In this document: piece by piece, positions 1-64,000 of the stretch
Layout: each line of letters begins with the position of its first letter
Numbering within the stretch: position 1 is the first letter of the stretch
Source: Bacteroidia bacterium
GTDB lineage: Bacteria; Bacteroidota; Bacteroidia; Bacteroidales; JAPLDU01
Assembly: GCA_026391255.1 (NCBI GenBank)
Contig: JAPLDU010000079.1
Location: forward strand, 1-64,000
DNA: 64,000 nt
Direction of reading: 5' to 3'
The notes under the pieces: generated by a model
What the model was told of the DNA's origin: nothing
What the model saw: only the letters and a program-made list of their open reading frames with translations
Database searches by the model: none
Program-made: the position numbers and the translations under genes

Positions 1-675
1 GCTAAAAAATTCATGATCTCCTGTTTTGACGGAGGTTTCTGTATGGCTTTCAAATCTGATATTTCCGACAATGGCAGCCTTGTGAATGGTAAATTTACCG
101 GCGGTCCCGTCTGGAAAAGCATCTGGAAAGCCGAACGCGACGAAGCTATTCATTTGCCAGATGCATATTCATTAGTAACGGTCAAAAACCCTGATCTTCC
201 GTTCAGCTTTTCTTTTACTGATCTTCATGGTAAACGACTGAATTCGGAAGATGCACGGTTTAAAAACAAGGTGATAATTATCCAGGTAATGGGCAGCTGG
301 TGCGCCAATTGTAAAGATGAGACTTTCCTTTTCAAAGATTTTTATTCAAAATACCACGAAAAAGGTCTTGAGATTGTCGGATTATCTTTCGAAACAAAAG
401 ATTCGGTTGTATCAAAAAATCGTATCGATCGTTTTGTCAAATATATCGGGATAAATTATCCGATTCTTTATGCAGGCGAAGCCAGCCGGGATAACAGGAA
501 TAAAGTACTTTCCAACCTGGAAGGAAGCATTGCTTATCCCACTACCCTCTTCATTGACAAAAAAGGAAAGATCAGGAAAGTTCATACCGGGTTCAGCGGA
601 CCAGCCACAGGAAAGGAATATACCGATTATGTGAAGCATACAACAGGGCTGATTGAACAATTGCTTAATGAATAA
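1..675 (+). CDS. Thioredoxin-like (TlpA/peroxiredoxin family) protein, 5' truncated by window edge
   Basis: Reading frame is open to the first base, so the N-terminus lies outside the window; an internal ATG at 13 is probably not the start. The visible part holds a thioredoxin fold: a beta strand, then the active-site WCANC (CxxC) motif, and later the cis-proline segment AYPTTLFID near the C-terminus. This is the layout of TlpA/ResA-type envelope thiol-disulfide oxidoreductases, which in Bacteroidota are usually exported and often preceded by a DUF4369-like domain. A role in periplasmic or surface disulfide reduction is inferred from the family; the substrate is not visible. The stop codon is followed at once by a copy of the dispersed palindromic repeat. 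Confidence 0.8.
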   Translation, partial: AKKFMISCFDGGFCMAFKSDISDNGSLVNGKFTGGPVWKSIWKAERDEAIHLPDAYSLVTVKNPDLPFSFSFTDLHGKRLNSEDARFKNKVIIIQVMGSWCANCKDETFLFKDFYSKYHEKGLEIVGLSFETKDSVVSKNRIDRFVKYIGINYPILYAGEASRDNRNKVLSNLEGSIAYPTTLFIDKKGKIRKVHTGFSGPATGKEYTDYVKHTTGLIEQLLNE

Positions 676-832
676 ACAACCAAACAAGAAATCACAAATC
701 TCAAAATACAAATAACAAATAAATATCATTCCATAAAATGTCAAACTCAAAATAGTTTATTTCGTATTTGAAATTTTGATATTGTTGTTTATTTGTTTTT
801 TGTGATTTATTGTTTGGAATTTTTTGCAAAAC
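676..832 (+). repeat. Dispersed A/T-rich palindromic repeat, family R1, copy A
   Basis: Begins directly after the stop codon at 675. Left arm (ATCACAAATCTCAAAATAC...) is the imperfect reverse complement of the right arm (...TTTGTTTTTTGTGATTTATT), with arms of about 45 nt. Other copies are at 6419-6610, 17241-17440, 34389-34640 and 43120-43290. No ORF is conserved in it. Confidence 0.85.
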
Positions 833-880
833 AGCTTCAGAATTTCAAAAATAAAATATTTATAAATGCATCCTTTTGTT

Positions 881-888
881 TATTTTTG
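881..888 (+). promoter_or_regulatory. Bacteroidota-type -7 promoter element for the T9SS protein gene at 921
   Basis: TATTTTTG fits the TAnnTTTG -7 consensus of the Bacteroidota housekeeping sigma factor and sits about 33 nt before the ATG at 921. No clear TTTG -33 box is visible. Confidence 0.5.
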
Positions 889-920
889 CGTCTAATTAAA
901 ACTAACTTAATATTATTGAT

Positions 921-3176
921 ATGAAAAAAATTTACTTCGCTTTAGTATTAATATTTATTGCAACTGCTTCATTTGCATATAATTTTACTGTAACAGGTAT
1001 AGTGACCGATCAAAGCAACTTACCAGTAGCTAATCAAACGGTTGTGATCATGCCGGCTGACAGTATGAATACAAGCCTGCCAACTGTCAACGCTCTTACC
1101 GGCACAGATGGCGTATTTGCCGCCACACTTACTTTCCAGGGCAACGAGGTGCATGCTTACATTGTTTATACATATAGCATTTGCAGTGATGGTACTTACC
1201 AGTATTACAACCAGAATATTATGACCAGCGGTGCATCAGTCACTGTTAGTTTTGTAATATGTAATAACAATCCTGTGACAACCTGCCAGGCCAGTTTTAC
1301 CTGGGATACCAATACCCCCATTATGTGCGGCGCACTTGGCACGGGTTATAATTTTTACAGTACTTCCACTTCTACAGGAAATATTACTAACTATGTCTGG
1401 ATGATTAACGGGCAGGCATTTCCTACTGAGAATGTAACAACCTGCCTGTTACCCGGTATTAATAACGTTTGCCTGGTAATATACACCGATAACAATTGCA
1501 CCGATAGCACCTGCCAGTCGATTATTGTTGGCGATTCGACCAACACAGGCTGCCAGGCAGCTTACACATATACAATTACAAATAACGTGGTACATTTCCT
1601 TGATGCTTCCACCGGAACACCAACCACCTGGACGTGGAGCTTCGGCGACGGCACTTCTTCCGATTCACCAAATCCTGAACATACTTACAGTACATCCGGG
1701 ACATATTCGGTATGTCTTTCCATTGTAACTGCTTCCGGTTGCTCTAATTATTACTGCCAGACAATTCAGATCGGAGGATCAGATTGCAATGCAGCATTTC
1801 ACTTTGAGATGGATCCAAATGACTGTCCAACCTGTGTTCATTTTATAAATACATCTGTTCCTTCAGGGCAGTTTACCAGCACATGGTATTTTGGCAATAA
1901 TATTATCTCAGCCGAGACAAGTCCTGTTCACCAGTTTCCTGAACCAGGCACATATGGTGTCTGCCTTACTATAACATCAGCCAATGGGTGTACAAGTACC
2001 GCCTGTGATACCGTGATTGTTGGCGGTGGAACAAACGGTTGCCAGGCCAGTTTTGAAGTTGTTCTGGATGGAACTACTTTTAATTATCATTTTACAAATA
2101 CATCCACTCCTCAGAATAATACTTTTGTTTGTTTATGGAATTTTGGTGACAGCACCACTTCTGATGCTCAGAATCCGACTCATGAGTTTGCTGTTGCAGG
2201 ATTATATACAGTCTGTCTGACCATCACAACCGCAGATGGCAGTTGCAGTAATGTAAGCTGCCAGACCATCAATGTCGGAGCAACAGGCAATTATTCCGTA
2301 ACCGGAAATGTCCTGGCCGGTGATTCTCTTATTAACGGAGGCATTGTCGTCCTGATGGGAAATGATGGTTCGATGTATTCAGCAAATATCAGCGCCACCG
2401 GTCATTTTGAGCTTCACAACATTCCCGGCGGAACTTACATCCTGTATGCCATCCCGTCTTATATTTCTTATCCTCTTTATGCACCCACCTATTATGAACA
2501 TGCTTTATACTGGATGGATGCAACCCAGATCAACCTTACTGCTAATTTAAGTGATGCAAATATTCATCTGGTAGGTTTCAACAGCCCGATAGCAGGCACT
2601 GGCGGGATAAATGGCAGTGTGATCTGGTACAACTCCAAGAGCATGCCGGTTTATAAAAACCTGCTCAATCATTCAGTTGCCGGGATCACCATTCTGCTCC
2701 TTGATCAATATAATAACCTGGTGGAGTTTTTACCAACTGATGCCGGTGGAAATTTCTCATTCAGTAATCTTCCGTTCGGAACATATAAAGTATATCCTGA
2801 AATTGCAGGTTACTCAACTTATTCATCCACATTTGTCCTTAATGAATCCAATACTACTGTGTCTGGTTTAACTGTCATCATCAACGGAACAACCATTACT
2901 GTTGGTATTGATGAAGTGACTCCCGGCGGATTCGGTATTTCCGCTTCTCCAAACCCGGTGAAAGAAACACTGAACCTTAATATTACCGGCAACGGTAGCA
3001 GTCTCAGCCTTAGCATTCTTAATATTACCGGACAGGTTGTTTACAGGGAAAACATGCTCAACTTGCCGACAAGTGATCAGAAACAAATTGACGTTTCTAA
3101 ATTACCGGTTGGCCTCTATTTCGTGAAGGCTGAATTTGAAAATGCCGCACCTGTTATTATCAGGTTTGTAAAATAA
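921..3176 (+). CDS. Secreted multidomain PKD-repeat protein with type IX secretion C-terminal domain
   Basis: A 751-residue protein with a clear signal peptide (residues 1-19, hydrophobic core FALVLIFIATASFA). Residues ~20-110 look like a transthyretin/carboxypeptidase-regulatory beta domain. Then come four Cys-rich PKD-like modules, each opening with C-x-A-x-F (about 118, 210, 290 and 375) and carrying WxFGD-type motifs such as WSFGDGTS. Two further regulatory-like beta domains follow (~455-545 and ~565-660). The last ~75 residues (SPNPVKETLNL..., ending IIRFVK) match a Por secretion-system sorting domain, so the protein is expected to be exported by the type IX system and anchored or released at the surface. 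Enzymatic function is not evident; an adhesive or structural role is inferred. Confidence 0.85.
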   Translation: MKKIYFALVLIFIATASFAYNFTVTGIVTDQSNLPVANQTVVIMPADSMNTSLPTVNALTGTDGVFAATLTFQGNEVHAYIVYTYSICSDGTYQYYNQNIMTSGASVTVSFVICNNNPVTTCQASFTWDTNTPIMCGALGTGYNFYSTSTSTGNITNYVWMINGQAFPTENVTTCLLPGINNVCLVIYTDNNCTDSTCQSIIVGDSTNTGCQAAYTYTITNNVVHFLDASTGTPTTWTWSFGDGTSSDSPNPEHTYSTSGTYSVCLSIVTASGCSNYYCQTIQIGGSDCNAAFHFEMDPNDCPTCVHFINTSVPSGQFTSTWYFGNNIISAETSPVHQFPEPGTYGVCLTITSANGCTSTACDTVIVGGGTNGCQASFEVVLDGTTFNYHFTNTSTPQNNTFVCLWNFGDSTTSDAQNPTHEFAVAGLYTVCLTITTADGSCSNVSCQTINVGATGNYSVTGNVLAGDSLINGGIVVLMGNDGSMYSANISATGHFELHNIPGGTYILYAIPSYISYPLYAPTYYEHALYWMDATQINLTANLSDANIHLVGFNSPIAGTGGINGSVIWYNSKSMPVYKNLLNHSVAGITILLLDQYNNLVEFLPTDAGGNFSFSNLPFGTYKVYPEIAGYSTYSSTFVLNESNTTVSGLTVIINGTTITVGIDEVTPGGFGISASPNPVKETLNLNITGNGSSLSLSILNITGQVVYRENMLNLPTSDQKQIDVSKLPVGLYFVKAEFENAAPVIIRFVK

Positions 3177-3210
3177 GCCTGCAGATTAAGAATAAAACCT
3201 GTTTATCGTC

Positions 3211-3240
3211 AAAAGCCCCGGCCATTCCCGGGGCTTTTGT
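3211..3240 (+). terminator. Rho-independent-type terminator after the T9SS protein
   Basis: GC-rich hairpin AAAAGCCCCGG / CCGGGGCTTTT around a short loop, 35 nt after the stop codon, followed by T-rich sequence. Because its arms are A- and T-flanked it could also serve the convergent genes on the other strand. Confidence 0.8.
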
Positions 3241-3282
3241 TATTAAATTTCATGCCGGATGAAATCAGGCCTCATGTACTTG

Positions 3283-3486
3283 TCAAATATCAGTCTCATC
3301 AAGAACAAACAACGCATTGACAGGCTTTTCAAAATACCTGGATAACTTTAATGCCAGGATAGTGGAAGGAACATATTTACCTGTCTCAATTGCATTGATG
3401 GCCTGCCGTGAAACCCCGATGGCCTTTGCCAGTTCTTCCTGTGTGATGTTCTTCACGGCTCTTTCTATTTTTAACCGGTTATTCAT
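3283..3486 (-). CDS. XRE-family HTH transcriptional regulator (small)
   Basis: A 67-residue protein made almost entirely of a Cro/C1-type helix-turn-helix: residues ~10-31 contain ITQEELAKAIGVSRQAINAIE, followed by the typical P-S-x-x-x-A-L-K-L-S third-helix region and FEKPVNALF. This is the compact single-domain form often paired with a small membrane protein. Its start overlaps the end of the upstream membrane-protein gene (3479-3961) by 8 nt, so the two are expected to be translated together. Autoregulation through the palindrome at 3993-4030 is inferred. Target genes are not visible. Confidence 0.85.
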   Translation of the reverse strand: MNNRLKIERAVKNITQEELAKAIGVSRQAINAIETGKYVPSTILALKLSRYFEKPVNALFVLDETDI

Positions 3487-3961
3487 TGTTCAGACTTTTT
3501 TTTGATTTATATAAAACATAAAAAAACCTGATGATAAAGATGACCATGAATGCAATCAGGCTAAACAGAGCAATGTAAATGAAGAATACCCCGTAAACAA
3601 ACAAGACTGTCAGGATGAAAATGGAAAATGTAATGTACACCGCCCACAGCAGGGATTCCAACCTAAGCCTGAGGGTGAATTCGTCTTCGGATTTCAGACG
3701 GGAAAAACCAATGAACAGGCAACCCGCCACAAAAAACGTCATGAATAATTCAAACTGAATATCATCATACTTAATACCAAAAAACGGACGATGCGCATTT
3801 TCAAACGGAATACCGGAATCGTAAATATAAAAAACCGGCACATGCTTTAGAAATGCAATTTCTCCGAAAATACTAACCCATAAAACCAACAGTATGGCAA
3901 TACCACAAAGTATCCAGCCGTACTTTTTAATACTGCGGGGAAACAAAAGTTTTGTCTTCAT
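3479..3961 (-). CDS. Small integral membrane protein paired with XRE regulator
   Basis: A 160-residue protein with about four hydrophobic segments (residues ~15-35, ~70-90, ~103-122 and ~127-150) and a Lys-rich C-terminus (YKSKKSLNNE). No catalytic motif is recognised. The last 8 nt overlap the start of the XRE gene, which argues for one bicistronic mRNA. Pairs of a small membrane protein and a single-domain XRE regulator are common in Bacteroidota and Firmicutes; the membrane partner may sense an envelope signal, but this is inference. I cannot name the DUF with confidence. Confidence 0.7.
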   Translation of the reverse strand: MKTKLLFPRSIKKYGWILCGIAILLVLWVSIFGEIAFLKHVPVFYIYDSGIPFENAHRPFFGIKYDDIQFELFMTFFVAGCLFIGFSRLKSEDEFTLRLRLESLLWAVYITFSIFILTVLFVYGVFFIYIALFSLIAFMVIFIIRFFYVLYKSKKSLNNE

Positions 3962-3992
3962 ATCAATAAATTTAAATTATAATATGAACGCA

Positions 3993-4030
3993 AATGTAAT
4001 GCATAAGTTGCATATTGCAATGCATACATT
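3993..4030 (-). promoter_or_regulatory. Candidate operator palindrome upstream of the membrane protein/XRE operon
   Basis: AATGTAATGCAT (3993-4004) faces ATGCATACATT (4020-4030), which is inverted with a one-base indel. Between them is a perfect inverted repeat TTGCA-TAT-TGCAA (4008-4020). It lies 32-69 nt before the operon start. Nested dyads at this distance suit binding by a dimeric HTH regulator such as the XRE protein of the operon. Confidence 0.45.
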
Positions 4031-4340
4031 ACAAAATGTAAGCCTGAGATGTCATTTTTAATCTGATTTTAATCTTGTATCTTAATGAATATCTTTAATT
4101 AGCACAAAGAAATAATCAGGTAAAAATTTATTCTTACTTTGACCTGTTAAACATATGACCCGGCTGGCCGAATTCATCAACCTGTCAGGATGTAAATTCT
4201 TTAATAATAAGTGCGAAGCATAAAAAATAAATTCCTTATCAACGAATTGCTGTGTGAGTGAAGTCGAGGAACGAGACGGAACGAGTTCAATTCGTTAAGT
4301 CTTTTTTGCATACTTTTTGTGACGACAAAAAGTATGAAGA
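4031..4340. other. Intergenic region before ispG with two hairpins
   Basis: No gene seen. It holds a -7-like TTACTTTG at about 4134-4141, a long-loop stem AACGAATTG/CAATTCGTT (4241-4249 with 4288-4296), and a perfect 12-bp stem at 4309-4336. The ispG leader would be about 200 nt if the -7-like box is used. Confidence 0.5.
4309..4336 (+). other. Perfect 12-bp inverted repeat with 4-nt loop directly before the ispG ATG
   Basis: CATACTTTTTGT, loop GACG, ACAAAAAGTATG. The stem ends four bases before the first ATG of ispG (4341). In RNA it would lie over the initiation region, so it may be a translational control hairpin, a terminator, or a mobile-repeat relic. Confidence 0.6.
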
Positions 4341-6329
4341 ATGAAATGTAAAAAAAAAATTGGTAAAAATTCATACATAGTGACTAATATTCAGGATCAG
4401 AAAATGTTTGATACTTCAGTAACCGGGCCTGACAAGGCAGGTATCAGTCCGGAAAATTCTCAATTTCGCAGCAGCGAAGTGATGATTGGGAATGTCCCTC
4501 TGGGAGCAGGTAATCCGATCAGGATCCAGTCCATGACCAACACACTCACCTCAGATATCAGCGGCACGGTTGAGCAGGCAATCAGGATCTTTGATGCCGG
4601 GGCTGATTATGTCAGGATCACCGTACCAACTGTGAAAGATGCACGAACCCTTGAAATAATCAGGAATGAATTGCATCTCAGAGGATACACCAAACCACTG
4701 ATCGCCGATGTGCATTTCAACCCTGAAATTGCTGAAGTGGCTGCATGTTTTGTTGAAAAAGTGAGAATTAACCCTGGTAATTATTCAGATAAAAAGAACA
4801 CAGAACAGGATAGATTTACTGAAGATAAATACTATAGTGATCTTAAAACCATACGGGAGAAATTATTTCGCCTGATTGCCATCTGCCGGGAACATAATAC
4901 AGCTCTCCGGATTGGCACTAACCATGGCTCATTGTCTGATCGTATTGTCAGCCGTTATGGTGATACACCTGCAGGAATGGTAGAAGCAACTATGGAATTC
5001 CTGAGAATATGCAGGGATGAACAATTCCATCATGTGGTAGTATCGCTAAAATCAAGCAACGTCAGAGTGATGGTCAATGCAAACAGACTGATGGTAAAGC
5101 GTATGATGGATGAAGGGATGAATTATCCTCTTCACCTCGGAGTTACAGAAGCCGGGGAAGGTGAAGATGGCAGAATTAAATCTGCTGTCGGAATCGGCGC
5201 CCTGTTGACTGACAATATTGGCGATACCATCCGGATATCCCTCACCGAAGCGCCCGAAGACGAAATTCCAGTTGCCAGGATTCTCGTGGAAATGTACCCT
5301 CGCAATTATCAAAAATTAAATGATTTCCCTGTATATGATTTGTCATTTGGTTTCGAACGCCGGAAAACCCTTGCTGTCCGGAATATCGGTGATGCATACC
5401 CGCCTGTAGTGATCGCAGATTTCAGTAATGAAAAGGCGTTCACCCCCCAGCAACTTGAGGATGCCGGCTATCAATACGATGAACAATATCATAAATGGAA
5501 TAAAACAAACCTTGCTGCCGATTTTATTTACACCGGTGATACTATTCCCGGTAAACCCATCACAGGCATAACCGGGTTTATCTGTAATTATCAGGTCTGG
5601 TCATTATTGCACACTGATTACGAAAATGTTTTTCCTGTCTTTGATCTTCATGAATTCCTCTCCATTAAACAAAAATCGCTTGTACTTAATTTTGTAAGAA
5701 TAGAATTTACAGAGCTAACGGATGATGTCATTAAAAAGATAAAATCAGACCTTTCTGTAGTTCTGATCACCGGTAATTCCGGCCATTTCAGTACTTCAGG
5801 AACCAGGTCATTCTTCCGTAAGCTGGCTGTTGCTGACTGTAAAACTCCGGTCTTTCTCCGATGGTCGTACAATTCTTCCGGTCTTACTGATTTTCAGTTA
5901 AGAAGTTCCAGTGATACCGGAACTTTTTTCATTGACGGGATGGCTGATGGAATCTGGCTTTATTCTGAAAATCCATCCATCTCAAAACAAAATATCAATT
6001 CAACGGCTTTCAGTATTCTCCAGGCATGCAGGACAAGAATCACCAGAACTGAATTTATTTCATGCCCTTCATGTGGAAGAACATTGTTTGATATACAGAA
6101 GGTAACTACCCGTATCCGTAATAAAACAGCTCATTTGAAAAACCTTAAGATAGCAGTGATGGGATGTATCGTGAACGGTCCGGGTGAGATGGCTGATGCT
6201 GATTACGGTTATGTAGGCGCCGGACCCGGAAAAATTACACTGTACAAGGGAAAGGAGATTATGAAAAAAAACGTACCCGAAGAAACTGCGGTTGATGAAC
6301 TGCTGGCGCTGATCAACAAATTTACCTGA
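4341..6329 (+). CDS. ispG: 4-hydroxy-3-methylbut-2-en-1-yl diphosphate synthase (long form)
   Basis: Converts MEcPP to HMBPP in the MEP isoprenoid pathway. The N-terminal TIM barrel is recognised from NPIRIQSMTNT, the DVHFN motif and the VRINPGN motif. An inserted domain of some 250 residues precedes the C-terminal [4Fe-4S] domain; this long architecture is typical of Bacteroidota, Chlamydia and plants. Cluster ligands are C575 and C578 (CPSC) and C609 (MGCIVNGPGE). The length of 662 residues fits the long family. The first ATG is at 4341; an in-frame ATG at 4404 would remove 21 Lys/Asn-rich residues without obvious homology and is also plausible. Confidence 0.95.
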   Translation: MKCKKKIGKNSYIVTNIQDQKMFDTSVTGPDKAGISPENSQFRSSEVMIGNVPLGAGNPIRIQSMTNTLTSDISGTVEQAIRIFDAGADYVRITVPTVKDARTLEIIRNELHLRGYTKPLIADVHFNPEIAEVAACFVEKVRINPGNYSDKKNTEQDRFTEDKYYSDLKTIREKLFRLIAICREHNTALRIGTNHGSLSDRIVSRYGDTPAGMVEATMEFLRICRDEQFHHVVVSLKSSNVRVMVNANRLMVKRMMDEGMNYPLHLGVTEAGEGEDGRIKSAVGIGALLTDNIGDTIRISLTEAPEDEIPVARILVEMYPRNYQKLNDFPVYDLSFGFERRKTLAVRNIGDAYPPVVIADFSNEKAFTPQQLEDAGYQYDEQYHKWNKTNLAADFIYTGDTIPGKPITGITGFICNYQVWSLLHTDYENVFPVFDLHEFLSIKQKSLVLNFVRIEFTELTDDVIKKIKSDLSVVLITGNSGHFSTSGTRSFFRKLAVADCKTPVFLRWSYNSSGLTDFQLRSSSDTGTFFIDGMADGIWLYSENPSISKQNINSTAFSILQACRTRITRTEFISCPSCGRTLFDIQKVTTRIRNKTAHLKNLKIAVMGCIVNGPGEMADADYGYVGAGPGKITLYKGKEIMKKNVPEETAVDELLALINKFT

Positions 6330-6418
6330 CAAAAATAAACATTGACCGCCTGGTATGGTCTGTTTAAAGAATATTGTGAATACATGTTAAATTATTAGGA
6401 GCCCACCTGGATGAGCCA

Positions 6419-6610
6419 GAACCAAACAAGAAATCACAAATCTCAAAATACAAATAACAAATAAATATCAATTAACAAAATGACAAATTCAAAACCGGTG
6501 GATCAAAGTAGTTTGTTTCGTATTTGAAATTTTAGTATTGTTTATTATTTGTTTTTTGTGATTTATTTTTTGGATTTTTTGCCAAAACTCGTCAAGATTT
6601 CAGAAATTAG
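6419..6610 (+). repeat. Dispersed palindromic repeat, family R1, copy B
   Basis: Same orientation as copy A and 90 nt after the ispG stop codon. It ends with the conserved flank CGTCAAGATTTCAGAAATTAG that is also seen, in either orientation, in copies C, D and E. It fills most of the 6330-6677 intergenic region, where nothing else but the promoter of the next gene is visible. Confidence 0.85.
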
Positions 6611-6642
6611 ATACTAGCAGCATTTTAATTAAAATAAGCTCG

Positions 6643-6650
6643 TATTTTTG
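6643..6650 (+). promoter_or_regulatory. -7 promoter element for the M16 peptidase gene
   Basis: TATTTTTG fits TAnnTTTG and lies 28 nt before the ATG at 6678. It overlaps the upstream in-frame TTG at 6648, which supports choosing the later ATG as the start. Confidence 0.55.
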
Positions 6651-6677
6651 CACCGTTTAAAATTTAATATCCTAATT

Positions 6678-9503
6678 ATGAAGAATTACAAAACCTCCCT
6701 TATTGTATTTTTGTTTCTGGTTGTTTGCCAGATTGCAGTTTCCGGGCAAAAACCAAATTTTGACCTGAACAGCAAATTACCGATGAATCCGGCAGTATTG
6801 ACAGGTAAGCTGGATAACGGAATGACTTATTATATCCTTCACAATGAACAACCTAAAAACCGTGCTGAACTAACATTGGTTGTGAATGCCGGTTCTGTTG
6901 ATGAAGATGATGATCAGCAAGGTTTTGCCCATTTTAACGAACACATGGCTTTCAATGGGACCAAGAACTTCCCCAAAAATGAACTGGTCAATTACCTCGA
7001 ATCAATCGGCATGAAGTTCGGTGCGGATGTGAATGCCTATACAAGTTTTGATGAAACTGTTTTTGGTATCCAGATTCCTCTTGACAGTGTTAAGTTTCTT
7101 GATAAAGGTCTTGAAATCCTCGCCGATTGGTCTCATAATGTTTCCTTTGATAAAGAAGAAGTTGATAAGGAAAGAGGCGTTATACAGGAAGAATGGCGTA
7201 TGGGCAAGGGTGCCGATGACAGGATGATGCGTAAAAATTTCCCGGTAATCCTGTATAATTCCAAATATGCTTCAAGGATTCCTATCGGGTTGATCGACCT
7301 GATCAACAATGGACCGGCAGATGCTATCCAAAGATTTTACAGGGACTGGTATCGTCCCGATCTTATGGCCGTTGTGGTTGTGGGAGATTTTGATTCCAGG
7401 GCTATGGAAGTAAAAATCAAGGACGTCTTTTCCAAAATTCCCAAAGCTGTAAACCCAAGGGAAAAAAAGATATTCGAAATTCCGGATCACGACAATACTT
7501 TGGTTTCTATCACTACTGACAAAGAAGCACAATCATCGATAGTTGAGATTTTTTATAAACATTCCCAGCAACTTCAGACAACTGTTCGCGATTACAGGCA
7601 AAAACTGATAGAATCCCTTTATAGCATGATTCTCAATAACCGTCTGAACGAGCTCACCATGAAAGAAAATCCGCCCTTCATCATGGGTATTTCCACAAAT
7701 ACAAGTTTTATCGGCCCTAAAGATGTATATATTAATATTGCTGTCGCCAGAAACAACGACTTTGAGACCGCTCTTAAAACCATCATGGTCGAGAATGAAA
7801 GAGTGAAAAGGTACGGATTTACAGCAACCGAAGTTGAAAGAATGAAAACTGCCATGCTGCGGACGATGGAAACCATGTACAATGATCGTAAGAAACAACA
7901 ATCCAGCCAGCTGTTACAAGAACTGGTGCGGAATTTCACCATTTCCCATGAACCAGCCCCTGGTATTGAGGTCGAGAACGAGTATTACAAAAAATTCATT
8001 CCTGAAATTACTACCGAAGAAGTAAGCAAACTTGCAAAAGAATGGATAACAGATAAAAACAGGGTTTTTGTAATCCAGGCTCCTGAAAAGCCGGATGTAA
8101 AAATTCCCACCGAAGCTGACATCAACAGAATTATTGACCAGGTTAGTAAGGAAAAGATCGATCCATACATTGACAAGGTTGTGACCAAATCATTGATTGA
8201 TAAAGAACCCATTGCCGGAAAAGTAGACAAGAAAACAAAAAACAAAAAACTTGATTTTGAAGAATGGACATTGAAAAACGGGATTAAAGTTGTTTTGAAG
8301 CAAACAGATTTCAAGAATGATGAGATATTAATGAGTGCCTATAGTTTCGGAGGAACATCCCAATATTCCCTGAAAGACTATATATCTGCGAGAGTGACTT
8401 CTGACGTGATCACCGAAAGCGGAGTCGGCCCCTTTGAAAAAGTGGACCTCGAAAAATACCTTTCAGATAAAATTGTTCATGTTGATCCTTATATTTCAGA
8501 AACTTCAGAGGGTTTTGACGGTAGTTCGTCCCCCAGAGATTTTGAAACTATGTTGCAATTGATTTACGAGTATTTTACCCAGCCACGACAGGATACAGCC
8601 GCGTTCAATTCATATATTACCAAGGAAAAAAGCTCTCTGCAAAACAGGAATACAAGTCCTGAGGCTGCTTTCCGCGATTCAATCACCGCAATTACCTCTC
8701 AGCACAGTCCTTACAGAAAACCAATGACTGAAAAACTTCTTGACGAAGCTAAGCTGAAAAGGGTTATGTACATATACCGCGATCGTTTCGGTGATCCATC
8801 CAACTTTACCTTCTTCTTCGTCGGGAATGTAGATAAAAAGACAGCAAAGCCTCTGATAGAAAAATATCTCGGAGGATTACCCACCGTCAACCGCACAGAA
8901 ACATTCAAGGACCTGAACATCAGGAAACCCGGTGGCATTGTGAAACAGACATTGTATAAAGGTAGCGAGCCCAAAAGTATGGTATACCTGAATTTCCACG
9001 GTAGTTTCAATAATACCATGGAAGAACGTACCGACCTTAAAATGATCTGTGAGATACTTTCCACCAAACTCCTCGAATCCATACGCGAGGACAAGAGCGG
9101 TGTTTATACCATCGGCGCATATCCGGATTTTGCAAAATATCCCGTTCCAACTTATGATGTTCACATTGTTTTCCCTTGTGCTCCTGAAAATGTTGACAAA
9201 CTGGTTGCCGGAGTGATGGATGAAGTGAATAAACTGCGCAGCAAAGGGCCTTCGGCTGTTGACCTGAATAAAGGCATTGAAAAACTGCAAAGGGAACACG
9301 AAACAAATATCCGTGAAAACAATTTCTGGTTGAGTTCCCTGAAGAATTATTACTTTAATAATGAAGACCTTGGCAATATCCTGAAATATGATAAATATGT
9401 CAGTAGCGCCAGTTCTGACAGGATGAAAGCAGCTGCCGGCAAATTCTTTGATATCAACAATTACATCCTGGTTACATTAAAACCTGAAACGACAAAACCC
9501 TGA
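6678..9503 (+). CDS. M16 (pitrilysin/insulinase family) zinc metallopeptidase, two-domain-pair form
   Basis: A 941-residue exported peptidase. The start at 6678 gives a proper signal peptide (LIVFLFLVVCQIAVSGQ); the more upstream TTG overlaps the promoter. The inverted zinc motif HxxEH is at H85-FNE-H89 (FNEHMAF), and the third ligand is in the downstream ERGVIQEEW helix. Two further M16C-type halves follow: residues ~190-390, then an inactive second pair from ~530 onward. The family cleaves peptides in a closed chamber in the periplasm. The gene stands alone between intergenic regions, so no operon partner helps define a substrate. Confidence 0.92.
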   Translation: MKNYKTSLIVFLFLVVCQIAVSGQKPNFDLNSKLPMNPAVLTGKLDNGMTYYILHNEQPKNRAELTLVVNAGSVDEDDDQQGFAHFNEHMAFNGTKNFPKNELVNYLESIGMKFGADVNAYTSFDETVFGIQIPLDSVKFLDKGLEILADWSHNVSFDKEEVDKERGVIQEEWRMGKGADDRMMRKNFPVILYNSKYASRIPIGLIDLINNGPADAIQRFYRDWYRPDLMAVVVVGDFDSRAMEVKIKDVFSKIPKAVNPREKKIFEIPDHDNTLVSITTDKEAQSSIVEIFYKHSQQLQTTVRDYRQKLIESLYSMILNNRLNELTMKENPPFIMGISTNTSFIGPKDVYINIAVARNNDFETALKTIMVENERVKRYGFTATEVERMKTAMLRTMETMYNDRKKQQSSQLLQELVRNFTISHEPAPGIEVENEYYKKFIPEITTEEVSKLAKEWITDKNRVFVIQAPEKPDVKIPTEADINRIIDQVSKEKIDPYIDKVVTKSLIDKEPIAGKVDKKTKNKKLDFEEWTLKNGIKVVLKQTDFKNDEILMSAYSFGGTSQYSLKDYISARVTSDVITESGVGPFEKVDLEKYLSDKIVHVDPYISETSEGFDGSSSPRDFETMLQLIYEYFTQPRQDTAAFNSYITKEKSSLQNRNTSPEAAFRDSITAITSQHSPYRKPMTEKLLDEAKLKRVMYIYRDRFGDPSNFTFFFVGNVDKKTAKPLIEKYLGGLPTVNRTETFKDLNIRKPGGIVKQTLYKGSEPKSMVYLNFHGSFNNTMEERTDLKMICEILSTKLLESIREDKSGVYTIGAYPDFAKYPVPTYDVHIVFPCAPENVDKLVAGVMDEVNKLRSKGPSAVDLNKGIEKLQREHETNIRENNFWLSSLKNYYFNNEDLGNILKYDKYVSSASSDRMKAAAGKFFDINNYILVTLKPETTKP

Positions 9504-9508
9504 ATCAA

Positions 9509-9632
9509 GTTTTAAAGTTCATAAAGTTTATAAAGTTGAAAGTTGAAGATAAAAAACAAAAATCATTTAATGATTTTGAAACTGTTTGTATTTAAACTTT
9601 ATGAACTTTTCACTTTAAGAACTTTATGAACT
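9509..9632. repeat. AAAGTTCATAAAG-type inverted repeat array, family R2, copy 1
   Basis: Repeats of AAAGTTCATAAAGTTTATAAAGTTGAAAG on the left are mirrored by AACTTTATGAACTTTTCACTTT on the right, forming a long imperfect dyad between two convergent genes. Related arrays are at 15155-15188 and 25350-25546. It may act as a bidirectional terminator. Confidence 0.7.
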
Positions 9633-9636
9633 CTGA

Positions 9637-10761
9637 TTATTCGTAAACAAGCCGCTCATACTCAGTACAGCGGCTTGTCTGCATTATTTCATTTACTATC
9701 CGTGCTGTTTCACCCGAAATACCCGGAATTTCAACGTCATTGAAAAGTGTTTTTCCCGGGATAGTCGGTAATTTAGCCATTATCCGGGCAGCCTGACCAA
9801 ATGGATTCTTTTTACTCTTAAGCCTCATCAGATAATCCAGGTGTTCGAGAATAACAATCACCAGGTCGTGTGTACATAGGATTTTTTGATAAATGTGAGG
9901 TGGAATGCGCTTCGGAATCCTGTATTTTGAAGCCATCCATGCGATACCATTTTCGACTTCCCGGTACACGGAATAATCAGGATTGCCCCAGCTATCATCG
10001 TTACCGTAAAGTTTCCTGTAAGAAGCCATTAGTTGTGGATAATGATCATTTAGTACCGAGAAAAAATGATCCTTTTGCCTGCCGGGTTTTAAAGTCATTC
10101 CGCCAAAAATGATAAATTCAGTTCCGGCTTCAGAAGCTTTGCAAATCATTTCTTCCATTTTTTCTCTGGTATCCGTCAGATAAGGGATCACCGGCATCAG
10201 GAAAATACCGCAGTGCAACCCTTCCTGCTTCAGCCGGGCAATTGTTTTCAGCCTTTCTGAAGGGGGCGGAACACCAGGTTCAAATACCCGGCTGATTTTA
10301 TCGTCTGCTGATGAAAAACTAAAACTGACTATTGCTGAGTTTTGTTTCTTAATAATTTTCAGAATATCTGCATCACGCTCCACCAGGGTAGATTTGGTAA
10401 GAACATGCACCGGGTATCGATAACGGCAGGCTATCTCCAGCGCTTTTCTCATTAAACCATAATGAGTTTCGACAGGCTGGTAAGAATCGGTTACCCCACT
10501 GCCAATCATCAGGTACCCGGATATTGGTAACCGTTTGCGGGAAGGGTTCATCTCCCTTTCAAGCAGTTCCGGAGCATTGGATTTTACAATGATGTCTTTT
10601 CCAAACTCACCTTCAACATTGTACTTCTCGGATCTGCCATCACAGTAGGCGCAATTATGCATGCAACCCCGGTACAATCCGGCCTTATAACGCGAAAGGA
10701 ACCAGGAGTCGATTTTCGCTTGCCTCGTAAATACCGATTTTACTGTGGTTTCGGTGATCAT
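9637..10761 (-). CDS. Radical SAM protein of the SplB-like family
   Basis: A 374-residue protein with the radical SAM cluster motif CxxxCxxC near residue 33 (CMHNCAYC), preceded by RYKAGLYRG and followed by DGRSEKY. This is the signature of COG1533, the spore-photolyase-like group widespread in non-sporulating bacteria. The central part keeps TIM-barrel hallmarks (LMIGSGVTDSYQP, VHVLTKST). Members bind a [4Fe-4S] cluster and SAM; the actual substrate is unknown for most, and DNA photoproduct repair should not be assumed. It is convergent with the M16 peptidase gene, separated by the R2 dyad. Confidence 0.88.
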   Translation of the reverse strand: MITETTVKSVFTRQAKIDSWFLSRYKAGLYRGCMHNCAYCDGRSEKYNVEGEFGKDIIVKSNAPELLEREMNPSRKRLPISGYLMIGSGVTDSYQPVETHYGLMRKALEIACRYRYPVHVLTKSTLVERDADILKIIKKQNSAIVSFSFSSADDKISRVFEPGVPPPSERLKTIARLKQEGLHCGIFLMPVIPYLTDTREKMEEMICKASEAGTEFIIFGGMTLKPGRQKDHFFSVLNDHYPQLMASYRKLYGNDDSWGNPDYSVYREVENGIAWMASKYRIPKRIPPHIYQKILCTHDLVIVILEHLDYLMRLKSKKNPFGQAARIMAKLPTIPGKTLFNDVEIPGISGETARIVNEIMQTSRCTEYERLVYE

Positions 10762-11202
10762 AATAGGCGTATTGTAATATCTTAGGGTGATTGCTTAAAT
10801 TTATGTGTAAAATTCAAAATCATGAATAATAATAAATCTGCAATTATCAAGTCCCGGAGGGACGAAATCTTTGTAGAAAGACAATCATTCGATTTGCACA
10901 AGCAGCGTAGCTGCGAAATAAATTAATGAAATTTGTAAATACATTTCAAAAATGAATAATCAAAAATGACAAATAATCTGGTTTCGCAGCTACGCTGCTT
11001 TAAGACTTTTAATAATACCCGATTCTACAAAGATTCCGCAACTACGTTGCTTCTTTTTCGAAAGTACCTTCAGGGATAACCCAATAACCGACTATGCAGC
11101 AAATATTTACTATCTTCTGATATTATGTCTGATTTGCTCAGGGAATGCTTAATTTGACCGGAGAGATTAAATCACTCTCCTGATAAAGAAATGATCCACC
11201 CA
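10762..11202. other. Intergenic region holding a REPIN-like element
   Basis: No supported ORF. Apart from the nested palindrome at 10851-11052, the rest (11053-11202) is AT-rich sequence without a recognisable signal. Confidence 0.6.
10851..11052. repeat. REPIN-like nested palindrome, family R5, copy 1
   Basis: Starts with hairpin GTCCCGGAGGGAC, then GAAATCTTTGTAGAAA. The 19-nt AAGCAGCGTAGCTGCGAAA (10900-10918) is perfectly inverted at 10982-11000. The outer TTTGTAGAA tail is inverted at ~11022-11033, and a third GC hairpin CGCAACTACGTTGC follows. Two REP-like units thus face each other. Confidence 0.75.
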
Positions 11203-12514
11203 TCATTGAAACATTCTTTCCAAATCTTTTAGCTTCTCCGGGCTGATGAACTTCAATGGATGCAGGCTACTGCTGGAAATAAGCGATTGTGCTGTAAATT
11301 CTGCCACTTCCAGCCTGTCGAAAGCCTGAAATAGTGTCGATCCTGTCGACAAAAAACACTCATTCCTGATGAGCAGGTTCTGCCTTTTGCCAGACAACAT
11401 CCGGGAAAGTTTTCCAGGATCATCATATAATAATTCCTGTCCGGCAAGTATGACCTCATTCAGCGCCAGATAACTCTCAGGAATTGTATGAGTACTGAAC
11501 TCTTCCCCGCTCAGGGCAAAGGTCATGAGGCTTACCGGCAGAGCACAGGCAATGGCATTTATCTCCGGATGTGCATGATAAATAGCTTCATGCAAATGTG
11601 CAAACTGTGACAGTTTTTTGCCTGCCTCTGCTTTACCACTGCTGGCTCTTACAAGATCATTCAGTTCAATATATTCCCAGTCCTCTCCTTCCGGTGTAAT
11701 GATAAAGCTTGCCGAACCCGTCCTGGCCGAAAAACAACCGCTTGTTGCCGTGCAAAGCTTACGGGAATATGCTCTGCGGGCAATGTCAATGATTTCCTTT
11801 CCAATACTTATTTCACCCAGGGTAATTTCCGGCATTTCAGTCTCTTTGAATGAATACTTTTTCAGTTCATTTGTTATGGGAATATTTTCATTCTCCTGAA
11901 AAATCCCCTTGCCGGTTCTGAGAATATCCAGAAGAATAGCAGCCATGGTTTCGAGGTTCTCAAGACGGTGAAAGGCAGCAGGCAGATTATCTGCTGTGGC
12001 AATAATGCCATGGTTTTCCAGGAAAGCAGCATTACAGCCGGAATTGAATGTGTGGCTTATATTTTTTCCCAACTCTTTACTGCCCGGAAGTGCATAAGCC
12101 GAAACAGGCAAATAATGATCCCCGGCAGAAAGGGATGGTATCAGATCAAAGGGAAATTTCCGGGTCGACATGCTGAATGCCACCAACGACGGGGGATGAG
12201 CATGAACAATAGAATTGATATCTTTTCTCGTATTGTAAATACCCCTGTGAAAAGGATGTTCCATCGTAGGTGCATGCCTGCCTTCCGTTCTGCCATCAGG
12301 CTTCCGTTCTGCCATCAGGATAAATCTTCACCATATCAGCAGGTGTAAGCCTGCCCTTGTCTATCTGAGTAGGCGTCACCCACAGGTTACCTTCCTCATC
12401 CCTGATGGAAATATTACCTCCGGTGGGCGTGGTCATCATGCCGTTGTATATACGCGTCATGATCTCCGATAACTGAACTGCCGGTGACTGTTGCAAAAGT
12501 TTTTTAACAGACAT
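11203..12514 (-). pseudogene. Class II aldolase/adducin family protein, two-domain, frameshifted by a 19-bp tandem duplication
   Basis: Two ORFs in different frames (12296-12514 and 11203-12315) make one protein. The junction holds a perfect tandem duplication of 19 bp (12282-12300 and 12301-12319). Removing one copy restores a continuous 430-codon frame reading PDGRTEGRHAPTMEHPFH. The protein has two class II aldolase folds, each with a HAHP zinc-ligand motif (HAHPPSLVAF in the first, HAHPEINAIA in the second). Such enzymes act on phosphorylated deoxy-sugars such as fuculose or rhamnulose phosphate; the exact substrate is unknown. As read, translation stops after 72 residues. A fresh mutation, slipped-strand variation or an assembly artefact are all possible. 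No partner genes are adjacent. Confidence 0.85.
12282..12319. repeat. Perfect 19-bp tandem duplication inside the aldolase gene
   Basis: CTTCCGTTCTGCCATCAGG occurs twice head to tail with no spacer. Nineteen is not a multiple of three, so the duplication shifts the reading frame of the surrounding gene. Confidence 0.97.
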
Positions 12515-12633
12515 AATACCAAATTATTATCAAATTTCTTTTTGATGATATGATTAATTCAATGATACAAAATTTATAATTTGATCTGCTTTTTTATGAA
12601 TTTTAAATATTAAAAGACCTAATTATCGCATTT

Positions 12634-12840
12634 GTCCCGGAGGGACATAATATCGGTAGTAATCAACAACCCGCCAGTAAATATAAGTTCCGTCAGGAAC
12701 GAAATATTGAAAATGTCATTTACGCACCATCAATTAAAATTTATGCTATTTCCTAATATGCTTGTAAAATATATCGTGCCTACGGCACTGGTTCTTCAGA
12801 GAGGGAAATCATTCTACTGATATTTTGTCCCTAACGGGAC
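12634..12840. repeat. REPIN-like nested palindrome, family R5, copy 2
   Basis: Outer arm GTCCCGGAGGGACATAATATCGGTAG (from 12634) is mirrored by CTACTGATATTTTGTCCCTAACGGGAC (ending 12840). Inner arm GTTCCGTCAGGAACGAAATATT is mirrored by AAATATATCGTGCCTACGGCAC. Each unit is a short GC hairpin followed by an A/T tail. Confidence 0.75.
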
Positions 12841-13040
12841 TGAAAATTACGAATTTTCCACAGGGATATTTTTATCATTCTCTTTTGATTTACCGGAAGA
12901 ACCATATTTTCTTATATTTCCTAATGGTTAAAACAAAATATCAACACATAGCACATAGAATACATAGTCACATAGAAATCCTGAAAAACTATGTGCCCCT
13001 ATGTGACTACTGTGGGTTAAAATATTGTATCAGGTATCAA

Positions 13041-13054
13041 TCCGCCGTGGCGGA
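13041..13054. repeat. CCGCC/GGCGG mini-hairpin (dispersed)
   Basis: TCCGCC-GT-GGCGGA flanked by TATCA repeats. Variants occur at 14198-14214 (ATCCGCCTGAGGCGGAT), 17463-17476 and 22979-22996. Confidence 0.6.
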
Positions 13055-13145
13055 TCAGGTATCAGGATTTAAATCATTATTTTCACATTCTCACATTCCC
13101 AAATTTTCAAATCCTCAAATTTCCAAATTGTTCTTCATTTGATTT

Positions 13146-13153
13146 TATATTTG
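13146..13153 (+). promoter_or_regulatory. -7 promoter element for the methyltransferase gene
   Basis: TATATTTG matches TAnnTTTG 26 nt before the ATG at 13180. Confidence 0.5.
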
Positions 13154-13179
13154 CAGATTGATCTTTTAAAAATTTTCAG

Positions 13180-13908
13180 ATGTTCGAGCAGTACCCGAAA
13201 CAACGACCGCCCCTGCCTCCGGCTTACCGTGAGCTGTATGAACATTATTACCTGCTCAACCGCAAAGGAAATTCAAAAGCCACCTCTCTTGCCTCGCGCA
13301 TGGAAGCATGGATGCACCACAGGATCGCACACGACATGCAGTCTACAAAACCTGATGTTTCCACCCTCGAGATCGGAGCCGGAACATTGAATCAACTGGC
13401 ATATGTAACATTTGACCAGGCCTATGACATTGTTGAACCTTTTACTGCCTTGTACAAAGATTCTGAATATTTGCCCAGAATACGGAATATTTACGATGGT
13501 ATTGACCAGATTCCGGCCGGTCAGCATTACAACAATATCATCAGCATCGCAGTACTCGAACATCTTGAAGACATGCCTGCACAGGTGGCCATGGCTGCAT
13601 TGCATCTCTGTCCCGGTGGACATTTCCTGGCTGCCATCCCCAATGAAGGCACAGTTCTTTGGTGGCTGGGCTGGAACCTGAGCACAGGCCTGGAGTTCCG
13701 GCTCCGGTACAATCTCAGTTACAGGACTCTCATGAAACACGAACATGTTAACACTGCAAAGGAAATTGATGATGCATTACATTATTTTTTTGGAACTGTG
13801 AACTGTCATGTTTTCGGCCTTTTAAAGCAACTTGCATTATACAGGTATTACCATTGCAGTAACCCTGATAACGGAAAATGCCATGATTACCTTGATTCCT
13901 TATCCTGA
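13180..13908 (+). CDS. Class I SAM-dependent methyltransferase
   Basis: A 242-residue protein. Motif I of the Rossmann methyltransferase fold is at about residues 66-72 (LEIGAGT), an acidic loop follows (DIVEPFTALY), and motif IV/post-motif is SIAVLEHLEDMPAQV, typical of the Methyltransf_11/12 group. The C-terminal half contains a substrate-side segment (PNEGTVLWWLGW, TLMKHEHVNT) seen in methyltransferases found near glycosyltransferase genes. It precedes a GT2 gene on the same strand by 400 nt, so a role in modifying a glycan or lipid intermediate is possible but only inferred. Confidence 0.82.
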   Translation: MFEQYPKQRPPLPPAYRELYEHYYLLNRKGNSKATSLASRMEAWMHHRIAHDMQSTKPDVSTLEIGAGTLNQLAYVTFDQAYDIVEPFTALYKDSEYLPRIRNIYDGIDQIPAGQHYNNIISIAVLEHLEDMPAQVAMAALHLCPGGHFLAAIPNEGTVLWWLGWNLSTGLEFRLRYNLSYRTLMKHEHVNTAKEIDDALHYFFGTVNCHVFGLLKQLALYRYYHCSNPDNGKCHDYLDSLS

Positions 13909-13917
13909 ACTAAATAG

Positions 13918-14187
13918 AGTCTGTCCATAATATTCAATATTTTGATTGACGAATATCGATTAACGATTTTAGATTTTTGATGTTATCATTAAATCAGATG
14001 GTTACACATACTTCATAAATCAAATATCGTTAACTTAGCGAAGCGATCTCATGAACACCTTTAAAATTAATATGTTTGTGAGTAACTTAGCGAAGCGATC
14101 TCATGAACACCTTAAGAAATATAATATATTTGTGAATAATCTTTGTTCTTAAATCATAAAAGAATGACTTTAAAGACAAACACTAAT
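13918..14187 (+). repeat. Dispersed ~270-bp element, family R3, copy 1
   Basis: It shares ordered blocks with 33190-33410: a GTCTGTC start, GATGTTATCATTAAATCAGATG followed by TTACACATACTTCA, and GACTTTAAAGACAAA near the end. It has no coding capacity. It contains a 52-bp tandem duplication whose identical core TAACTTAGCGAAGCGATCTC... (30 nt) is at 14031-14060 and 14083-14112. It occupies most of the 13909-14309 gap; the remainder carries only a CCGCC hairpin and TTCGTATGTTC repeats. Confidence 0.75.
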
Positions 14188-14309
14188 AAAATATTTGATC
14201 CGCCTGAGGCGGATTTGAAGATGTGTAAATATTCGATTATTCGTATGTTCAATTGTTCGTATGTTCGTCTCATTGATGTTCAGGAATTTTTAATGCGTTC
14301 CAGACCAAA

Positions 14310-15047
14310 ATGATGCTTTCAATCGTATTGCCATCCTACAAAGGTGCGGACATACTGAAAAACCAGTTGCCTGCATTCATCACATTTCTGAAAGATGAGA
14401 ACATTGACCACGAAATCATCATTGTTGATGACGGATCAGGGGATGATGGCGAAACAGAAAGAATCGCATTAGAAACAGGTTGCCGTTTCCTTCCTCTGGA
14501 TAATAATGTTGGAAAAGGTGCCGCAGTACGAAAAGGTGTTTTTCTTGCCAAGGGTGATTATATTATTTTTACTGATGTAGATATCCCTTTTAATTACGAG
14601 TCGTTCCGGCAGTTTCTGCATTACCTTGATATGAAAGAATTCGATATCGTAATTGGCGACCGTACTCTGCCCGGATCATCCTATTTTACAAAGATTTCAG
14701 GCAGCCGCAAATTAGGTAGCGATATTTATTCATTTATTGTTGGCCGCTTTATTACCGGCGGACTATTCGACACCCAGTGCGGAATGAAAGGTTTTCGCAG
14801 AAATGTGGCCATCGACCTGTTCTCTTCCGGCCGTATCCATGGCTTTGCTTTCGATGTGGAACTTCTATATATTGCCCTTAAAAGAAATTATGATATCAAA
14901 CGTCTGCCTGTTATACTCCGGTCTAACGAAGGCTCAAGCGTAAGCCTCCTCAGGCATGGCACACGAATGGTCCTTGACCTGTTCAGGATCATCTGGTTCC
15001 AGAAAACCGGTGCTTACAGGCAACAATGTGTTAATATGACTGAGTGA
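14310..15047 (+). CDS. Family 2 glycosyltransferase (dolichyl-phosphate mannose synthase-like)
   Basis: A 245-residue GT-A fold enzyme. It starts with LSIVLPSYKGA, the nucleotide-binding VDDGSGDDG motif follows, then the DxD-type metal site TDVDIP near residue 93, and the acceptor-side QCGMKGFRR and GFAFDVELLYIA motifs typical of polyprenyl-phosphate sugar synthases (Dpm1/GtrB-like). No C-terminal membrane helices are present, as in soluble Dpm1-like enzymes. The next gene encodes a GT-C/TMTC-like membrane protein, which would need a polyprenyl-phosphate sugar donor. A supply relationship is therefore plausible but inferred. Confidence 0.85.
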   Translation: MMLSIVLPSYKGADILKNQLPAFITFLKDENIDHEIIIVDDGSGDDGETERIALETGCRFLPLDNNVGKGAAVRKGVFLAKGDYIIFTDVDIPFNYESFRQFLHYLDMKEFDIVIGDRTLPGSSYFTKISGSRKLGSDIYSFIVGRFITGGLFDTQCGMKGFRRNVAIDLFSSGRIHGFAFDVELLYIALKRNYDIKRLPVILRSNEGSSVSLLRHGTRMVLDLFRIIWFQKTGAYRQQCVNMTE

Positions 15048-15133
15048 CGAAGAGACTAAGAGAACTGAGCGACCGGGCGATTGAGGGACGAAGAAACGAA
15101 GAGACTAAGCGACTGAGAGACTGAGGGACTTAG
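15036..15133. repeat. Degenerate GAGACTAA/GACTGAG short tandem array
   Basis: About a dozen units of 7-9 nt of the type GAGACTAAG, GACTGAG and GAGGGACGAAG run from the last codons of the GT2 gene into the gap before the next gene. Low-complexity purine-rich sequence; not coding. Confidence 0.7.
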
Positions 15134-15154
15134 AGATAAATTCCATAAGATTAA

Positions 15155-15188
15155 CTTTACGAACTTTATAAACTTTATGAACATTCGA
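15155..15188. repeat. ACTTTATGAAC-type repeat, family R2, short copy
   Basis: ACTTTACGAACTTTATAAACTTTATGAAC repeats, the same unit as in 9509-9632 and 25350-25546 but without the mirrored arm. Confidence 0.6.
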
Positions 15189-15194
15189 CTTTTT

Positions 15195-15254
15195 CCTGAT
15201 ACCTGATACCTGATATTTGATACCTGATATTTGATACCTGATATTTGATACCAA
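15195..15254. repeat. TGATACCTGATATT tandem repeat
   Basis: Four near-identical units of about 15 nt (TGATACCTGATATT and variants) directly before the start of the TMTC-like gene. A related stretch is at 34671-34705. Unit length varies and there are no unique spacers, so it is not a CRISPR array. Confidence 0.75.
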
Positions 15255-15263
15255 AGCATCCTG

Positions 15264-17207
15264 ATGAAAAAAAATGTAAAGAAAACGCGGGTAACACTGA
15301 AAGGGAAAGCGGTACGGGAACCTTCCGTAAAGCAATTAACCGGAAATGGAATATTCCGCAGCAGGTTTCGTAATCTGTATTTTATACTGCTTGCCACTGC
15401 CGGTATTTACTTTTTCATTCACAATAATGGGTTTGTTCGCTGGGACGATGACTGGTACATACAGGAAAACCCGCAGGTACAGCACTTCACGGCAAGCAGT
15501 ACAGGTGCATTGTTCACACACTTTTTCAAGGGACAATACAGCCCGGTGACCACCCTGGCCATTGCCCTGATGTATGGGAAAGACCAGGCCAACCCGGGAA
15601 TTTACCACACTGTAAGTGCTCTTATCCACCTGTTAAATATTTGCCTCGTTTTCTGGCTGATATTGCTGCTTTTTGAAAGTACTGCAATGTCAACGATTGT
15701 TGCGGCCCTGTTCGGGCTGCATACTCTTCAGGCAGAAGCAGTTTCATGGGCTTCGGCAATCAAAGTCCTGCTTTATACTCTCTTTTTTCTCGCAGCGCTC
15801 ATCATGTACGTCAGGTATGTTAAAAGCGGCAAGGCAAAATATTTCATTCTGACCCTGGTGTTTTTCATTCTTTCGTTCTTTTCCAAGGAACAGGCCGTAA
15901 TGCTTGCTCTGTGTCTTGTCGCCATTGATTTTCTTCTGGAACGTAACCTGAAATCAGGAAAATTGATACTTGAAAAACTTCCCTTCTTTGCACTGTCAGT
16001 CATTATGGGAATTGTCACCATTTTTGCCAGCAAGACAGGGGAGTTTTATGAGAAAACGGCATCCGGGCCATTTTACCACCAGATAGCATTTGCTTCTTAT
16101 GCATTGGTACAATATGTGATAAAACTGGTTTTACCCGTTCATCTTTCGGCATTTTACCCTTATCCTGAAGACCACAATCTTGTCCCAGGAATTTACTGGT
16201 TGTCCGTTATCCCTGCACTGGTCATTGTCGGACTGTTCATCTGGTCATTGTTCAGGAACAGGATACCTGCCTTTGCTTTGGCTTTCTTTTTCATCAATAT
16301 CATTCTCGTTTTACAGATCATGCCTCTCAGGGATTTCATCCTGGCCGACCGTTTTGTTTATATCCCCTCCATCGGTTTTTTCATCATTATTGCCTGGATA
16401 TACAAGCATTACCTGTCTCAAAAGAAAAATCTTCAAATGCCTCTGAAAGTGATTTTCGGAGCTTACCTGTTTTTACTTTTCCTGCTTTCGTACCAACGTA
16501 CCGGAATTTGGAAGGATAGTATTTCCCTGTTCAATGATATGGTAAACAAAGAACCGGAATCCAGTGTGGCCTGGAATAACCGCGGCCTGGCAAATTATGA
16601 CCTGAAAAATTACAAGCAGGCCATCGTGGATTTTAATACTTCGATCAGACTCAACCCAAAGTCAGTATTTTCTTATAACAACCTGGGAATAACCTACACC
16701 GAAAGCGGTGACTTGAAAAACGCAGTAAAAAGCCTTGATTATGCCATTTCCATGAGGCCTGAATTTGTTCAGGCTTATTACAACCGGGCTGATGCACATT
16801 CCAAAATGGACAATCTTGCGGCTGCCATTTCAGACTACGACAAGGTACTGACATTACGTCCCGGCTATATTGAAGCATACAGCCAGAGAGGGATTATGAA
16901 GGCAAAATCAGGAAGAATGCAGGATGCCATGCCCGATCTGAATAAAGCTGTTGAACTGGAGCCCGGGAACCCTGAAGCATATATGAACAGGGGTGTGGTG
17001 AAACTGAACCTGGCAGATTATTCAGGCGCTATTGAAGATTTTTCAATCACTATAAAAATGAAACCCGGTTTTGCTTACTCTTATTTCAACCGGGGACTGG
17101 CATACATTAAATCAGGCAACCAGTCATCGGGATGCAACGACCTCGAAAAGTCCCGGCAGATGGGATTTCCGCAGGCTGAGGGAGCTTTAAGGCAGTTTTG
17201 CAAATGA
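15264..17207 (+). CDS. TMTC-like GT-C membrane glycosyltransferase with C-terminal TPR repeats
   Basis: A 647-residue protein in two parts. Residues ~35-400 contain about ten membrane helices. Between the first and second helices is an acidic D61-D62-D63-W motif (RWDDDWYI), the position of the catalytic DxD/DE site in GT-C O-mannosyltransferases. Residues ~415-640 are six or so TPR units (AWNNRGLANYDLKNYKQAI, YNNLGITYTESGD). This arrangement equals the animal TMTC proteins and many bacterial homologues of unknown acceptor. The TPR part probably faces the periplasm and binds proteins. Gene neighbours (GT2, methyltransferase) fit a protein or cell-surface glycosylation role, but that is inference. 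Confidence 0.8.
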   Translation: MKKNVKKTRVTLKGKAVREPSVKQLTGNGIFRSRFRNLYFILLATAGIYFFIHNNGFVRWDDDWYIQENPQVQHFTASSTGALFTHFFKGQYSPVTTLAIALMYGKDQANPGIYHTVSALIHLLNICLVFWLILLLFESTAMSTIVAALFGLHTLQAEAVSWASAIKVLLYTLFFLAALIMYVRYVKSGKAKYFILTLVFFILSFFSKEQAVMLALCLVAIDFLLERNLKSGKLILEKLPFFALSVIMGIVTIFASKTGEFYEKTASGPFYHQIAFASYALVQYVIKLVLPVHLSAFYPYPEDHNLVPGIYWLSVIPALVIVGLFIWSLFRNRIPAFALAFFFINIILVLQIMPLRDFILADRFVYIPSIGFFIIIAWIYKHYLSQKKNLQMPLKVIFGAYLFLLFLLSYQRTGIWKDSISLFNDMVNKEPESSVAWNNRGLANYDLKNYKQAIVDFNTSIRLNPKSVFSYNNLGITYTESGDLKNAVKSLDYAISMRPEFVQAYYNRADAHSKMDNLAAAISDYDKVLTLRPGYIEAYSQRGIMKAKSGRMQDAMPDLNKAVELEPGNPEAYMNRGVVKLNLADYSGAIEDFSITIKMKPGFAYSYFNRGLAYIKSGNQSSGCNDLEKSRQMGFPQAEGALRQFCK

Positions 17208-17240
17208 TAAACAGGCTGTGTACTTTTATACTTTAAGCTC

Positions 17241-17440
17241 TTATTTCTGAAATCGTGACGCGTTTTGGCAAAAAATCACAAAAAACAAATCACAAAAAAC
17301 AAATAATAAACAAGAACAAAATTTCAAATACGAAACAAACTTTTATGAATTTGTCATTTTGTTGATTGATATTTATTTGTTATTTGTATTTTGAGATTTG
17401 TGATTTCTTGTTTGGTTCTGATTTTTCCAGGTTAGGTTAT
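17241..17440 (-). repeat. Dispersed palindromic repeat, family R1, copy C
   Basis: Reverse orientation relative to copies A and B, starting 34 nt after the stop of the TMTC-like gene. It contains the conserved GACGCGTTTTGGCAAAA and CAAATACGAAACAAAC blocks and ends in GGTTCTGATTTTTCCAGGTTAGG, as copy D does. Confidence 0.85.
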
Positions 17441-17547
17441 TAGAATTAGTAGCAAGTATCAGTCCGCCGCGGCGGATCAAGTATCAGGACAAATGGTGAT
17501 TTAGAAACACAGTTGTCCTGTAATAATGACAAAACAAACCTTAGGTT

Positions 17548-17692
17548 CCTTGCTGCACTTCGTTTCGCTCGGAATGACAAGTATTTTAAAGGTGAAAAAG
17601 AGGGATTACCGGATGCCAAACCTCCTGTAACCACTCTCCCTTATAAATCAACAAAACAGTTTGTCATTCTGAGCGAAGCGAAGAATCTCAAA
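17548..17692. repeat. Inverted pair of GTCATTCTGAGCGAAGCG-type repeats
   Basis: GGTTCCTTGCTGCACTTCGTT... TCGGAATGACA on the left is mirrored by TGTCATTCTGAGCGAAGCG AAGAATCT on the right. This is a widely dispersed intergenic motif in Bacteroidota and related phyla. Confidence 0.65.
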
Positions 17693-17833
17693 CATATTAA
17701 CCGGATACCGGATAACAGTAAAATAGAAACATTGACGAAATGCGATTTTCGAAACTAATGCATTTATAATTAATAATTTACATTTTATTAAAATGAATTA
17801 ACATTTTTTTGTTCATAACTTATTTGCAAACAA

Positions 17834-17866
17834 TTTGATTTTTAAGCCAATCCGGTTGTACCTTCG
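17834..17866 (+). promoter_or_regulatory. Bacteroidota-type promoter before the unknown gene at 17912
   Basis: TTTG near 17834-17837 and TACCTTCG at 17859-17866, spaced about 21 nt, resemble TTTG...TAnnTTTG with one mismatch in the -7 box. Confidence 0.5.
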
Positions 17867-17911
17867 CAGTTATTAAACAAATTTAACAAGCTACTGACAG
17901 TTTATTAACAA

Positions 17912-18736
17912 ATGCCATACAGGAGGCTGCCAAATACCGACAGTGCCAGGCTCAAAGCCCTGCGCACCGCTCTGAAAAAGGGCATGGAATTATCACCGGT
18001 CGATATGGCAATCACTTCAGCCACATACCAGAAATTGAAATCATTCCTGCCCTGTTTTGAACAGGAGATGATCCAGCTAAAAGCCGCATACAGCACACAG
18101 GTCGAAAAAAACAAGGATTATCTCGATCTTCAGAAAAAAGCCAGATTATATATTTCCCATTTTCTCCAGGTGTTGAATTTCAGCATTGCACGCGGCGAAC
18201 TACCGCCGGCAGCGCTTACATTCTATGGTCTGGGAGAAAACAACCACAAAATACCCTTGCTGAATAGTGATCCTGAAATAATAAAATGGGGGTCCCTGGT
18301 GGTGAAAGGCGAAACCGAACGTGTTGGAAAAGGTGGCAATATCATTACTAATCCGACATCAGCATTGGTAAATGTCTGGTACGAAAAATTCTGTGACGCC
18401 TATCATTATCAGAAAAACCTGCAGAAAAATACAAGCCGTGCGTTGAGCAGAGTGTCGGGACTTCGCTCGGAAGCCGACAGCATTATCGTTAAGGTATGGA
18501 ACGAAGTGGAAGATAAATTCAGATTGCTTCCGGACGAAGAAAGACGTCAAAAAGCCGGGGAATATGGCATTATCTATGTTTTTCGTAAATCAGAACTCGA
18601 ACCTCCCGTAAATAATTATATGGCCGAAGACAGGGCTTCCAGGCTTATTGAAATGATAAACCAGGAAGAAAACAGCAATGAAGAGGAAATGCTACAATAC
18701 TCTTTTCTCTTTCCTGAAAACCAGGAAAATTATTAG
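17912..18736 (+). CDS. Unknown soluble protein
   Basis: A 274-residue protein that I do not recognise. It lacks a signal peptide and membrane helices. It opens with PYRRLPNTDSARLKAL and is largely helical in the first half (YLDLQKKARLYISHFLQVLNFSIARGE). A central conserved-looking block YGLGENNHKIPLL and GNIITNPTSALVNVWYEKF follow, then an acidic C-terminus. The style resembles conserved Bacteroidota proteins of about 250-280 residues with no assigned function. Its last 45 nt overlap, tail to tail, the end of the CPBP protease gene on the other strand. Confidence 0.7.
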   Translation: MPYRRLPNTDSARLKALRTALKKGMELSPVDMAITSATYQKLKSFLPCFEQEMIQLKAAYSTQVEKNKDYLDLQKKARLYISHFLQVLNFSIARGELPPAALTFYGLGENNHKIPLLNSDPEIIKWGSLVVKGETERVGKGGNIITNPTSALVNVWYEKFCDAYHYQKNLQKNTSRALSRVSGLRSEADSIIVKVWNEVEDKFRLLPDEERRQKAGEYGIIYVFRKSELEPPVNNYMAEDRASRLIEMINQEENSNEEEMLQYSFLFPENQENY

Positions 18737-19603
18737 TGTCGTAAACACGGCACTTAATACCAGCATCACTATATCAGAAACGTTGCCGGTAGCCGATCCC
18801 AGCTTATCAATTTTATCATTTACTTCTTTATTGGCAATAAACCACGATAGTACAGCAAAGGAATTATTAAAGAAATGAGCCGCCACAGGCAGCCATATAC
18901 TTTCACTCCAGATAAACAGGTAGCCGAAAAGCAATCCGAGCATCATGCGTGGTAAAAACCCATAAAACTGCAGGTGAAAAGCGCTGAACAAGACTGCGGC
19001 AATCAATATTCCGATATGTTTGTTACGGGTCCATTCTGAAAATAATCTTTGCAATATTCCCCTGAAGAGAAACTCCTCACCAACAGCCGGTATGACTGCG
19101 ATCATAAGCAGATTGACCATTAATCCGCCTATGCTTCTTACATTCAGGAAATCTTCCGTTATCCTGCCCGCATAATCTTCTGTTTCCTTCATCCACTTTT
19201 CCACTGGCTCCAGGAATTGAGGAAGCTTCAGGGTTGAATTGATATCTGTAAAAAAATTAATCAAGGGTAATGCAACCATCAGCAATATTAGGACAAGGAA
19301 AACAGACCTGGTCTGGGGAAATTTGCCTGCTTTCAGGTAATCAGCGATGTTACTTCCGGATAATCTTGCAAAAATCAGCGGTGGTACCACAAACATCCCG
19401 ATGGATTCAATAATCTGGTAGTATTTCATGAAGCTTATATTGTTCAATAATGCTGAGGAAGCGATACCCGGGTTGCTAAGTAAATTGATCTTAAAGAACA
19501 ATAATGCCCCGACTGCCCCGATTATCATAAAGACCAATGTTGATACCAGGACAATAAAAGCCAGCAGGATAATCTTGGCAAAAGGAGAAGAATCTTTGAA
19601 CAT
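18692..19603 (-). CDS. CPBP-family intramembrane glutamic endopeptidase
   Basis: A 303-residue membrane protein with about eight hydrophobic segments. The three CAAX-protease (Abi) motifs are present: EExxxR as GEEFLFRG near residue 175, FxxxH as FSAFHLQFYG near 205-214, and HFFNN near 249. These are the catalytic residues of the Rce1-like family, which cleaves within the membrane. Substrates in bacteria are mostly unknown. The 3' end overlaps the end of the convergent unknown gene by 45 nt; there is no other partner. Confidence 0.88.
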   Translation of the reverse strand: MFKDSSPFAKIILLAFIVLVSTLVFMIIGAVGALLFFKINLLSNPGIASSALLNNISFMKYYQIIESIGMFVVPPLIFARLSGSNIADYLKAGKFPQTRSVFLVLILLMVALPLINFFTDINSTLKLPQFLEPVEKWMKETEDYAGRITEDFLNVRSIGGLMVNLLMIAVIPAVGEEFLFRGILQRLFSEWTRNKHIGILIAAVLFSAFHLQFYGFLPRMMLGLLFGYLFIWSESIWLPVAAHFFNNSFAVLSWFIANKEVNDKIDKLGSATGNVSDIVMLVLSAVFTTLIIFLVFRKEKRVL

Positions 19604-19971
19604 CAGTAATTTTTTTTCAAAAATACATCAATCCCGAACAACAACAATGTCAGTATTTATAAGATTTTTCTTAATCAGCTCAAAATATAATAGTGAGTAA
19701 TCCAATGTTGTTTAGTTAGCAAAAATCAAATAGAACGCTGATGACGCAGATTGTTATGATTTTTTAAGAATTATCAGTGTTATCTGCGTTCCATTCTTAA
19801 TTATACGACATTGGTGAAAATCCCTGATTCCCATGAAGAATTCATAAAAAACGGGAAAGAAAGCAAGTAACAAATATTTTAAAATCAGAAATCGAATGCT
19901 TAATTTATAACACCATTGCATTTTGGAATATATAAATTATCTATTTTTACAATTTATTATTCGCATTTAAA
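19604..19971. other. Intergenic region with an imperfect dyad
   Basis: No gene seen. AACGCTGATGACGCAGATT (~19735-19753) is imperfectly mirrored by TCAGTGTTATCTGCGTTCC (~19775-19793), a common intergenic repeat type. TATTTTTA at 19942-19949 may be the -7 box of the next gene. Confidence 0.5.
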
Positions 19972-20631
19972 ATGAACCTGTTTAAATTTGTACAACGTAT
20001 ATGGATTATTAATACCAAAGGCGCCTACAGCCAGGAGTATATCAATTTCTTCAAGAAGAATAACGGATTCCATCCATACAACACATGCCTTAAAAATTCT
20101 CTTACTCATTATCTAATACAGTTTTTCAGGAAAAATACCACCATTTTCCCCATTCAGGAGGAAATCAAATTCGGAGATATTCCTTTTGGTTTTAACTTTA
20201 CCAAACTATTTAAAATGAAAGGGATACCCAATTGCTTCAATATCGACCCGATTGATAATGCCATACTGAAAGTACTACGATACAGCGAAAAAGTGCCGAA
20301 ATCAAATATGAACGCGACTTATTTCTTCCTTAACGACAAGTTTTTCCTTGGAGAGTACCGTTTCGGAGATATCACTTTTATTAACCTGCCTGATGTAATT
20401 AAAACTCTTTCGAAAAGATATAAGGTTGAGCTTCCTGAAACATCCGAGGAATTTCTGATAGTTGATCCAAATGGTGTTATTATCCATTATTTATTCAATG
20501 GCATTGCAGCATCAATCAGGTATTTTTCCAATGTTGACAACGAAATACGCCAGGTTATCAATAATTATATGAATGTTAATGTAAAAGAGGAAGATGAAAA
20601 CCTGGAGTCGGTGCTCTCACAACATTTTTAA
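19972..20631 (+). CDS. Unknown protein upstream of mtgA
   Basis: A 219-residue protein without signal peptide or membrane helices. It is rich in aromatic residues (KFVQRIWIINTKGAYSQEYI, FGDIPFGFNFTKLF). No known family is recognised. It lies 41 nt before mtgA on the same strand, so co-transcription is likely and a cell-envelope link is possible. Confidence that it is a real gene rests on its length, strand and its place just behind a plausible promoter. Confidence 0.65.
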   Translation: MNLFKFVQRIWIINTKGAYSQEYINFFKKNNGFHPYNTCLKNSLTHYLIQFFRKNTTIFPIQEEIKFGDIPFGFNFTKLFKMKGIPNCFNIDPIDNAILKVLRYSEKVPKSNMNATYFFLNDKFFLGEYRFGDITFINLPDVIKTLSKRYKVELPETSEEFLIVDPNGVIIHYLFNGIAASIRYFSNVDNEIRQVINNYMNVNVKEEDENLESVLSQHF

Positions 20632-20672
20632 AAGAATGTTCCCATAATCTGGCATACCAGGTTTTACTTCTG

Positions 20673-21365
20673 ATGAAAGATGCATTTAAAAAAATACTGA
20701 AAATCCTGAGGAACATTTTCATCGGGATTTTTCTTTTCAGTATCCTGAGTACGATTTTATACCGTTTTGTTCCCGTTCCGATAACACCGCTCATGATCAT
20801 CCGATGTGGGGAACAGATGATTGACGGCAAAGAAATGCGTATTAAAAAGACATGGAAACCCCTGGAAAAAATTTCTCCAAACCTCCAACAGGCAGCCATT
20901 GCCGGTGAGGATAACAATTTTATGACACATTTCGGTTTTGATTTTAAAGCCATTCAGAAAGCCAGGGAACACAATGAGGTAAGCAAAACCATGCGGGGTG
21001 CAAGTACCATCTCACAGCAAACAGCAAAAAATGTATTTCTCTGGCCGCAAAGATCTTATTTACGCAAAGGATTGGAAGCTTACTTTACGGTGCTTATTGA
21101 GTTGTTCTGGAGCAAAAAACGTATCCTCGAGGTATATCTGAATGTGATTGAACTGGGAGATGGCATTTATGGCGCCGAGGCTGCATCAATGGAATATTTT
21201 AAAAAACCTGCTGCCAGGCTGACAAGGAACGAAGCAAGCCTGATAACAGCAATATTTCCCAATCCGCTGGAATGGCGCCCCGATAATCCTACTGCCTATG
21301 TTAAACACAGGCAGGGACTTATCTTAAATCTGATGAATAAAATTGAACCGGTAAAATTCAGGTAA
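20673..21365 (+). CDS. mtgA: Monofunctional biosynthetic peptidoglycan transglycosylase
   Basis: A 230-residue GT51 enzyme that polymerises lipid II into glycan strands. One N-terminal membrane anchor (residues ~10-30) is followed by the GT51 domain. Visible motifs: the catalytic glutamate region AGEDNNFMTHFGFD, then RGASTISQQTAKNVFLW and the second conserved glutamate in RILEVYLNVIELGDGIYG. The length and lack of a transpeptidase domain fit MtgA rather than a class A PBP. It probably shares an mRNA with the unknown gene 41 nt upstream and is convergent with the TPR gene, 9 nt away. Confidence 0.93.
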   Translation: MKDAFKKILKILRNIFIGIFLFSILSTILYRFVPVPITPLMIIRCGEQMIDGKEMRIKKTWKPLEKISPNLQQAAIAGEDNNFMTHFGFDFKAIQKAREHNEVSKTMRGASTISQQTAKNVFLWPQRSYLRKGLEAYFTVLIELFWSKKRILEVYLNVIELGDGIYGAEAASMEYFKKPAARLTRNEASLITAIFPNPLEWRPDNPTAYVKHRQGLILNLMNKIEPVKFR

Positions 21366-21374
21366 TATTCTGAA

Positions 21375-22793
21375 TCAGCTTTCGGGTGTGTATTTAGTTA
21401 TCATCTTCAGCACCTTAGAATCATCTGCCGCTCCGGGATATATGCGCATCAGGGTTTCATGGCTGTTGAAATCTGTTTTCAGAGCTGTTTCAAAATAATC
21501 AAGGCCTCTCTTTTTGTTTTGCATACTAAGGTGGTAAGCTGCCAGGTGGTAGAGCACATCAGCATTGGTTGAATTATCACCGGTAAGATCTTCCAGAAGT
21601 TTCACCGCTCTTTCAATTTCTTTAACGGCATAGAACATTTCCGACAATTCAATCCATGAATCAACATCAGCCGGATCAATCTCAGTGGCTTTGGTAAAAC
21701 AAACAATGGCTTCGTTTGGCAATAACATTTTTGAATAAATCTGACCCTTGGTAAACCAGTAATCAGAATTGTTTTTCTCTAAAGTGTTGGCTCTGTTGAT
21801 ATAATACAAGGCCATGTCTAAGTTCCCGTCGTACAGGTTCATAACTGACATACCATACCACGCATCGGCAAAACTTTCGTCAATATCCAGAGATTTCAGG
21901 TAATACTCACGGGCAAGTCCATATTCCCCCATTTTTTCATAACACTCACCAATATAATATACTGCCTGAACATTGTCGTCTTCCAGCAGAATGAACTCAT
22001 TGTAAACTTCAATTGCTTCCTTGTACCTTCCAAAATTTGCCAGCGTATTTGCTTTGTTAAAATGTGCCGATGTGAAGTTAGGCTCAATAGCCATGGCAAA
22101 ATCGTAAGCCTCAATCGCCTTATCGAAATTTCCAACTACATTATAACAAATACCGAGGTTATACCATGCATTTTCTGAAAAAGGATCATGTTCAAGGTAG
22201 ATTCGGTAATTATCAATGCTTTTATCGTATTTGCCAAGCTTCTCGTAACAATAAGCAATATCATAAATGACGTCCGGATTATCCTTGTTTATTTCATAGG
22301 ACTCATGCAGGTATTTCAGCGCCATTTCATAATGATTTGTTTCCTGCAGGGCGATGGCAATGTCGTATAAAACTTCGTCCTTATTTTCAACTATCATAGA
22401 AAGTGCCTTACTGAACTGCCGGGCAGCTTCCCTGACATTTCCCAGCATGGTATAAACCACTCCCTTCAGAAAATACACTTCATAATTGGTTGATTCTGCC
22501 TTCTCGACAGATTTTAATATTTTAAGCGCTCCTGCCGGGTTCTCATGGTTTATGTATAACTGCGCTTTTTTTAACAGGATGATGGAAGAATCAGGGTGCT
22601 GAAGGCAGGCCAGATCGGTTGCCTGAATAGCATTGTTAATTTTGTTGCTGTCAAGGTAATAATCAATGATCTGTTCAAATTCGTCCACATCAAAATACTG
22701 CCTGGTCTTATTCTTCAGCATTTCTTCATACCGCTGAACTGACTCAGACATTTCTTCACTGTCAAAAAAATCATCAAAATCGTCGAACATCAC
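21375..22793 (-). CDS. TPR-repeat protein (cytoplasmic)
   Basis: A 472-residue protein with an acidic N-terminus (MFDDFDDFFDSEEM) and at least ten tandem TPR units from about residue 50 to 440, for example AWYNLGICYNVVGNFDKAIEA and VIYDIAYCYEKLGKYDKSI. There is no signal peptide. Proteins of this size and layout are conserved in Bacteroidota; a scaffold role is likely and the partner is unknown. The start is supported by a -7 box on the minus strand at 22808-22815, only 15 nt upstream. Confidence 0.85.
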   Translation of the reverse strand: MMFDDFDDFFDSEEMSESVQRYEEMLKNKTRQYFDVDEFEQIIDYYLDSNKINNAIQATDLACLQHPDSSIILLKKAQLYINHENPAGALKILKSVEKAESTNYEVYFLKGVVYTMLGNVREAARQFSKALSMIVENKDEVLYDIAIALQETNHYEMALKYLHESYEINKDNPDVIYDIAYCYEKLGKYDKSIDNYRIYLEHDPFSENAWYNLGICYNVVGNFDKAIEAYDFAMAIEPNFTSAHFNKANTLANFGRYKEAIEVYNEFILLEDDNVQAVYYIGECYEKMGEYGLAREYYLKSLDIDESFADAWYGMSVMNLYDGNLDMALYYINRANTLEKNNSDYWFTKGQIYSKMLLPNEAIVCFTKATEIDPADVDSWIELSEMFYAVKEIERAVKLLEDLTGDNSTNADVLYHLAAYHLSMQNKKRGLDYFETALKTDFNSHETLMRIYPGAADDSKVLKMITKYTPES

Positions 22794-23061
22794 AAGATAT
22801 TTGGCTGCAAAAATAGTTTATTTTTAACTATTTTGATCATATTTCCAGGGTTTTCAGTTGCTGAAAATCATGTAATTAATTTGCATTTTAACTGAATTAT
22901 TTATAAATCATTATGTTATGCACCAGTATTTTATGACCATTCCGGTAAATCAGGTATCAGGATAAGTTATGAGTTATGATCTGCCTGAGGCGGAATGAAT
23001 GATGAGATTAATACAAACTCTGAAATACCGGCGTAGTGGCTTGGTTTTTAGTAATAATTTT
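22794..23061. other. Intergenic region before the insertion sequence
   Basis: No gene. Apart from the promoter of the TPR gene it holds a CTGCCTGAGGCGG mini-hairpin (22979-22996) and the left target-site copy AATAATTTT (23053-23061). Confidence 0.6.
22808..22815 (-). promoter_or_regulatory. -7 promoter element for the TPR gene
   Basis: Minus-strand TATTTTTG, 15 nt before the ATG at 22793, giving a very short leader. Confidence 0.5.
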
Positions 23062-23083
23062 CTTAGTACATGACAAAAATTTT
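23062..23083 (+). repeat. IS left terminal inverted repeat
   Basis: A 22-bp end, paired with the right end at 24263-24284; two mismatches. Confidence 0.9.
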
Positions 23084-23198
23084 GCAACAGTCTAATTGTT
23101 AATAACTTACAGTGTTTTTGTTGATAAAATTGTATCAAAATATTTGGTAAATACCTTGATATTCAATTGGTTAGCGGCTTAACCAAAAACCAAAACCA

Positions 23199-24284
23199 AT
23201 GAATACCAAGGTTGATTACAAAAGTAATGAATTAGTTTCTATTTTCAGTGAAAAGACAGGATGGAATTTATCACGTGTTAAGTTTCTGGTGTTTTTCCTG
23301 ATAGCGATTGTTAAGTGTCAAACAGTTAGCTTTTCAAGACTGGCAACGATATTCAATGGCAGGGTACAACCCGGTTCAAATTTAAGGAGGATTCAAAGAT
23401 TTTTCGCACAGTTTGATTTTAATGAACGAATGTTTGGGAAATTAATATTTGCATTGCTGCCTATTGAGCCTCCATATCGTTTGAGCCTTGATAGGACCAA
23501 TTGGAAATTTGGAAAGACCGATATCAATATACTTATGATCAGTGTTTGTTACTATGGGGTTGCCATCCCACTGTTGTGGACGATGCTTCCAAAAAGGGGA
23601 AATTCGAACCAAAAAGAACGAATAGCACTTTTGGAAAGGTACATCTCATTATTTGGAATAATGAGCATTGAAAGCATTTTGGCCGATCGTGAATTTATCG
23701 GTTCAACATGGGTGAAACACCTTATTGGGGAAAAGATAGCATTCTACATACGTATAAAAGAAAACATGTGGATGGAATCTAAGCCGGGAACATTCGTGAG
23801 AGCATTTTCCTTTTTCAAAGACCTGAAGTTTAATACAGCATTGAGCCTGAAAAAACCGGTTAAGATAAATGATAACAAAACATATTTGTCCGGATTGAAA
23901 ATCCTCAATAAGCACAGAAATATTGAGTATGTTATAATTGCTTCAGATTATTATGACGAGCATGCCTTGATAATGTATAAGGACAGGTGGCAGATTGAAA
24001 CGATGTTTAAAGCCCTTAAATCATCAGGGTTTAATATTGAGGATACACATCTTTCTGACCTTAATCGGATATCCAAAATGCTTTCCTTAGTCTGTATTGC
24101 ATTTATTTGGGCATATTATGTGGGAATTTACAGAGATAAAAATATTGAGCCTATCAAAATTAAAAAACACGGGCGCCGACAATATAGCTTCTTTACCTAT
24201 GGTCTCCGCTTCATTGAACGGGCATTGGTCTGCTCTGTAGCGGCTGATATTGTAATCATATTAAAAATTTTGTCATGTACTTAG
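23199..24284 (+). CDS. IS4-family DDE transposase
   Basis: A 361-residue transposase. The catalytic triad is visible: first Asp in LSLDRTNWKFG (about residue 104), second in ILADREFIGS (about 161-165), and Glu in the YREK-like motif YKDRWQIETMFKALK (about 264-278), the hallmark of IS4-family enzymes. The N-terminal helical region suits end recognition. The stop codon TAG (24282-24284) is formed by the last three bases of the element, so the ORF runs to the very end of the right inverted repeat. No frameshift or stop interrupts it, so it should be functional. Confidence 0.95.
   Translation: MNTKVDYKSNELVSIFSEKTGWNLSRVKFLVFFLIAIVKCQTVSFSRLATIFNGRVQPGSNLRRIQRFFAQFDFNERMFGKLIFALLPIEPPYRLSLDRTNWKFGKTDINILMISVCYYGVAIPLLWTMLPKRGNSNQKERIALLERYISLFGIMSIESILADREFIGSTWVKHLIGEKIAFYIRIKENMWMESKPGTFVRAFSFFKDLKFNTALSLKKPVKINDNKTYLSGLKILNKHRNIEYVIIASDYYDEHALIMYKDRWQIETMFKALKSSGFNIEDTHLSDLNRISKMLSLVCIAFIWAYYVGIYRDKNIEPIKIKKHGRRQYSFFTYGLRFIERALVCSVAADIVIILKILSCT
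24263..24284 (-). repeat. IS right terminal inverted repeat
   Basis: A 22-bp end that overlaps the last codons and stop of the transposase; followed by the target-site copy AATAATTTT (24285-24293). Confidence 0.9.
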
Positions 24285-24438
24285 AATAATTTTATCAAAA
24301 GTATCAGGTAAATCATATTAATCAAAGTTCAGACATTTTTCCAAACGCCTGACAGCCTGCAGTCTAAATACCTGAATAGCTTGCAGCATTTTATTATCTT
24401 ATGATTATCATTAGATTTGGCAAAAATTACACAGCAAT

Positions 24439-25158
24439 ATGACTGTTGATCTATTCATTCCATGTTTTATTGATCAGATTTATCCCGACACAGGGTTTAA
24501 TACCATTAAGATCCTCGAAAAATGTGGTCTTGATGTTCATTATAACCCGGCACAGACCTGCTGCGGTCAGCCTTCATTTAACAGCGGATACTGGCATGAA
24601 TCAAAAAAACTGGCTGAAAAATTCATCAGCGATTTTAATAACAACCGGCCTGTAATTTGTCCGTCAGGCTCATGTGCCGGTTATATCAGGAATTATTTCC
24701 CTGAGTTATTCAAAAATAATCCGGGAATAAATGAATTAAACATCTTTGGAACACAGGTTTTTGAGTTATGCGACTTCCTGGTAAATCAATTGAAAATAAC
24801 TGATTTTGGAGCTGAATTTCATGCCAGGGTCACATATCATGATGCCTGTTCAGCCTTAAGAGAGTACGGGTTAAAAGATGAACCCCGTATTTTGCTCCGG
24901 AATGTGAAGGGACTAGTTTTGATGGAAATGAATGAGAATGATGTGTGTTGTGGATTTGGCGGTACCTTTTCCGTGAAATATGAAGCTATTTCATCGGCCA
25001 TGGTTCAGCAGAAGGTGGAAAATGCACTGGCAACCGGTGCTGAGTACATTGTTTCAACTGAAGCTTCCTGCCTTATGAATATTGAAGGATACATTAATAA
25101 ACATAAGCTTCCCATAAAGACTATTCACATTGCCGATGTTCTTTCATCAGGCTGGTGA
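24439..25158 (+). CDS. lutA: LutA/YkgE-family (Fe-S)-binding CCG-domain protein
   Basis: A 239-residue cytoplasmic protein with two cysteine-rich CCG domains: TCCGQP near residue 41 with CPSGSCAG near 75, then YHDACSALREYG near 135 and DVCCGFGG near 176. These match LutA, a subunit of the LutABC L-lactate oxidation complex, and related heterodisulfide-reductase-type subunits. LutB and LutC are not next to it here, so either they lie elsewhere or this protein serves another redox complex. Its end overlaps the convergent ribbon-helix-helix gene by 34 nt. Confidence 0.85.
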   Translation: MTVDLFIPCFIDQIYPDTGFNTIKILEKCGLDVHYNPAQTCCGQPSFNSGYWHESKKLAEKFISDFNNNRPVICPSGSCAGYIRNYFPELFKNNPGINELNIFGTQVFELCDFLVNQLKITDFGAEFHARVTYHDACSALREYGLKDEPRILLRNVKGLVLMEMNENDVCCGFGGTFSVKYEAISSAMVQQKVENALATGAEYIVSTEASCLMNIEGYINKHKLPIKTIHIADVLSSGW

Positions 25159-25337
25159 TCGATGTCTTCCGGATTTTCAGGCTTTAATTTTTTGTACCTG
25201 CTTGCCTCTTTCAGTACCTTGTCAATAATCCACTCCAATTGCCCGTTGGTACTGCGGAACTCATCGGCAGCCCATTTTTCGATCGCCTGTAATTTCTCCG
25301 GGTCGATCCGCAGTACAAACGCTTTTTTGTTAGACAT
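25125..25337 (-). CDS. Small Arc-like ribbon-helix-helix protein
   Basis: A 70-residue protein. The start SNKKAFVLRIDPEKLQAIEKWA shows a short beta strand then helix A of an Arc/MetJ-type fold; NGQLEWIIDKVLKEA would be helix B, and the tail is charged. It probably dimerises and binds DNA, possibly its own promoter. It lies on the same strand as the SPFH gene, 209 nt downstream of that gene's end across an R2 repeat array. This Arc-like plus SPFH arrangement recurs in Bacteroidota as far as I recall. The end overlaps lutA tail to tail. Confidence 0.7.
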   Translation of the reverse strand: MSNKKAFVLRIDPEKLQAIEKWAADEFRSTNGQLEWIIDKVLKEASRYKKLKPENPEDIDHQPDERTSAM

Positions 25338-25349
25338 ATCCTGAGATTA

Positions 25350-25546
25350 TTAGTTTATAAAGTTGAAAGTTCATAAAGTTGAAAGGTGCTGATAAAAATC
25401 AAATAATCAGTATTTTATATATTAAAATGTCCGGAATATCTTAATATTTTGTAATTATTTGTATTTAATGACTTTATAGACTATATAAACTTTCAACTTT
25501 ATGAACTTTATAAACTTTATGAACTTTATGAACTTTATGAACTCAT
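25350..25546. repeat. ACTTTATGA-type inverted repeat array, family R2, copy 2
   Basis: AAAGTTGAAAGTTCATAAAG units (~25356-25384) are mirrored by six or more ACTTTATGA/ACTTTATAA units (~25470-25540). The array ends at the stop of the SPFH gene and probably also separates its transcript from the small gene beyond. Confidence 0.75.
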
Positions 25547-26401
25547 TTACTGATACAGAGAACCCGTATTTACAACCGGAGCGGCATCCTTATCCGAACA
25601 AAGAACTACCATCAGGTTGCTTACCATCGCTGCCTTTTTATCCTCATCAAAGTCAATGATCTCTTTCTTTTTCAGTTGTGAAAGCGCCATTTCAACCATG
25701 CTAACTGCGCCTTCTACAATCTTGAACCTGGCTGCCACTATTGCTGTTGCCTGCTGACGACGTAACATTGCACCAGCAATCTCCGATGCATATGCCAGGT
25801 GAGCGATACGCGCTTCATGTACCCTGATCCCTGCAATAGCAAGTCTTTCGGTTATCTCATGCTCGAGCACATGATTCACTTCTTCACCTCCTGAGCGCAA
25901 AGTGACCTCAGCCTGCTCATCATCAAAATTATCATAGGAATAATGCCCGGCAAGCTTACGAATAGCCGCTTCACTTTGAATCTTCACAAAATATTCATAA
26001 TTATCAACTTCAAAAGCAGCCTTATATGTGTCTTCCACTTTCCAGACCAGAACAACCCCGATTAATATGGGATTACCAACTTTGTCATTGACTTTTATTG
26101 GTTCGCTGTTCAGATTCCTTGCCCTGAGAGAGAATTTTCTCTTCAGGTAAAACGGATTAACCCAGAAGAACCCGTTGTCTTTGACAGTACCTTTGTATTT
26201 TCCAAACAGCACCAATACCGAAGACTCGTTTGGGTTTACCACTATAAAACCTGCCATGGAAAATACGGCGATAATGATAAATACTACCAACCACGTGGCT
26301 TCAAACTGAATAATTCCCCAGACAGAGATCCCTATCAGAATTAAACAGATAATCAAAGCTAAATAACCCGACCTTGGGCTATAATTATTTTCTTCTTTCA
26401 T
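25547..26401 (-). CDS. SPFH/Band 7 domain membrane protein
   Basis: A 284-residue protein with two close N-terminal membrane helices (residues ~13-30 and ~34-52), then the SPFH core (NPNESSVLVLFGKYKGTV, WVNPFYLKRKFSLRARNL, VLVWKVEDTYKAAFEV) and a helical tail ending AQ-type repeats (MLRRQQATAIVAARFKIVEGA). The family scaffolds membrane microdomains and often controls proteases; this subgroup is related to eukaryotic stomatin/prohibitin. Target unknown. Start is supported by a minus-strand -7 box at 26437-26444. Confidence 0.9.
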   Translation of the reverse strand: MKEENNYSPRSGYLALIICLILIGISVWGIIQFEATWLVVFIIIAVFSMAGFIVVNPNESSVLVLFGKYKGTVKDNGFFWVNPFYLKRKFSLRARNLNSEPIKVNDKVGNPILIGVVLVWKVEDTYKAAFEVDNYEYFVKIQSEAAIRKLAGHYSYDNFDDEQAEVTLRSGGEEVNHVLEHEITERLAIAGIRVHEARIAHLAYASEIAGAMLRRQQATAIVAARFKIVEGAVSMVEMALSQLKKKEIIDFDEDKKAAMVSNLMVVLCSDKDAAPVVNTGSLYQ

Positions 26402-26436
26402 ATTATTTTATTATTATATTAATATTGTTTTGATTG

Positions 26437-26444
26437 CAAAAATA
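26437..26444 (-). promoter_or_regulatory. -7 promoter element for the SPFH gene
   Basis: Minus-strand TATTTTTG, 36 nt before the ATG at 26401. Confidence 0.5.
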
Positions 26445-26503
26445 TATCATCTAATTATTTTACAATATGTTATAAAACATGTTCTGAAAGAATATTTTAT
26501 CCA

Positions 26504-26511
26504 TACTTTTG
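26504..26511 (+). promoter_or_regulatory. -7 promoter element for the iron alcohol dehydrogenase gene
   Basis: TACTTTTG, 28 nt before ATG 26539. It overlaps an in-frame TTG at 26509, so the ATG is the likelier start. Confidence 0.5.
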
Positions 26512-26538
26512 ACTTTTCAGCTAATACATCCCCTTATT

Positions 26539-27681
26539 ATGGAAAGTTTTGTTGCGTACAATCCTACAATGATACACTTCGGTAAGAACATAGTGAATGA
26601 CCTTGGTGAGACTGTTCATAAATCAGGAAATAAGGTCTTGATGATGTATGGTATGGGGTCTGTCAAAAAAAACGGGATATATGATGAAGTCGTTTCTGAA
26701 CTGATGAAGCATAAGATTGAAATAGTTGAATATCATGGAATAAGACCTAACCCTGTGGTTGAGGATGTTGATAAAGCAGCAAAATTGGGCAGGGAAGAAA
26801 AGATATCAGTAATAGTTGCTGTTGGAGGTGGTAGTGTGATTGATTCTGCAAAAATCACCGGGTTATGCATTGCAGGAAGATTTAAAGCATGGGATGTTAT
26901 GACAAGGGCTGTAAAACCCAAAACAAGTATTCCTGTAATTGCTGTTCTGACCCTCGCTGCCACCGGAACAGAGATGAATCAGTTTGCCATTCTTCAAAAC
27001 AATGATACAGGACAAAAATTCGGATATGGTAACCCTCTTTGTTTCCCGGTTCATTCATTTCTTGACCCATCATATACCCTTTCGGTGCCGGCAAATTATA
27101 CAGCTTATGGTATCACTGACCTGGTAGCGCATGCCCTGGAAGCCTTCTTTGCAAATGGCAATTCATCCCTGTCAGACAGGTTCGTGGAAGCCATAATCAA
27201 GGAAGCAATGCATTGCGCCCCTTTATTGATGAGGCATCTGCACAATTATGATTACAGGGCCAGGATACTATGGGCATCTACCTGTGCCCTGAACGGGATA
27301 ACTGCTGCCGGCAGAGCATATACCGGCGACTGGGCAGTTCATGATATTGGTCATACTTTGTCATTATTATATGATATTCCACATGGCGCAAGCCTTTCTA
27401 TTGCTTATCCGGCATGGCTTAAATTTCAGAGAGAAAAAATCCAGGACCGTATCCGTGAACTTGGGGTCCACCTGTTCAACTTTTCATCCGTTGATAAAAC
27501 CATTGCCAATATTACTGATTTCTTCAGGTCAATAGATTGCCCGGTAAAACTGGGAGCTGTCAATATTGAAACAGATAAAAAACAGGAAATTATTGACCTT
27601 ATGCTGAAAAATAAAGTCAACGGAACGGTACATAAATTACACCCGGATGATTATTCACGGATCGTAGAGCTGATGTACTGA
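26539..27681 (+). CDS. Iron-containing alcohol dehydrogenase (BdhA/YqhD-like)
   Basis: A 380-residue group III alcohol dehydrogenase. The N-terminal dinucleotide domain carries the GGGSVIDSAK motif near residues 94-103. The C-terminal helical metal domain has DLVAHALEAFF and the conserved HDIGHTLSLLYDIPHG block that supplies two histidine ligands. It resembles NADPH-dependent butanol/aldehyde reductases that reduce aldehydes during fermentation or detoxification; the preferred substrate cannot be read from sequence. A monocistronic unit on its position and own promoter. Confidence 0.9.
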   Translation: MESFVAYNPTMIHFGKNIVNDLGETVHKSGNKVLMMYGMGSVKKNGIYDEVVSELMKHKIEIVEYHGIRPNPVVEDVDKAAKLGREEKISVIVAVGGGSVIDSAKITGLCIAGRFKAWDVMTRAVKPKTSIPVIAVLTLAATGTEMNQFAILQNNDTGQKFGYGNPLCFPVHSFLDPSYTLSVPANYTAYGITDLVAHALEAFFANGNSSLSDRFVEAIIKEAMHCAPLLMRHLHNYDYRARILWASTCALNGITAAGRAYTGDWAVHDIGHTLSLLYDIPHGASLSIAYPAWLKFQREKIQDRIRELGVHLFNFSSVDKTIANITDFFRSIDCPVKLGAVNIETDKKQEIIDLMLKNKVNGTVHKLHPDDYSRIVELMY

Positions 27682-27728
27682 TGTCCTAGCTTAAGCAGTC
27701 TTACTTTTCTCAAATTTCATATTTTCTG

Positions 27729-27736
27729 TAATTTTG
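27729..27736 (+). promoter_or_regulatory. -7 promoter element for the sigma-54 activator gene
   Basis: TAATTTTG fits TAnnTTTG and lies 23 nt before the ATG at 27759. Confidence 0.5.
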
Positions 27737-27758
27737 CACGGAAAGAACAATATTTCAG

Positions 27759-28985
27759 ATGGATATTCTAAGAATAAAACAAAGATTCGGGATCATCGGG
27801 AATTCACCCCTGTTAGACCGTGCCATTGACATTGCAGTACAGGTAGCTCCCACCGATTTATCAGTGCTGATCAGCGGTGAAAGTGGTGTTGGAAAAGAAG
27901 TTTTTCCCCAAATCATTCATCAGCATAGCGCCAGGAAACACGGTACTTTTATTGCTGTAAACTGCGGTGCAATTCCGGAAGGAACCATTGATTCGGAATT
28001 ATTTGGTCATGAAAAAGGTTCATTTACCGGCGCCCATGAAAGCCGGAAGGGTTATTTCGAAGTAGCCGACAATGGAACGATATTTCTGGATGAGATCGGG
28101 GAATTACCTTTACCAACCCAGGTAAGGCTTCTCAGGGTACTGGAATCCGGAGAGTTTATCAGGGTTGGATCATCAAAAGTACTGAAAACAAATGTGAGAA
28201 TGGTTGCTGCGACCAACCTCAACCTGATTGATGCCATCAGGGAAGGAAAATTCCGTGAAGACCTGTATTATCGCCTGAATACCGTCCCAATTTCATTACC
28301 GCCTTTACGTGAAAGAAAGGATGATATATTCCTGTTGTTCAGAAAATTTGCCAGTGATTTTGCTGAAAAATACCGCATGCCTGCTATCCGGCTTCTGCCT
28401 GATGCCCAGCACCTGCTGGTCGAATTTCCCTTTTATGGCAATGTCAGGCAATTAAAGAATATTACCGAACAGATTTCTATCATTGAACATGAAAGAGAAA
28501 TTTCGGGCAGCGTAATTCGCAGATACCTTCCGGATGCTGATATGGCAAGACTTCCTGTGATATACAAAGGTATTGATGAAAAAACATTTGCTTCAGAACG
28601 CGAAATCCTTTACCAGATACTATTCGACATGAAAAAGGATATGAATGATCTGAAAAAGCTGGTTTATGAAATCATGCAATCCGAATCATTTGATTCTGAA
28701 ATTAGTGGAAAACATGCACCTGTCTTTCAGAAACATTACCAGGACGACCAGCTCCATCAGCCAACAAACATACCACCTGTCGAATTAAAAGCAAAGGAAA
28801 ATATAAATATTGAAGATACCGAAGAAGTGATTGAAGAGTCTCTTTCGCTGGAGACTAAGGAGAAAGAGATAATTATCAAGGCCCTTGAAAAATATAAGGG
28901 AAAACGCAAACAGGCAGCCAATGAACTGGGTATTTCTGAAAGAACACTTTACCGTAAAATTAAAGACTACAATATTGATTACTAA
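27759..28985 (+). CDS. Sigma-54 interacting transcriptional activator without receiver domain
   Basis: A 408-residue bacterial enhancer-binding protein. The AAA+ domain starts almost at the N-terminus: Walker A GESGVGKE near residue 44, the sigma-54 contact loop GSFTGA (GAFTGA with Ala to Ser) near 89, Walker B TIFLDEIGELP near 110. There is no sensory or receiver domain. A linker (residues ~270-360) leads to a Fis-type HTH (KGKRKQAANELGISERTLYR). Activity may be controlled by its level or by a partner. It heads a tightly spaced series with lptE, a TPR-like gene and secG, an order I recall as common in Bacteroidota. Confidence 0.9.
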   Translation: MDILRIKQRFGIIGNSPLLDRAIDIAVQVAPTDLSVLISGESGVGKEVFPQIIHQHSARKHGTFIAVNCGAIPEGTIDSELFGHEKGSFTGAHESRKGYFEVADNGTIFLDEIGELPLPTQVRLLRVLESGEFIRVGSSKVLKTNVRMVAATNLNLIDAIREGKFREDLYYRLNTVPISLPPLRERKDDIFLLFRKFASDFAEKYRMPAIRLLPDAQHLLVEFPFYGNVRQLKNITEQISIIEHEREISGSVIRRYLPDADMARLPVIYKGIDEKTFASEREILYQILFDMKKDMNDLKKLVYEIMQSESFDSEISGKHAPVFQKHYQDDQLHQPTNIPPVELKAKENINIEDTEEVIEESLSLETKEKEIIIKALEKYKGKRKQAANELGISERTLYRKIKDYNIDY

Positions 28986-28986
28986 G

Positions 28987-29502
28987 ATGAAGTTCGCCAG
29001 ATACTCTGTTTTACTTACAATGATCATTTTACTTTCAGAGACATGTTCGATAAAATATTCCATGTCAGGTGCATCCATTTCACCGGAGGTAAAAACCGTT
29101 TCAATTCAATATTTTTCAAATAATGCACCCCTTGTGAATCCGGCGCTCAGCCAGGAGTTTACAGATGCTTTAAAAGATAAATTCGTATCGACAACAAGTC
29201 TGAAACTGATCATTGGAACGGGAGATCTGAATTTTGAAGGAGAAATCACCGATTATAATACAAAGCCCATAGCTATCCAGCAAAACGATGTGGCTGCCAT
29301 GAACCGTCTTACGATCACTATACGGGTAAAATACACGAATGCTAAAGACCCGCTCGCTAAGTACGATTTTGATAAAACATTTACCCGTTACGAAGATTAT
29401 GACAGTTCCAAAGACCTGGGTTCGGTTGAAACAGATCTTACAAAAAAAATAGTTGACCAGATCGTGGATGATGTGTTCAATCAATCGGTAGTTAACTGGT
29501 AA
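28987..29502 (+). CDS. lptE: LptE-family LPS-assembly lipoprotein
   Basis: A 171-residue protein. ATG 28987 lies one base after the stop of the sigma-54 activator; an upstream in-frame start would run inside that gene. The N-terminus has a hydrophobic segment (YSVLLTMIILLSETC) with a Cys near residue 20, so lipidation is likely although the lipobox is not canonical. The rest resembles LptE/DUF4136-like proteins of Bacteroidota (YFSNNAPLVNPALSQEFTDA, GEITDYNTKPIAI). LptE plugs the outer-membrane LptD pore in LPS export. LptD is not in the window. Confidence 0.85.
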   Translation: MKFARYSVLLTMIILLSETCSIKYSMSGASISPEVKTVSIQYFSNNAPLVNPALSQEFTDALKDKFVSTTSLKLIIGTGDLNFEGEITDYNTKPIAIQQNDVAAMNRLTITIRVKYTNAKDPLAKYDFDKTFTRYEDYDSSKDLGSVETDLTKKIVDQIVDDVFNQSVVNW

Positions 29503-29528
29503 TTCAATATTAATTTACAGGTTATAAC

Positions 29529-30536
29529 ATGAACGTACAGCAATTCCGGCAATTCCTTATGCATCCCGAATCACTGGATGATATTACTGCCAGCCAGATT
29601 GCCGGTCTGATCAGAGAATATCCGTATTTTCAGACAGCTCATTTATTACTTCTGAAAAACTTTCATAACCAGAATGACATCAAATTTGCCAATCAGTTGA
29701 AATATTCAGCTGCGTTTATTGGCGACCGTAAAATTCTATATAATCTGCTTTATAATTTTCATTCTGCCCATCATATTAAGGAAGAAACCGGTTTATTTCG
29801 AGACATTGAATCTGATTCTGGTCCTGATGAAAATAAATTTCCCTTCGATTCAGTCACAAAATCAGGTAATCTGACAGAAAACACTGAAATTTTGTCAGTC
29901 ATTCCCCAAAAAAGACCGGACATCTCACAAAAACTGATTGATAAAATACAAAAACCTGACATAAAAGCCGAAAATTTGTCAGTTGAACAAACTGATACCG
30001 ATTTCAGGGCAAAATTTTCTGACCAGGGTTCTGAAAAAATCCAAATTCCAAAACTTACAAAGCAGAATGAGCCCGGACCAATTAAAAATGTAGGTCCTGA
30101 AATATCAGAAATTCATGAGAATACTGACCAACCTGATAAAGATTTTCCTGAAGGGGAGATCCATACATTTTCGGAATGGCTAACCCTTATTTCATCTGAT
30201 GGAGCGATAATAGACGCCGGCAATAAAAGCCCGGGGATTGAAAAATCTGATCTTGCACAAAAATCGGTTAATTTATTGATTGATAAATTTTTAATTGCAA
30301 ATCCACGAATTGAAAGATCGAAAAAACAAGATGAAACAGAAATTGATATTTCTCAATCCGTTTCACTTGATGATGATGAATTAATGACCGAAACTCTGGC
30401 AAAGATCTATATTAATCAGAAGTATTATCATAAGGCAATCTCAGCCTATCAAAAATTAAGTTTGCAATTTCCCGAAAAAAGTATTTACTTTGCAACCCAG
30501 ATTGAAAAATTAAAGGATCTGATTAATAAACAATAA
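29529..30536 (+). CDS. Conserved TPR-like protein between lptE and secG
   Basis: A 335-residue cytoplasmic protein. The N-terminal ~80 residues form a helical block (FRQFLMHPESLDDITASQIA, REYPYFQTAHLLLLKNFH); a long, polar, low-complexity middle follows (~85-270). A single TPR-like helix pair closes it (TETLAKIYINQKYYHKAISA). This bipartite form with a disordered linker is common in the same gene neighbourhood of other Bacteroidota. Function is unknown. It starts 26 nt after lptE and ends 11 nt before secG, so it is part of the same transcript. Confidence 0.75.
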   Translation: MNVQQFRQFLMHPESLDDITASQIAGLIREYPYFQTAHLLLLKNFHNQNDIKFANQLKYSAAFIGDRKILYNLLYNFHSAHHIKEETGLFRDIESDSGPDENKFPFDSVTKSGNLTENTEILSVIPQKRPDISQKLIDKIQKPDIKAENLSVEQTDTDFRAKFSDQGSEKIQIPKLTKQNEPGPIKNVGPEISEIHENTDQPDKDFPEGEIHTFSEWLTLISSDGAIIDAGNKSPGIEKSDLAQKSVNLLIDKFLIANPRIERSKKQDETEIDISQSVSLDDDELMTETLAKIYINQKYYHKAISAYQKLSLQFPEKSIYFATQIEKLKDLINKQ

Positions 30537-30547
30537 ATCAATAGGTT

Positions 30548-30964
30548 ATGTATTATGTTGTTTCAATATTGATTTTGATTACCTGCATATTAATAATTTT
30601 AATTGTGCTGGTACAAAATTCGAAGGGAGGCGGATTGGTATCGAATTTTGCCTCTTCAAACCAGTTTATGGGAGTCAGGAAAACGACTGATTTTCTTGAA
30701 AAAGCGACGTGGACTCTTGCAGTTGCTTTATTGGTACTAAGTCTGGTTGCAAGTGCTACAATTCCCCGTGACCAGGTTGATACCAACCGGTCAAAAATTC
30801 AGGAACAGATTAACAATGCAGCAGAACCGGGTTCAAAAAGCAATTTCCCGACTACTGCTCCTGCAGCAAATAATAACCCCAATCAACCCGCCGCTCAGCC
30901 TGCCCCGCAGCCAGCTCCGCAACCTGTTAATCCAAATACACCCCCACCAGCTAAGAAAAAATAA
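30548..30964 (+). CDS. secG: Preprotein translocase subunit SecG
   Basis: A 138-residue SecG. Two membrane helices (residues ~3-23 and ~55-75) flank the cytoplasmic loop with the family signature QNSKGGGL and GVRKTTDFLEKATW. The C-terminal extension is rich in Pro/Ala/Gln/Asn (repeats of AQPAPQP), longer than in E. coli SecG and typical of Bacteroidota. It aids protein translocation with SecYEA. A terminator follows at once. Confidence 0.93.
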   Translation: MYYVVSILILITCILIILIVLVQNSKGGGLVSNFASSNQFMGVRKTTDFLEKATWTLAVALLVLSLVASATIPRDQVDTNRSKIQEQINNAAEPGSKSNFPTTAPAANNNPNQPAAQPAPQPAPQPVNPNTPPPAKKK

Positions 30965-30985
30965 TTTACCCCCGAATAATGATTT

Positions 30986-31024
30986 AAAAAAGCCGGATCA
31001 GACAGGTCCGGCTTTTTTAATTTA
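30986..31024 (+). terminator. Terminator after secG
   Basis: AAAAAAGCCGGA / TCCGGCTTTTTT stem (30986-30997 and 31007-31018) with a 9-nt loop and a T tract. It separates secG from groES-groEL. Confidence 0.85.
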
Positions 31025-31072
31025 ATTTTTGTTCTTATTTGCCTGTCATTATTGCCTCATTATTAATGCATT

Positions 31073-31091
31073 ATAATTTGGCATAAATTAT
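31073..31091 (+). promoter_or_regulatory. Small dyad in the groESL promoter region
   Basis: ATAATTT-GGCAT-AAATTAT. The adjacent TATAATTTGG resembles a -7 box. No CIRCE element (TTAGCACTC-N9-GAGTGCTAA) is present, so HrcA control is not indicated. Confidence 0.35.
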
Positions 31092-31146
31092 GAAAACAAA
31101 CCTTTCGAAAGATAATATTATGTTTAACCTTAAAATTTTATAAAAA

Positions 31147-31425
31147 ATGGCAAAAATAACCATCAAACCATTAGGTAACAGGGTTTTAGTTGAGCCCATG
31201 AAAGCTGAGCAAAAAACAGCAGGAGGACTGATTATTCCCGATACAGCACAGGAAAAACCTCAGAAAGGCACTGTAATTGCTGCCGGAAAAGGGAAAAAGG
31301 ATGAAGAAATGGAAGTAAAGGTGGGTGATATTATCCTTTATGGAAAGTATGCAGGTACCGAGCTTAAATACGAAGGTAAAGATTACCTGATCATGGCCCA
31401 GAGCGATATCCTCGCTATTTTATAA
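31147..31425 (+). CDS. groS: Co-chaperonin GroES
   Basis: A 92-residue GroES. The start AKITIKPLGNRVLVEP and the mobile loop region AEQKTAGGLIIPDTAQEKPQ are diagnostic, as are GKGKKDEE and the C-terminal YGKYAGTELKYEGKDYLIM. It forms the heptameric lid for GroEL. It lies 47 nt before groEL and they share a transcript. Confidence 0.97.
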   Translation: MAKITIKPLGNRVLVEPMKAEQKTAGGLIIPDTAQEKPQKGTVIAAGKGKKDEEMEVKVGDIILYGKYAGTELKYEGKDYLIMAQSDILAIL

Positions 31426-31460
31426 ATATTTTATACCACTTTATTATTATTAACCCATAA

Positions 31461-33110
<1,650 letters not shown>

Positions 33111-33131
33111 CAGATATCTCCACTCAAAAAT

Positions 33132-33166
33132 AAAAAACCCTCCCACTGACCCGGAGGGTTTTTTTA
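33132..33166 (+). terminator. Terminator after groEL
   Basis: AAAAAACCCTCC / GGAGGGTTTTTT stem (33132-33143 and 33153-33164), 9-nt loop, T tract. Confidence 0.85.
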
Positions 33167-33189
33167 TTTTCAGCACCCGTGTCTAATTA

Positions 33190-33410
33190 GGGTCTGTCTA
33201 TAATACTATATATTTTGATTTACGAATATTGATTACTCACAACTATTATTTTATTTTTTAAGGTGTTCGTGAGATCGCTTCGCTAAGATAACGATTTTAT
33301 ATTTTTGATGTTATCATTAAATCAGATGATTACACATACTTCAAAAATATAAAAATTGTTGATCCTTGTTCTTAATTCAAAAAGATTGACTTTAAAGACA
33401 AATACTAATT
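33190..33410 (+). repeat. Dispersed ~220-bp element, family R3, copy 2
   Basis: It shares ordered blocks with 13918-14187: GTCTGTC, GATGTTATCATTAAATCAGATG, TTACACATACTTCA and GACTTTAAAGACAAA. The GCGAAGCGATCTC core is present once, in inverted orientation (33261-33287), compared with twice in copy 1. The remainder of the 33167-33514 gap is AT-rich with no other signal. Confidence 0.75.
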
Positions 33411-33514
33411 GTATTAAACCGAAATTTATTTATTACATAAATATTTTTTTAATCTACTAAATATCATTTGATTATATTCGTAAATCGTAATTCGTAATTC
33501 TAAAATTAATATAA

Positions 33515-34342
33515 TTAACTTATCAATACCGAGGTCATGGTAAGTGACCCGGCAACCGCTTTATCATTAAAAAAAACAGCAGATTCATTATCTTCCTGCA
33601 ATGCAAGTATGTAAAGAAGCGGAAAATAATGCTCAGGTGTGGGTATGGCCAACATAGCGGACTTACTTAATGATTCATAATCAATCAAAGCTTTGTGATC
33701 ATGTTTTAATATTTTGCTTTTGAAAATATCATTCATCTCATAAGCCCATTCATATCCGTAACCCTGATTGATATTTGAAAAGTCGTTTACAGAAATCAGC
33801 CTTAAATTGTGTACCATGTTCCCGCTTCCGATAATCAGCACCCCTTTCCGGCGCAGAGATTTGAGTTCTTTTGCCATTTCATAATGATATACTGCTCCGC
33901 TAAGATAATCTATACTAAGCTGAATGACTGGTATCCGGGCATCAGGGTACATTTTGATCAGCGGGACCCAACAACCATGATCCAAACCCCAATCCTGATC
34001 AAGGCTAAGGCCTGTTTTTGTAATAATCTCTTTTACGTCCAGAGCCAGCACCGGATTGCCGGAAGCAGGATAATATATTTCATAAAGTTCTTGTGCAAAA
34101 CCACCGAAATCATGGATGGTCCGCGGTTTTTTCATTGCCGTAACCTGAGTTCCCCTGGTTTGCCAATGTGCTGAAATACACAAAATAGATTGAGGTACTG
34201 GTAATTCTTTTGCCATATCATGCCAACCCCTTGTAAACTCATTATCTTCAAGTGCATTTGTAGGACTACCATGGCCGATAAATAAGACAGGCATTTGAGG
34301 TGTATCCGGCATATTTGCGCTAATATTGGATAATTTATTCAT
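33515..34342 (-). CDS. ygiD: 4,5-DOPA-extradiol-dioxygenase-like protein (LigB family)
   Basis: A 275-residue protein of the class III extradiol dioxygenase family. Metal and catalytic motifs: FIGHGSP near residue 21, CISAHWQ near 52, DWGLDHGCWVPL near 118, IGSGNMVHNLR near 170 and the C-terminal TPEHYFPLLYILAL. These match YgiD (DODA), which opens the DOPA ring using Zn or Fe. The bacterial physiological substrate is uncertain. Transcribed alone; the upstream gap carries R1 copy D. Confidence 0.9.
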   Translation of the reverse strand: MNKLSNISANMPDTPQMPVLFIGHGSPTNALEDNEFTRGWHDMAKELPVPQSILCISAHWQTRGTQVTAMKKPRTIHDFGGFAQELYEIYYPASGNPVLALDVKEIITKTGLSLDQDWGLDHGCWVPLIKMYPDARIPVIQLSIDYLSGAVYHYEMAKELKSLRRKGVLIIGSGNMVHNLRLISVNDFSNINQGYGYEWAYEMNDIFKSKILKHDHKALIDYESLSKSAMLAIPTPEHYFPLLYILALQEDNESAVFFNDKAVAGSLTMTSVLIS

Positions 34343-34388
34343 GACCTTTACGTTTCAGTCGATTGATATTAAAATAAATATTAGTACC

Positions 34389-34640
34389 TTATTTCTGGAA
34401 TCTTGACGCGTTTTGGCAAAATATTCCAAAAAACAAATCACAAAAAACAAATAATAAACAATTTCAAAATTTCAAATACGAAACAAACTACTTTGATTTT
34501 TCAATGATTGAAGAAATATTTTTATATAGAACGGCTTCGTTGTTTTTGAATTTATCATTTTGTTGATTCGAATTTATTTGTTATTTGTTTTTTGATATTT
34601 GTGATTTATTGTTTGGTTCTGGCTCGGCCAGGTTAGGATA
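34389..34640 (-). repeat. Dispersed palindromic repeat, family R1, copy D (with internal insertion)
   Basis: Reverse orientation. It has the conserved GACGCGTTTTGGCAAAA end and CAAATACGAAACAAACTAC block. An extra ~45 nt (TATAGAACGGCTTCGTTG core, ~34510-34553) sits in the loop, which makes this the longest copy. It lies 66 nt after the stop of nth. Confidence 0.85.
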
Positions 34641-34670
34641 ATGAAATTCCATTTATGTACTCATTTATGC

Positions 34671-34705
34671 TATATGTCCTGATACTTGATACCTGATACC
34701 TGATT
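34671..34705. repeat. TGATACCTGATACC tandem stretch
   Basis: GATACTTGATACCTGATACCTGATT, the same unit type as at 15195-15254. It abuts the stop codon of nth. Confidence 0.65.
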
Positions 34706-35356
34706 CTATGAACCTGCATCCTGTTTACCTGAGAAAAACCGGCAGTATGCACTGATACCACATTCATGGCATTTTGGTTTTCTTGCAATGCACACATATC
34801 TGCCGTGCAGGATAAGCCAGTGATGGGCAATTGAAATCTTATCCTCAGGAATATGTTTTACTAATTGCCGCTCTGTTTCTAAAGTTGTTTTGGAATTAAC
34901 CGTAAGACCTAACCTTGCGGATACCCTGAAAACATGAGTATCTACGGCCATGACAGGCTTATTATATACAACGGCGGCAATCACATTGGCCGATTTTCTT
35001 CCTACTCCCGGAAGTTTCAGCAATTCATCAACATCAGACGGCACAAGACCACCGTAGCGTTCTGTAAGCATTCCTGCCATTCCAATCAGGTGCTTGGCCT
35101 TGTTATTCGGATATGAACAGGTTTTAATTAATTCAAAAACATCACTGGTATTCGCACGTGCAAGGCTTACTGTATCAGGAAAACATCTGAAAAAATCAGG
35201 AGTTATCAGGTTCACATGCTTATCAGTACACTGAGCAGAAAGAATTACGGCTACTATCAGCTGGTACGGATCTTTATATCTTAATTCTGTCTCTGCAACC
35301 GGCATATGAGATTCAAAATATGCCAGTATTTTCCGGTATCTTTCTGTTAATGTCAA
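34706..35356 (-). CDS. nth: Endonuclease III
   Basis: A 216-residue DNA glycosylase/AP lyase for oxidised pyrimidines. Visible: helix-hairpin-helix LPGVGRKSANVI near residue 112 with catalytic Lys, the catalytic Asp in VDTHVFRVSARLGL, and the C-terminal [4Fe-4S] loop with four cysteines in C-x6-C-x2-C-x5-C (CIARKPKCHECGISAYC). Length and order are standard. It is transcribed on the minus strand, 20 nt after the secreted-protein gene, so they may share a transcript. Confidence 0.95.
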   Translation of the reverse strand: MTLTERYRKILAYFESHMPVAETELRYKDPYQLIVAVILSAQCTDKHVNLITPDFFRCFPDTVSLARANTSDVFELIKTCSYPNNKAKHLIGMAGMLTERYGGLVPSDVDELLKLPGVGRKSANVIAAVVYNKPVMAVDTHVFRVSARLGLTVNSKTTLETERQLVKHIPEDKISIAHHWLILHGRYVCIARKPKCHECGISAYCRFFSGKQDAGS

Positions 35357-35376
35357 TTTGAAAAGTATATTTCAGG

Positions 35377-36000
35377 CTATTTTTTCAGTTTATAATTGAT
35401 ACATAACTTTAATTCCGGGCCGGAGATATATACATACTGAGATCCATTATTGGTAACATTAATGCTGAGGGGGTTATTAAAGCGGAACCCCAAACCAAAA
35501 TCAAACGCCCAGTGATTTCCCAGATTTTTTTCCAGCATAACAGAAGGATTGAATTCATATGTCTGAAAATAAGTATTGTCTTCAAATAACAGGTATCCGA
35601 ATCCGGCAAATATGTTTATCACCGGATGAATGTTATTTTCAGGTTTATATATCCAGGCCATATCAAATCCTGCTTCAATCAGGTTGACACTGTTGTCACC
35701 AAAACTTATTAAAGTCAATGGGATTGAAGATGATTTGATATGCAAACCAAATTCATATTGCTGATCAATTATCATTCCTATGCCAACATCTGGTAAAACA
35801 GTATATGAATCATCGACGGTAGTTAAGGCTGTTCCAATATGCAGATAGTAATTTGAAACGGATGATGTATTTACAGTCAGCGGATGATTTTCATAAGTTT
35901 TAACTTGTGATTCAGATCTGTATGCAAGAAGAATCAACACGATCAATATGCCGTGTTTTACACATGAATACATAATATTATTTTTACTAAAGTGATACAT
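35377..36000 (-). CDS. Predicted outer-membrane or secreted beta-rich protein
   Basis: A 207-residue protein with a signal peptide (the hydrophobic stretch HGILIVLILLAYRSESQ). ATG 36000 is the first start; ATG 35973 (MYSCVKHG) would give a more usual N-terminus. The mature part alternates polar and hydrophobic residues and ends with aromatic-rich strands (WAFDFGLGFRFNNPLSI, ELKLCINYKL), as in small outer-membrane beta barrels. No family is named. It lies just before nth on the same strand. Confidence 0.65.
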   Translation of the reverse strand: MYHFSKNNIMYSCVKHGILIVLILLAYRSESQVKTYENHPLTVNTSSVSNYYLHIGTALTTVDDSYTVLPDVGIGMIIDQQYEFGLHIKSSSIPLTLISFGDNSVNLIEAGFDMAWIYKPENNIHPVINIFAGFGYLLFEDNTYFQTYEFNPSVMLEKNLGNHWAFDFGLGFRFNNPLSINVTNNGSQYVYISGPELKLCINYKLKK

Positions 36001-36161
36001 CAGAACACTTAGCTGACTTAACCGGAGCGTCGTTTTTGAGAAAAATGCGGAAGAATAATAATGAATTCTGTCAATTTTTGTTTTTTTTCTCTGGCTTGTC
36101 AGTCTAAAGTCAATTTACCTGAAAAAGTACGGTTTTATTCAAGCCTGTTTTTATCAAAAAA

Positions 36162-36725
36162 TCAGACCGTCATTATGTCTTTTTCTTTGAGTACCATGAC
36201 TTCGTCAATTTTCTTCACATAATGGTCGGTCATCTTCTGCACTTGATTTTCAGCCTCTTTGATGTCGTCTTCAGAAATTCCTTCTTTTTTTAATTTTTTC
36301 AGATCTTCGTTGATATCACGGCGAATATTCCTGATGGCCACTTTAGCCATCTCTCCTTCTCCGTTCACCTGTTTGACAAGCGTTTTTCTTCTTTCTTCCG
36401 TAAGAGGAGGGATATTGAGCCTTATTATCTGCCCGTCGTTTTGTGGGTTGATGCCGAGATTGGCTTTCTGAATTTCACGTTCTATTGAATCAATGGCAGT
36501 TTTATCCCATGGTTGAATGATAATACTGCGTGCATCTGGTATACTGATGTTTGCCATCTGGTTGAGTGCTGTTTTTGTTCCATAATAGTCAATATATATT
36601 CCACTCAAAATGTGTGCATTGGCTTTTCCGGCACGAATACTGCCAAGTTCAGTCATAAAATGATTAATTGCACCATTCATCTTTTCCTGGGATTCCGCCA
36701 AATACATTTTTACAATATCATCCAT
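36162..36725 (-). CDS. frr: Ribosome recycling factor
   Basis: A 187-residue RRF that splits post-termination ribosomes with EF-G. Diagnostic regions: GSIRAGKANAHILSGIYIDYYG, the IIQPWDKTAIDSIEREIQKANLGINPQNDG block, and RLNIPPLTEERRK. The length is standard (185). It follows pyrH on the same strand by 31 nt, the usual pyrH-frr order of bacterial translation operons; rpsB and tsf are not here. Confidence 0.96.
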   Translation of the reverse strand: MDDIVKMYLAESQEKMNGAINHFMTELGSIRAGKANAHILSGIYIDYYGTKTALNQMANISIPDARSIIIQPWDKTAIDSIEREIQKANLGINPQNDGQIIRLNIPPLTEERRKTLVKQVNGEGEMAKVAIRNIRRDINEDLKKLKKEGISEDDIKEAENQVQKMTDHYVKKIDEVMVLKEKDIMTV

Positions 36726-36756
36726 ATTATCAATATTTTAATAGAGAATTCAATCA

Positions 36757-37467
36757 TTAAAAATTTCTTACCAAAGTACCAATTTTTTCACCTGACACAA
36801 TTGCTTTCAGGTTATTTTTTCTGTTCATGTCAAAAACAAGAACAGGCATATTATTATCACGGCAGAGAGTAAAAGCGGTCATATCCATGATTTTCAGTTT
36901 TTTTTCGTAAGCTTCATTAAAGCTAATCTCATCGTATCTGATTGCATCAGAAAATTCTTCCGGATCAGCGGAATATATACCATCTACTCTTGTCCCTTTT
37001 AGCAGAATATCAGCTTTAATTTCAACAGATCTTAGGGCGGCGGCTGTATCAGTAGTAAAATAAGGATTTCCCGTACCACAGGTATAAATTCCTATTGTTT
37101 TTTCCGATAATGAGGCTATTGCTTTTTCAATGGTAAATATTTCTCCGATGTGTTCAATCTTAAACGCTGTAAAAATTTTTGATCTGACTGATATATTATT
37201 AAAGCCGGAATGAAAAGCCAATCCATTAATTACAGTGGAAAGCATGCCCATGTAATCTCCGGTAGCCCTGTCAAATCCCTTATCAGTTCCCTGTACTCCC
37301 CTGAATATATTACCACCTCCAATCACAATACCCACCTCAATTCCCATCATTAAAATCTCTGCTATCTGCTGACAATATTCATTGAGTCGCTTCTCATCAA
37401 TACCATAATTTTCTGATCCTGATAATGATTCACCACTCAATTTTAATAATATTCTATTATATTCCAT
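36757..37467 (-). CDS. pyrH: UMP kinase
   Basis: A 236-residue hexameric amino-acid-kinase-fold enzyme making UDP from UMP. It shows RILLKLSGESLSG at the N-terminus, GIVIGGGNIFRG, DRATGDYMGMLSTVING, TGNPYFTTDTAAALRS and the C-terminal CRDNNMPVLVFDM. Length and motifs are standard. It is first in a pyrH-frr unit. No clear promoter is visible, but a structured region lies just upstream (37557-37639). Confidence 0.97.
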   Translation of the reverse strand: MEYNRILLKLSGESLSGSENYGIDEKRLNEYCQQIAEILMMGIEVGIVIGGGNIFRGVQGTDKGFDRATGDYMGMLSTVINGLAFHSGFNNISVRSKIFTAFKIEHIGEIFTIEKAIASLSEKTIGIYTCGTGNPYFTTDTAAALRSVEIKADILLKGTRVDGIYSADPEEFSDAIRYDEISFNEAYEKKLKIMDMTAFTLCRDNNMPVLVFDMNRKNNLKAIVSGEKIGTLVRNF

Positions 37468-37999
37468 TGATTAAATATGTGTTATCAATTATATTTATTT
37501 ATAAGCAGATAAAAATATTTGCAAATTTTAAAATTTTTAATGCCAAATTTGCTGATGTTAATAAGTTTTCCATGGATATTATTCACCTGATCCATGTGAA
37601 TAACTATATGATAAAATCTGATTACTCGGGATTATTAACTTATTGAATTTAAATGAAACAGATTGTATACTCATTTCCATTGAAATTTCCAAGTAAAACT
37701 TATCAGTAATAATTGCAAAGTAATACACCTGTTCCAAACAATAAATTTCCCAATTTTAAAAATTTCTAATAAATCATAACTATATTAACACAGTGTTAAT
37801 TTCCTTACCAACCCTTTAAATTTCAAACTAATCCTGCAATCAAACATGTTAAAAACCGTTTAACTATATTTTAACAGTAACAAATGCAAGTATAATCTTT
37901 AAAATTTATTAACTCAATTCACAGGATATATACATTAGCATTTGTTTTATATAAAATTTAATAAATAATAATAATAATATCCTTTTGAAAAAGGTAGAT
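37468..37999. other. Divergent intergenic region between pyrH and nadA
   Basis: No gene. Very AT-rich. A nested inverted repeat is at 37557-37639: outer GTTAATAA/TTATTAAC, inner TTATTCAC/GTGAATAA (37579-37586 and 37596-37603). Nothing else recognised. Confidence 0.5.
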
Positions 38000-38959
38000 A
38001 TGGAAATAAAAACGGATAAATTTACTGATTATGCTCAAAAGATCAGGGAACTGAAGTCAGAAAAAAATGCGGTAATCCTTGGGCATTACTACCAGATACC
38101 TGAAATACAGGATGTCTCTGATTTTGTTGGAGACAGTCTTGCTTTAGCGCAAAAGGCTGCTACTACCCCGGCAGACATTATTGTTTTTGCAGGTGTTCAT
38201 TTTATGGCCGAGACGGCAAAAATACTTAATCCGCATAAAAAAGTACTGCTTCCTGATATGAATGCCGGCTGCTCCCTGGCGGATTCTATACCCGCTGATA
38301 AATTTGAGGAGTTCAAAAAAAATTATCCTGGTTATACAGTGGTTTCTTATGTTAATACTTCTGCTGCAATCAAGGCTTTAAGCGATATTGTATGCACTTC
38401 TTCGAATGCAAAACAAATAGTTGAAAGTCTGCCTGCTGATGAAAAAATAATATTTGCGCCTGATAAAAACCTGGGAAATTACATAAACAGTATTACAGGA
38501 AGGAATATGATATTATGGAACGGAGCCTGCCATGTTCATGAAAAATTTTCCCTGGAAAAAATACTTGATCTGAAAAAACAATATCCTGATTCAAAAATTA
38601 TTTCACATCCCGAATGTGAAAGGCCGGTGTTACTGGTATCTGATTTTATCGGATCAACTTCTTCATTATTGAATTATGTGGTAAAATCTGAATTTCAAAT
38701 ATTTATTGTTGCAACTGAATCCGGTATTATTCACCAGATGCAAAAAGCCTGTCCTCATAAGAAATTTATTCCTGCCCCGCCTAATGATTCTACCTGTGCC
38801 TGTAATGATTGTCAGTTTATGAAAATGAATACCCTGGAAAAACTTTATCTTTGCCTCAGGAATGAATATCCTGAAATAATAATTGAAGAAAAAATAAGAA
38901 TAAGGGCCGAATTACCAATACGCAGAATGCTGGAAATTTCCCAACGACTTGAAATTTAA
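38000..38959 (+). CDS. nadA: Quinolinate synthase A
   Basis: A 319-residue [4Fe-4S] enzyme joining iminoaspartate and DHAP to make quinolinate for NAD. ATG 38000 follows AAAAAGG; the upstream TTG 37985 is less likely. Motifs: [30 protein letters not shown], the MNAGCSLAD cysteine, [10 protein letters not shown] and the C-terminal [18 protein letters not shown]. Cluster cysteines are in the MNAGC, CHVH and CACNDC regions. nadB and nadC are not adjacent. The next gene begins two bases after the stop. Confidence 0.95.
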
Positions 38960-38960
38960 A

Positions 38961-40526
38961 ATGAATAAAATAAAAAGTTTAGTAATAATTTCGATTTTAT
39001 CTGCAAATCTGTGTTATTCGCAGCAATCTGATACTACCAGAAACGGGTATACGAAATTTTATTACTTTCCGGGCCGGTTATCAAGCGAAGGGTTCATGAA
39101 AAAAGGAAAGCCTGATGGTTATTGGAAAAGTTATTATGAAAACGGACAACTGAAATCAGAAGGAAACCGTAAAAATTATCTCCTCGACAGTATTTGGATA
39201 TTTTATAATGATAAAGGAGATACAACAGAAAAAATCAATTATCTGTATGGTGTAAAAAATGGATATTCATATGGTTACGAATGTAAACAAAAAGCCGGTA
39301 TCAGGCGATGTAATGTAATATATAAAGAATTATATGTCAATGATTTAAGACAAAGTCATTCTTATTATTATTATGACAATGGTAAACTACATATGGAGGT
39401 TATGTTCAGGGACAATAAAAAACATGGAAGTGCATGGGAATATGATGAGAATGGAATGTTGATTACCTTACTGGAATACAGAAATGATTACGTTGTTTCC
39501 ATGGAAAAGATCAACAGGAAGGATGAACGGGGCTTCAAACAGGGTAGCTGGAAAGATTTTTATCCTAACGGAAAGATCAAAATAGAGGCAAATTATTTGA
39601 ATGATAATCTTCATGGGCAATATAAAGCGTATGATGAAAAAGGAAAGATCATAAAAAATGCCCGTTATGAGAATGGTGTTTTGGCAGAAGACAATGTGCA
39701 CGATATTGATAAAGCCGTTGTAAAGAAAAAGTATTATCCGTCAGGTAAAACAAAAACATCAGGTAGTTACCGCGACACTATACCGGTAGGTATTCACAGG
39801 GAATATGATGAAAATGGGAAAGTAACAACTGCAAAGGTTTATGATGATTTTGGAATATTAACGGGAAATGGAATTGTTGACAACCAGGGAAATTATATTG
39901 GTCAGTGGCGGGAGTATTATCCGGAAGGGGAAATAAAAGCAGAAGGATCATTTACAAACAGTAAAAAGACGGGTGAATGGGTATATTATTTTAAGAGCGG
40001 AAAAACAGAACAAAAAGGCAGATACGAAAAAGGTAAACTTGAAGGAACCTGGCGCTGGTATTATGAAAATGATAGCCTGAAACGGGTGGAGGAGTTTTAT
40101 AATGGAAAAGAAGAAGGTCCCTTTGTTGAATACGATGAAAGTGGAAAAATAATTGCAAAAGGTAATTACCTGGATGGAGAAAAAGACGGGCCCTGGTATT
40201 ATAACCTGGGTGATCATATTCAGAAAGGCGAATATAAGGACGGACTGAAAGAAGGTATCTGGAAGTTTTATTTTCCTGACGGAAAACTTAAATTTGAAGG
40301 AAACTTCATACAGGGTAATGAAGATGGCAAACACCACTGGTACTATGATAATGGCATTATTCAGGAAGATCAGTTTTGGGTAATGGGAAGCAGAGAAAAG
40401 ACATGGAAATCCAATGACGAATTTGGGAACCTGATTATTGCCATCACTTATAAAAACAATAAAGAAATAAAAATCAATGGTTTGCCTTTAGAAAATGAAG
40501 AGAAGGAAGTTAAAAAGAAAGATTGA
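38961..40526 (+). CDS. Exported MORN-repeat (YwqK-like) protein
   Basis: A 521-residue protein. ATG 38961 is the start; it lies one base after the nadA stop. The signal peptide is MNKIKSLVIISILSANLCYSQ. The body is about fifteen MORN-type repeats of ~23 residues (GYWKSYYENGQLKSEGN, GQWREYYPEGEIKAEGSF), which are common in exported Bacteroidota proteins called YwqK-family. No toxin gene is adjacent despite the family name. A surface or periplasmic scaffold function is possible. It is likely co-transcribed with nadA, and the receiver gene follows 15 nt later. Confidence 0.88.
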   Translation: MNKIKSLVIISILSANLCYSQQSDTTRNGYTKFYYFPGRLSSEGFMKKGKPDGYWKSYYENGQLKSEGNRKNYLLDSIWIFYNDKGDTTEKINYLYGVKNGYSYGYECKQKAGIRRCNVIYKELYVNDLRQSHSYYYYDNGKLHMEVMFRDNKKHGSAWEYDENGMLITLLEYRNDYVVSMEKINRKDERGFKQGSWKDFYPNGKIKIEANYLNDNLHGQYKAYDEKGKIIKNARYENGVLAEDNVHDIDKAVVKKKYYPSGKTKTSGSYRDTIPVGIHREYDENGKVTTAKVYDDFGILTGNGIVDNQGNYIGQWREYYPEGEIKAEGSFTNSKKTGEWVYYFKSGKTEQKGRYEKGKLEGTWRWYYENDSLKRVEEFYNGKEEGPFVEYDESGKIIAKGNYLDGEKDGPWYYNLGDHIQKGEYKDGLKEGIWKFYFPDGKLKFEGNFIQGNEDGKHHWYYDNGIIQEDQFWVMGSREKTWKSNDEFGNLIIAITYKNNKEIKINGLPLENEEKEVKKKD

Positions 40527-40541
40527 TCAATCTATCAGAAA

Positions 40542-40919
40542 ATGATTAGGAAAAAACGAATACTTTATTTTGAAGATAATTTACTCAATCAGATGGTTGT
40601 TATTAAGAAACTGAGAAATTCGGGTTTCGATATTGATATTGCCGGTAATAGTCCTGATGGCATTGATATGTTCGTTGATAATGACTATGATCTTATCCTG
40701 ATGGACATCATGATGCCGGAAGTGGATGGATTTGAGGTAACCCGTCTGATCAGGGCTCTTGATAAGGGAAAGGATTTGCCAATTATTGTCATAACTGCCG
40801 ATGCATATGAAATTAATGATGAGATTTGTAAAAAAAATGACATAAATGCTTTTCTGGTTAAACCAATAGATTATAACGCATTATCAGACTTAATCAATAA
40901 ATTAATGATCCCTGACTAA
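40542..40919 (+). CDS. Single-domain response regulator (CheY-like receiver)
   Basis: A 125-residue stand-alone receiver. Acidic pocket FEDN at residues ~9-12, phosphoacceptor Asp in LILMDIMMP (about 54), switch Thr in VITADAYE (~81) and Lys in LVKPIDY (~104) are all present, so it should be phosphorylated. There is no output domain and no kinase gene nearby. The stop TAA is followed by ATG with no gap (TAAATG), so ruvB translation is probably coupled to it. Confidence 0.9.
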   Translation: MIRKKRILYFEDNLLNQMVVIKKLRNSGFDIDIAGNSPDGIDMFVDNDYDLILMDIMMPEVDGFEVTRLIRALDKGKDLPIIVITADAYEINDEICKKNDINAFLVKPIDYNALSDLINKLMIPD

Positions 40920-41942
40920 ATGGATGTTGAATTTGACATTAGAAAAGAAAAACTAACGGATATTGACCAGGAAATCGAGAAAAAGCTCCGGCCGCTTGAG
41001 TTTTGTGATTTCAGCGGGCAGCAGAAGATTGTTGATAACCTGAAAATCTTTGTACAGGCAGCCAGGATGCGTTCGGAGTCACTGGATCATGTTTTGTTGC
41101 ATGGACCGCCCGGTTTGGGAAAGACCACACTGGCACACATCATTGCCAATGAGCTTGGTGTTAATCTGAAACTAACTTCCGGGCCGGTTCTGGAAAAAGC
41201 CGGCGACCTGGCCGGATTGCTTACCAACCTCGATAAATATGATGTTTTATTTATTGACGAGATCCATCGTCTGAGCCCTGTAGTTGAGGAATACCTTTAT
41301 TCCGCCATGGAAGATTTCCGTATTGATATTATGATTGATAAAGGCCCCGGTGCACGTTCAATACAACTTCAGCTGAATCCATTCACGCTGATTGGCGCTA
41401 CCACGAGATCAGGATTACTCACCAGTCCCCTCAGGGCTCGTTTTGGAATTAAAGCACACCTGGAATATTATGATTCCCCGGTACTGACTGAAATTGTGAA
41501 ACGTTCGGCAAAGATACTGAATATCAGTATCAGCGAAGAAGCTGCGATTGAAATAGCCGGACGGAGCAGGGGAACTCCGCGTATTGCCAATGCTTTGCTC
41601 AGGCGTGTCAGGGATTTTGCCCAGGTAAAAGGTGATGGTTCCATTGAAATATCAATCACCAAACATGCCCTCGAGTCGCTGAATATTGACAAATATGGCC
41701 TTGATGAAATGGATAACAGGATACTCCTTGTCATAATTGATAAATTTAACGGTGGTCCTGTTGGAATATCTACCATTGCAACAGCAGTAAGCGAAGAACC
41801 TGGTACCATTGAAGAGGTGTACGAACCCTTTCTCATCCAGGAAGGATTTATCAAAAGAACCCCGCGTGGACGGGAAGTTACTGAACTCGCTTACAGGCAT
41901 CTTGGAAAAAACAGACCTGCCGGGCATCCTACTCTTTTCTGA
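40920..41942 (+). CDS. ruvB: Holliday junction branch-migration helicase RuvB
   Basis: A 340-residue AAA+ motor. N-terminal signature [12 protein letters not shown], Walker [10 protein letters not shown], Walker [10 protein letters not shown], sensor [10 protein letters not shown] and arginine finger region LRARFGI are all present, with the C-terminal winged helix ([23 protein letters not shown]). It pumps Holliday junctions with RuvA during recombination. Start directly follows the receiver stop. The 3' end overlaps the convergent VanZ-like gene by 14 nt. Confidence 0.97.
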
Positions 41943-42369
41943 GTTTGTTACCCGAATATTTTGTAAAAACTTTTTCTATTATGGTATTCAGAGAATTACC
42001 GAAAATGCTGAAAAAAATCACCCCTGTTATTATCCCTGTACTATTTGCTATTACATCTCTAATATTGCCCGAACGGTGAATTACAGTAATGATTTTCTGA
42101 AGTATTTCAACAAGTATTCCAAAGAACAGGGTTACTAAAACAGTAATAAGTATATCATGTTTAATTTTTTGTGATCGGGATGATATTCTTTTATTTTCCA
42201 GCAATATTACAACAGATAGTACAAAATAGGCTATGAAATGTTCCAGTTTATCAGCTGCTATAAATAAAATCGTCGTGGTTTTTTCACTATTCCGATTATA
42301 GGGCAAAATACTTAATATTAAAATAAACAGGATGATAAATAGAGAAAATCTGAAATTTTTAAAAATCAT
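41929..42369 (-). CDS. VanZ-like membrane protein
   Basis: A 146-residue protein with four hydrophobic segments (~8-25, ~40-60, ~70-92, ~110-130). It has the VanZ-family motifs [10 protein letters not shown] (residues ~40-49), EILQK (~88-92) and [12 protein letters not shown] (~100-111). The family includes the teicoplanin-resistance protein VanZ and many housekeeping membrane proteins; resistance should not be assumed. It is convergent with ruvB. Confidence 0.8.
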
Positions 42370-42502
42370 TAATTAGTCTTTTAATTACTATCAACAACCA
42401 TATCAATTAAATAGTTTAACAACATCTTAATTTGATCAGTCAATATTGAACAAATTAAAGAAGGGATTTACAAAAACAAAAGTACAACATTATCACTAAT
42501 AT

Positions 42503-43090
42503 ATGAAATTAGTTTTTGTAACCAATAACCAACATAAATTGCATGAAATCAGGCAACTGATTGGTGAACAAATTGAATTGTGCAGCCTGACAGATATCGG
42601 ATTTACGGGTGAAATTCCTGAAACGCATGAAACAATAGAAGAAAATGCCAGGGAAAAGGCTATTTATATTTACAATCGTTATCATATGGATTGTTTTGCG
42701 GATGATACCGGGCTTGAAATTGAATCTCTCGATGGCCGGCCAGGTGTTTATTCATCGCGGTATGCAGGGGAAAATGTCAGCTATGAGGACAACATGAACA
42801 GAGTGCTCGAAGAAATGAAAACAATGACCAACCGCAGGTCAAGGTTCCGTACGGCGATTTCTTTGATTATCGGTGGGAAAGAGTATTTATTTCAAGGAGA
42901 GATCAAAGGAGAAATCCTGACGGAAAAAAGAGGATCCTCAGGTTTTGGTTATGATCCCGTTTTTAAACCTGACGGTTACAATAAAACATTTGCAGAATTA
43001 CCACTGGAAGAAAAAAACCGTATCAGTCACAGAGGACGGGCAATAGCTAAACTTGCCGATTTCCTGAAAAACCAGGCAGGTGGATTTTAG
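42503..43090 (+). CDS. rdgB: XTP/dITP diphosphatase (RdgB/HAM1)
   Basis: A 195-residue enzyme that removes non-canonical purine nucleotides. Visible: [12 protein letters not shown], the metal site in EENAREKA and [21 protein letters not shown], and the C-terminal [10 protein letters not shown] and [12 protein letters not shown]. Length and motifs are standard. R1 copy E follows 29 nt after the stop. Confidence 0.95.
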
Positions 43091-43119
43091 TCTTTATGAT
43101 TGAAAAATAACAGATATCA

Positions 43120-43290
43120 AAACAATAAATCACAAATCTCAAAATACAAATAACAAATAAATTTCAATCAAAAAAATGACAAAGTAGTTTGTTTCGATTT
43201 GAAATTTTGATATTGTTTATTATTTGTTTTTTGTGATTTGTTTTTTGGAATTTTTTGCAAAAACGCGTCAAGATTTTAGAAAAATAATAC
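43120..43290 (+). repeat. Dispersed palindromic repeat, family R1, copy E
   Basis: Same orientation as copies A and B. It contains ATCACAAATCTCAAAATAC, the TTTGTTTTTTGTGATTTG arm and the ACGCGTCAAGATTT end. It fills most of the gap before mutA. Confidence 0.85.
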
Positions 43291-43360
43291 TAAATACCTG
43301 ACAGTCTACAGTCTAAACAACCTGATTAATCATTTGATACTTTTCTTACTCCTAAATGTC

Positions 43361-43368
43361 TACCTTTG
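43361..43368 (+). promoter_or_regulatory. -7 promoter element for mutA
   Basis: TACCTTTG matches TAnnTTTG exactly, 21 nt before the mutA ATG. Confidence 0.55.
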
Positions 43369-43389
43369 TTGCACTAAAACACCAGTTTC

Positions 43390-45255
43390 ATGAGAGAGAA
43401 AGGCTTGTCGGCAAGGTTGTTCACTGAGTTTCCCCCGGTTTCGGCTACAGAATGGGAAGCACAGATTAATAAAGACCTGAAAGGTGCAGATTATGAAAAG
43501 AAATTGATCTGGAAAACTATGGAAGGATTCCAACTCCGGCCATATTACAGGGCAGAAGATCTTGTAAATATTTCACATCTCGATGATCAGAACAGTGACT
43601 TTCTCGTATTGCAGGAAAATAAACGTTTTCTGATCAGGCATGATATTGAAGCAATTGATATTAAAACGGCGAATCTTGAAGCCCGGAACGCCATTAACGG
43701 AGGAGTCACTTCAATCGGTTTTGCTTTTAATCATGACTGCAACCTCGACCGGCAGATGTTTTCTGACCTTCTTGAGGGGATTGATATTTCAGCAATAGAA
43801 TTGAATTTTGTTCTGTGTACCTGTGTATCAAATTTGTTATCCATGCTCGTTGAGGAGTTTAAGGATCGCGGCCTTGATGCAAAGAGGATCCGGGGTTCTG
43901 TTGATTTTGATCCGCTTGGATACCTGAGTCTCCATGGTAACTATTCCTGTAAATCTGACGTAATTTCTTACCAGATTGCCCGGACACAAATTGAATATGC
44001 ACGGATGTTTGTCCCCGCATTCCGGGTACTGACGGTGAATGGCCAGCACTTTCACAATTGTGGCTCAGGTATTGTTCAGGAACTGGCCTTCAGCCTGGCA
44101 ATAGCTGATGAATATATCACTTCTCTTTCTGAACCATGGTTACCGGAAACAGATATTTTGCCCCGGATCAGGTTCAACTTTGCCGCGGGATCTGATTATT
44201 TTATGGAAATAGCCAAGCTGCGTGCTGCCCGCCTGCTCTGGAAAAGGATCACAAACGCATACCTGCCTGACCAGGATATAGGTATTGAAATGAATATTCA
44301 TTCGGTCACTTCACGCTGGAACAAAACCGTGTATGATCCTTATGTAAATATGCTTCGTGATACAACCGGCGCAATGTCTGCCATCATAGGCGGCGCTGAT
44401 TCCCTGACCATTGAAGCCTTTATTGGCGCAGAAAATAAACAGGATGATTTTTCTGATCGTATAGCCAGGAATATTTCATTGATATGCAAGGAAGAGGCTT
44501 ACCTCGACAAAGTTCTTGATCCGGCTGCCGGATCATATTATATTGAAACCCTTACGGAATCTATTATCAACGAAAGCTGGAAATTGTTTCTGCAGGTCAT
44601 TGAAATGGGCGGATATACAGAATCATTAAAAACGGGTTTTATTCAGCATTCCATCAGGGAGATGTCAATGCAAAGGGATATGAATATCGCCATGCGAAAA
44701 GAAATATTGCTTGGAACAAACCAGTACCCGGCCCGGGATGAAAAAGCAGGCACCAGGCCAGGCTTACCATTTAAGGAAATAAATGCCGATAATGAGCGTA
44801 TTGTTGAACCGCTGCATATGTACCGTGGAGCGCAGTCATTCGAGGAGTTAAGGATGAAAACTGAATTGTCAGGGAAAAATACTTCCGTATTCCTGCTGAC
44901 CTTCGGTAATCTTGCTCTTCAGAGAGCCAGGGCGAATTTTTCTGCAAATTTCTTTGCTTGTGCAGGCTTTACCATCATTGAAAACGACAGTTTTACCAGC
45001 ATTGACGAAGGGATTGATGCTGCTTTGAAAAGCAACGCCGCTATCGTGGTTGCCTGCAGCTCTGATGAGGAATATGCTGATGCCGTTCCGGTAATTTTTG
45101 AAAAGCTGAAAAAGAAAAGCATTGTTGTAGTTGCCGGCTACCCGCAGAACCTGCTTGAAAAGTTCGGTCAGCTTGGGCTGAATCATTACATACACATACG
45201 TTCAAATATACTTGAAACACTCACTCGTTTCCAGCAGGAACTTGGGATTTTGTAA
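43390..45255 (+). CDS. mutA: Methylmalonyl-CoA mutase small (non-catalytic) subunit
   Basis: A 621-residue subunit of the B12-dependent mutase that interconverts succinyl-CoA and (R)-methylmalonyl-CoA. The TIM-barrel half is recognised by [31 protein letters not shown] and AGSYYIETLTE, matching the large subunit. The C-terminal domain lacks the DxHxxG cobalamin motif, as expected for MutA. Its length is typical. mutB follows 30 nt downstream in the same operon, supporting a propionate-forming or propionate-using route. Confidence 0.94.
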   Translation: MREKGLSARLFTEFPPVSATEWEAQINKDLKGADYEKKLIWKTMEGFQLRPYYRAEDLVNISHLDDQNSDFLVLQENKRFLIRHDIEAIDIKTANLEARNAINGGVTSIGFAFNHDCNLDRQMFSDLLEGIDISAIELNFVLCTCVSNLLSMLVEEFKDRGLDAKRIRGSVDFDPLGYLSLHGNYSCKSDVISYQIARTQIEYARMFVPAFRVLTVNGQHFHNCGSGIVQELAFSLAIADEYITSLSEPWLPETDILPRIRFNFAAGSDYFMEIAKLRAARLLWKRITNAYLPDQDIGIEMNIHSVTSRWNKTVYDPYVNMLRDTTGAMSAIIGGADSLTIEAFIGAENKQDDFSDRIARNISLICKEEAYLDKVLDPAAGSYYIETLTESIINESWKLFLQVIEMGGYTESLKTGFIQHSIREMSMQRDMNIAMRKEILLGTNQYPARDEKAGTRPGLPFKEINADNERIVEPLHMYRGAQSFEELRMKTELSGKNTSVFLLTFGNLALQRARANFSANFFACAGFTIIENDSFTSIDEGIDAALKSNAAIVVACSSDEEYADAVPVIFEKLKKKSIVVVAGYPQNLLEKFGQLGLNHYIHIRSNILETLTRFQQELGIL

Positions 45256-45285
45256 CTTTCATTCTTACAAAGTGAAATAATAATA

Positions 45286-47430
45286 ATGAAACCTGATTTT
45301 AAAAATAGTAACCAGAAAAAAACAAAAAAAACAGATTCAGGCAATAACGCGCAGAAGAACAAAAATATCTGGATGACACCGGAGCAAATTCCCGTAAAAT
45401 CCGTATATTCAAAAGAAGATCTTTATGCAATGGAACACCTTGGATATGCTGCCGGAGTTCCGCCTTACCTGCGCGGTCCATACTCAACCATGTATGTGAT
45501 GCATCCCTGGACTATCAGGCAATATGCCGGATTTTCGACCGCGGAGGAATCAAATGCCTTTTATCGTCGTAACCTGGCGGCCGGTCAGATGGGATTGTCC
45601 GTGGCATTCGACCTGGCAACTCACCGTGGCTATGATTCTGATCATGAACGGGTGCTGGGTGATGTTGGAAAGGCTGGCGTAGCCATTGATTCCATCCTCG
45701 ACATGAATATCCTGTTCGACCAGATACCGCTGGACAAGATGTCTGTTTCAATGACCATGAACGGTGCGGTTCTGCCAATCATGGCATTTTATATTGTTGC
45801 CGGGATGGAACAGGGGGTAAAACCTGAGCAACTGAGCGGTACCATCCAGAATGATATCCTGAAGGAATTCATGGTTCGTAATACCTATATTTATCCTCCT
45901 GAGTTTTCGATGCGCATTATTGCCGATATATTCAAATACACTTCCCGGAATATGCCGAAGTTCAATTGTATAAGCGTATCGGGTTATCATATGCAGGAAG
46001 CAGGCGCTACCTGTGACCTTGAACTGGCCTACACCCTGGCGGATGGGCTCGAATACCTTCGCACCGGTGTAAATTCCGGACTGAATATTGATGATTTTGC
46101 TCCCCGGATTTCCTTCTTCTGGGCCGTTGGGATGAACCACTTCATGGAAATTGCCAAACTAAGGGCTGCCCGGTTGTTATGGGCAAAAATCGTAAATAAG
46201 TTCAATCCTGAAAATCCCAGATCACTGGCGTTACGCACTCATTGCCAGACATCAGGCTGGAGCCTTACAGAACAGGATCCTTTCAATAATGTGGCTCGTA
46301 CCTGTATTGAAGCCATGGCTGCCGTTCTTGGCCATACACAGTCGCTGCACACCAATGCCCTCGACGAAGCCATAGCCTTGCCCACAGATTTTTCTGCCAG
46401 AATTGCACGTAATACTCAGATTTATATCCAGGAAGAAACAAATGTTTGCCGGTCAGTTGACCCATGGGCCGGGTCATATTATGTCGAATATCTTACTGAT
46501 CAGTTGGCTAAAAGCGCCTGGAAACTTATTGAAGAGGTAGAAGAACTGGGCGGTATGGCAAAAGCAATCGAAACCGGGATTCCCAAGATGAGGATTGAAG
46601 AAGCTTCAGCAAGGAAACAGGCCAGGATTGATTCAGGGAAAGATATTATTGTGGGAGTAAATAAATACCGCCTCGAAAAGGAAGAACCAATCGATATCCT
46701 TGATGTGGATAATACTGCTGTTCGTGAATCCCAGATAGTCAGGCTGAATAAGCTGAAGGCTGAAAGAAATGAAAAAGAAGTAGTGTTGTCACTTGAAGCC
46801 ATCACCCGGTGTGCCCGTACCGGTGAAGGCAATCTTCTGGAACTGGCGATTGATGCGGCAAAGAAAAGAGCCTCGCTGGGCGAGATTTCCTATGCCTGTG
46901 AACAGGTAGCCGGCCGGTACAAGGCTGTTATACGGTCAATCACGGGTATTTATTCATCAGAATCAGGCAATAGTATGGAATTTAAAAAGGCAAGGGAACT
47001 GGCCGATCAGTTTGCATTGAAAGCAGGCAGACGCCCCAGGATCATGATAGCCAAAATGGGCCAGGATGGCCACGACCGGGGCGCAAAAGTGGTTTCAACA
47101 GGCTACGCTGATATCGGATTTGACGTGGATATCGGACCGCTTTTCCAGACTCCCGCTGAAGCTGCTAAACAAGCCGTTGAAAACGATGTGCATATTCTCG
47201 GAATTTCAAGCCTGGCCGCCGGTCATAAAACGCTGGTACCCCAGGTAATTGAAGAATTGAAAAAACTGGGAAGGGAAGACATTATGGTAATCGTGGGTGG
47301 TGTGATCCCTCCGCAGGATTACCAGTACCTTTACGACCACGGTGTAATGGGAATATTCGGTCCGGGTACTAATATCGCCACCGCAGCCATCAGGATACTC
47401 GAGATACTTATTGAAAGCCTGGAACAATAA
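45286..47430 (+). CDS. mutB: Methylmalonyl-CoA mutase large (catalytic) subunit
   Basis: A 714-residue catalytic subunit. The substrate-binding barrel has [20 protein letters not shown] (with the conserved Tyr), [30 protein letters not shown] and HCQTSGWSL. The C-terminal domain carries the adenosylcobalamin ligand motif DGHDRGAK (His in DxHxxG) and GGVIPPQDY. Everything required for activity is present. It follows mutA by 30 nt. The mutase chaperone gene meaB and the epimerase gene are not next to it. Confidence 0.97.
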
Positions 47431-47461
47431 TTTGAAAATTTGGGAATTTGAAGATTTGAAA

Positions 47462-48502
47462 ATGAAGCAAAAGATTTTAGTGACCGGAGGTACCGGGTAC
47501 ATTGGATCTCATACCACCGTTGAGCTACAGAACAGTGGTTATGACGTGGTCATTGTTGATAACCTGTCAAATTCACGCATCGATGTTCTTGACGGCATTG
47601 AAAAAATTACAGGTATCCGGCCTGAATTTGAACAGTTTGATCTGGCTGATCAGGATATGACAGATTTGTTTTTTAAAAAACAGACTGATATTTCAGCGAT
47701 TATTCATTTTGCTGCCTTTAAAGCCGTTGGCGAATCAGTGGAAAACCCCCTGAAATATTACAGGAACAACTTGTTTTCACTGATCAATCTTCTGGAGTGT
47801 ATGACCCGGTATTCAACAGCCTGCTTGGTTTTCTCTTCATCATGTACGGTATACGGACAACCAGAAATTCTTCCTGTGAATGAGAATGCACCGGTGCAAC
47901 CGGCAATTTCGCCCTATGGCAATACCAAACAGGTTTCGGAAGAGATCATCAGGGATACGCTTTTTGTTTCCGGCAAATTACGTGCTATATCCCTCCGCTA
48001 TTTTAACCCGGTTGGCGCACATCCGTCATCACTTATCGGCGAACTGCCCATCGGCGTCCCCAATAATCTCGTTCCTGTGATAACCCAGACAGCCATTGGA
48101 ATACGTGAACAACTCAAGGTTTTTGGTTCCGATTATAATACACCTGACGGATCCTGCATACGAGATTACATTGATGTGGTTGACCTGGCAAAAGCTCATG
48201 TTATTGCCGTGAAACGATTGCTTGAGCAGAAAAACAGGCAGGCTCTTGAATTCTTTAACCTTGGTACGGGAAAAGGAGTTTCGGTGTTTGAGGTGATCAG
48301 TACGTTTGAAAAAGCCACAGGTGTAAAAGTCAATTATACCGTTACCGGACGGCGTGCAGGGGATGTCGAACAGGTTTGGGCCGATACCCGCTTAGCCAAT
48401 AGTGAATTAGGTTGGAAAGCTACTACATCTTTGTCTGAAACTCTCCGGTCTGCCTGGAACTGGGAAGTTTATTACAGAAAATACCTTGAAAAAAGCAGGT
48501 AA
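47462..48502 (+). CDS. galE: UDP-glucose 4-epimerase
   Basis: A 346-residue extended SDR. NAD motif GGTGYIGSH is at residues 8-16 and the SSSCTVYG and YGNTKQ (Tyr-xxx-Lys) catalytic motifs are present; YFNPVGAHPS and SCIRDYIDVVDLA are the substrate-side blocks. It interconverts UDP-glucose and UDP-galactose for surface glycan synthesis. ATG 47462 gives the standard start; the upstream TTG adds 17 residues made of AAATTTGGG-type repeats and is not credible. Confidence 0.94.
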   Translation: MKQKILVTGGTGYIGSHTTVELQNSGYDVVIVDNLSNSRIDVLDGIEKITGIRPEFEQFDLADQDMTDLFFKKQTDISAIIHFAAFKAVGESVENPLKYYRNNLFSLINLLECMTRYSTACLVFSSSCTVYGQPEILPVNENAPVQPAISPYGNTKQVSEEIIRDTLFVSGKLRAISLRYFNPVGAHPSSLIGELPIGVPNNLVPVITQTAIGIREQLKVFGSDYNTPDGSCIRDYIDVVDLAKAHVIAVKRLLEQKNRQALEFFNLGTGKGVSVFEVISTFEKATGVKVNYTVTGRRAGDVEQVWADTRLANSELGWKATTSLSETLRSAWNWEVYYRKYLEKSR

Positions 48503-48541
48503 TTTTTATATCAGATCACAATATTTTAGAGTTATTAAGAT

Positions 48542-48733
48542 ATGCAAATCCAGTATAAGTTTTTATCAGACTATGAGCCCACTGACGAGCAATTACATTT
48601 ATTAATGCAGGAGGTTGCTGCTGAAGTGAAAAGGAAAGCCCGGAAATCGGATGAGAAATTTTTGGAGGAATTGCAACAATTAGTGCGGGCAACACAAAAG
48701 CATTGGTTATCTTTAAATCCTGATGTTAAATGA
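48542..48733 (+). CDS. Small unknown protein coupled to rfbB
   Basis: A 63-residue, charged, helix-prone protein (QLHLLMQEVAAEVKRKARKSDEKFLEELQQLV). No known family. Its stop overlaps the rfbB start (ATGA), so translation is probably coupled, and it sits 39 nt after galE. Expression is likely; the function is unknown. Confidence 0.6.
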   Translation: MQIQYKFLSDYEPTDEQLHLLMQEVAAEVKRKARKSDEKFLEELQQLVRATQKHWLSLNPDVK

Positions 48734-49785
48734 AAAAAACCATTCTTATCACCGGTGGCGCCGGCTTTATTGGTTCACATGTCGTCAGGCTGTTTGTTAA
48801 CAAGTACCCTGATTATACCATTCTCAACCTTGATTTACTTACCTATGCAGGAAATCTTGAAAACCTGGGAGATATTGACACCAGGCCAAATTACCGTTTT
48901 GTCCGTGCCGATATCAGGGATACAGACCAGCTAAGCAAAATATTCAGCGAAAATGAAATTGACGGCATCATACATCTTGCCGCCGAATCACATGTTGACA
49001 GGTCGATTACCGATCCGCTGGCATTTATCAATACCAACATCCTCGGAACTGTGAACCTGCTTAATGTTGCCAGGGATTCATGGAAAGACAAAATGAACGG
49101 GAAACGGTTTTATCATATCTCAACCGATGAAGTATATGGTTCATTGGGAAAAGAAGGTTTTTTTTATGAAACCACTGCTTATGACCCGCGAAGTCCGTAT
49201 TCCGCATCCAAAGCCAGTTCAGATCATTTGGTAATGGCATATTATCACACTTATGGATTACCGGTTGTCATTTCTAACTGTTCCAATAATTACGGGCCAA
49301 ATCAGTTCCCCGAAAAACTGATCCCTCTTGCAATCAATAATATAAAAAACAGCAAACCAATTCCTGTTTACGGGAAAGGGGAAAACATACGCGACTGGAT
49401 GTTTGTACTGGATCATGCAAGGACCATCGACCTCATCTTTCACAAGGGAAGAACCGGTGAAACATATAATATCGGCGGGCATAACGAATTAAAAAATATT
49501 GACCTTATTCACAAACTTTGCGAAGTGATGGATAACCGGCTGAACCGGGTGCGGGGAACTTCGGCAAAGCTCATTACATTTGTAAAAGACAGAGCCGGCC
49601 ATGATCTGCGCTATGCCATTGATTCTTCAAAACTGCAAAACGAACTGGGCTGGATGCCTTCCCTGCAATTTGAGGAAGGCATTGAAAAAACTGTTGACTG
49701 GTATTTGTCAAACCAGGAATGGATGGATCATGTTTTATCAGGAGATTATGAAAAATACTACCATAACCAGTATCATAAAAGATGA
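48730..49785 (+). CDS. rfbB: dTDP-glucose 4,6-dehydratase
   Basis: A 351-residue extended SDR that makes dTDP-4-keto-6-deoxyglucose. Motifs: GGAGFIGSHVVRLF, LDLLTYAGNLENL, the HLAAESHVDRSI block, YSASKASSDHLV (catalytic Tyr-xxx-Lys) and NNYGPNQFPEKLIPL. It is the first step to dTDP-rhamnose and related sugars. rfbA, rfbC and rfbD are not in the window, but galE and a small gene precede it in the same unit. Confidence 0.94.
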   Translation: MKKTILITGGAGFIGSHVVRLFVNKYPDYTILNLDLLTYAGNLENLGDIDTRPNYRFVRADIRDTDQLSKIFSENEIDGIIHLAAESHVDRSITDPLAFINTNILGTVNLLNVARDSWKDKMNGKRFYHISTDEVYGSLGKEGFFYETTAYDPRSPYSASKASSDHLVMAYYHTYGLPVVISNCSNNYGPNQFPEKLIPLAINNIKNSKPIPVYGKGENIRDWMFVLDHARTIDLIFHKGRTGETYNIGGHNELKNIDLIHKLCEVMDNRLNRVRGTSAKLITFVKDRAGHDLRYAIDSSKLQNELGWMPSLQFEEGIEKTVDWYLSNQEWMDHVLSGDYEKYYHNQYHKR

Positions 49786-49804
49786 CCCTCCGGTCTGGTA
49801 ATCC

Positions 49805-52747
49805 ATGATTTTTGTACTGACCGTACACAGAAAATTCGGATTGATTATCCTGCCTTATCACAAAACAGGCGACTCCGTAAAATCTTTTATCACCCTTGGC
49901 AGGCAGGTAATTTCCGCAGATCATGAAAAATATAGCCCTGCCGGGGAAAAAATCATTGCGCTCAGCCAGGAATACAGCGACAAAGCCATTTTTAAAGCAT
50001 TCTCAAAGGACGGCAAAGATCTGCAGCAATTTCTGAGAACGGTAGATGAGCGTTATATCCTTGAACATATCAGGCCATATATTGAAAAACGCCTGGTAAA
50101 GATCATCAGCTTATTGTCGGATAACAAGTACCGGTTATATTTAAAAGAAAAGGATAACAAAAATATTCACCCGGAGAATGAGATATTTATTGAAAATAAT
50201 AAAGCGGAGACGGTTTTTAATTTTATCAGGGATGAAAACGGCCTGCGTTATTTTCTTACAGTAAGATGCGGACAGATAGATCTTAAACTGACCGGGGCAG
50301 ATGGCATTTTAGTCACCAATTCCCCTTGCAGGCTGGTTCTTCAGAAACGTCTTTACTGCTTTCAGAACGATGCAGAAGGGATTGACGGGAAAAAACTACT
50401 GCCATTTTTCAAAAAGGAATATATCCCGGTTCCTGCATCTGCCGAAAATAAATACTTCAAAAGCTTTATTTTACATGCTGTAGAAAAATTCAAAATTAAT
50501 GCAGAAGGCTTCGATATTATTGAAATAAGTCCTGTACCGCAACCATTGTTGTCCCTGGAAAATGACCTTAGCGGATCCCCTGCGCTGATGCTTAAGTTTG
50601 ATTATCAGAACGGGGAAATTTTTGATGCATCCAATGAAAAAACCGTGCATGTAAGATTAAAACATGAAGATGATAAGTACCGGTTCATAAAGCTTTTACG
50701 AGATCAGGCCAGGGAAGCGGCATTTGCATCATCATTGAATAAAGCAGGGCTTGAAAAAAATTACGGTTCTTATTACTTTGTAAGTGGCACTAACGACAAA
50801 CTACCAAAGGAAAAGCTAATATCCATAATAAATTGGATACCGGAAAACAGGAAGTTCCTGGATGATTTTAAATGTAAAATAGTTCAGGATAGACTAGATA
50901 TTCATTACTTTACGGGGAAAGCAGATATAAGGGCTGAATTTGCTGAACGCCAGGACTGGTTTGACATCAGGATGATAGTGAAGATAGGAGAGTTTGAGTT
51001 TCCGTTTGTCCGGTTTAAAGAACATATTCTTTCAAATATTCCTGAATTTACGCTTCCCAACGGTGATATATTTGTACTTCCCGGAGAATGGTTTGAAAAA
51101 TACCGTGAATTGTATCTTTTCGGAAAACAATCCTCTGGCGGGTTTATCATGAACAGGCATCATTTTACCGTGCTGGAAAACCTGAAAGTATCCGGGAAAA
51201 AATTCAGGGATTTTGATTTTAAGCATTCTTTGGAGGGATCCTCGCATCATGCAACAAGCTTACCTGATAATTTTGGAACCAGTCTGAGGAATTACCAGCT
51301 TACTGGATTCAGATGGCTAGATTTCATGCGTGAAAAGAATCTGAATGCCTGCCTGGCCGATGACATGGGCCTTGGAAAAACAGTACAGACACTGGCCCTT
51401 CTTCTGAAATGTAAACAGGAAAATAAGAACTATGAAACAGGGCTGCAATTGTCATCTGATGCTGTACAGCTCAGTCTTTTCGAGGCTCCGGTGGTTATTC
51501 GTTCAGAACCTTTGATATCATTGATAGTGGTGCCGTCTTCACTGGTGCATAACTGGGCAAATGAGATCAGGAAATTCACGCCTGAACTCAGTTACACAAT
51601 TTATACCGGTACTGAGAGATTGAAAAACATGCAACTGGATTATCTTGCCAAAAAATATGATATCATCATTACCACTTATGGAATTGTACGGAATGATCTG
51701 GAAAAGATGAAAATGATATCATTTTATTACCTGATACTCGATGAGAGTCAAAACATAAAAAATCCTGTATCAAAGACCTACCAGGCGATTACTGAAATAA
51801 AATCACGTCATAAGCTGGTACTTACCGGAACCCCGGTTGAAAATTCACTGACCGATCTTTGGGCTCAGCTTAATTTTCTTAATCCCGGGCTCCTTGGCAG
51901 CCTTTCATTCTTTAACGAACAATTTGTTTTTCCTGCCGAAAAGAAAAAAGACCATAAGGCAAAGAACAGGTTAAGGTCAATCATTCAGCCTTTTATTCTG
52001 AGGCGCACCAAGGAAGAGGTGGCTCCTGACCTGCCCCCGCTGACCGAGCAAACCATTTATTGTGAAATGACTGATGAACACAGGAAGTTTTATGAATCTG
52101 AAAAAAGCAGGATACGCAATTATATCCTGGAAAATTTTGATGAAAATAATAAAAAGAACCAGTACCTGCTGATCATAAATGCAATTACAAAACTCAGGCA
52201 GATAGCCAATCATCCTGTCCTTATTAACAGGGATTACGTTCACGATTCGGGGAAATTTGAGGAGGTGGTCGGCATGCTTGAAAGTATTATTGCAGAAAAG
52301 AATAAAGCACTTGTCATTTCATCGTTTGTGAAACATCTGAAACTTTTTTCGAATTATTTCGTGCAAAACGGGATACCCTTCTGCATGCTGACCGGATCAA
52401 CTAAAAACCGTGAAGAAGTAATACGTGATTTCCAGGAAAACAGGGAAAAACAGGTTTTCCTTGTATCGCTGAAAGCCGGTGGTTACGGACTGAACCTGAC
52501 GGCGGCAGGTTATGTTCTCATTCTTGATCCCTGGTGGAACCCGGCCTCGGAGAACCAGGCAGTGAGCAGGGCACATCGCATCGGACAGGACAAAAAGGTG
52601 TTCGCTTACAGGTTTATCACCGCCGGTACTATTGAAGAAAAAATTGAAAAACTGAAAGCCCGGAAATCAGATCTTTTCATGCAGTATATCAATCAGAACA
52701 ATCCATTCAAAACATTAGAGATTAATGAAATACTTCAGCTTATTTGA
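49805..52747 (+). CDS. SNF2-family DNA-dependent ATPase/helicase
   Basis: A 980-residue protein. The N-terminal ~500 residues are an unassigned region of alternating strands and helices. The SNF2 core begins with YQLTGFRWLDFMREKNLNAC and Walker A ADDMGLGKTVQTL (~520-535), Walker B ILDESQNIKNP (DESQ in place of DEAH, near 650), TGTPVENSL, and the helicase C-terminal domain with SLKAGGYGLNLTAA and AHRIGQDKK (~910-935). Such bacterial proteins act in chromosome or RNA-polymerase remodelling (RapA-like) or repair. The start is 20 nt after rfbB. Confidence 0.93.
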   Translation: MIFVLTVHRKFGLIILPYHKTGDSVKSFITLGRQVISADHEKYSPAGEKIIALSQEYSDKAIFKAFSKDGKDLQQFLRTVDERYILEHIRPYIEKRLVKIISLLSDNKYRLYLKEKDNKNIHPENEIFIENNKAETVFNFIRDENGLRYFLTVRCGQIDLKLTGADGILVTNSPCRLVLQKRLYCFQNDAEGIDGKKLLPFFKKEYIPVPASAENKYFKSFILHAVEKFKINAEGFDIIEISPVPQPLLSLENDLSGSPALMLKFDYQNGEIFDASNEKTVHVRLKHEDDKYRFIKLLRDQAREAAFASSLNKAGLEKNYGSYYFVSGTNDKLPKEKLISIINWIPENRKFLDDFKCKIVQDRLDIHYFTGKADIRAEFAERQDWFDIRMIVKIGEFEFPFVRFKEHILSNIPEFTLPNGDIFVLPGEWFEKYRELYLFGKQSSGGFIMNRHHFTVLENLKVSGKKFRDFDFKHSLEGSSHHATSLPDNFGTSLRNYQLTGFRWLDFMREKNLNACLADDMGLGKTVQTLALLLKCKQENKNYETGLQLSSDAVQLSLFEAPVVIRSEPLISLIVVPSSLVHNWANEIRKFTPELSYTIYTGTERLKNMQLDYLAKKYDIIITTYGIVRNDLEKMKMISFYYLILDESQNIKNPVSKTYQAITEIKSRHKLVLTGTPVENSLTDLWAQLNFLNPGLLGSLSFFNEQFVFPAEKKKDHKAKNRLRSIIQPFILRRTKEEVAPDLPPLTEQTIYCEMTDEHRKFYESEKSRIRNYILENFDENNKKNQYLLIINAITKLRQIANHPVLINRDYVHDSGKFEEVVGMLESIIAEKNKALVISSFVKHLKLFSNYFVQNGIPFCMLTGSTKNREEVIRDFQENREKQVFLVSLKAGGYGLNLTAAGYVLILDPWWNPASENQAVSRAHRIGQDKKVFAYRFITAGTIEEKIEKLKARKSDLFMQYINQNNPFKTLEINEILQLI

Positions 52748-52842
52748 CTAGGCTGTCAGAAAAGCAAGTAATATTTTCACAAGGTTCATGAGAAACTTTC
52801 ATAGAAATGTATTAATCCCGTATAATTACTGGGTACTATGAA

Positions 52843-52985
52843 TATTTCGCCACCTACGGGGCTTAGTTTTAAAGGGTTCATTATTTCTACCGATATTAAG
52901 TCACTACGTGACTATCCCGTTAGGGATAATATATTGGTAGAAAACTGGTAACTTGAAAATCAAGTTCCGTAGGAACGAAATATTA
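52843..52985. repeat. REPIN-like element, family R5, copy 3
   Basis: Units CCTACGGGG..., TCACTACGTGACTATCCCGTTAGGGAT and TTCCGTAGGAACGAAATATT occur with ATATTGGTAGAAAA and TTTCTACCGATATT tails in opposite orientations. Confidence 0.65.
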
Positions 52986-53039
52986 AAATTTGTCTGACAA
53001 TAGTGTAATATTTTAATGATTTTAAAAATTAGAAAACCT

Positions 53040-53140
53040 ACAAGCTTAAAGCCTAAAGTAAACGAACCAGCTCCCTTTTGTTTCCCGGCATTGCATGATA
53101 AATTTTGTTTTGAAACTAAAAGCATCCGGCGAAGCCGGTG
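53040..53140. repeat. Partial copy of repeat family R4
   Basis: Blocks TAAACGAACC, GCATGATAAATTTTGTTTTGAAAC and GGCGAAGCCGGTGCAA align in order with 58870-59010; the GC-rich hairpin part is missing. Confidence 0.6.
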
Positions 53141-53230
53141 CAATCATTACCAAAATTATTCGATCTTTTTAGGGTTTCCTCACACATTCCTGCATAAAAC
53201 TTCAGCTAATTTGATCAGGCTGCAGGCAAT

Positions 53231-53309
53231 GTCTTAGTCTTTGTCCTGGACCTAGACCTTGTCCTGGTTGAAAATCAAGACTAAGACTAGGACTAGGATT
53301 AGGACTAAC
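53231..53309. repeat. Hexamer AGGACT/AAGACT tandem array
   Basis: AAGACT-AAGACT-AGGACT-AGGATT-AGGACT from 53277, preceded by opposite-strand units (TAGTCT, GTCCTGG). A microsatellite-like array. Confidence 0.75.
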
Positions 53310-53402
53310 AATCATTTTCCTGAAAACCTTAAGTCTAAAAGTCTAAAGACTAAAAGCCTCCGTTTGTCTACCCGAACATTTCAATAATAATCGGGTTTGT
53401 AT

Positions 53403-53410
53403 TACATTTG
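53403..53410 (+). promoter_or_regulatory. -7 promoter element for the 909-codon T9SS gene
   Basis: TACATTTG fits TAnnTTTG exactly; it is 18-33 nt before the candidate starts at 53428, 53431 and 53443. Confidence 0.55.
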
Positions 53411-53442
53411 AGCATTATTTCTTCCTTGTGATGTATGCCTGC

Positions 53443-56157
53443 ATGAAAATTTGGAAAACTCTTCTTTTAACAGGATTATTCGGACTACCTGTTGCCATCT
53501 GTGCCCAGCCGGCATGGACTTATAACAATACTGGCATCAATCATACCATTCTTATATTAAATTCAATTCCCATCACCATTAATGGAAACACCGTGTCGGC
53601 AGGTGATTATATCGGGGTGTTTTACAGTACAACCTCAGGATTATCCTGCGGCGGATACATGCAATGGACTGGAAATACTATGACCATTGCTGCCTGGGGC
53701 TCAGACCCCGGCCAGTTTAATGGTTTTGCTTCAGGTGAAGAATTCAAATGGAAAATATGGAGAGCATCTGATAGCATTGAATTTACGGCTATTGCGGTAT
53801 ATAATACAACGGCTTTTATTGACTCAGGAAGATATGTGACCAACGGTATGAGCGGATTATCATCACTTACCGCCCAAAGCCAGGTGTATTTACCTTCCTG
53901 GCATTTTACCAATACCGGGAACTTTCACTTGTTCGTAATACCGGATACCATTCTTATCACGATGAATAACCAGCCAATTTCAAATGGCGATTATATCGGG
54001 GTATTTTATGATTCCCTGGGAACGCCGGCCTGCGGAGGCTATATCGTCTGGAATGGAAACTTCCAGTATTTATATGCATACGGACAATCGTTACCTTATG
54101 ACAATGGTTTTAGTCCGGGAGAGCTTGTTACATGGAAAATCTGGCGCATTTCCGATGGTAATGAATTAAGCGCCCATCCTGTTTACGATTTGATAAATTA
54201 CTCTGACTCCGGCAATTATAAGACCGGTGGTGTTAGCGGACTTGTTTCACTGGTGGGCATTTCAGGACCCGATCTGGCAATTACAGGTTGGATTACCCCA
54301 AATTCAGCATGCCAGGCGCTCACAAGTAATGAACAGGTAACCGTAAAAATTTATAACCCGGGAAATGTGAATATCGATGGTTTTGATATTAAATTGACAG
54401 TTAATGGAACCCAATTGCTTTCCCAGAACGTTACACTAACAGTAAATTACGGGAGTACGGTTGATTTTTCTTTTTCAGGCACGGTTGATTTTTCAAATAT
54501 TGACACCTTTCTGTGCCAGGTTGAAATTATCCTTCCGGGTGATATTAATCCGGCAAATAATGTATTTGTCAAACAGGTGATTAATTACCCGGCTCCTGTG
54601 GTGACGATAAACGGATTAAACAACCAGTACTGTTCGGGATTGTCGGCTATTGCCCTGCACGGTTCTCCGGCCGGCGGTGTTTTTTATGGAGCAGGAGTGA
54701 CGGGCAACCAGTTTTTCCCAAGTCTTCCGGGAATAAATATTATAAATTATTCGTACACCGACCTGCTGACAGGTTGTTCAGGATCAGCTACACAGTCGGT
54801 AACCGTCATACAATCACCTGTATTTGATCTTGGCCCTGACCAGTTACATTGTTTTGGTGAAAGCATTTTACTGGAAGTACCTGCCGGCTTCGAGTCGTAC
54901 AACTGGTCGTCGGGAGAAACCTCTGACCAAATGTACGCCACTGCTTCCGGTTATTATTCAGTTACGGTCACGGCATCCAACGGATGTAAGCATACTGATG
55001 TGGTTCACCTTACTTTTAACCCGGTTCCAACGGTTCATATCACAGGGAATACCTTTGCGTGCCAGGGTGATACAATAACTCTCGATGCAGGTCCGGGTTA
55101 TGACATTTATATCTGGAACGATTCTTCATCCCTGCTGCTGCAAACTTTAAAGGTTACTGAGACCGGCAATTATTTTGTTAAAGTATTTCTAAACAATTGT
55201 ACAGCTACTGACAGTTTATTTGTTACATTTTTCCCTGCTCCGTTGGTTGAAATCCAGGGACCTGATTCGGGATGCACGGGAAAAAAGCTTAAGCTGCAAG
55301 CTACCGAAGGATACCCGTTCTATTTCTGGAATAATTCCGTGGGGATGACTTCTTCGATTCAGGTCACACATTCAGGTATTTATTCCGTTTCGGTTTCTGA
55401 TGAAAACGGATGCTTCGGATATGATTCAATCCAGGTCAGTTTTTTTGAATCACCGGTGGTTGTTTTTCCTCAATTTACTGGGCTTTGTAGTGGAGATACC
55501 ATCATATTGAATCCGGGCAAAGCCGATTCATACCTGTGGAGCACTGGTTCTGTAAATTCAACATTGCCGGTTTTCAGCACTGGAATTTATTCTGTGACGG
55601 TTACAAGCAACAATTGTTCCGGCTCAGACAGCGTGATGGTTTATTTTTATGATCTTCCGGTAGCAGATTTTACATTTATTCAAACCGTCAATGAGATAAA
55701 ATTTGATAATTCATCTTCCATCTCAGGAAGTTATTTCTGGGAGTTCGGTGACGGAATTACTTCAACAGAGTTTCAGCCTGAACATGTATACACACAACCC
55801 GGGCGCTACCTTGTTAAACTTACCGTGGCAAACGACTGCGGTATATCACTGTTTACTGACAGCATAACTGTTGATCATTTATTTTCGGGAAAACTGATTG
55901 ATTTTTCATCCATCGAACCCAATCCGAACAACGGTGACTTTAATCTTCATATAATCGTTGAACAGCAGACTGACGCTGCTGTCAGTATTTATGGACTCAG
56001 CGGGCAAATGATCATTTCCCCGGAAAACCATGTTCTTCAAAGAGGTGAGAATTTACTCAAATTCAGTTTGAATACCCTGCCGGACGGGATGTATATTCTC
56101 AGATTATCTTGCAACTACGGGCAGATTTACCAGCGATTTTTTATTGTTACATTTTGA
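53443..56157 (+). CDS. Second large secreted protein with type IX sorting domain
   Basis: About 900 residues. Start choice: GTG 53428, ATG 53431 or ATG 53443; 53443 gives a clean signal peptide (MKIWKTLLLTGLFGLPVAICAQ). After it come two tandem ~130-residue modules (NGNTVSAGDYIGVFYSTTSG and NQPISNGDYIGVFYDSLGT), a CARDB-like domain (DLAITGWITPNSACQ), several short Ig/PKD-like domains with CxG motifs, and one PKD with FWEFGDGITSTEFQP. The last ~80 residues (SSIEPNPNNGDFNLHI, ...YQRFFIVTF) are a Por sorting domain. Exported by type IX secretion; a surface adhesive or glycan-binding role is inferred. Confidence 0.85.
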   Translation: MKIWKTLLLTGLFGLPVAICAQPAWTYNNTGINHTILILNSIPITINGNTVSAGDYIGVFYSTTSGLSCGGYMQWTGNTMTIAAWGSDPGQFNGFASGEEFKWKIWRASDSIEFTAIAVYNTTAFIDSGRYVTNGMSGLSSLTAQSQVYLPSWHFTNTGNFHLFVIPDTILITMNNQPISNGDYIGVFYDSLGTPACGGYIVWNGNFQYLYAYGQSLPYDNGFSPGELVTWKIWRISDGNELSAHPVYDLINYSDSGNYKTGGVSGLVSLVGISGPDLAITGWITPNSACQALTSNEQVTVKIYNPGNVNIDGFDIKLTVNGTQLLSQNVTLTVNYGSTVDFSFSGTVDFSNIDTFLCQVEIILPGDINPANNVFVKQVINYPAPVVTINGLNNQYCSGLSAIALHGSPAGGVFYGAGVTGNQFFPSLPGINIINYSYTDLLTGCSGSATQSVTVIQSPVFDLGPDQLHCFGESILLEVPAGFESYNWSSGETSDQMYATASGYYSVTVTASNGCKHTDVVHLTFNPVPTVHITGNTFACQGDTITLDAGPGYDIYIWNDSSSLLLQTLKVTETGNYFVKVFLNNCTATDSLFVTFFPAPLVEIQGPDSGCTGKKLKLQATEGYPFYFWNNSVGMTSSIQVTHSGIYSVSVSDENGCFGYDSIQVSFFESPVVVFPQFTGLCSGDTIILNPGKADSYLWSTGSVNSTLPVFSTGIYSVTVTSNNCSGSDSVMVYFYDLPVADFTFIQTVNEIKFDNSSSISGSYFWEFGDGITSTEFQPEHVYTQPGRYLVKLTVANDCGISLFTDSITVDHLFSGKLIDFSSIEPNPNNGDFNLHIIVEQQTDAAVSIYGLSGQMIISPENHVLQRGENLLKFSLNTLPDGMYILRLSCNYGQIYQRFFIVTF

Positions 56158-56335
56158 AAATGGGGAAAAACGCAGGATAGATATGCGTCCATATCTTGAC
56201 TTTGGTATATTTACTGAGTTGAAAGATCCTGAGAAAATCAAACAGTTACGTGTGATTTTTGATACAATTCAATGGGAAAATGATGCTGATCTGGATCCTG
56301 AATTCCTTTATAAACACGGCACTTTGGATGAATAA
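56144..56335 (+). pseudogene. DUF2442-like gene fragment, 5' truncated
   Basis: The 63-codon frame (LHFENGEKRRIDMRPYLDF, ELKDPEKIKQLRVIFDTIQW, DLDPEFLY) is the C-terminal two thirds of DUF2442, whose usual ~80-residue form has an N-terminal strand of about 15-20 residues that is missing. There is no ATG before residue 14, and the frame runs back only to a stop at 56069 inside the T9SS gene. The fragment overlaps the T9SS stop by 14 nt. It is probably a remnant; a short protein from the internal ATG (MRPYLDF) is possible. DUF2442 proteins are often found with toxin-antitoxin-like DUF4160 partners, but none is here. Confidence 0.65.
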
Positions 56336-56337
56336 TA

Positions 56338-56490
56338 ATGAATCTGGTTGCACCGGCTTCGCTGAAAGCTGGTTGTTTCAAAATAAGATCTGACATGCGA
56401 AGCCGGAATCCATGAGGGAGGGGATTTGTCTACCCCGGGTTTCGCCCGGGGCTATTCAGCTTTAAGTCCTTCGGACTTCTCTTGTTTTCA
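56338..56490 (-). repeat. Dispersed ~150-bp element, family R4, copy 1
   Basis: Its reverse complement matches 58870-59010: AAGTCCGAAGGACTT hairpin, AATAGCCCCGGGCGAAACCC..., CGGCTTCGCATG, TTTTGAAACAAC and AGCTTTCAGCGAAGC, all in order. Confidence 0.8.
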
Positions 56491-56541
56491 TCATTGGATA
56501 CCATAAATTAAGCATCTTTGGATTACAAACATTAAATGATT

Positions 56542-56749
56542 GGTCCCGTCAGGGACCGGATATCGGTAGAAAGATATCCATTCAAAGGAACCAGTGCCGT
56601 AGGTACGATATATTATCACTGAATAGGGAAATAGAATTAATTTGAATTGATTTTGTAAATATTATATTTTCAATATTTCTTTCCTGACGGAACTTATTTT
56701 TATGGGACGGTCCTTGGTTTCTATCAATATTAAATTCCTACGGTACCAA
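56542..56749. repeat. REPIN-like element, family R5, copy 4
   Basis: GGTCCCGTCAGGGACC (perfect stem), then ATATCGGTAGAAAG; GTGCCGTAGGTACGATATATT; and in reverse AATATTTCTTTCCTGACGGAAC and TTTCTATCAATATTAAATTCC, closing with CCTACGGTACC. Confidence 0.7.
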
Positions 56750-56928
56750 TGATTAAATAAAATTCAATCAGGCAGTTATAAAAATAATGTTGTAAAACAT
56801 TTGTATTTTTACTACCATGTATTGCATAGTATCATATTATATTTGTTTCTTTGCATTGTCAGGTTCATGGTGACAAACAGTACAAAGATAATTGAAAATA
56901 TATTTATAAGTTATTAATATTTAATCAG

Positions 56929-57261
56929 ATGAGTATAGATAATAACAAAGCGCAGATGAGGAAGGGAGTATTGGAATATTGCATACTTTCCATTCTGTCT
57001 GGCGGTGATGCCTATGCATCCGACATCATTAACAAGCTGAAGGATGCTAAGCTGATCGTGGTTGAGGGAACTCTTTACCCCTTGCTTACACGGTTGAAAA
57101 ACGATCTTTATCTTAGTTATCGCTGGGAGGAATCACTTCAGGGCCCTCCCCGCAAGTATTATAATCTTACCGAAAAAGGAAAGGAATTCCTTGCGGACCT
57201 TGACCAGTCATGGATTGAACTGGTAGATGCAGTGAGTCTTATTAATAAAAAACAAAATTGA
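56929..57261 (+). CDS. PadR-family transcriptional regulator
   Basis: A 110-residue winged-helix protein. PadR landmarks: RKGVLEYCILSILSGGDAYASD at the start, the wing region VEGTLYPLLTRLKNDLYLSYRW and PRKYYNLTEKGKEFL. PadR proteins usually repress and often respond to phenolics or envelope stress; in Bacteroidota they are very often next to a PspC-domain gene, as here (15 nt downstream). This probably forms a self-regulated two-gene unit. Confidence 0.92.
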   Translation: MSIDNNKAQMRKGVLEYCILSILSGGDAYASDIINKLKDAKLIVVEGTLYPLLTRLKNDLYLSYRWEESLQGPPRKYYNLTEKGKEFLADLDQSWIELVDAVSLINKKQN

Positions 57262-57276
57262 TAAAAATATACAGCA

Positions 57277-58830
57277 ATGAAAAAAACGGTAAATATCAAT
57301 ATCAGCGGCATTGTTTTTCATATTGACGAAGATGCTTATGAAATGTTGCAGACCTATCTGCACAGCCTGAGTCAACGTTATTCAGGATCTGAAAGCGGGA
57401 ATGAGATCATTTCGGATATCGAATCAAGAATTGCCGAATTGTTCCGTGAAAAAACCACAGGTAGCAAAGAAGTGATCACTATTGACGATACCCGTGAGGT
57501 GATAAGCATTCTAGGAAGCCCGGAAGAGTTCGATACAGGCGATAATAATCATAGCGCCGGCCAGGAGCAAAGCCAGGAGTACTATGGTGACAAAAGATTG
57601 TACCGTGACCCGGACAACAGGGTGTTTGGCGGTGTATGCGGTGGCCTTGGGCATTATTTTAACATCGACCCGGTGATCCTCAGGGTTTTGTTTGTCATCC
57701 TCTTTTTTGCTTTCGGAACAAGTTTTCTCATCTACCTCGTTTTATGGATCGCAATCCCGTCGGCCCGTTCAACGGCTCAAAAGCTTGAAATGCGCGGCAA
57801 AAGGATCAATGTTTCAAATATCGAACAATCCATTAAAGACGAATTTCACGAAGTCAAAAACAGTTTTAAGAATTTCAGAAAATCAGACAGCTACAAAAAG
57901 GGTTACGACTTTTTTTACAAATTGCTCAAAATGGTCGGTCTTGTTATTGCTGCACTGGCAAAAATACTCATTGGCCTGTTTGGTGCAATTTTCATCATCA
58001 TTGGGATTGTTTTGCTGGCAGGAATACTGGGTCCGGTAGTCTTTGGATTCAATTTTTATCCCTTTGAACATTCACCTTTCACATTTTTCATTGCCAGCAC
58101 CCACGCTACTGCTGCATTGCTCACCGGACTGGTTCTCCTGATCGGTGTTCCGGTACTGGCCATGATTTTTGGCGGTATTAAAATGATCTTCCGGTTTAAA
58201 AGTAACAATCGGGTGATCTGGATCACTGCCGGAATATTTTTCCTGTTTGGCTTATTCCTTACCGTTGGCGCTGGTTTCATTGAAATGCAGAATTACAGGG
58301 AGAACGGGAGAATAACGGAGATGAAGGATTTGAATATGAATAAACAACATGTACTTTACCTTTCGGTTGCCCCTGATACCCTGGCTCCCAGGACAGGACA
58401 CAATGAAAAAATACTTCAGTTTAAAGGGGTAAATCTGATGAATGTGGATGGTAAATTACGTTTTCTCTGCCAGCCATCTTTTGAAATTGTGAAAAGCGAT
58501 AACGACAGGTTCCAGGTGGAAATGATGCGCGAAGCCAAGGGACGCAGCAGGAAAATTGCCGGTGAAAATGCTACAAACATAGATTATTACTGGTCGCTGA
58601 AAGATTCAACATTAATTTTGAATCCCTATTTCACTTTAAAAGAAAACAATGGCTGGAGGGGACAGAAAATGTTAATTACACTTAAAATGCCCGTCGGCGC
58701 CACTATTCTGATAGGAAAGGATATGGACGGCATCATTTACGATATTGACAATGTTTCTCATACCGCAGATTATGATATGTTGGGTAAGAAATGGACAATG
58801 AAACAGGAAGGGCTGACGCTTGCAGAATAA
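57277..58830 (+). CDS. PspC-domain membrane protein
   Basis: A 517-residue protein. The N-terminal ~100 residues are a helix-rich region with the ESRIAELFREKTTG block. The PspC domain (residues ~110-170) reads LYRDPDNRVFGGVCGGLGHY with one membrane helix (ILRVLFVILFFAFGTSFLIY). Two or three further membrane helices lie between ~215 and ~355. The extracytoplasmic C-terminus (~365-517) is a beta-rich unassigned domain. It is probably under PadR control and part of an envelope-stress response. Confidence 0.88.
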   Translation: MKKTVNINISGIVFHIDEDAYEMLQTYLHSLSQRYSGSESGNEIISDIESRIAELFREKTTGSKEVITIDDTREVISILGSPEEFDTGDNNHSAGQEQSQEYYGDKRLYRDPDNRVFGGVCGGLGHYFNIDPVILRVLFVILFFAFGTSFLIYLVLWIAIPSARSTAQKLEMRGKRINVSNIEQSIKDEFHEVKNSFKNFRKSDSYKKGYDFFYKLLKMVGLVIAALAKILIGLFGAIFIIIGIVLLAGILGPVVFGFNFYPFEHSPFTFFIASTHATAALLTGLVLLIGVPVLAMIFGGIKMIFRFKSNNRVIWITAGIFFLFGLFLTVGAGFIEMQNYRENGRITEMKDLNMNKQHVLYLSVAPDTLAPRTGHNEKILQFKGVNLMNVDGKLRFLCQPSFEIVKSDNDRFQVEMMREAKGRSRKIAGENATNIDYYWSLKDSTLILNPYFTLKENNGWRGQKMLITLKMPVGATILIGKDMDGIIYDIDNVSHTADYDMLGKKWTMKQEGLTLAE

Positions 58831-59132
58831 AAAATTTATTGCATTTTACAAGAAAGGGTCAAGTTTGGGCTTTGAATAAGTCCGGAGGACTTTAATCTTA
58901 ATAGCCCCGGGCGAAACCCGGGGTAAACGAACCCGCCCCTATTTGTTGTCCGGCTTCGCATGATAAATCTTGTTTTGAAACAACAAGCTTTCAGCGAAGC
59001 TGGTGCAAACATTACCGTTAACATTAAACCCTTTCAGGGTTTCTGCAAACATGCCTTCATCTTACCCTGCACTCCGTACAGGGCTATTAACATTAAATCC
59101 CTTCGGGATTATCAGAAGAAATCCTGTTATCA
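58831..59132. other. Intergenic region between convergent PspC and GH31 genes
   Basis: No gene. It consists mainly of R4 copy 2 and further short GC hairpins such as CCCTTCGGGATT and CCCTTTCAGGGTTT. Confidence 0.6.
58870..59010 (+). repeat. Dispersed ~140-bp element, family R4, copy 2
   Basis: AAGTCCGGAGGACTT hairpin, GCCCCGGG-CGAAA-CCCGGGG hairpin (58904-58923), GGCTTCGCATGATAAATC, TTTTGAAACAAC and CTTTCAGCGAAGCTGGTGCAA. The same order is seen at 56338-56490 (reverse) and, in part, at 53040-53140. Confidence 0.8.
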
Positions 59133-62100
59133 TTAATTGAAGCTGACCTCATCGCAGAAAATCCAGCATTTGCCTCCTGCACCGGGGTGCCAGGCCGGGC
59201 ATTGCCTGATGTTTTTTGCTGTAACCCTGATGTGTGTGATGTTATTTGATTTGAATTTTGCAGGAAAAGAGAGAACTTCTGTCTCATCTGATGGTTGGTC
59301 AGCCGTGATTTCCTTTTTATAGACCTCTGTGAAATGTTCTCCATCCGATGAAACCTCATATTCTACGGAGGCAGGGAGGAATATCCAGCTTCCCTGGTTT
59401 TTCAGGAAACTGGCTGTGATGGAATGCAGGTCTGTTGGCTTCAGCAGTTCAATGGTAGCGATCATATCGTTTTCCTGGAAGCCCACCCAGTAATTATGAA
59501 AATTATCTGCAGAACCGGTACGGCCGTCAACCAGCGTAAAATCGCCGCCACCCGTGTACTTGGGACTGCATGGAAACCTGTAAGTCACTGACTTTGCCAG
59601 GTTGCGTGTAAAATCAGTTTTTGCCGGAATACTGCCAGTATATCCTTCTCTGAATGTCCGTGCAGTAATGGTTGCCGAATTCACAATGATGAAAGGAGAT
59701 GTATACAGTTGCGAGCTCTCTTCAGGAATGGTACCGTCAAGTGTGTAATGAATTGTTTCCCGGGGGTTCCCGGTAGATTTGATACTTACGGTCACCGGTT
59801 GATCTGACATCGTTTTATCCAGGATGATCTCAGGAGCTTTGCAAAGCGGGATATTAAAAGGAAATTGCAGATAAGCCCTTTCAAGAATCTCTTTATCTCC
59901 ATATGGATAATTTATGATTGTATTCAACAGATTCATTTGCCAGCCGGAAAAATCCTTTAGCAGACTTGCAGTATTCTCAACATGGTACTGAATCTGAGTT
60001 GAAAGTGAGGCAGCTTTCAGTAGCAGGTCAGGGGCATTGGCAATGCCGTCCCTGCGATTCACTTCTTCTTTCATCAGTTTGACGATTTGGGGCAGGCGGC
60101 TGAAGAACCCGGGAATGCCGTTTGTCAGGTTAATCATTTCATTAAAATCCTCTTTCCATTTGATGATAAAATCGATTTTCTCATCAATGGCAAATCTGGG
60201 GGTCAGGATGATGATGCACAGCCCGGAGGCATCGTAGCTCCAGGAGCCGGGCCTGGTTACTTCTGCAAAACCATAGTTATATACGGTGGAATTCATGCCT
60301 GCAGCGCCTGATTTTGTGGTCGCGCTTGTCTGCACACTCACAGGTGGAAGCATGCAGGGTAAATGCAATTCGTATGCACGCTCCTGCTTCATATCCCTGT
60401 AATGACCTGTCAGAGGGAATATCTCTATTTTAACTGATCTGGCATTTGTTACCGTATATTTCACTCTTGTCCTTGTAAATTCATCGTTTTTATATGCAGA
60501 TGTGCTTGCATCATCATCATAAACGTAATTTTCACCGTTCCCGCCGGGGATAAATGCCAGAACCAGCGTATCGACGGGGCTTTGCAGATTATTTACAGGC
60601 GGAAGCATGGGAATGATAGATCCGACTTTAACATAAACCGGTATTTCGTTGAAGCTGAAATTACGACTGATTATCTGGTTTCCATTCAGCAATGTACCAC
60701 TGAACCATTCGTACCAGTCGCCCCGGGGAAGCCAGATCTTTTTAACGGCAAGCCCGGTATTTTCGTTTACCTTTTCAGTAACAGGAGCTACCAGCATTTC
60801 GTCCCCGAACATGAACTGGCCTTTGAAGCTATAAGCCTCCTTTGTTTCGGGATAATCATAATACATCGGCCGGCAGATGGACAGGCCTTTCTCATATGCC
60901 TGTCTTGCGGCCGCATAGATATAAGGAACGAATGAATACCGGAGGTGGAGAGCTTCGCGCATGGCATCGGAATAATCACCCTGTTTCCAGATACGGCGGT
61001 CGAGATCAGCATTTTTGGTAGAATGGGTTCTGACTACAGGGCTGAAGATGCCCCATTGCAACCACCGCAGGTACATTTCCTGTGAGGGTTCGCCGCCCAT
61101 ATGACCGCCGATGTCATGGCTCCAGTAGCCATAGCAGACATTAGATGCGGTTGAGGTGAAGTAAGGCTGATATGCAAGAGATTCCCAGGTAATATAGGTA
61201 TCCCCCGAAAACCCTATCTGGTAACGGTGGTTCCCCAGTCCGCCCCAGCGGTGAAACAAGAGTGGCCTTGTATTGCCGCTTCTTTCCATATCGGTAAAGA
61301 AAACATAATTGAGCCACCAGGTATTGCTCAGTCCTTTGACCGAAGTATTCTCAAGCCATGCCTGCCAGTCGAGCCACCAGAAATCAACCCTCTGGTTTTG
61401 TAAAGGATGTAAGACCACATTAAACCAGGCGCTGGTCCATTTCTTATCTTCTATCCTGAAAGGAATGTATTTATGGCCTGTTGTATCGAAATTTATTTTT
61501 TTTGCGAACTCCGGGTATTTTTCTTCCATCGGAGAAATACCTGAAGCAGGGTGAAGGTTTAGCGCTGTCCTGAGATGTTGCATATTTGTCCATGCGAGGA
61601 ATTTCTGCGGTTCGGGAAAAAGCTTCCTGTTCCAGGTATATCCTGTCCAGCCCACTGCCTGGCCAAAGGGATCATGCCGGGTGTTGATGCTGCTCAGGCC
61701 GTAGGTGTTATGCCAGTCCATGTCAATGATAAGAACGTCAAGGGGAATATTGTTTTTTTTAGTATCGTTCACAAGATCCCTCAGTTCTTTGTCGGAGTAA
61801 GTCCAGTAACGCGACCACCAGTAACCGAAGGCAAACTTTGGAGGCATTGGGATTTTGCCGGCCACCTGTGTAAAATCATATAATGCCTGTTTGTAGTTAT
61901 GTTTATATCCGAAGAAGTACCAATCCTGGTGTTCCGTGGTTTTGCGGGGAGTCACCCAGTTCCAGTCGCTGCCATCGAAGAGCTGGCTTTGTGAGTCATC
62001 CACCAGCGCCCATCCGCTGCGCGACAGGAGACCATCTTCGAGAGTCACATCTTTTGCTCCGTTAGTCCCGTCAAGCGTCCTGGTGGTGCCTTTCAGGTTG

Positions 62101-62507
62101 AGGCTGTCTTTCAGTCCCGGATGCCATTCAATGGTTTTTCCATTCATTTGAAAGGAGATGGCCAGGTTCTCACCGGTGAAGCCGTTTTTACCGGGTTTGT
62201 ACCTGATGTTCAGACTATCTGTGATGATTGTCGTCCACCCGTTTTTATCATCAACCGTAAAGTGCGGAACAGGAAGCCGTCGGTTAATAAAAACCAGGCT
62301 GGCTTTATCCTCGAACTTACCGTCTTTACTCCATTCCAAGCGTACCAATTGAGGTGTGAGAATGGTAAACCTTGCATTTCCACGTATTACAATAGCTGCA
62401 GGGTTGGCCACCGGGTCATCCTGCGCGGAGGCTGGGGAATAAATGCCGGTAATGTTTAAGATAAAGAAAAAGAGAATATGGACATATTTTGATTCAAAAT
62501 ACTTCAT
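59133..62507 (-). CDS. Glycoside hydrolase family 31 with C-terminal beta modules
   Basis: A ~1124-residue exported enzyme. ATG 62507 gives MKYFESKYVHILFFFIL as signal peptide; the upstream TTG is less likely. The GH31 barrel is recognised by DVLIIDMDWHNTYG, the nucleophile region FWWLDWQAW (Asp387 counted from TTG 62528) and the acid/base region FSGDTYITW (Asp443). A beta sandwich with IWLPRGDWYEWFSG follows. After ~residue 780 come a helical linker, a CHB_HEX/FN3-like module (TIHYTLDGTIPEE) and an F5/8-type discoidin module (~995-1131). GH31 includes alpha-glucosidases and alpha-xylosidases; which applies here is not visible. No SusCD pair is nearby. Confidence 0.92.
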   Translation of the reverse strand: MKYFESKYVHILFFFILNITGIYSPASAQDDPVANPAAIVIRGNARFTILTPQLVRLEWSKDGKFEDKASLVFINRRLPVPHFTVDDKNGWTTIITDSLNIRYKPGKNGFTGENLAISFQMNGKTIEWHPGLKDSLNLKGTTRTLDGTNGAKDVTLEDGLLSRSGWALVDDSQSQLFDGSDWNWVTPRKTTEHQDWYFFGYKHNYKQALYDFTQVAGKIPMPPKFAFGYWWSRYWTYSDKELRDLVNDTKKNNIPLDVLIIDMDWHNTYGLSSINTRHDPFGQAVGWTGYTWNRKLFPEPQKFLAWTNMQHLRTALNLHPASGISPMEEKYPEFAKKINFDTTGHKYIPFRIEDKKWTSAWFNVVLHPLQNQRVDFWWLDWQAWLENTSVKGLSNTWWLNYVFFTDMERSGNTRPLLFHRWGGLGNHRYQIGFSGDTYITWESLAYQPYFTSTASNVCYGYWSHDIGGHMGGEPSQEMYLRWLQWGIFSPVVRTHSTKNADLDRRIWKQGDYSDAMREALHLRYSFVPYIYAAARQAYEKGLSICRPMYYDYPETKEAYSFKGQFMFGDEMLVAPVTEKVNENTGLAVKKIWLPRGDWYEWFSGTLLNGNQIISRNFSFNEIPVYVKVGSIIPMLPPVNNLQSPVDTLVLAFIPGGNGENYVYDDDASTSAYKNDEFTRTRVKYTVTNARSVKIEIFPLTGHYRDMKQERAYELHLPCMLPPVSVQTSATTKSGAAGMNSTVYNYGFAEVTRPGSWSYDASGLCIIILTPRFAIDEKIDFIIKWKEDFNEMINLTNGIPGFFSRLPQIVKLMKEEVNRRDGIANAPDLLLKAASLSTQIQYHVENTASLLKDFSGWQMNLLNTIINYPYGDKEILERAYLQFPFNIPLCKAPEIILDKTMSDQPVTVSIKSTGNPRETIHYTLDGTIPEESSQLYTSPFIIVNSATITARTFREGYTGSIPAKTDFTRNLAKSVTYRFPCSPKYTGGGDFTLVDGRTGSADNFHNYWVGFQENDMIATIELLKPTDLHSITASFLKNQGSWIFLPASVEYEVSSDGEHFTEVYKKEITADQPSDETEVLSFPAKFKSNNITHIRVTAKNIRQCPAWHPGAGGKCWIFCDEVSFN

Positions 62508-62576
62508 TTTTGATGTTTTATAATTCAAGCAATTGTCATTTTGCTAATAAAATGCCCGACTTGAAGATAAAAATTA

Positions 62577-62960
62577 TTAAATAAAATTAATCGGGACCAC
62601 CTTAGATATTTTGGCAAAATCTTTATCCATTGTAATTATACCTATTTGGAATTCGATTGCAATCAATGCCTGGTAAGTATCATCAAAATCTAATTTATTT
62701 TTTAAAGCGAAGGTGATGATTTCCGAATATTTTTCTTTAGGAAGAGAAAGAATTGATGAATGAGTTAAAATATCTTTAAGAAACTGATCTAACACTTTTA
62801 TTTTCTTCAGCTTTAGTAATATTATTCCTATTGAATGAAGTGAAAAGTCTGAAAGAAAGATATTTCCAAAATTATTATTTAAGGTACTTTTGCAAATTTC
62901 CTTTTTTCCCTGATCAAGGAGGATTTCAAGAAAAATGTTTGTATCAAACAGAAATGCCAT
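62577..62960 (-). CDS. PIN-domain toxin (VapC-like)
   Basis: A 127-residue PIN domain. Acidic metal-binding residues: Asp in FLFDTNIFLE, Asp in LDFDDTYQAL and Asp in TMDKDFAK, the pattern of VapC-type RNases. The start ATG 62960 overlaps the antitoxin TGA by one base (TGATG), so translation is coupled. Together with the DUF2281 protein it forms a type II toxin-antitoxin module; the RNA target is not known. Confidence 0.88.
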   Translation of the reverse strand: MAFLFDTNIFLEILLDQGKKEICKSTLNNNFGNIFLSDFSLHSIGIILLKLKKIKVLDQFLKDILTHSSILSLPKEKYSEIITFALKNKLDFDDTYQALIAIEFQIGIITMDKDFAKISKVVPINFI

Positions 62961-63181
62961 CAACGCAAATCATTAATTCTATGCTGTAATTCTACTGATG
63001 AATATTCTTTCTTCAATTTCTTTAACCCATTTTCCCAGGAAAAGGAAAATGAATGCTCTGAATCATTGTTTTTCTTATCTTTCATGTACCTGAACTTCAA
63101 AAATTCAGCATATTCAATTAATTGTCTTTGAATATGTTTAGGTAAATTCTCAAAATCAGCTATGAAACTTGTAATTTCCAT
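62960..63181 (-). CDS. DUF2281-family antitoxin
   Basis: A 73-residue protein with helices FENLPKHIQRQLIEYAEFLKFRYM typical of DUF2281 antitoxins, and a charged C-terminus (WENGLKKLKKEYSSVELQHR) that probably inhibits the PIN toxin. It is first in the operon and overlaps the toxin start. The order antitoxin-toxin and size suit a self-repressing TA unit. Confidence 0.85.
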   Translation of the reverse strand: MEITSFIADFENLPKHIQRQLIEYAEFLKFRYMKDKKNNDSEHSFSFSWENGLKKLKKEYSSVELQHRINDLR

Positions 63182-63316
63182 TTTATTACATTTTGCACAA
63201 AGATAAATAATTTGTTTTAAACCCTTTTTATAATATCATTTGTTATTATTGCAAACCCAATATGGGTCAACCGATTTCATATTGTTTAATCAAAGTCCAT
63301 GGTGAAGAATAATTCG

Positions 63317-63784
63317 TCATTTAGATTTATCTGTTATTGGAGGAATAATTCTGATGAGATTGCCGGTTAATATTATTACGGAACTTAAAACCCAGTAAAA
63401 ATAACCAGGTCCGTAACCAGTTATCTTAACATCAATACTTTCTGCCTGCCAGTCTGTTCCCCAACCAGTACCGCCATCTTTCACCATGTCAAACAGGAAA
63501 AAAAAGGATAAAGAAATTGCAGTAGAAATCATACTTCCAATTATTGATAATTTTGGTTTTCTGATTGTCAACCATGAAAACCACAAAGCAGGGTTAGCCA
63601 GCCAGGTAAGTGAGGCTCCTCCCGAAAATGCTGCTAATCCACCGAAAATAACAAGGAATATCCCAAGGTTGTCGTCATGACCGTTATGATCATCATAATA
63701 GCCGATATTGAAAAGGGAAATGATATAAGCTGCGACACTTAATACAAGGGCAAGTCTGAATATTATTTTTTAATCTTTTATCAT
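63317..63784 (-). pseudogene. Membrane protein gene with in-frame stop near the start
   Basis: From ATG 63784 the frame reads five codons then TAA (63770-63772), after which it stays open to 63317, about 150 residues. The long part encodes four membrane-like segments (RLALVLSVAAYIISLF, LGIFLVIFGGLAAF, SMISTAISLSFFFLFDM, YFYWVLSSVIILTGN). No other ATG lies before the first helix; the first alternative start is a TTG at about 63586 giving only 89 residues. A nonsense change, or use of a non-standard start, must be assumed. The family is unknown. Confidence 0.6.
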
Positions 63785-63836
63785 AAAATGCAATAATAAC
63801 CTGTTGGAAATTAAGACTTGGACCTTTTTTACTCAT
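63693..63836 (-). CDS. Possible HicA-like remnant coupled to hicB
   Basis: A 47-codon ORF starting MSKKGPSLNFQQVIIAF. It overlaps the HicB stop (ATGA) and its first ~17 residues resemble the start of HicA toxins. The HicA GSH motif is absent because the frame soon runs into the membrane-protein gene. Judged a fragment or chance ORF. Confidence 0.3.
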   Translation of the reverse strand: MSKKGPSLNFQQVIIAFYDKRLKNNIQTCPCIKCRSLYHFPFQYRLL

Positions 63837-64000
63837 AAAGCAATTTCAAGAAGTTCAGAACTTAAAGAAAAATTTTGATCATCTTCAACAGTTTCCAGGT
63901 AAAGACTGATAGCTTCACGTATATTTTTCAAGGCATCTTCACGTGTATCACCTTCACTGATGCAACCGGGCAGGGCGGGAACAAATACCGTAAATCCGCC
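63833..64000 (-). CDS. HicB-family antitoxin, 5' part outside the window
   Basis: The last 55 codons of a minus-strand gene running off the right edge. The visible part begins GGFTVFVPALPGCISEGDT, the HicB signature, then the helix REDALKNIREAISLYLE. HicB binds the HicA RNase toxin and represses the operon. An intact HicA gene is not found downstream; only the short ORF 63693-63836 is there, so hicA may lie upstream outside the window or be lost. Confidence 0.85.
   Translation of the reverse strand, partial: GGFTVFVPALPGCISEGDTREDALKNIREAISLYLETVEDDQNFSLSSELLEIAL

Follow-up and report, generated by a model that had tools for sequence, protein, structure and literature searches.

Dispersed palindromic repeats in a Bacteroidota genome are best read as non-autonomous mobile elements derived from an S23-bearing parent

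S23 proteins came to light with the intervening sequences (IVSs) of 23S rRNA, described around 1990–1993. In the IVS of Coxiella burnetii a long inverted repeat holds an S23-family open reading frame (ORF) in its loop; excision by RNase III has been shown there, ORF-less or ORF-deleted variants exist, and mobility has been proposed but is unproven (PMC4990558). S23 genes also sit in CPR rRNA insertions, with a domain that is still called functionally uncharacterized (PMC11270868), and in some cas loci (PMC3936711). MITEs and non-autonomous IS derivatives are another point of comparison: their gene was deleted internally while the ends were kept, and they stand at high copy number in intergenic DNA. 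The IS200/IS605 and REP/RAYT (REPtron) systems, for their part, combine asymmetric ends and a small subterminal hairpin with the lack of a target duplication, a REP being defined as a GTAG-type tetranucleotide followed by a palindrome of 20–50 nt (PMC8266576). The repeat described here, R1, resembles each of these systems in part.

R1 was found in a window of 64,000 nucleotides (the whole stretch of DNA analysed) from a Bacteroidota metagenome-assembled genome (MAG) of 4.08 Mb in 161 contigs, where one window protein carries a T9SS sorting domain. The initial annotation had recognized five related palindromic repeats in the window, and they do form a single A/T-rich family of about 204 nt, 89–97% identical to a 204-nt consensus (CCTAACCTGGACGAGCCAGAACCAAACAAGAAATCAC...GCCAAAACGCGTCAAGATTTCAGAAATAAGATACTAA), with local alignment scores of 143–177 as against at most 30 for shuffled sequence. 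Its coordinates were approximately right, yet a few nucleotides off, and they missed the true outer ends, which are CCTAACCTGG... on the left and ...TACTAA on the right. The first copy (c1, 678–858, + strand, consensus 20–200, 89.5%) and the fifth (c5, 43120–43293, +, consensus 24–204, 95.4%) have lost the left end, while the third (c3, 17239–17436, −, 93.9%) has the standard deletion and both of its ends. The second (c2, 6405–6616, +, 96.5%) contains a 14-nt insert that is the start of an S23 ORF (AAACCGGTGGATCAAAGTAG) and represents a separate internal deletion. In the fourth (c4, 34381–34637, −, 94.1%), 53 extra nucleotides of the loop, at approximately 34491–34543 on the same strand, read as the end of a protein (ISSIIEKSK, then a stop) and are a remnant of the 3′ end of the S23 ORF of the parent described below. 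None of the window copies is within rRNA, which sets them apart from IVSs: all lie between protein genes.

The family is dispersed across the host genome, in about 150–225 copies with exact ends (CCTAACC...TACTAA). A 36-mer pattern of the left arm had 141 matches and none in a reversed control, and a 16-mer pattern of the right arm 345 matches against 121 in the reversed control. From 558 kb of stretches around copies we extracted 145 two-armed copies and 15 fragments, in which the conservation of the arms is inflated because the arm patterns helped to find the copies. With simple ORFs of at least 100 aa taken as genes, on these stretches chosen around R1 copies, 131 of the 132 copies that could be placed fall between ORFs, although coding calls cover 78% of the DNA; 13 further copies at stretch edges are outside this set. 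Such a spread over so many intergenic sites again differs from what is seen with IVSs. In the 96 two-ended copies conservation has sharp edges, at CC... and at ...TACTAA. The left end comprises 26 nt (CCTAACCTGGACRAGCCAGAACCAAA) with a small 4-bp hairpin, CTGG/CCAG, and the right end 37 nt (GCCAAAA...GRTACTAA). Many dispersed, exact-ended copies are what is expected of a MITE, but R1 has no classical terminal inverted repeats and no target-site duplication, flank pairing being near that of shuffled sequence at all lengths from 2 to 15. Within the host genome, the search for empty sites turned up only look-alikes made by tandem repeats, which were set aside. As a side observation, tandem partial left arms occur at G000:C60:9525-9764 (with a 68-nt period in C60) and at C101:979-1317, which suggests local slippage or aberrant insertion.

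The position of the window copies invites another reading, that R1 is a functional RNA element of gene 3′ ends, a terminator or an RNase III site, selected there. The initial annotation had placed every copy 0–90 nt past a stop codon, four out of five in the orientation of the adjoining gene, and had foreseen a long hairpin in the transcript. All of this was borne out: the copies lie about 2, 75, 31, 68 and 29 nt (c1 to c5) past the nearest stop codon, c3 alone lies on the opposite strand, and folding of R1 predicts a strong, long hairpin. In the genome, moreover, the copies placed between tandem genes are on the gene strand in 49 cases and against it in 24. Yet the 131 intergenic copies fall into 73 tandem, 34 convergent and 24 divergent intervals, where residual intergenic length alone would give about 76, 24 and 31 (chi-square about 5.6, 2 d.f.). 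There is thus no clear enrichment by type, little departure from mere avoidance of coding sequence, and the 24 copies between divergent genes stand at no 3′ end at all. Compensatory changes in the long hairpin were at chance level among 66 standard copies (one double change for a null mean of 0.9), in a test that is modest because alifold predicted only 17 consensus pairs, and an Rfam search of the window, rRNA included, returned no match. We therefore rejected the terminator or RNA-element reading, given the weak position bias and the lack of covariation in the long hairpin, and hold it to be highly improbable: R1 is not a dedicated gene-end signal, even if the mild orientation bias leaves room for an incidental effect on transcripts. 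The proposal that R1 was a mobile element, a 3′-end element or both thus loses its processing or termination half, by the very test put forward with it, and keeps on strong grounds its non-autonomous mobile half, in view of the sharp ends, the copy number and the two kinds of relative to which we now turn.

The first of these is a gene-bearing parent. A search of the host genome with PF05635 gave 18 S23-family genes, 16 of them above the curated cut-off. One locus, L102, is a complete element of 546 nt in which the left arm of R1 (92%) and its right arm (93%) enclose an ORF. The ORF, flanked by inverted repeats, codes in the hairpin loop for a protein of 119 aa that belongs to the S23 / 23S-rRNA-intervening-sequence family (PF05635, E=9.8e-12; TIGR02436, E=2.8e-19). 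R1 retains the start of this ORF, ATGACAAATTC, joined directly to its last codons, AAAGTAG, and is thus an L102-type element minus its gene. At least a dozen other internal deletions of the ORF were seen, two of them in the window (c2 and c4); what is left of its 5′ part, its 3′ part or both ranges from a few nucleotides to over 100. Five more S23 ORFs of the L102 type are each cut by a contig end, as expected for near-identical multicopy sequence. R1 is therefore best understood as a non-autonomous mobile element of S23 origin. The organization of the parent is that of the Coxiella IVS, and the ORF-deleted variants have their counterpart there too, but with R1 a single deleted form has been amplified, within outer ends that are common to an IS-like element. 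A same-ended parent bearing a gene is likewise what one finds with MITEs, except that the lost gene is that of S23 and not of a transposase, the transposase-like ORF being found in other genomes.

Could the S23 protein itself, with its long palindrome, be the mobility machinery, as has been proposed for 23S rRNA IVSs, S23-bearing copies moving the deleted ones in trans and the outer ends being incidental? S23 homologs exist in many phyla, with 58–88% identity; many come from MAGs, where misbinned contigs are possible, though a complete Brocadia genome and cultured strains are also among the sources. They are usually without R1 outer ends; the exception, L199, comes from a Delongbacteria MAG and is 88% identical at the protein level. 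In other genomes inverted repeats flank 47 of 79 S23 genes (about 60%) against 1 of 70 control positions, where a pair of repeats counts if it beats all 100 shuffles. A dN/dS of about 0.11–0.17 (L199 against the two complete ORFs of the host genome) shows purifying selection on the ORF between hosts. Within the same genome, six S23 genes of other subfamilies (L091, L092, L096, L100, L101 and L107) are all within inverted repeats, which for four of the genes measure 83–166 nt, a sign that this host carries several S23 palindromic elements independent of one another. One of these, L101, belongs to a palindromic family unrelated to R1 and has left two derivatives in the window, at 13936–14156 (79–92% to the L101 arms) and at 33207–33332 (78–79%), both ORF-less and both without R1 outer ends. 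It is because these derivatives share the window yet have no R1-type ends that an S23-driven mobility keeps some plausibility. Against it, the outer ends, not the palindrome, bound the amplified unit, and the same ends enclose other interiors devoid of S23 (L182, L187, L315 and L323). To our knowledge, no nuclease domain is known in S23. On balance we regard mobility driven by S23 as unlikely, and pursue the reading in which R1 is moved in trans through its ends.

These ends lead to the second relative, a multicopy IS-like element of about 1.6 kb which has R1-type outer ends and encodes a protein of about 500 aa. Compared with 60 genomes of the same order, the R1 consensus gave short matches to its first 26–29 nt, followed by different interiors. 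In genome G046, R1-type left ends run into an ORF at contig ends. In G322 the start of such an ORF is present ten times, nearly always at a contig end, preceded by CCTAACCTGGACAAGCCAGAACCAAA or its CCCAACC variant, and the C-terminal ends of the ORF are followed by GCCAA...GGTACTAA, then by differing flanks. G230 holds one complete copy, with a 501-aa ORF in an element of about 1.63 kb, and a copy on a Paraburkholderia plasmid (51% identity) shows CCTAAGCCGGACGAGCCGGAACCAAA at its left end and ...GCGACTAA at its right. Across elements the pairs of the left-end hairpin covary (C-G to G-C, T-A to C-G). The right end has a fixed length, 37 nt, throughout the nine elements listed; R1 agrees with the others at 19–27 of these 37 positions (shuffle p 0.00005–0.0023). 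Of 396 Bacteroidota genomes, 6 contain the pattern of the ends, and no reversed-control match is among those listed; the pattern was counted 76 times in the host genome and 10 times in G322, and the left-end pattern had no match in viral contigs.

The ~500-aa protein is likely to be the transposase that acts on R1 in trans. Its C-terminus is matched, weakly, by winged-helix models only, while its main part matches nothing in NCBIfam/Pfam, where no transposase, Y1_Tnp or catalytic domain was recovered. Its invariant residues, K315-Y317-K319 and R325-E327 (KxYxK...LRxET), together with the winged helix, look by eye like those of winged-helix rolling-circle endonucleases (Rep_trans / Rep-Arvir), for which tyrosine and acidic motifs are discussed (PMC13107129); no sequence match links the two. 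The structure predicted for a partial viral homolog, at pLDDT 30, is unusable. The Paraburkholderia homolog is annotated as an 'ArsR family transcriptional regulator', and annotated plasmid records give the family this name or that of 'hypothetical protein'. Distant homologs, with 21–28% identity, are seen in L308, L309, L310 and other Rhodococcus, Mycobacterium and Caballeronia plasmid matches; these actinobacterial and burkholderial plasmid proteins are called hypothetical where they are annotated. No homolog was found in the host assembly, and the 59 other genomes of the order gave one distant relative only (in G053). The host gene may have been lost, or it may have collapsed in assembly like the G046 copies. 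The S23 gene and this probable transposase, like the true ends, had escaped the initial annotation.

R1 may approach the IS200/IS605 and REP/RAYT systems in the asymmetry of its ends, the small hairpin near the left one and the lack of a target duplication. The host genome does contain four Y1_Tnp genes that could spread REP-type repeats (as RAYT, or TnpA-REP, transposases), and R1 is palindromic, intergenic and present in many copies. However, it measures 204 nt instead of 20–50, its ends carry no GTAG-type tag, the protein associated with it shows no Y1_Tnp match, and no substantial R1 match lies near any Y1 gene. The window repeats found at the flanks of Y1 genes are others (12631–12714, 56666–56749 and 10840–11053), on which ground we rejected a REP/RAYT identity for R1; that host Y1 transposases spread it is scarcely credible. 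These repeats, with those at 52915–52987 and 56537–56575, match the flanks of the RAYT-like genes L338 and L339, and for this reason are probably the true REP-type elements of this genome. A separate family of about 140–150 nt, with a GC-rich hairpin (CCGGCTTCGC...GCGAAGCYGG), is seen at 53058–53195, 56326–56478 and 58878–59060.

The explanation that we favour, and consider quite probable, is that R1 is a non-autonomous mobile element of S23-bearing parentage, moved in trans by the ~500-aa protein or a relative. In the parent, of about 546 nt, two outer ends enclose an A/T-rich palindrome with the gene of the S23 four-helix bundle in its loop. Repeated internal deletions stripped this gene, and one in-frame form (ATG ACA AAT TC/A AAG TAG) was amplified to some 100 copies or more. 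The ~500-aa protein, or a relative that is absent or has been lost, would recognize the R1 ends as a transposase, probably via the left-end hairpin folded as single-stranded DNA, and mobilize R1 in trans; copies lying after stop codons would mostly be survivors of insertion outside genes. The parent, the deletion series, the exact ends, the intergenic dispersal, the absence of target-site duplication and the ends common to the ~1.6-kb element are read directly from the sequence. The transposase role of the ~500-aa protein, its action on R1 and the S23 palindrome as nested cargo we infer, the last against the fact that S23 genes elsewhere mostly lack R1 outer ends. More tentatively, R1 may belong to transposons of an undescribed family: their ~500-aa transposase, perhaps a Rep_trans-like tyrosine nuclease, would act on single-stranded hairpin ends, and the elements would carry palindromic cargo time and again, S23 included; this we find possible rather than probable.

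A literature search, for the most part outside subscription journals, found neither dispersed S23-derived repeats nor the ~500-aa family described. The function of S23 and the mobility of S23 elements are long-standing questions (PMC4990558; PMC11270868). With a complete S23 element, its deletion series, more than 100 copies and a same-ended IS-like element at hand, both become testable. The ends of R1 also point to an IS-like family hidden under generic protein annotations and, if a transposon family with S23 cargo is indeed at work, S23 elements would gain a route of spread between phyla.
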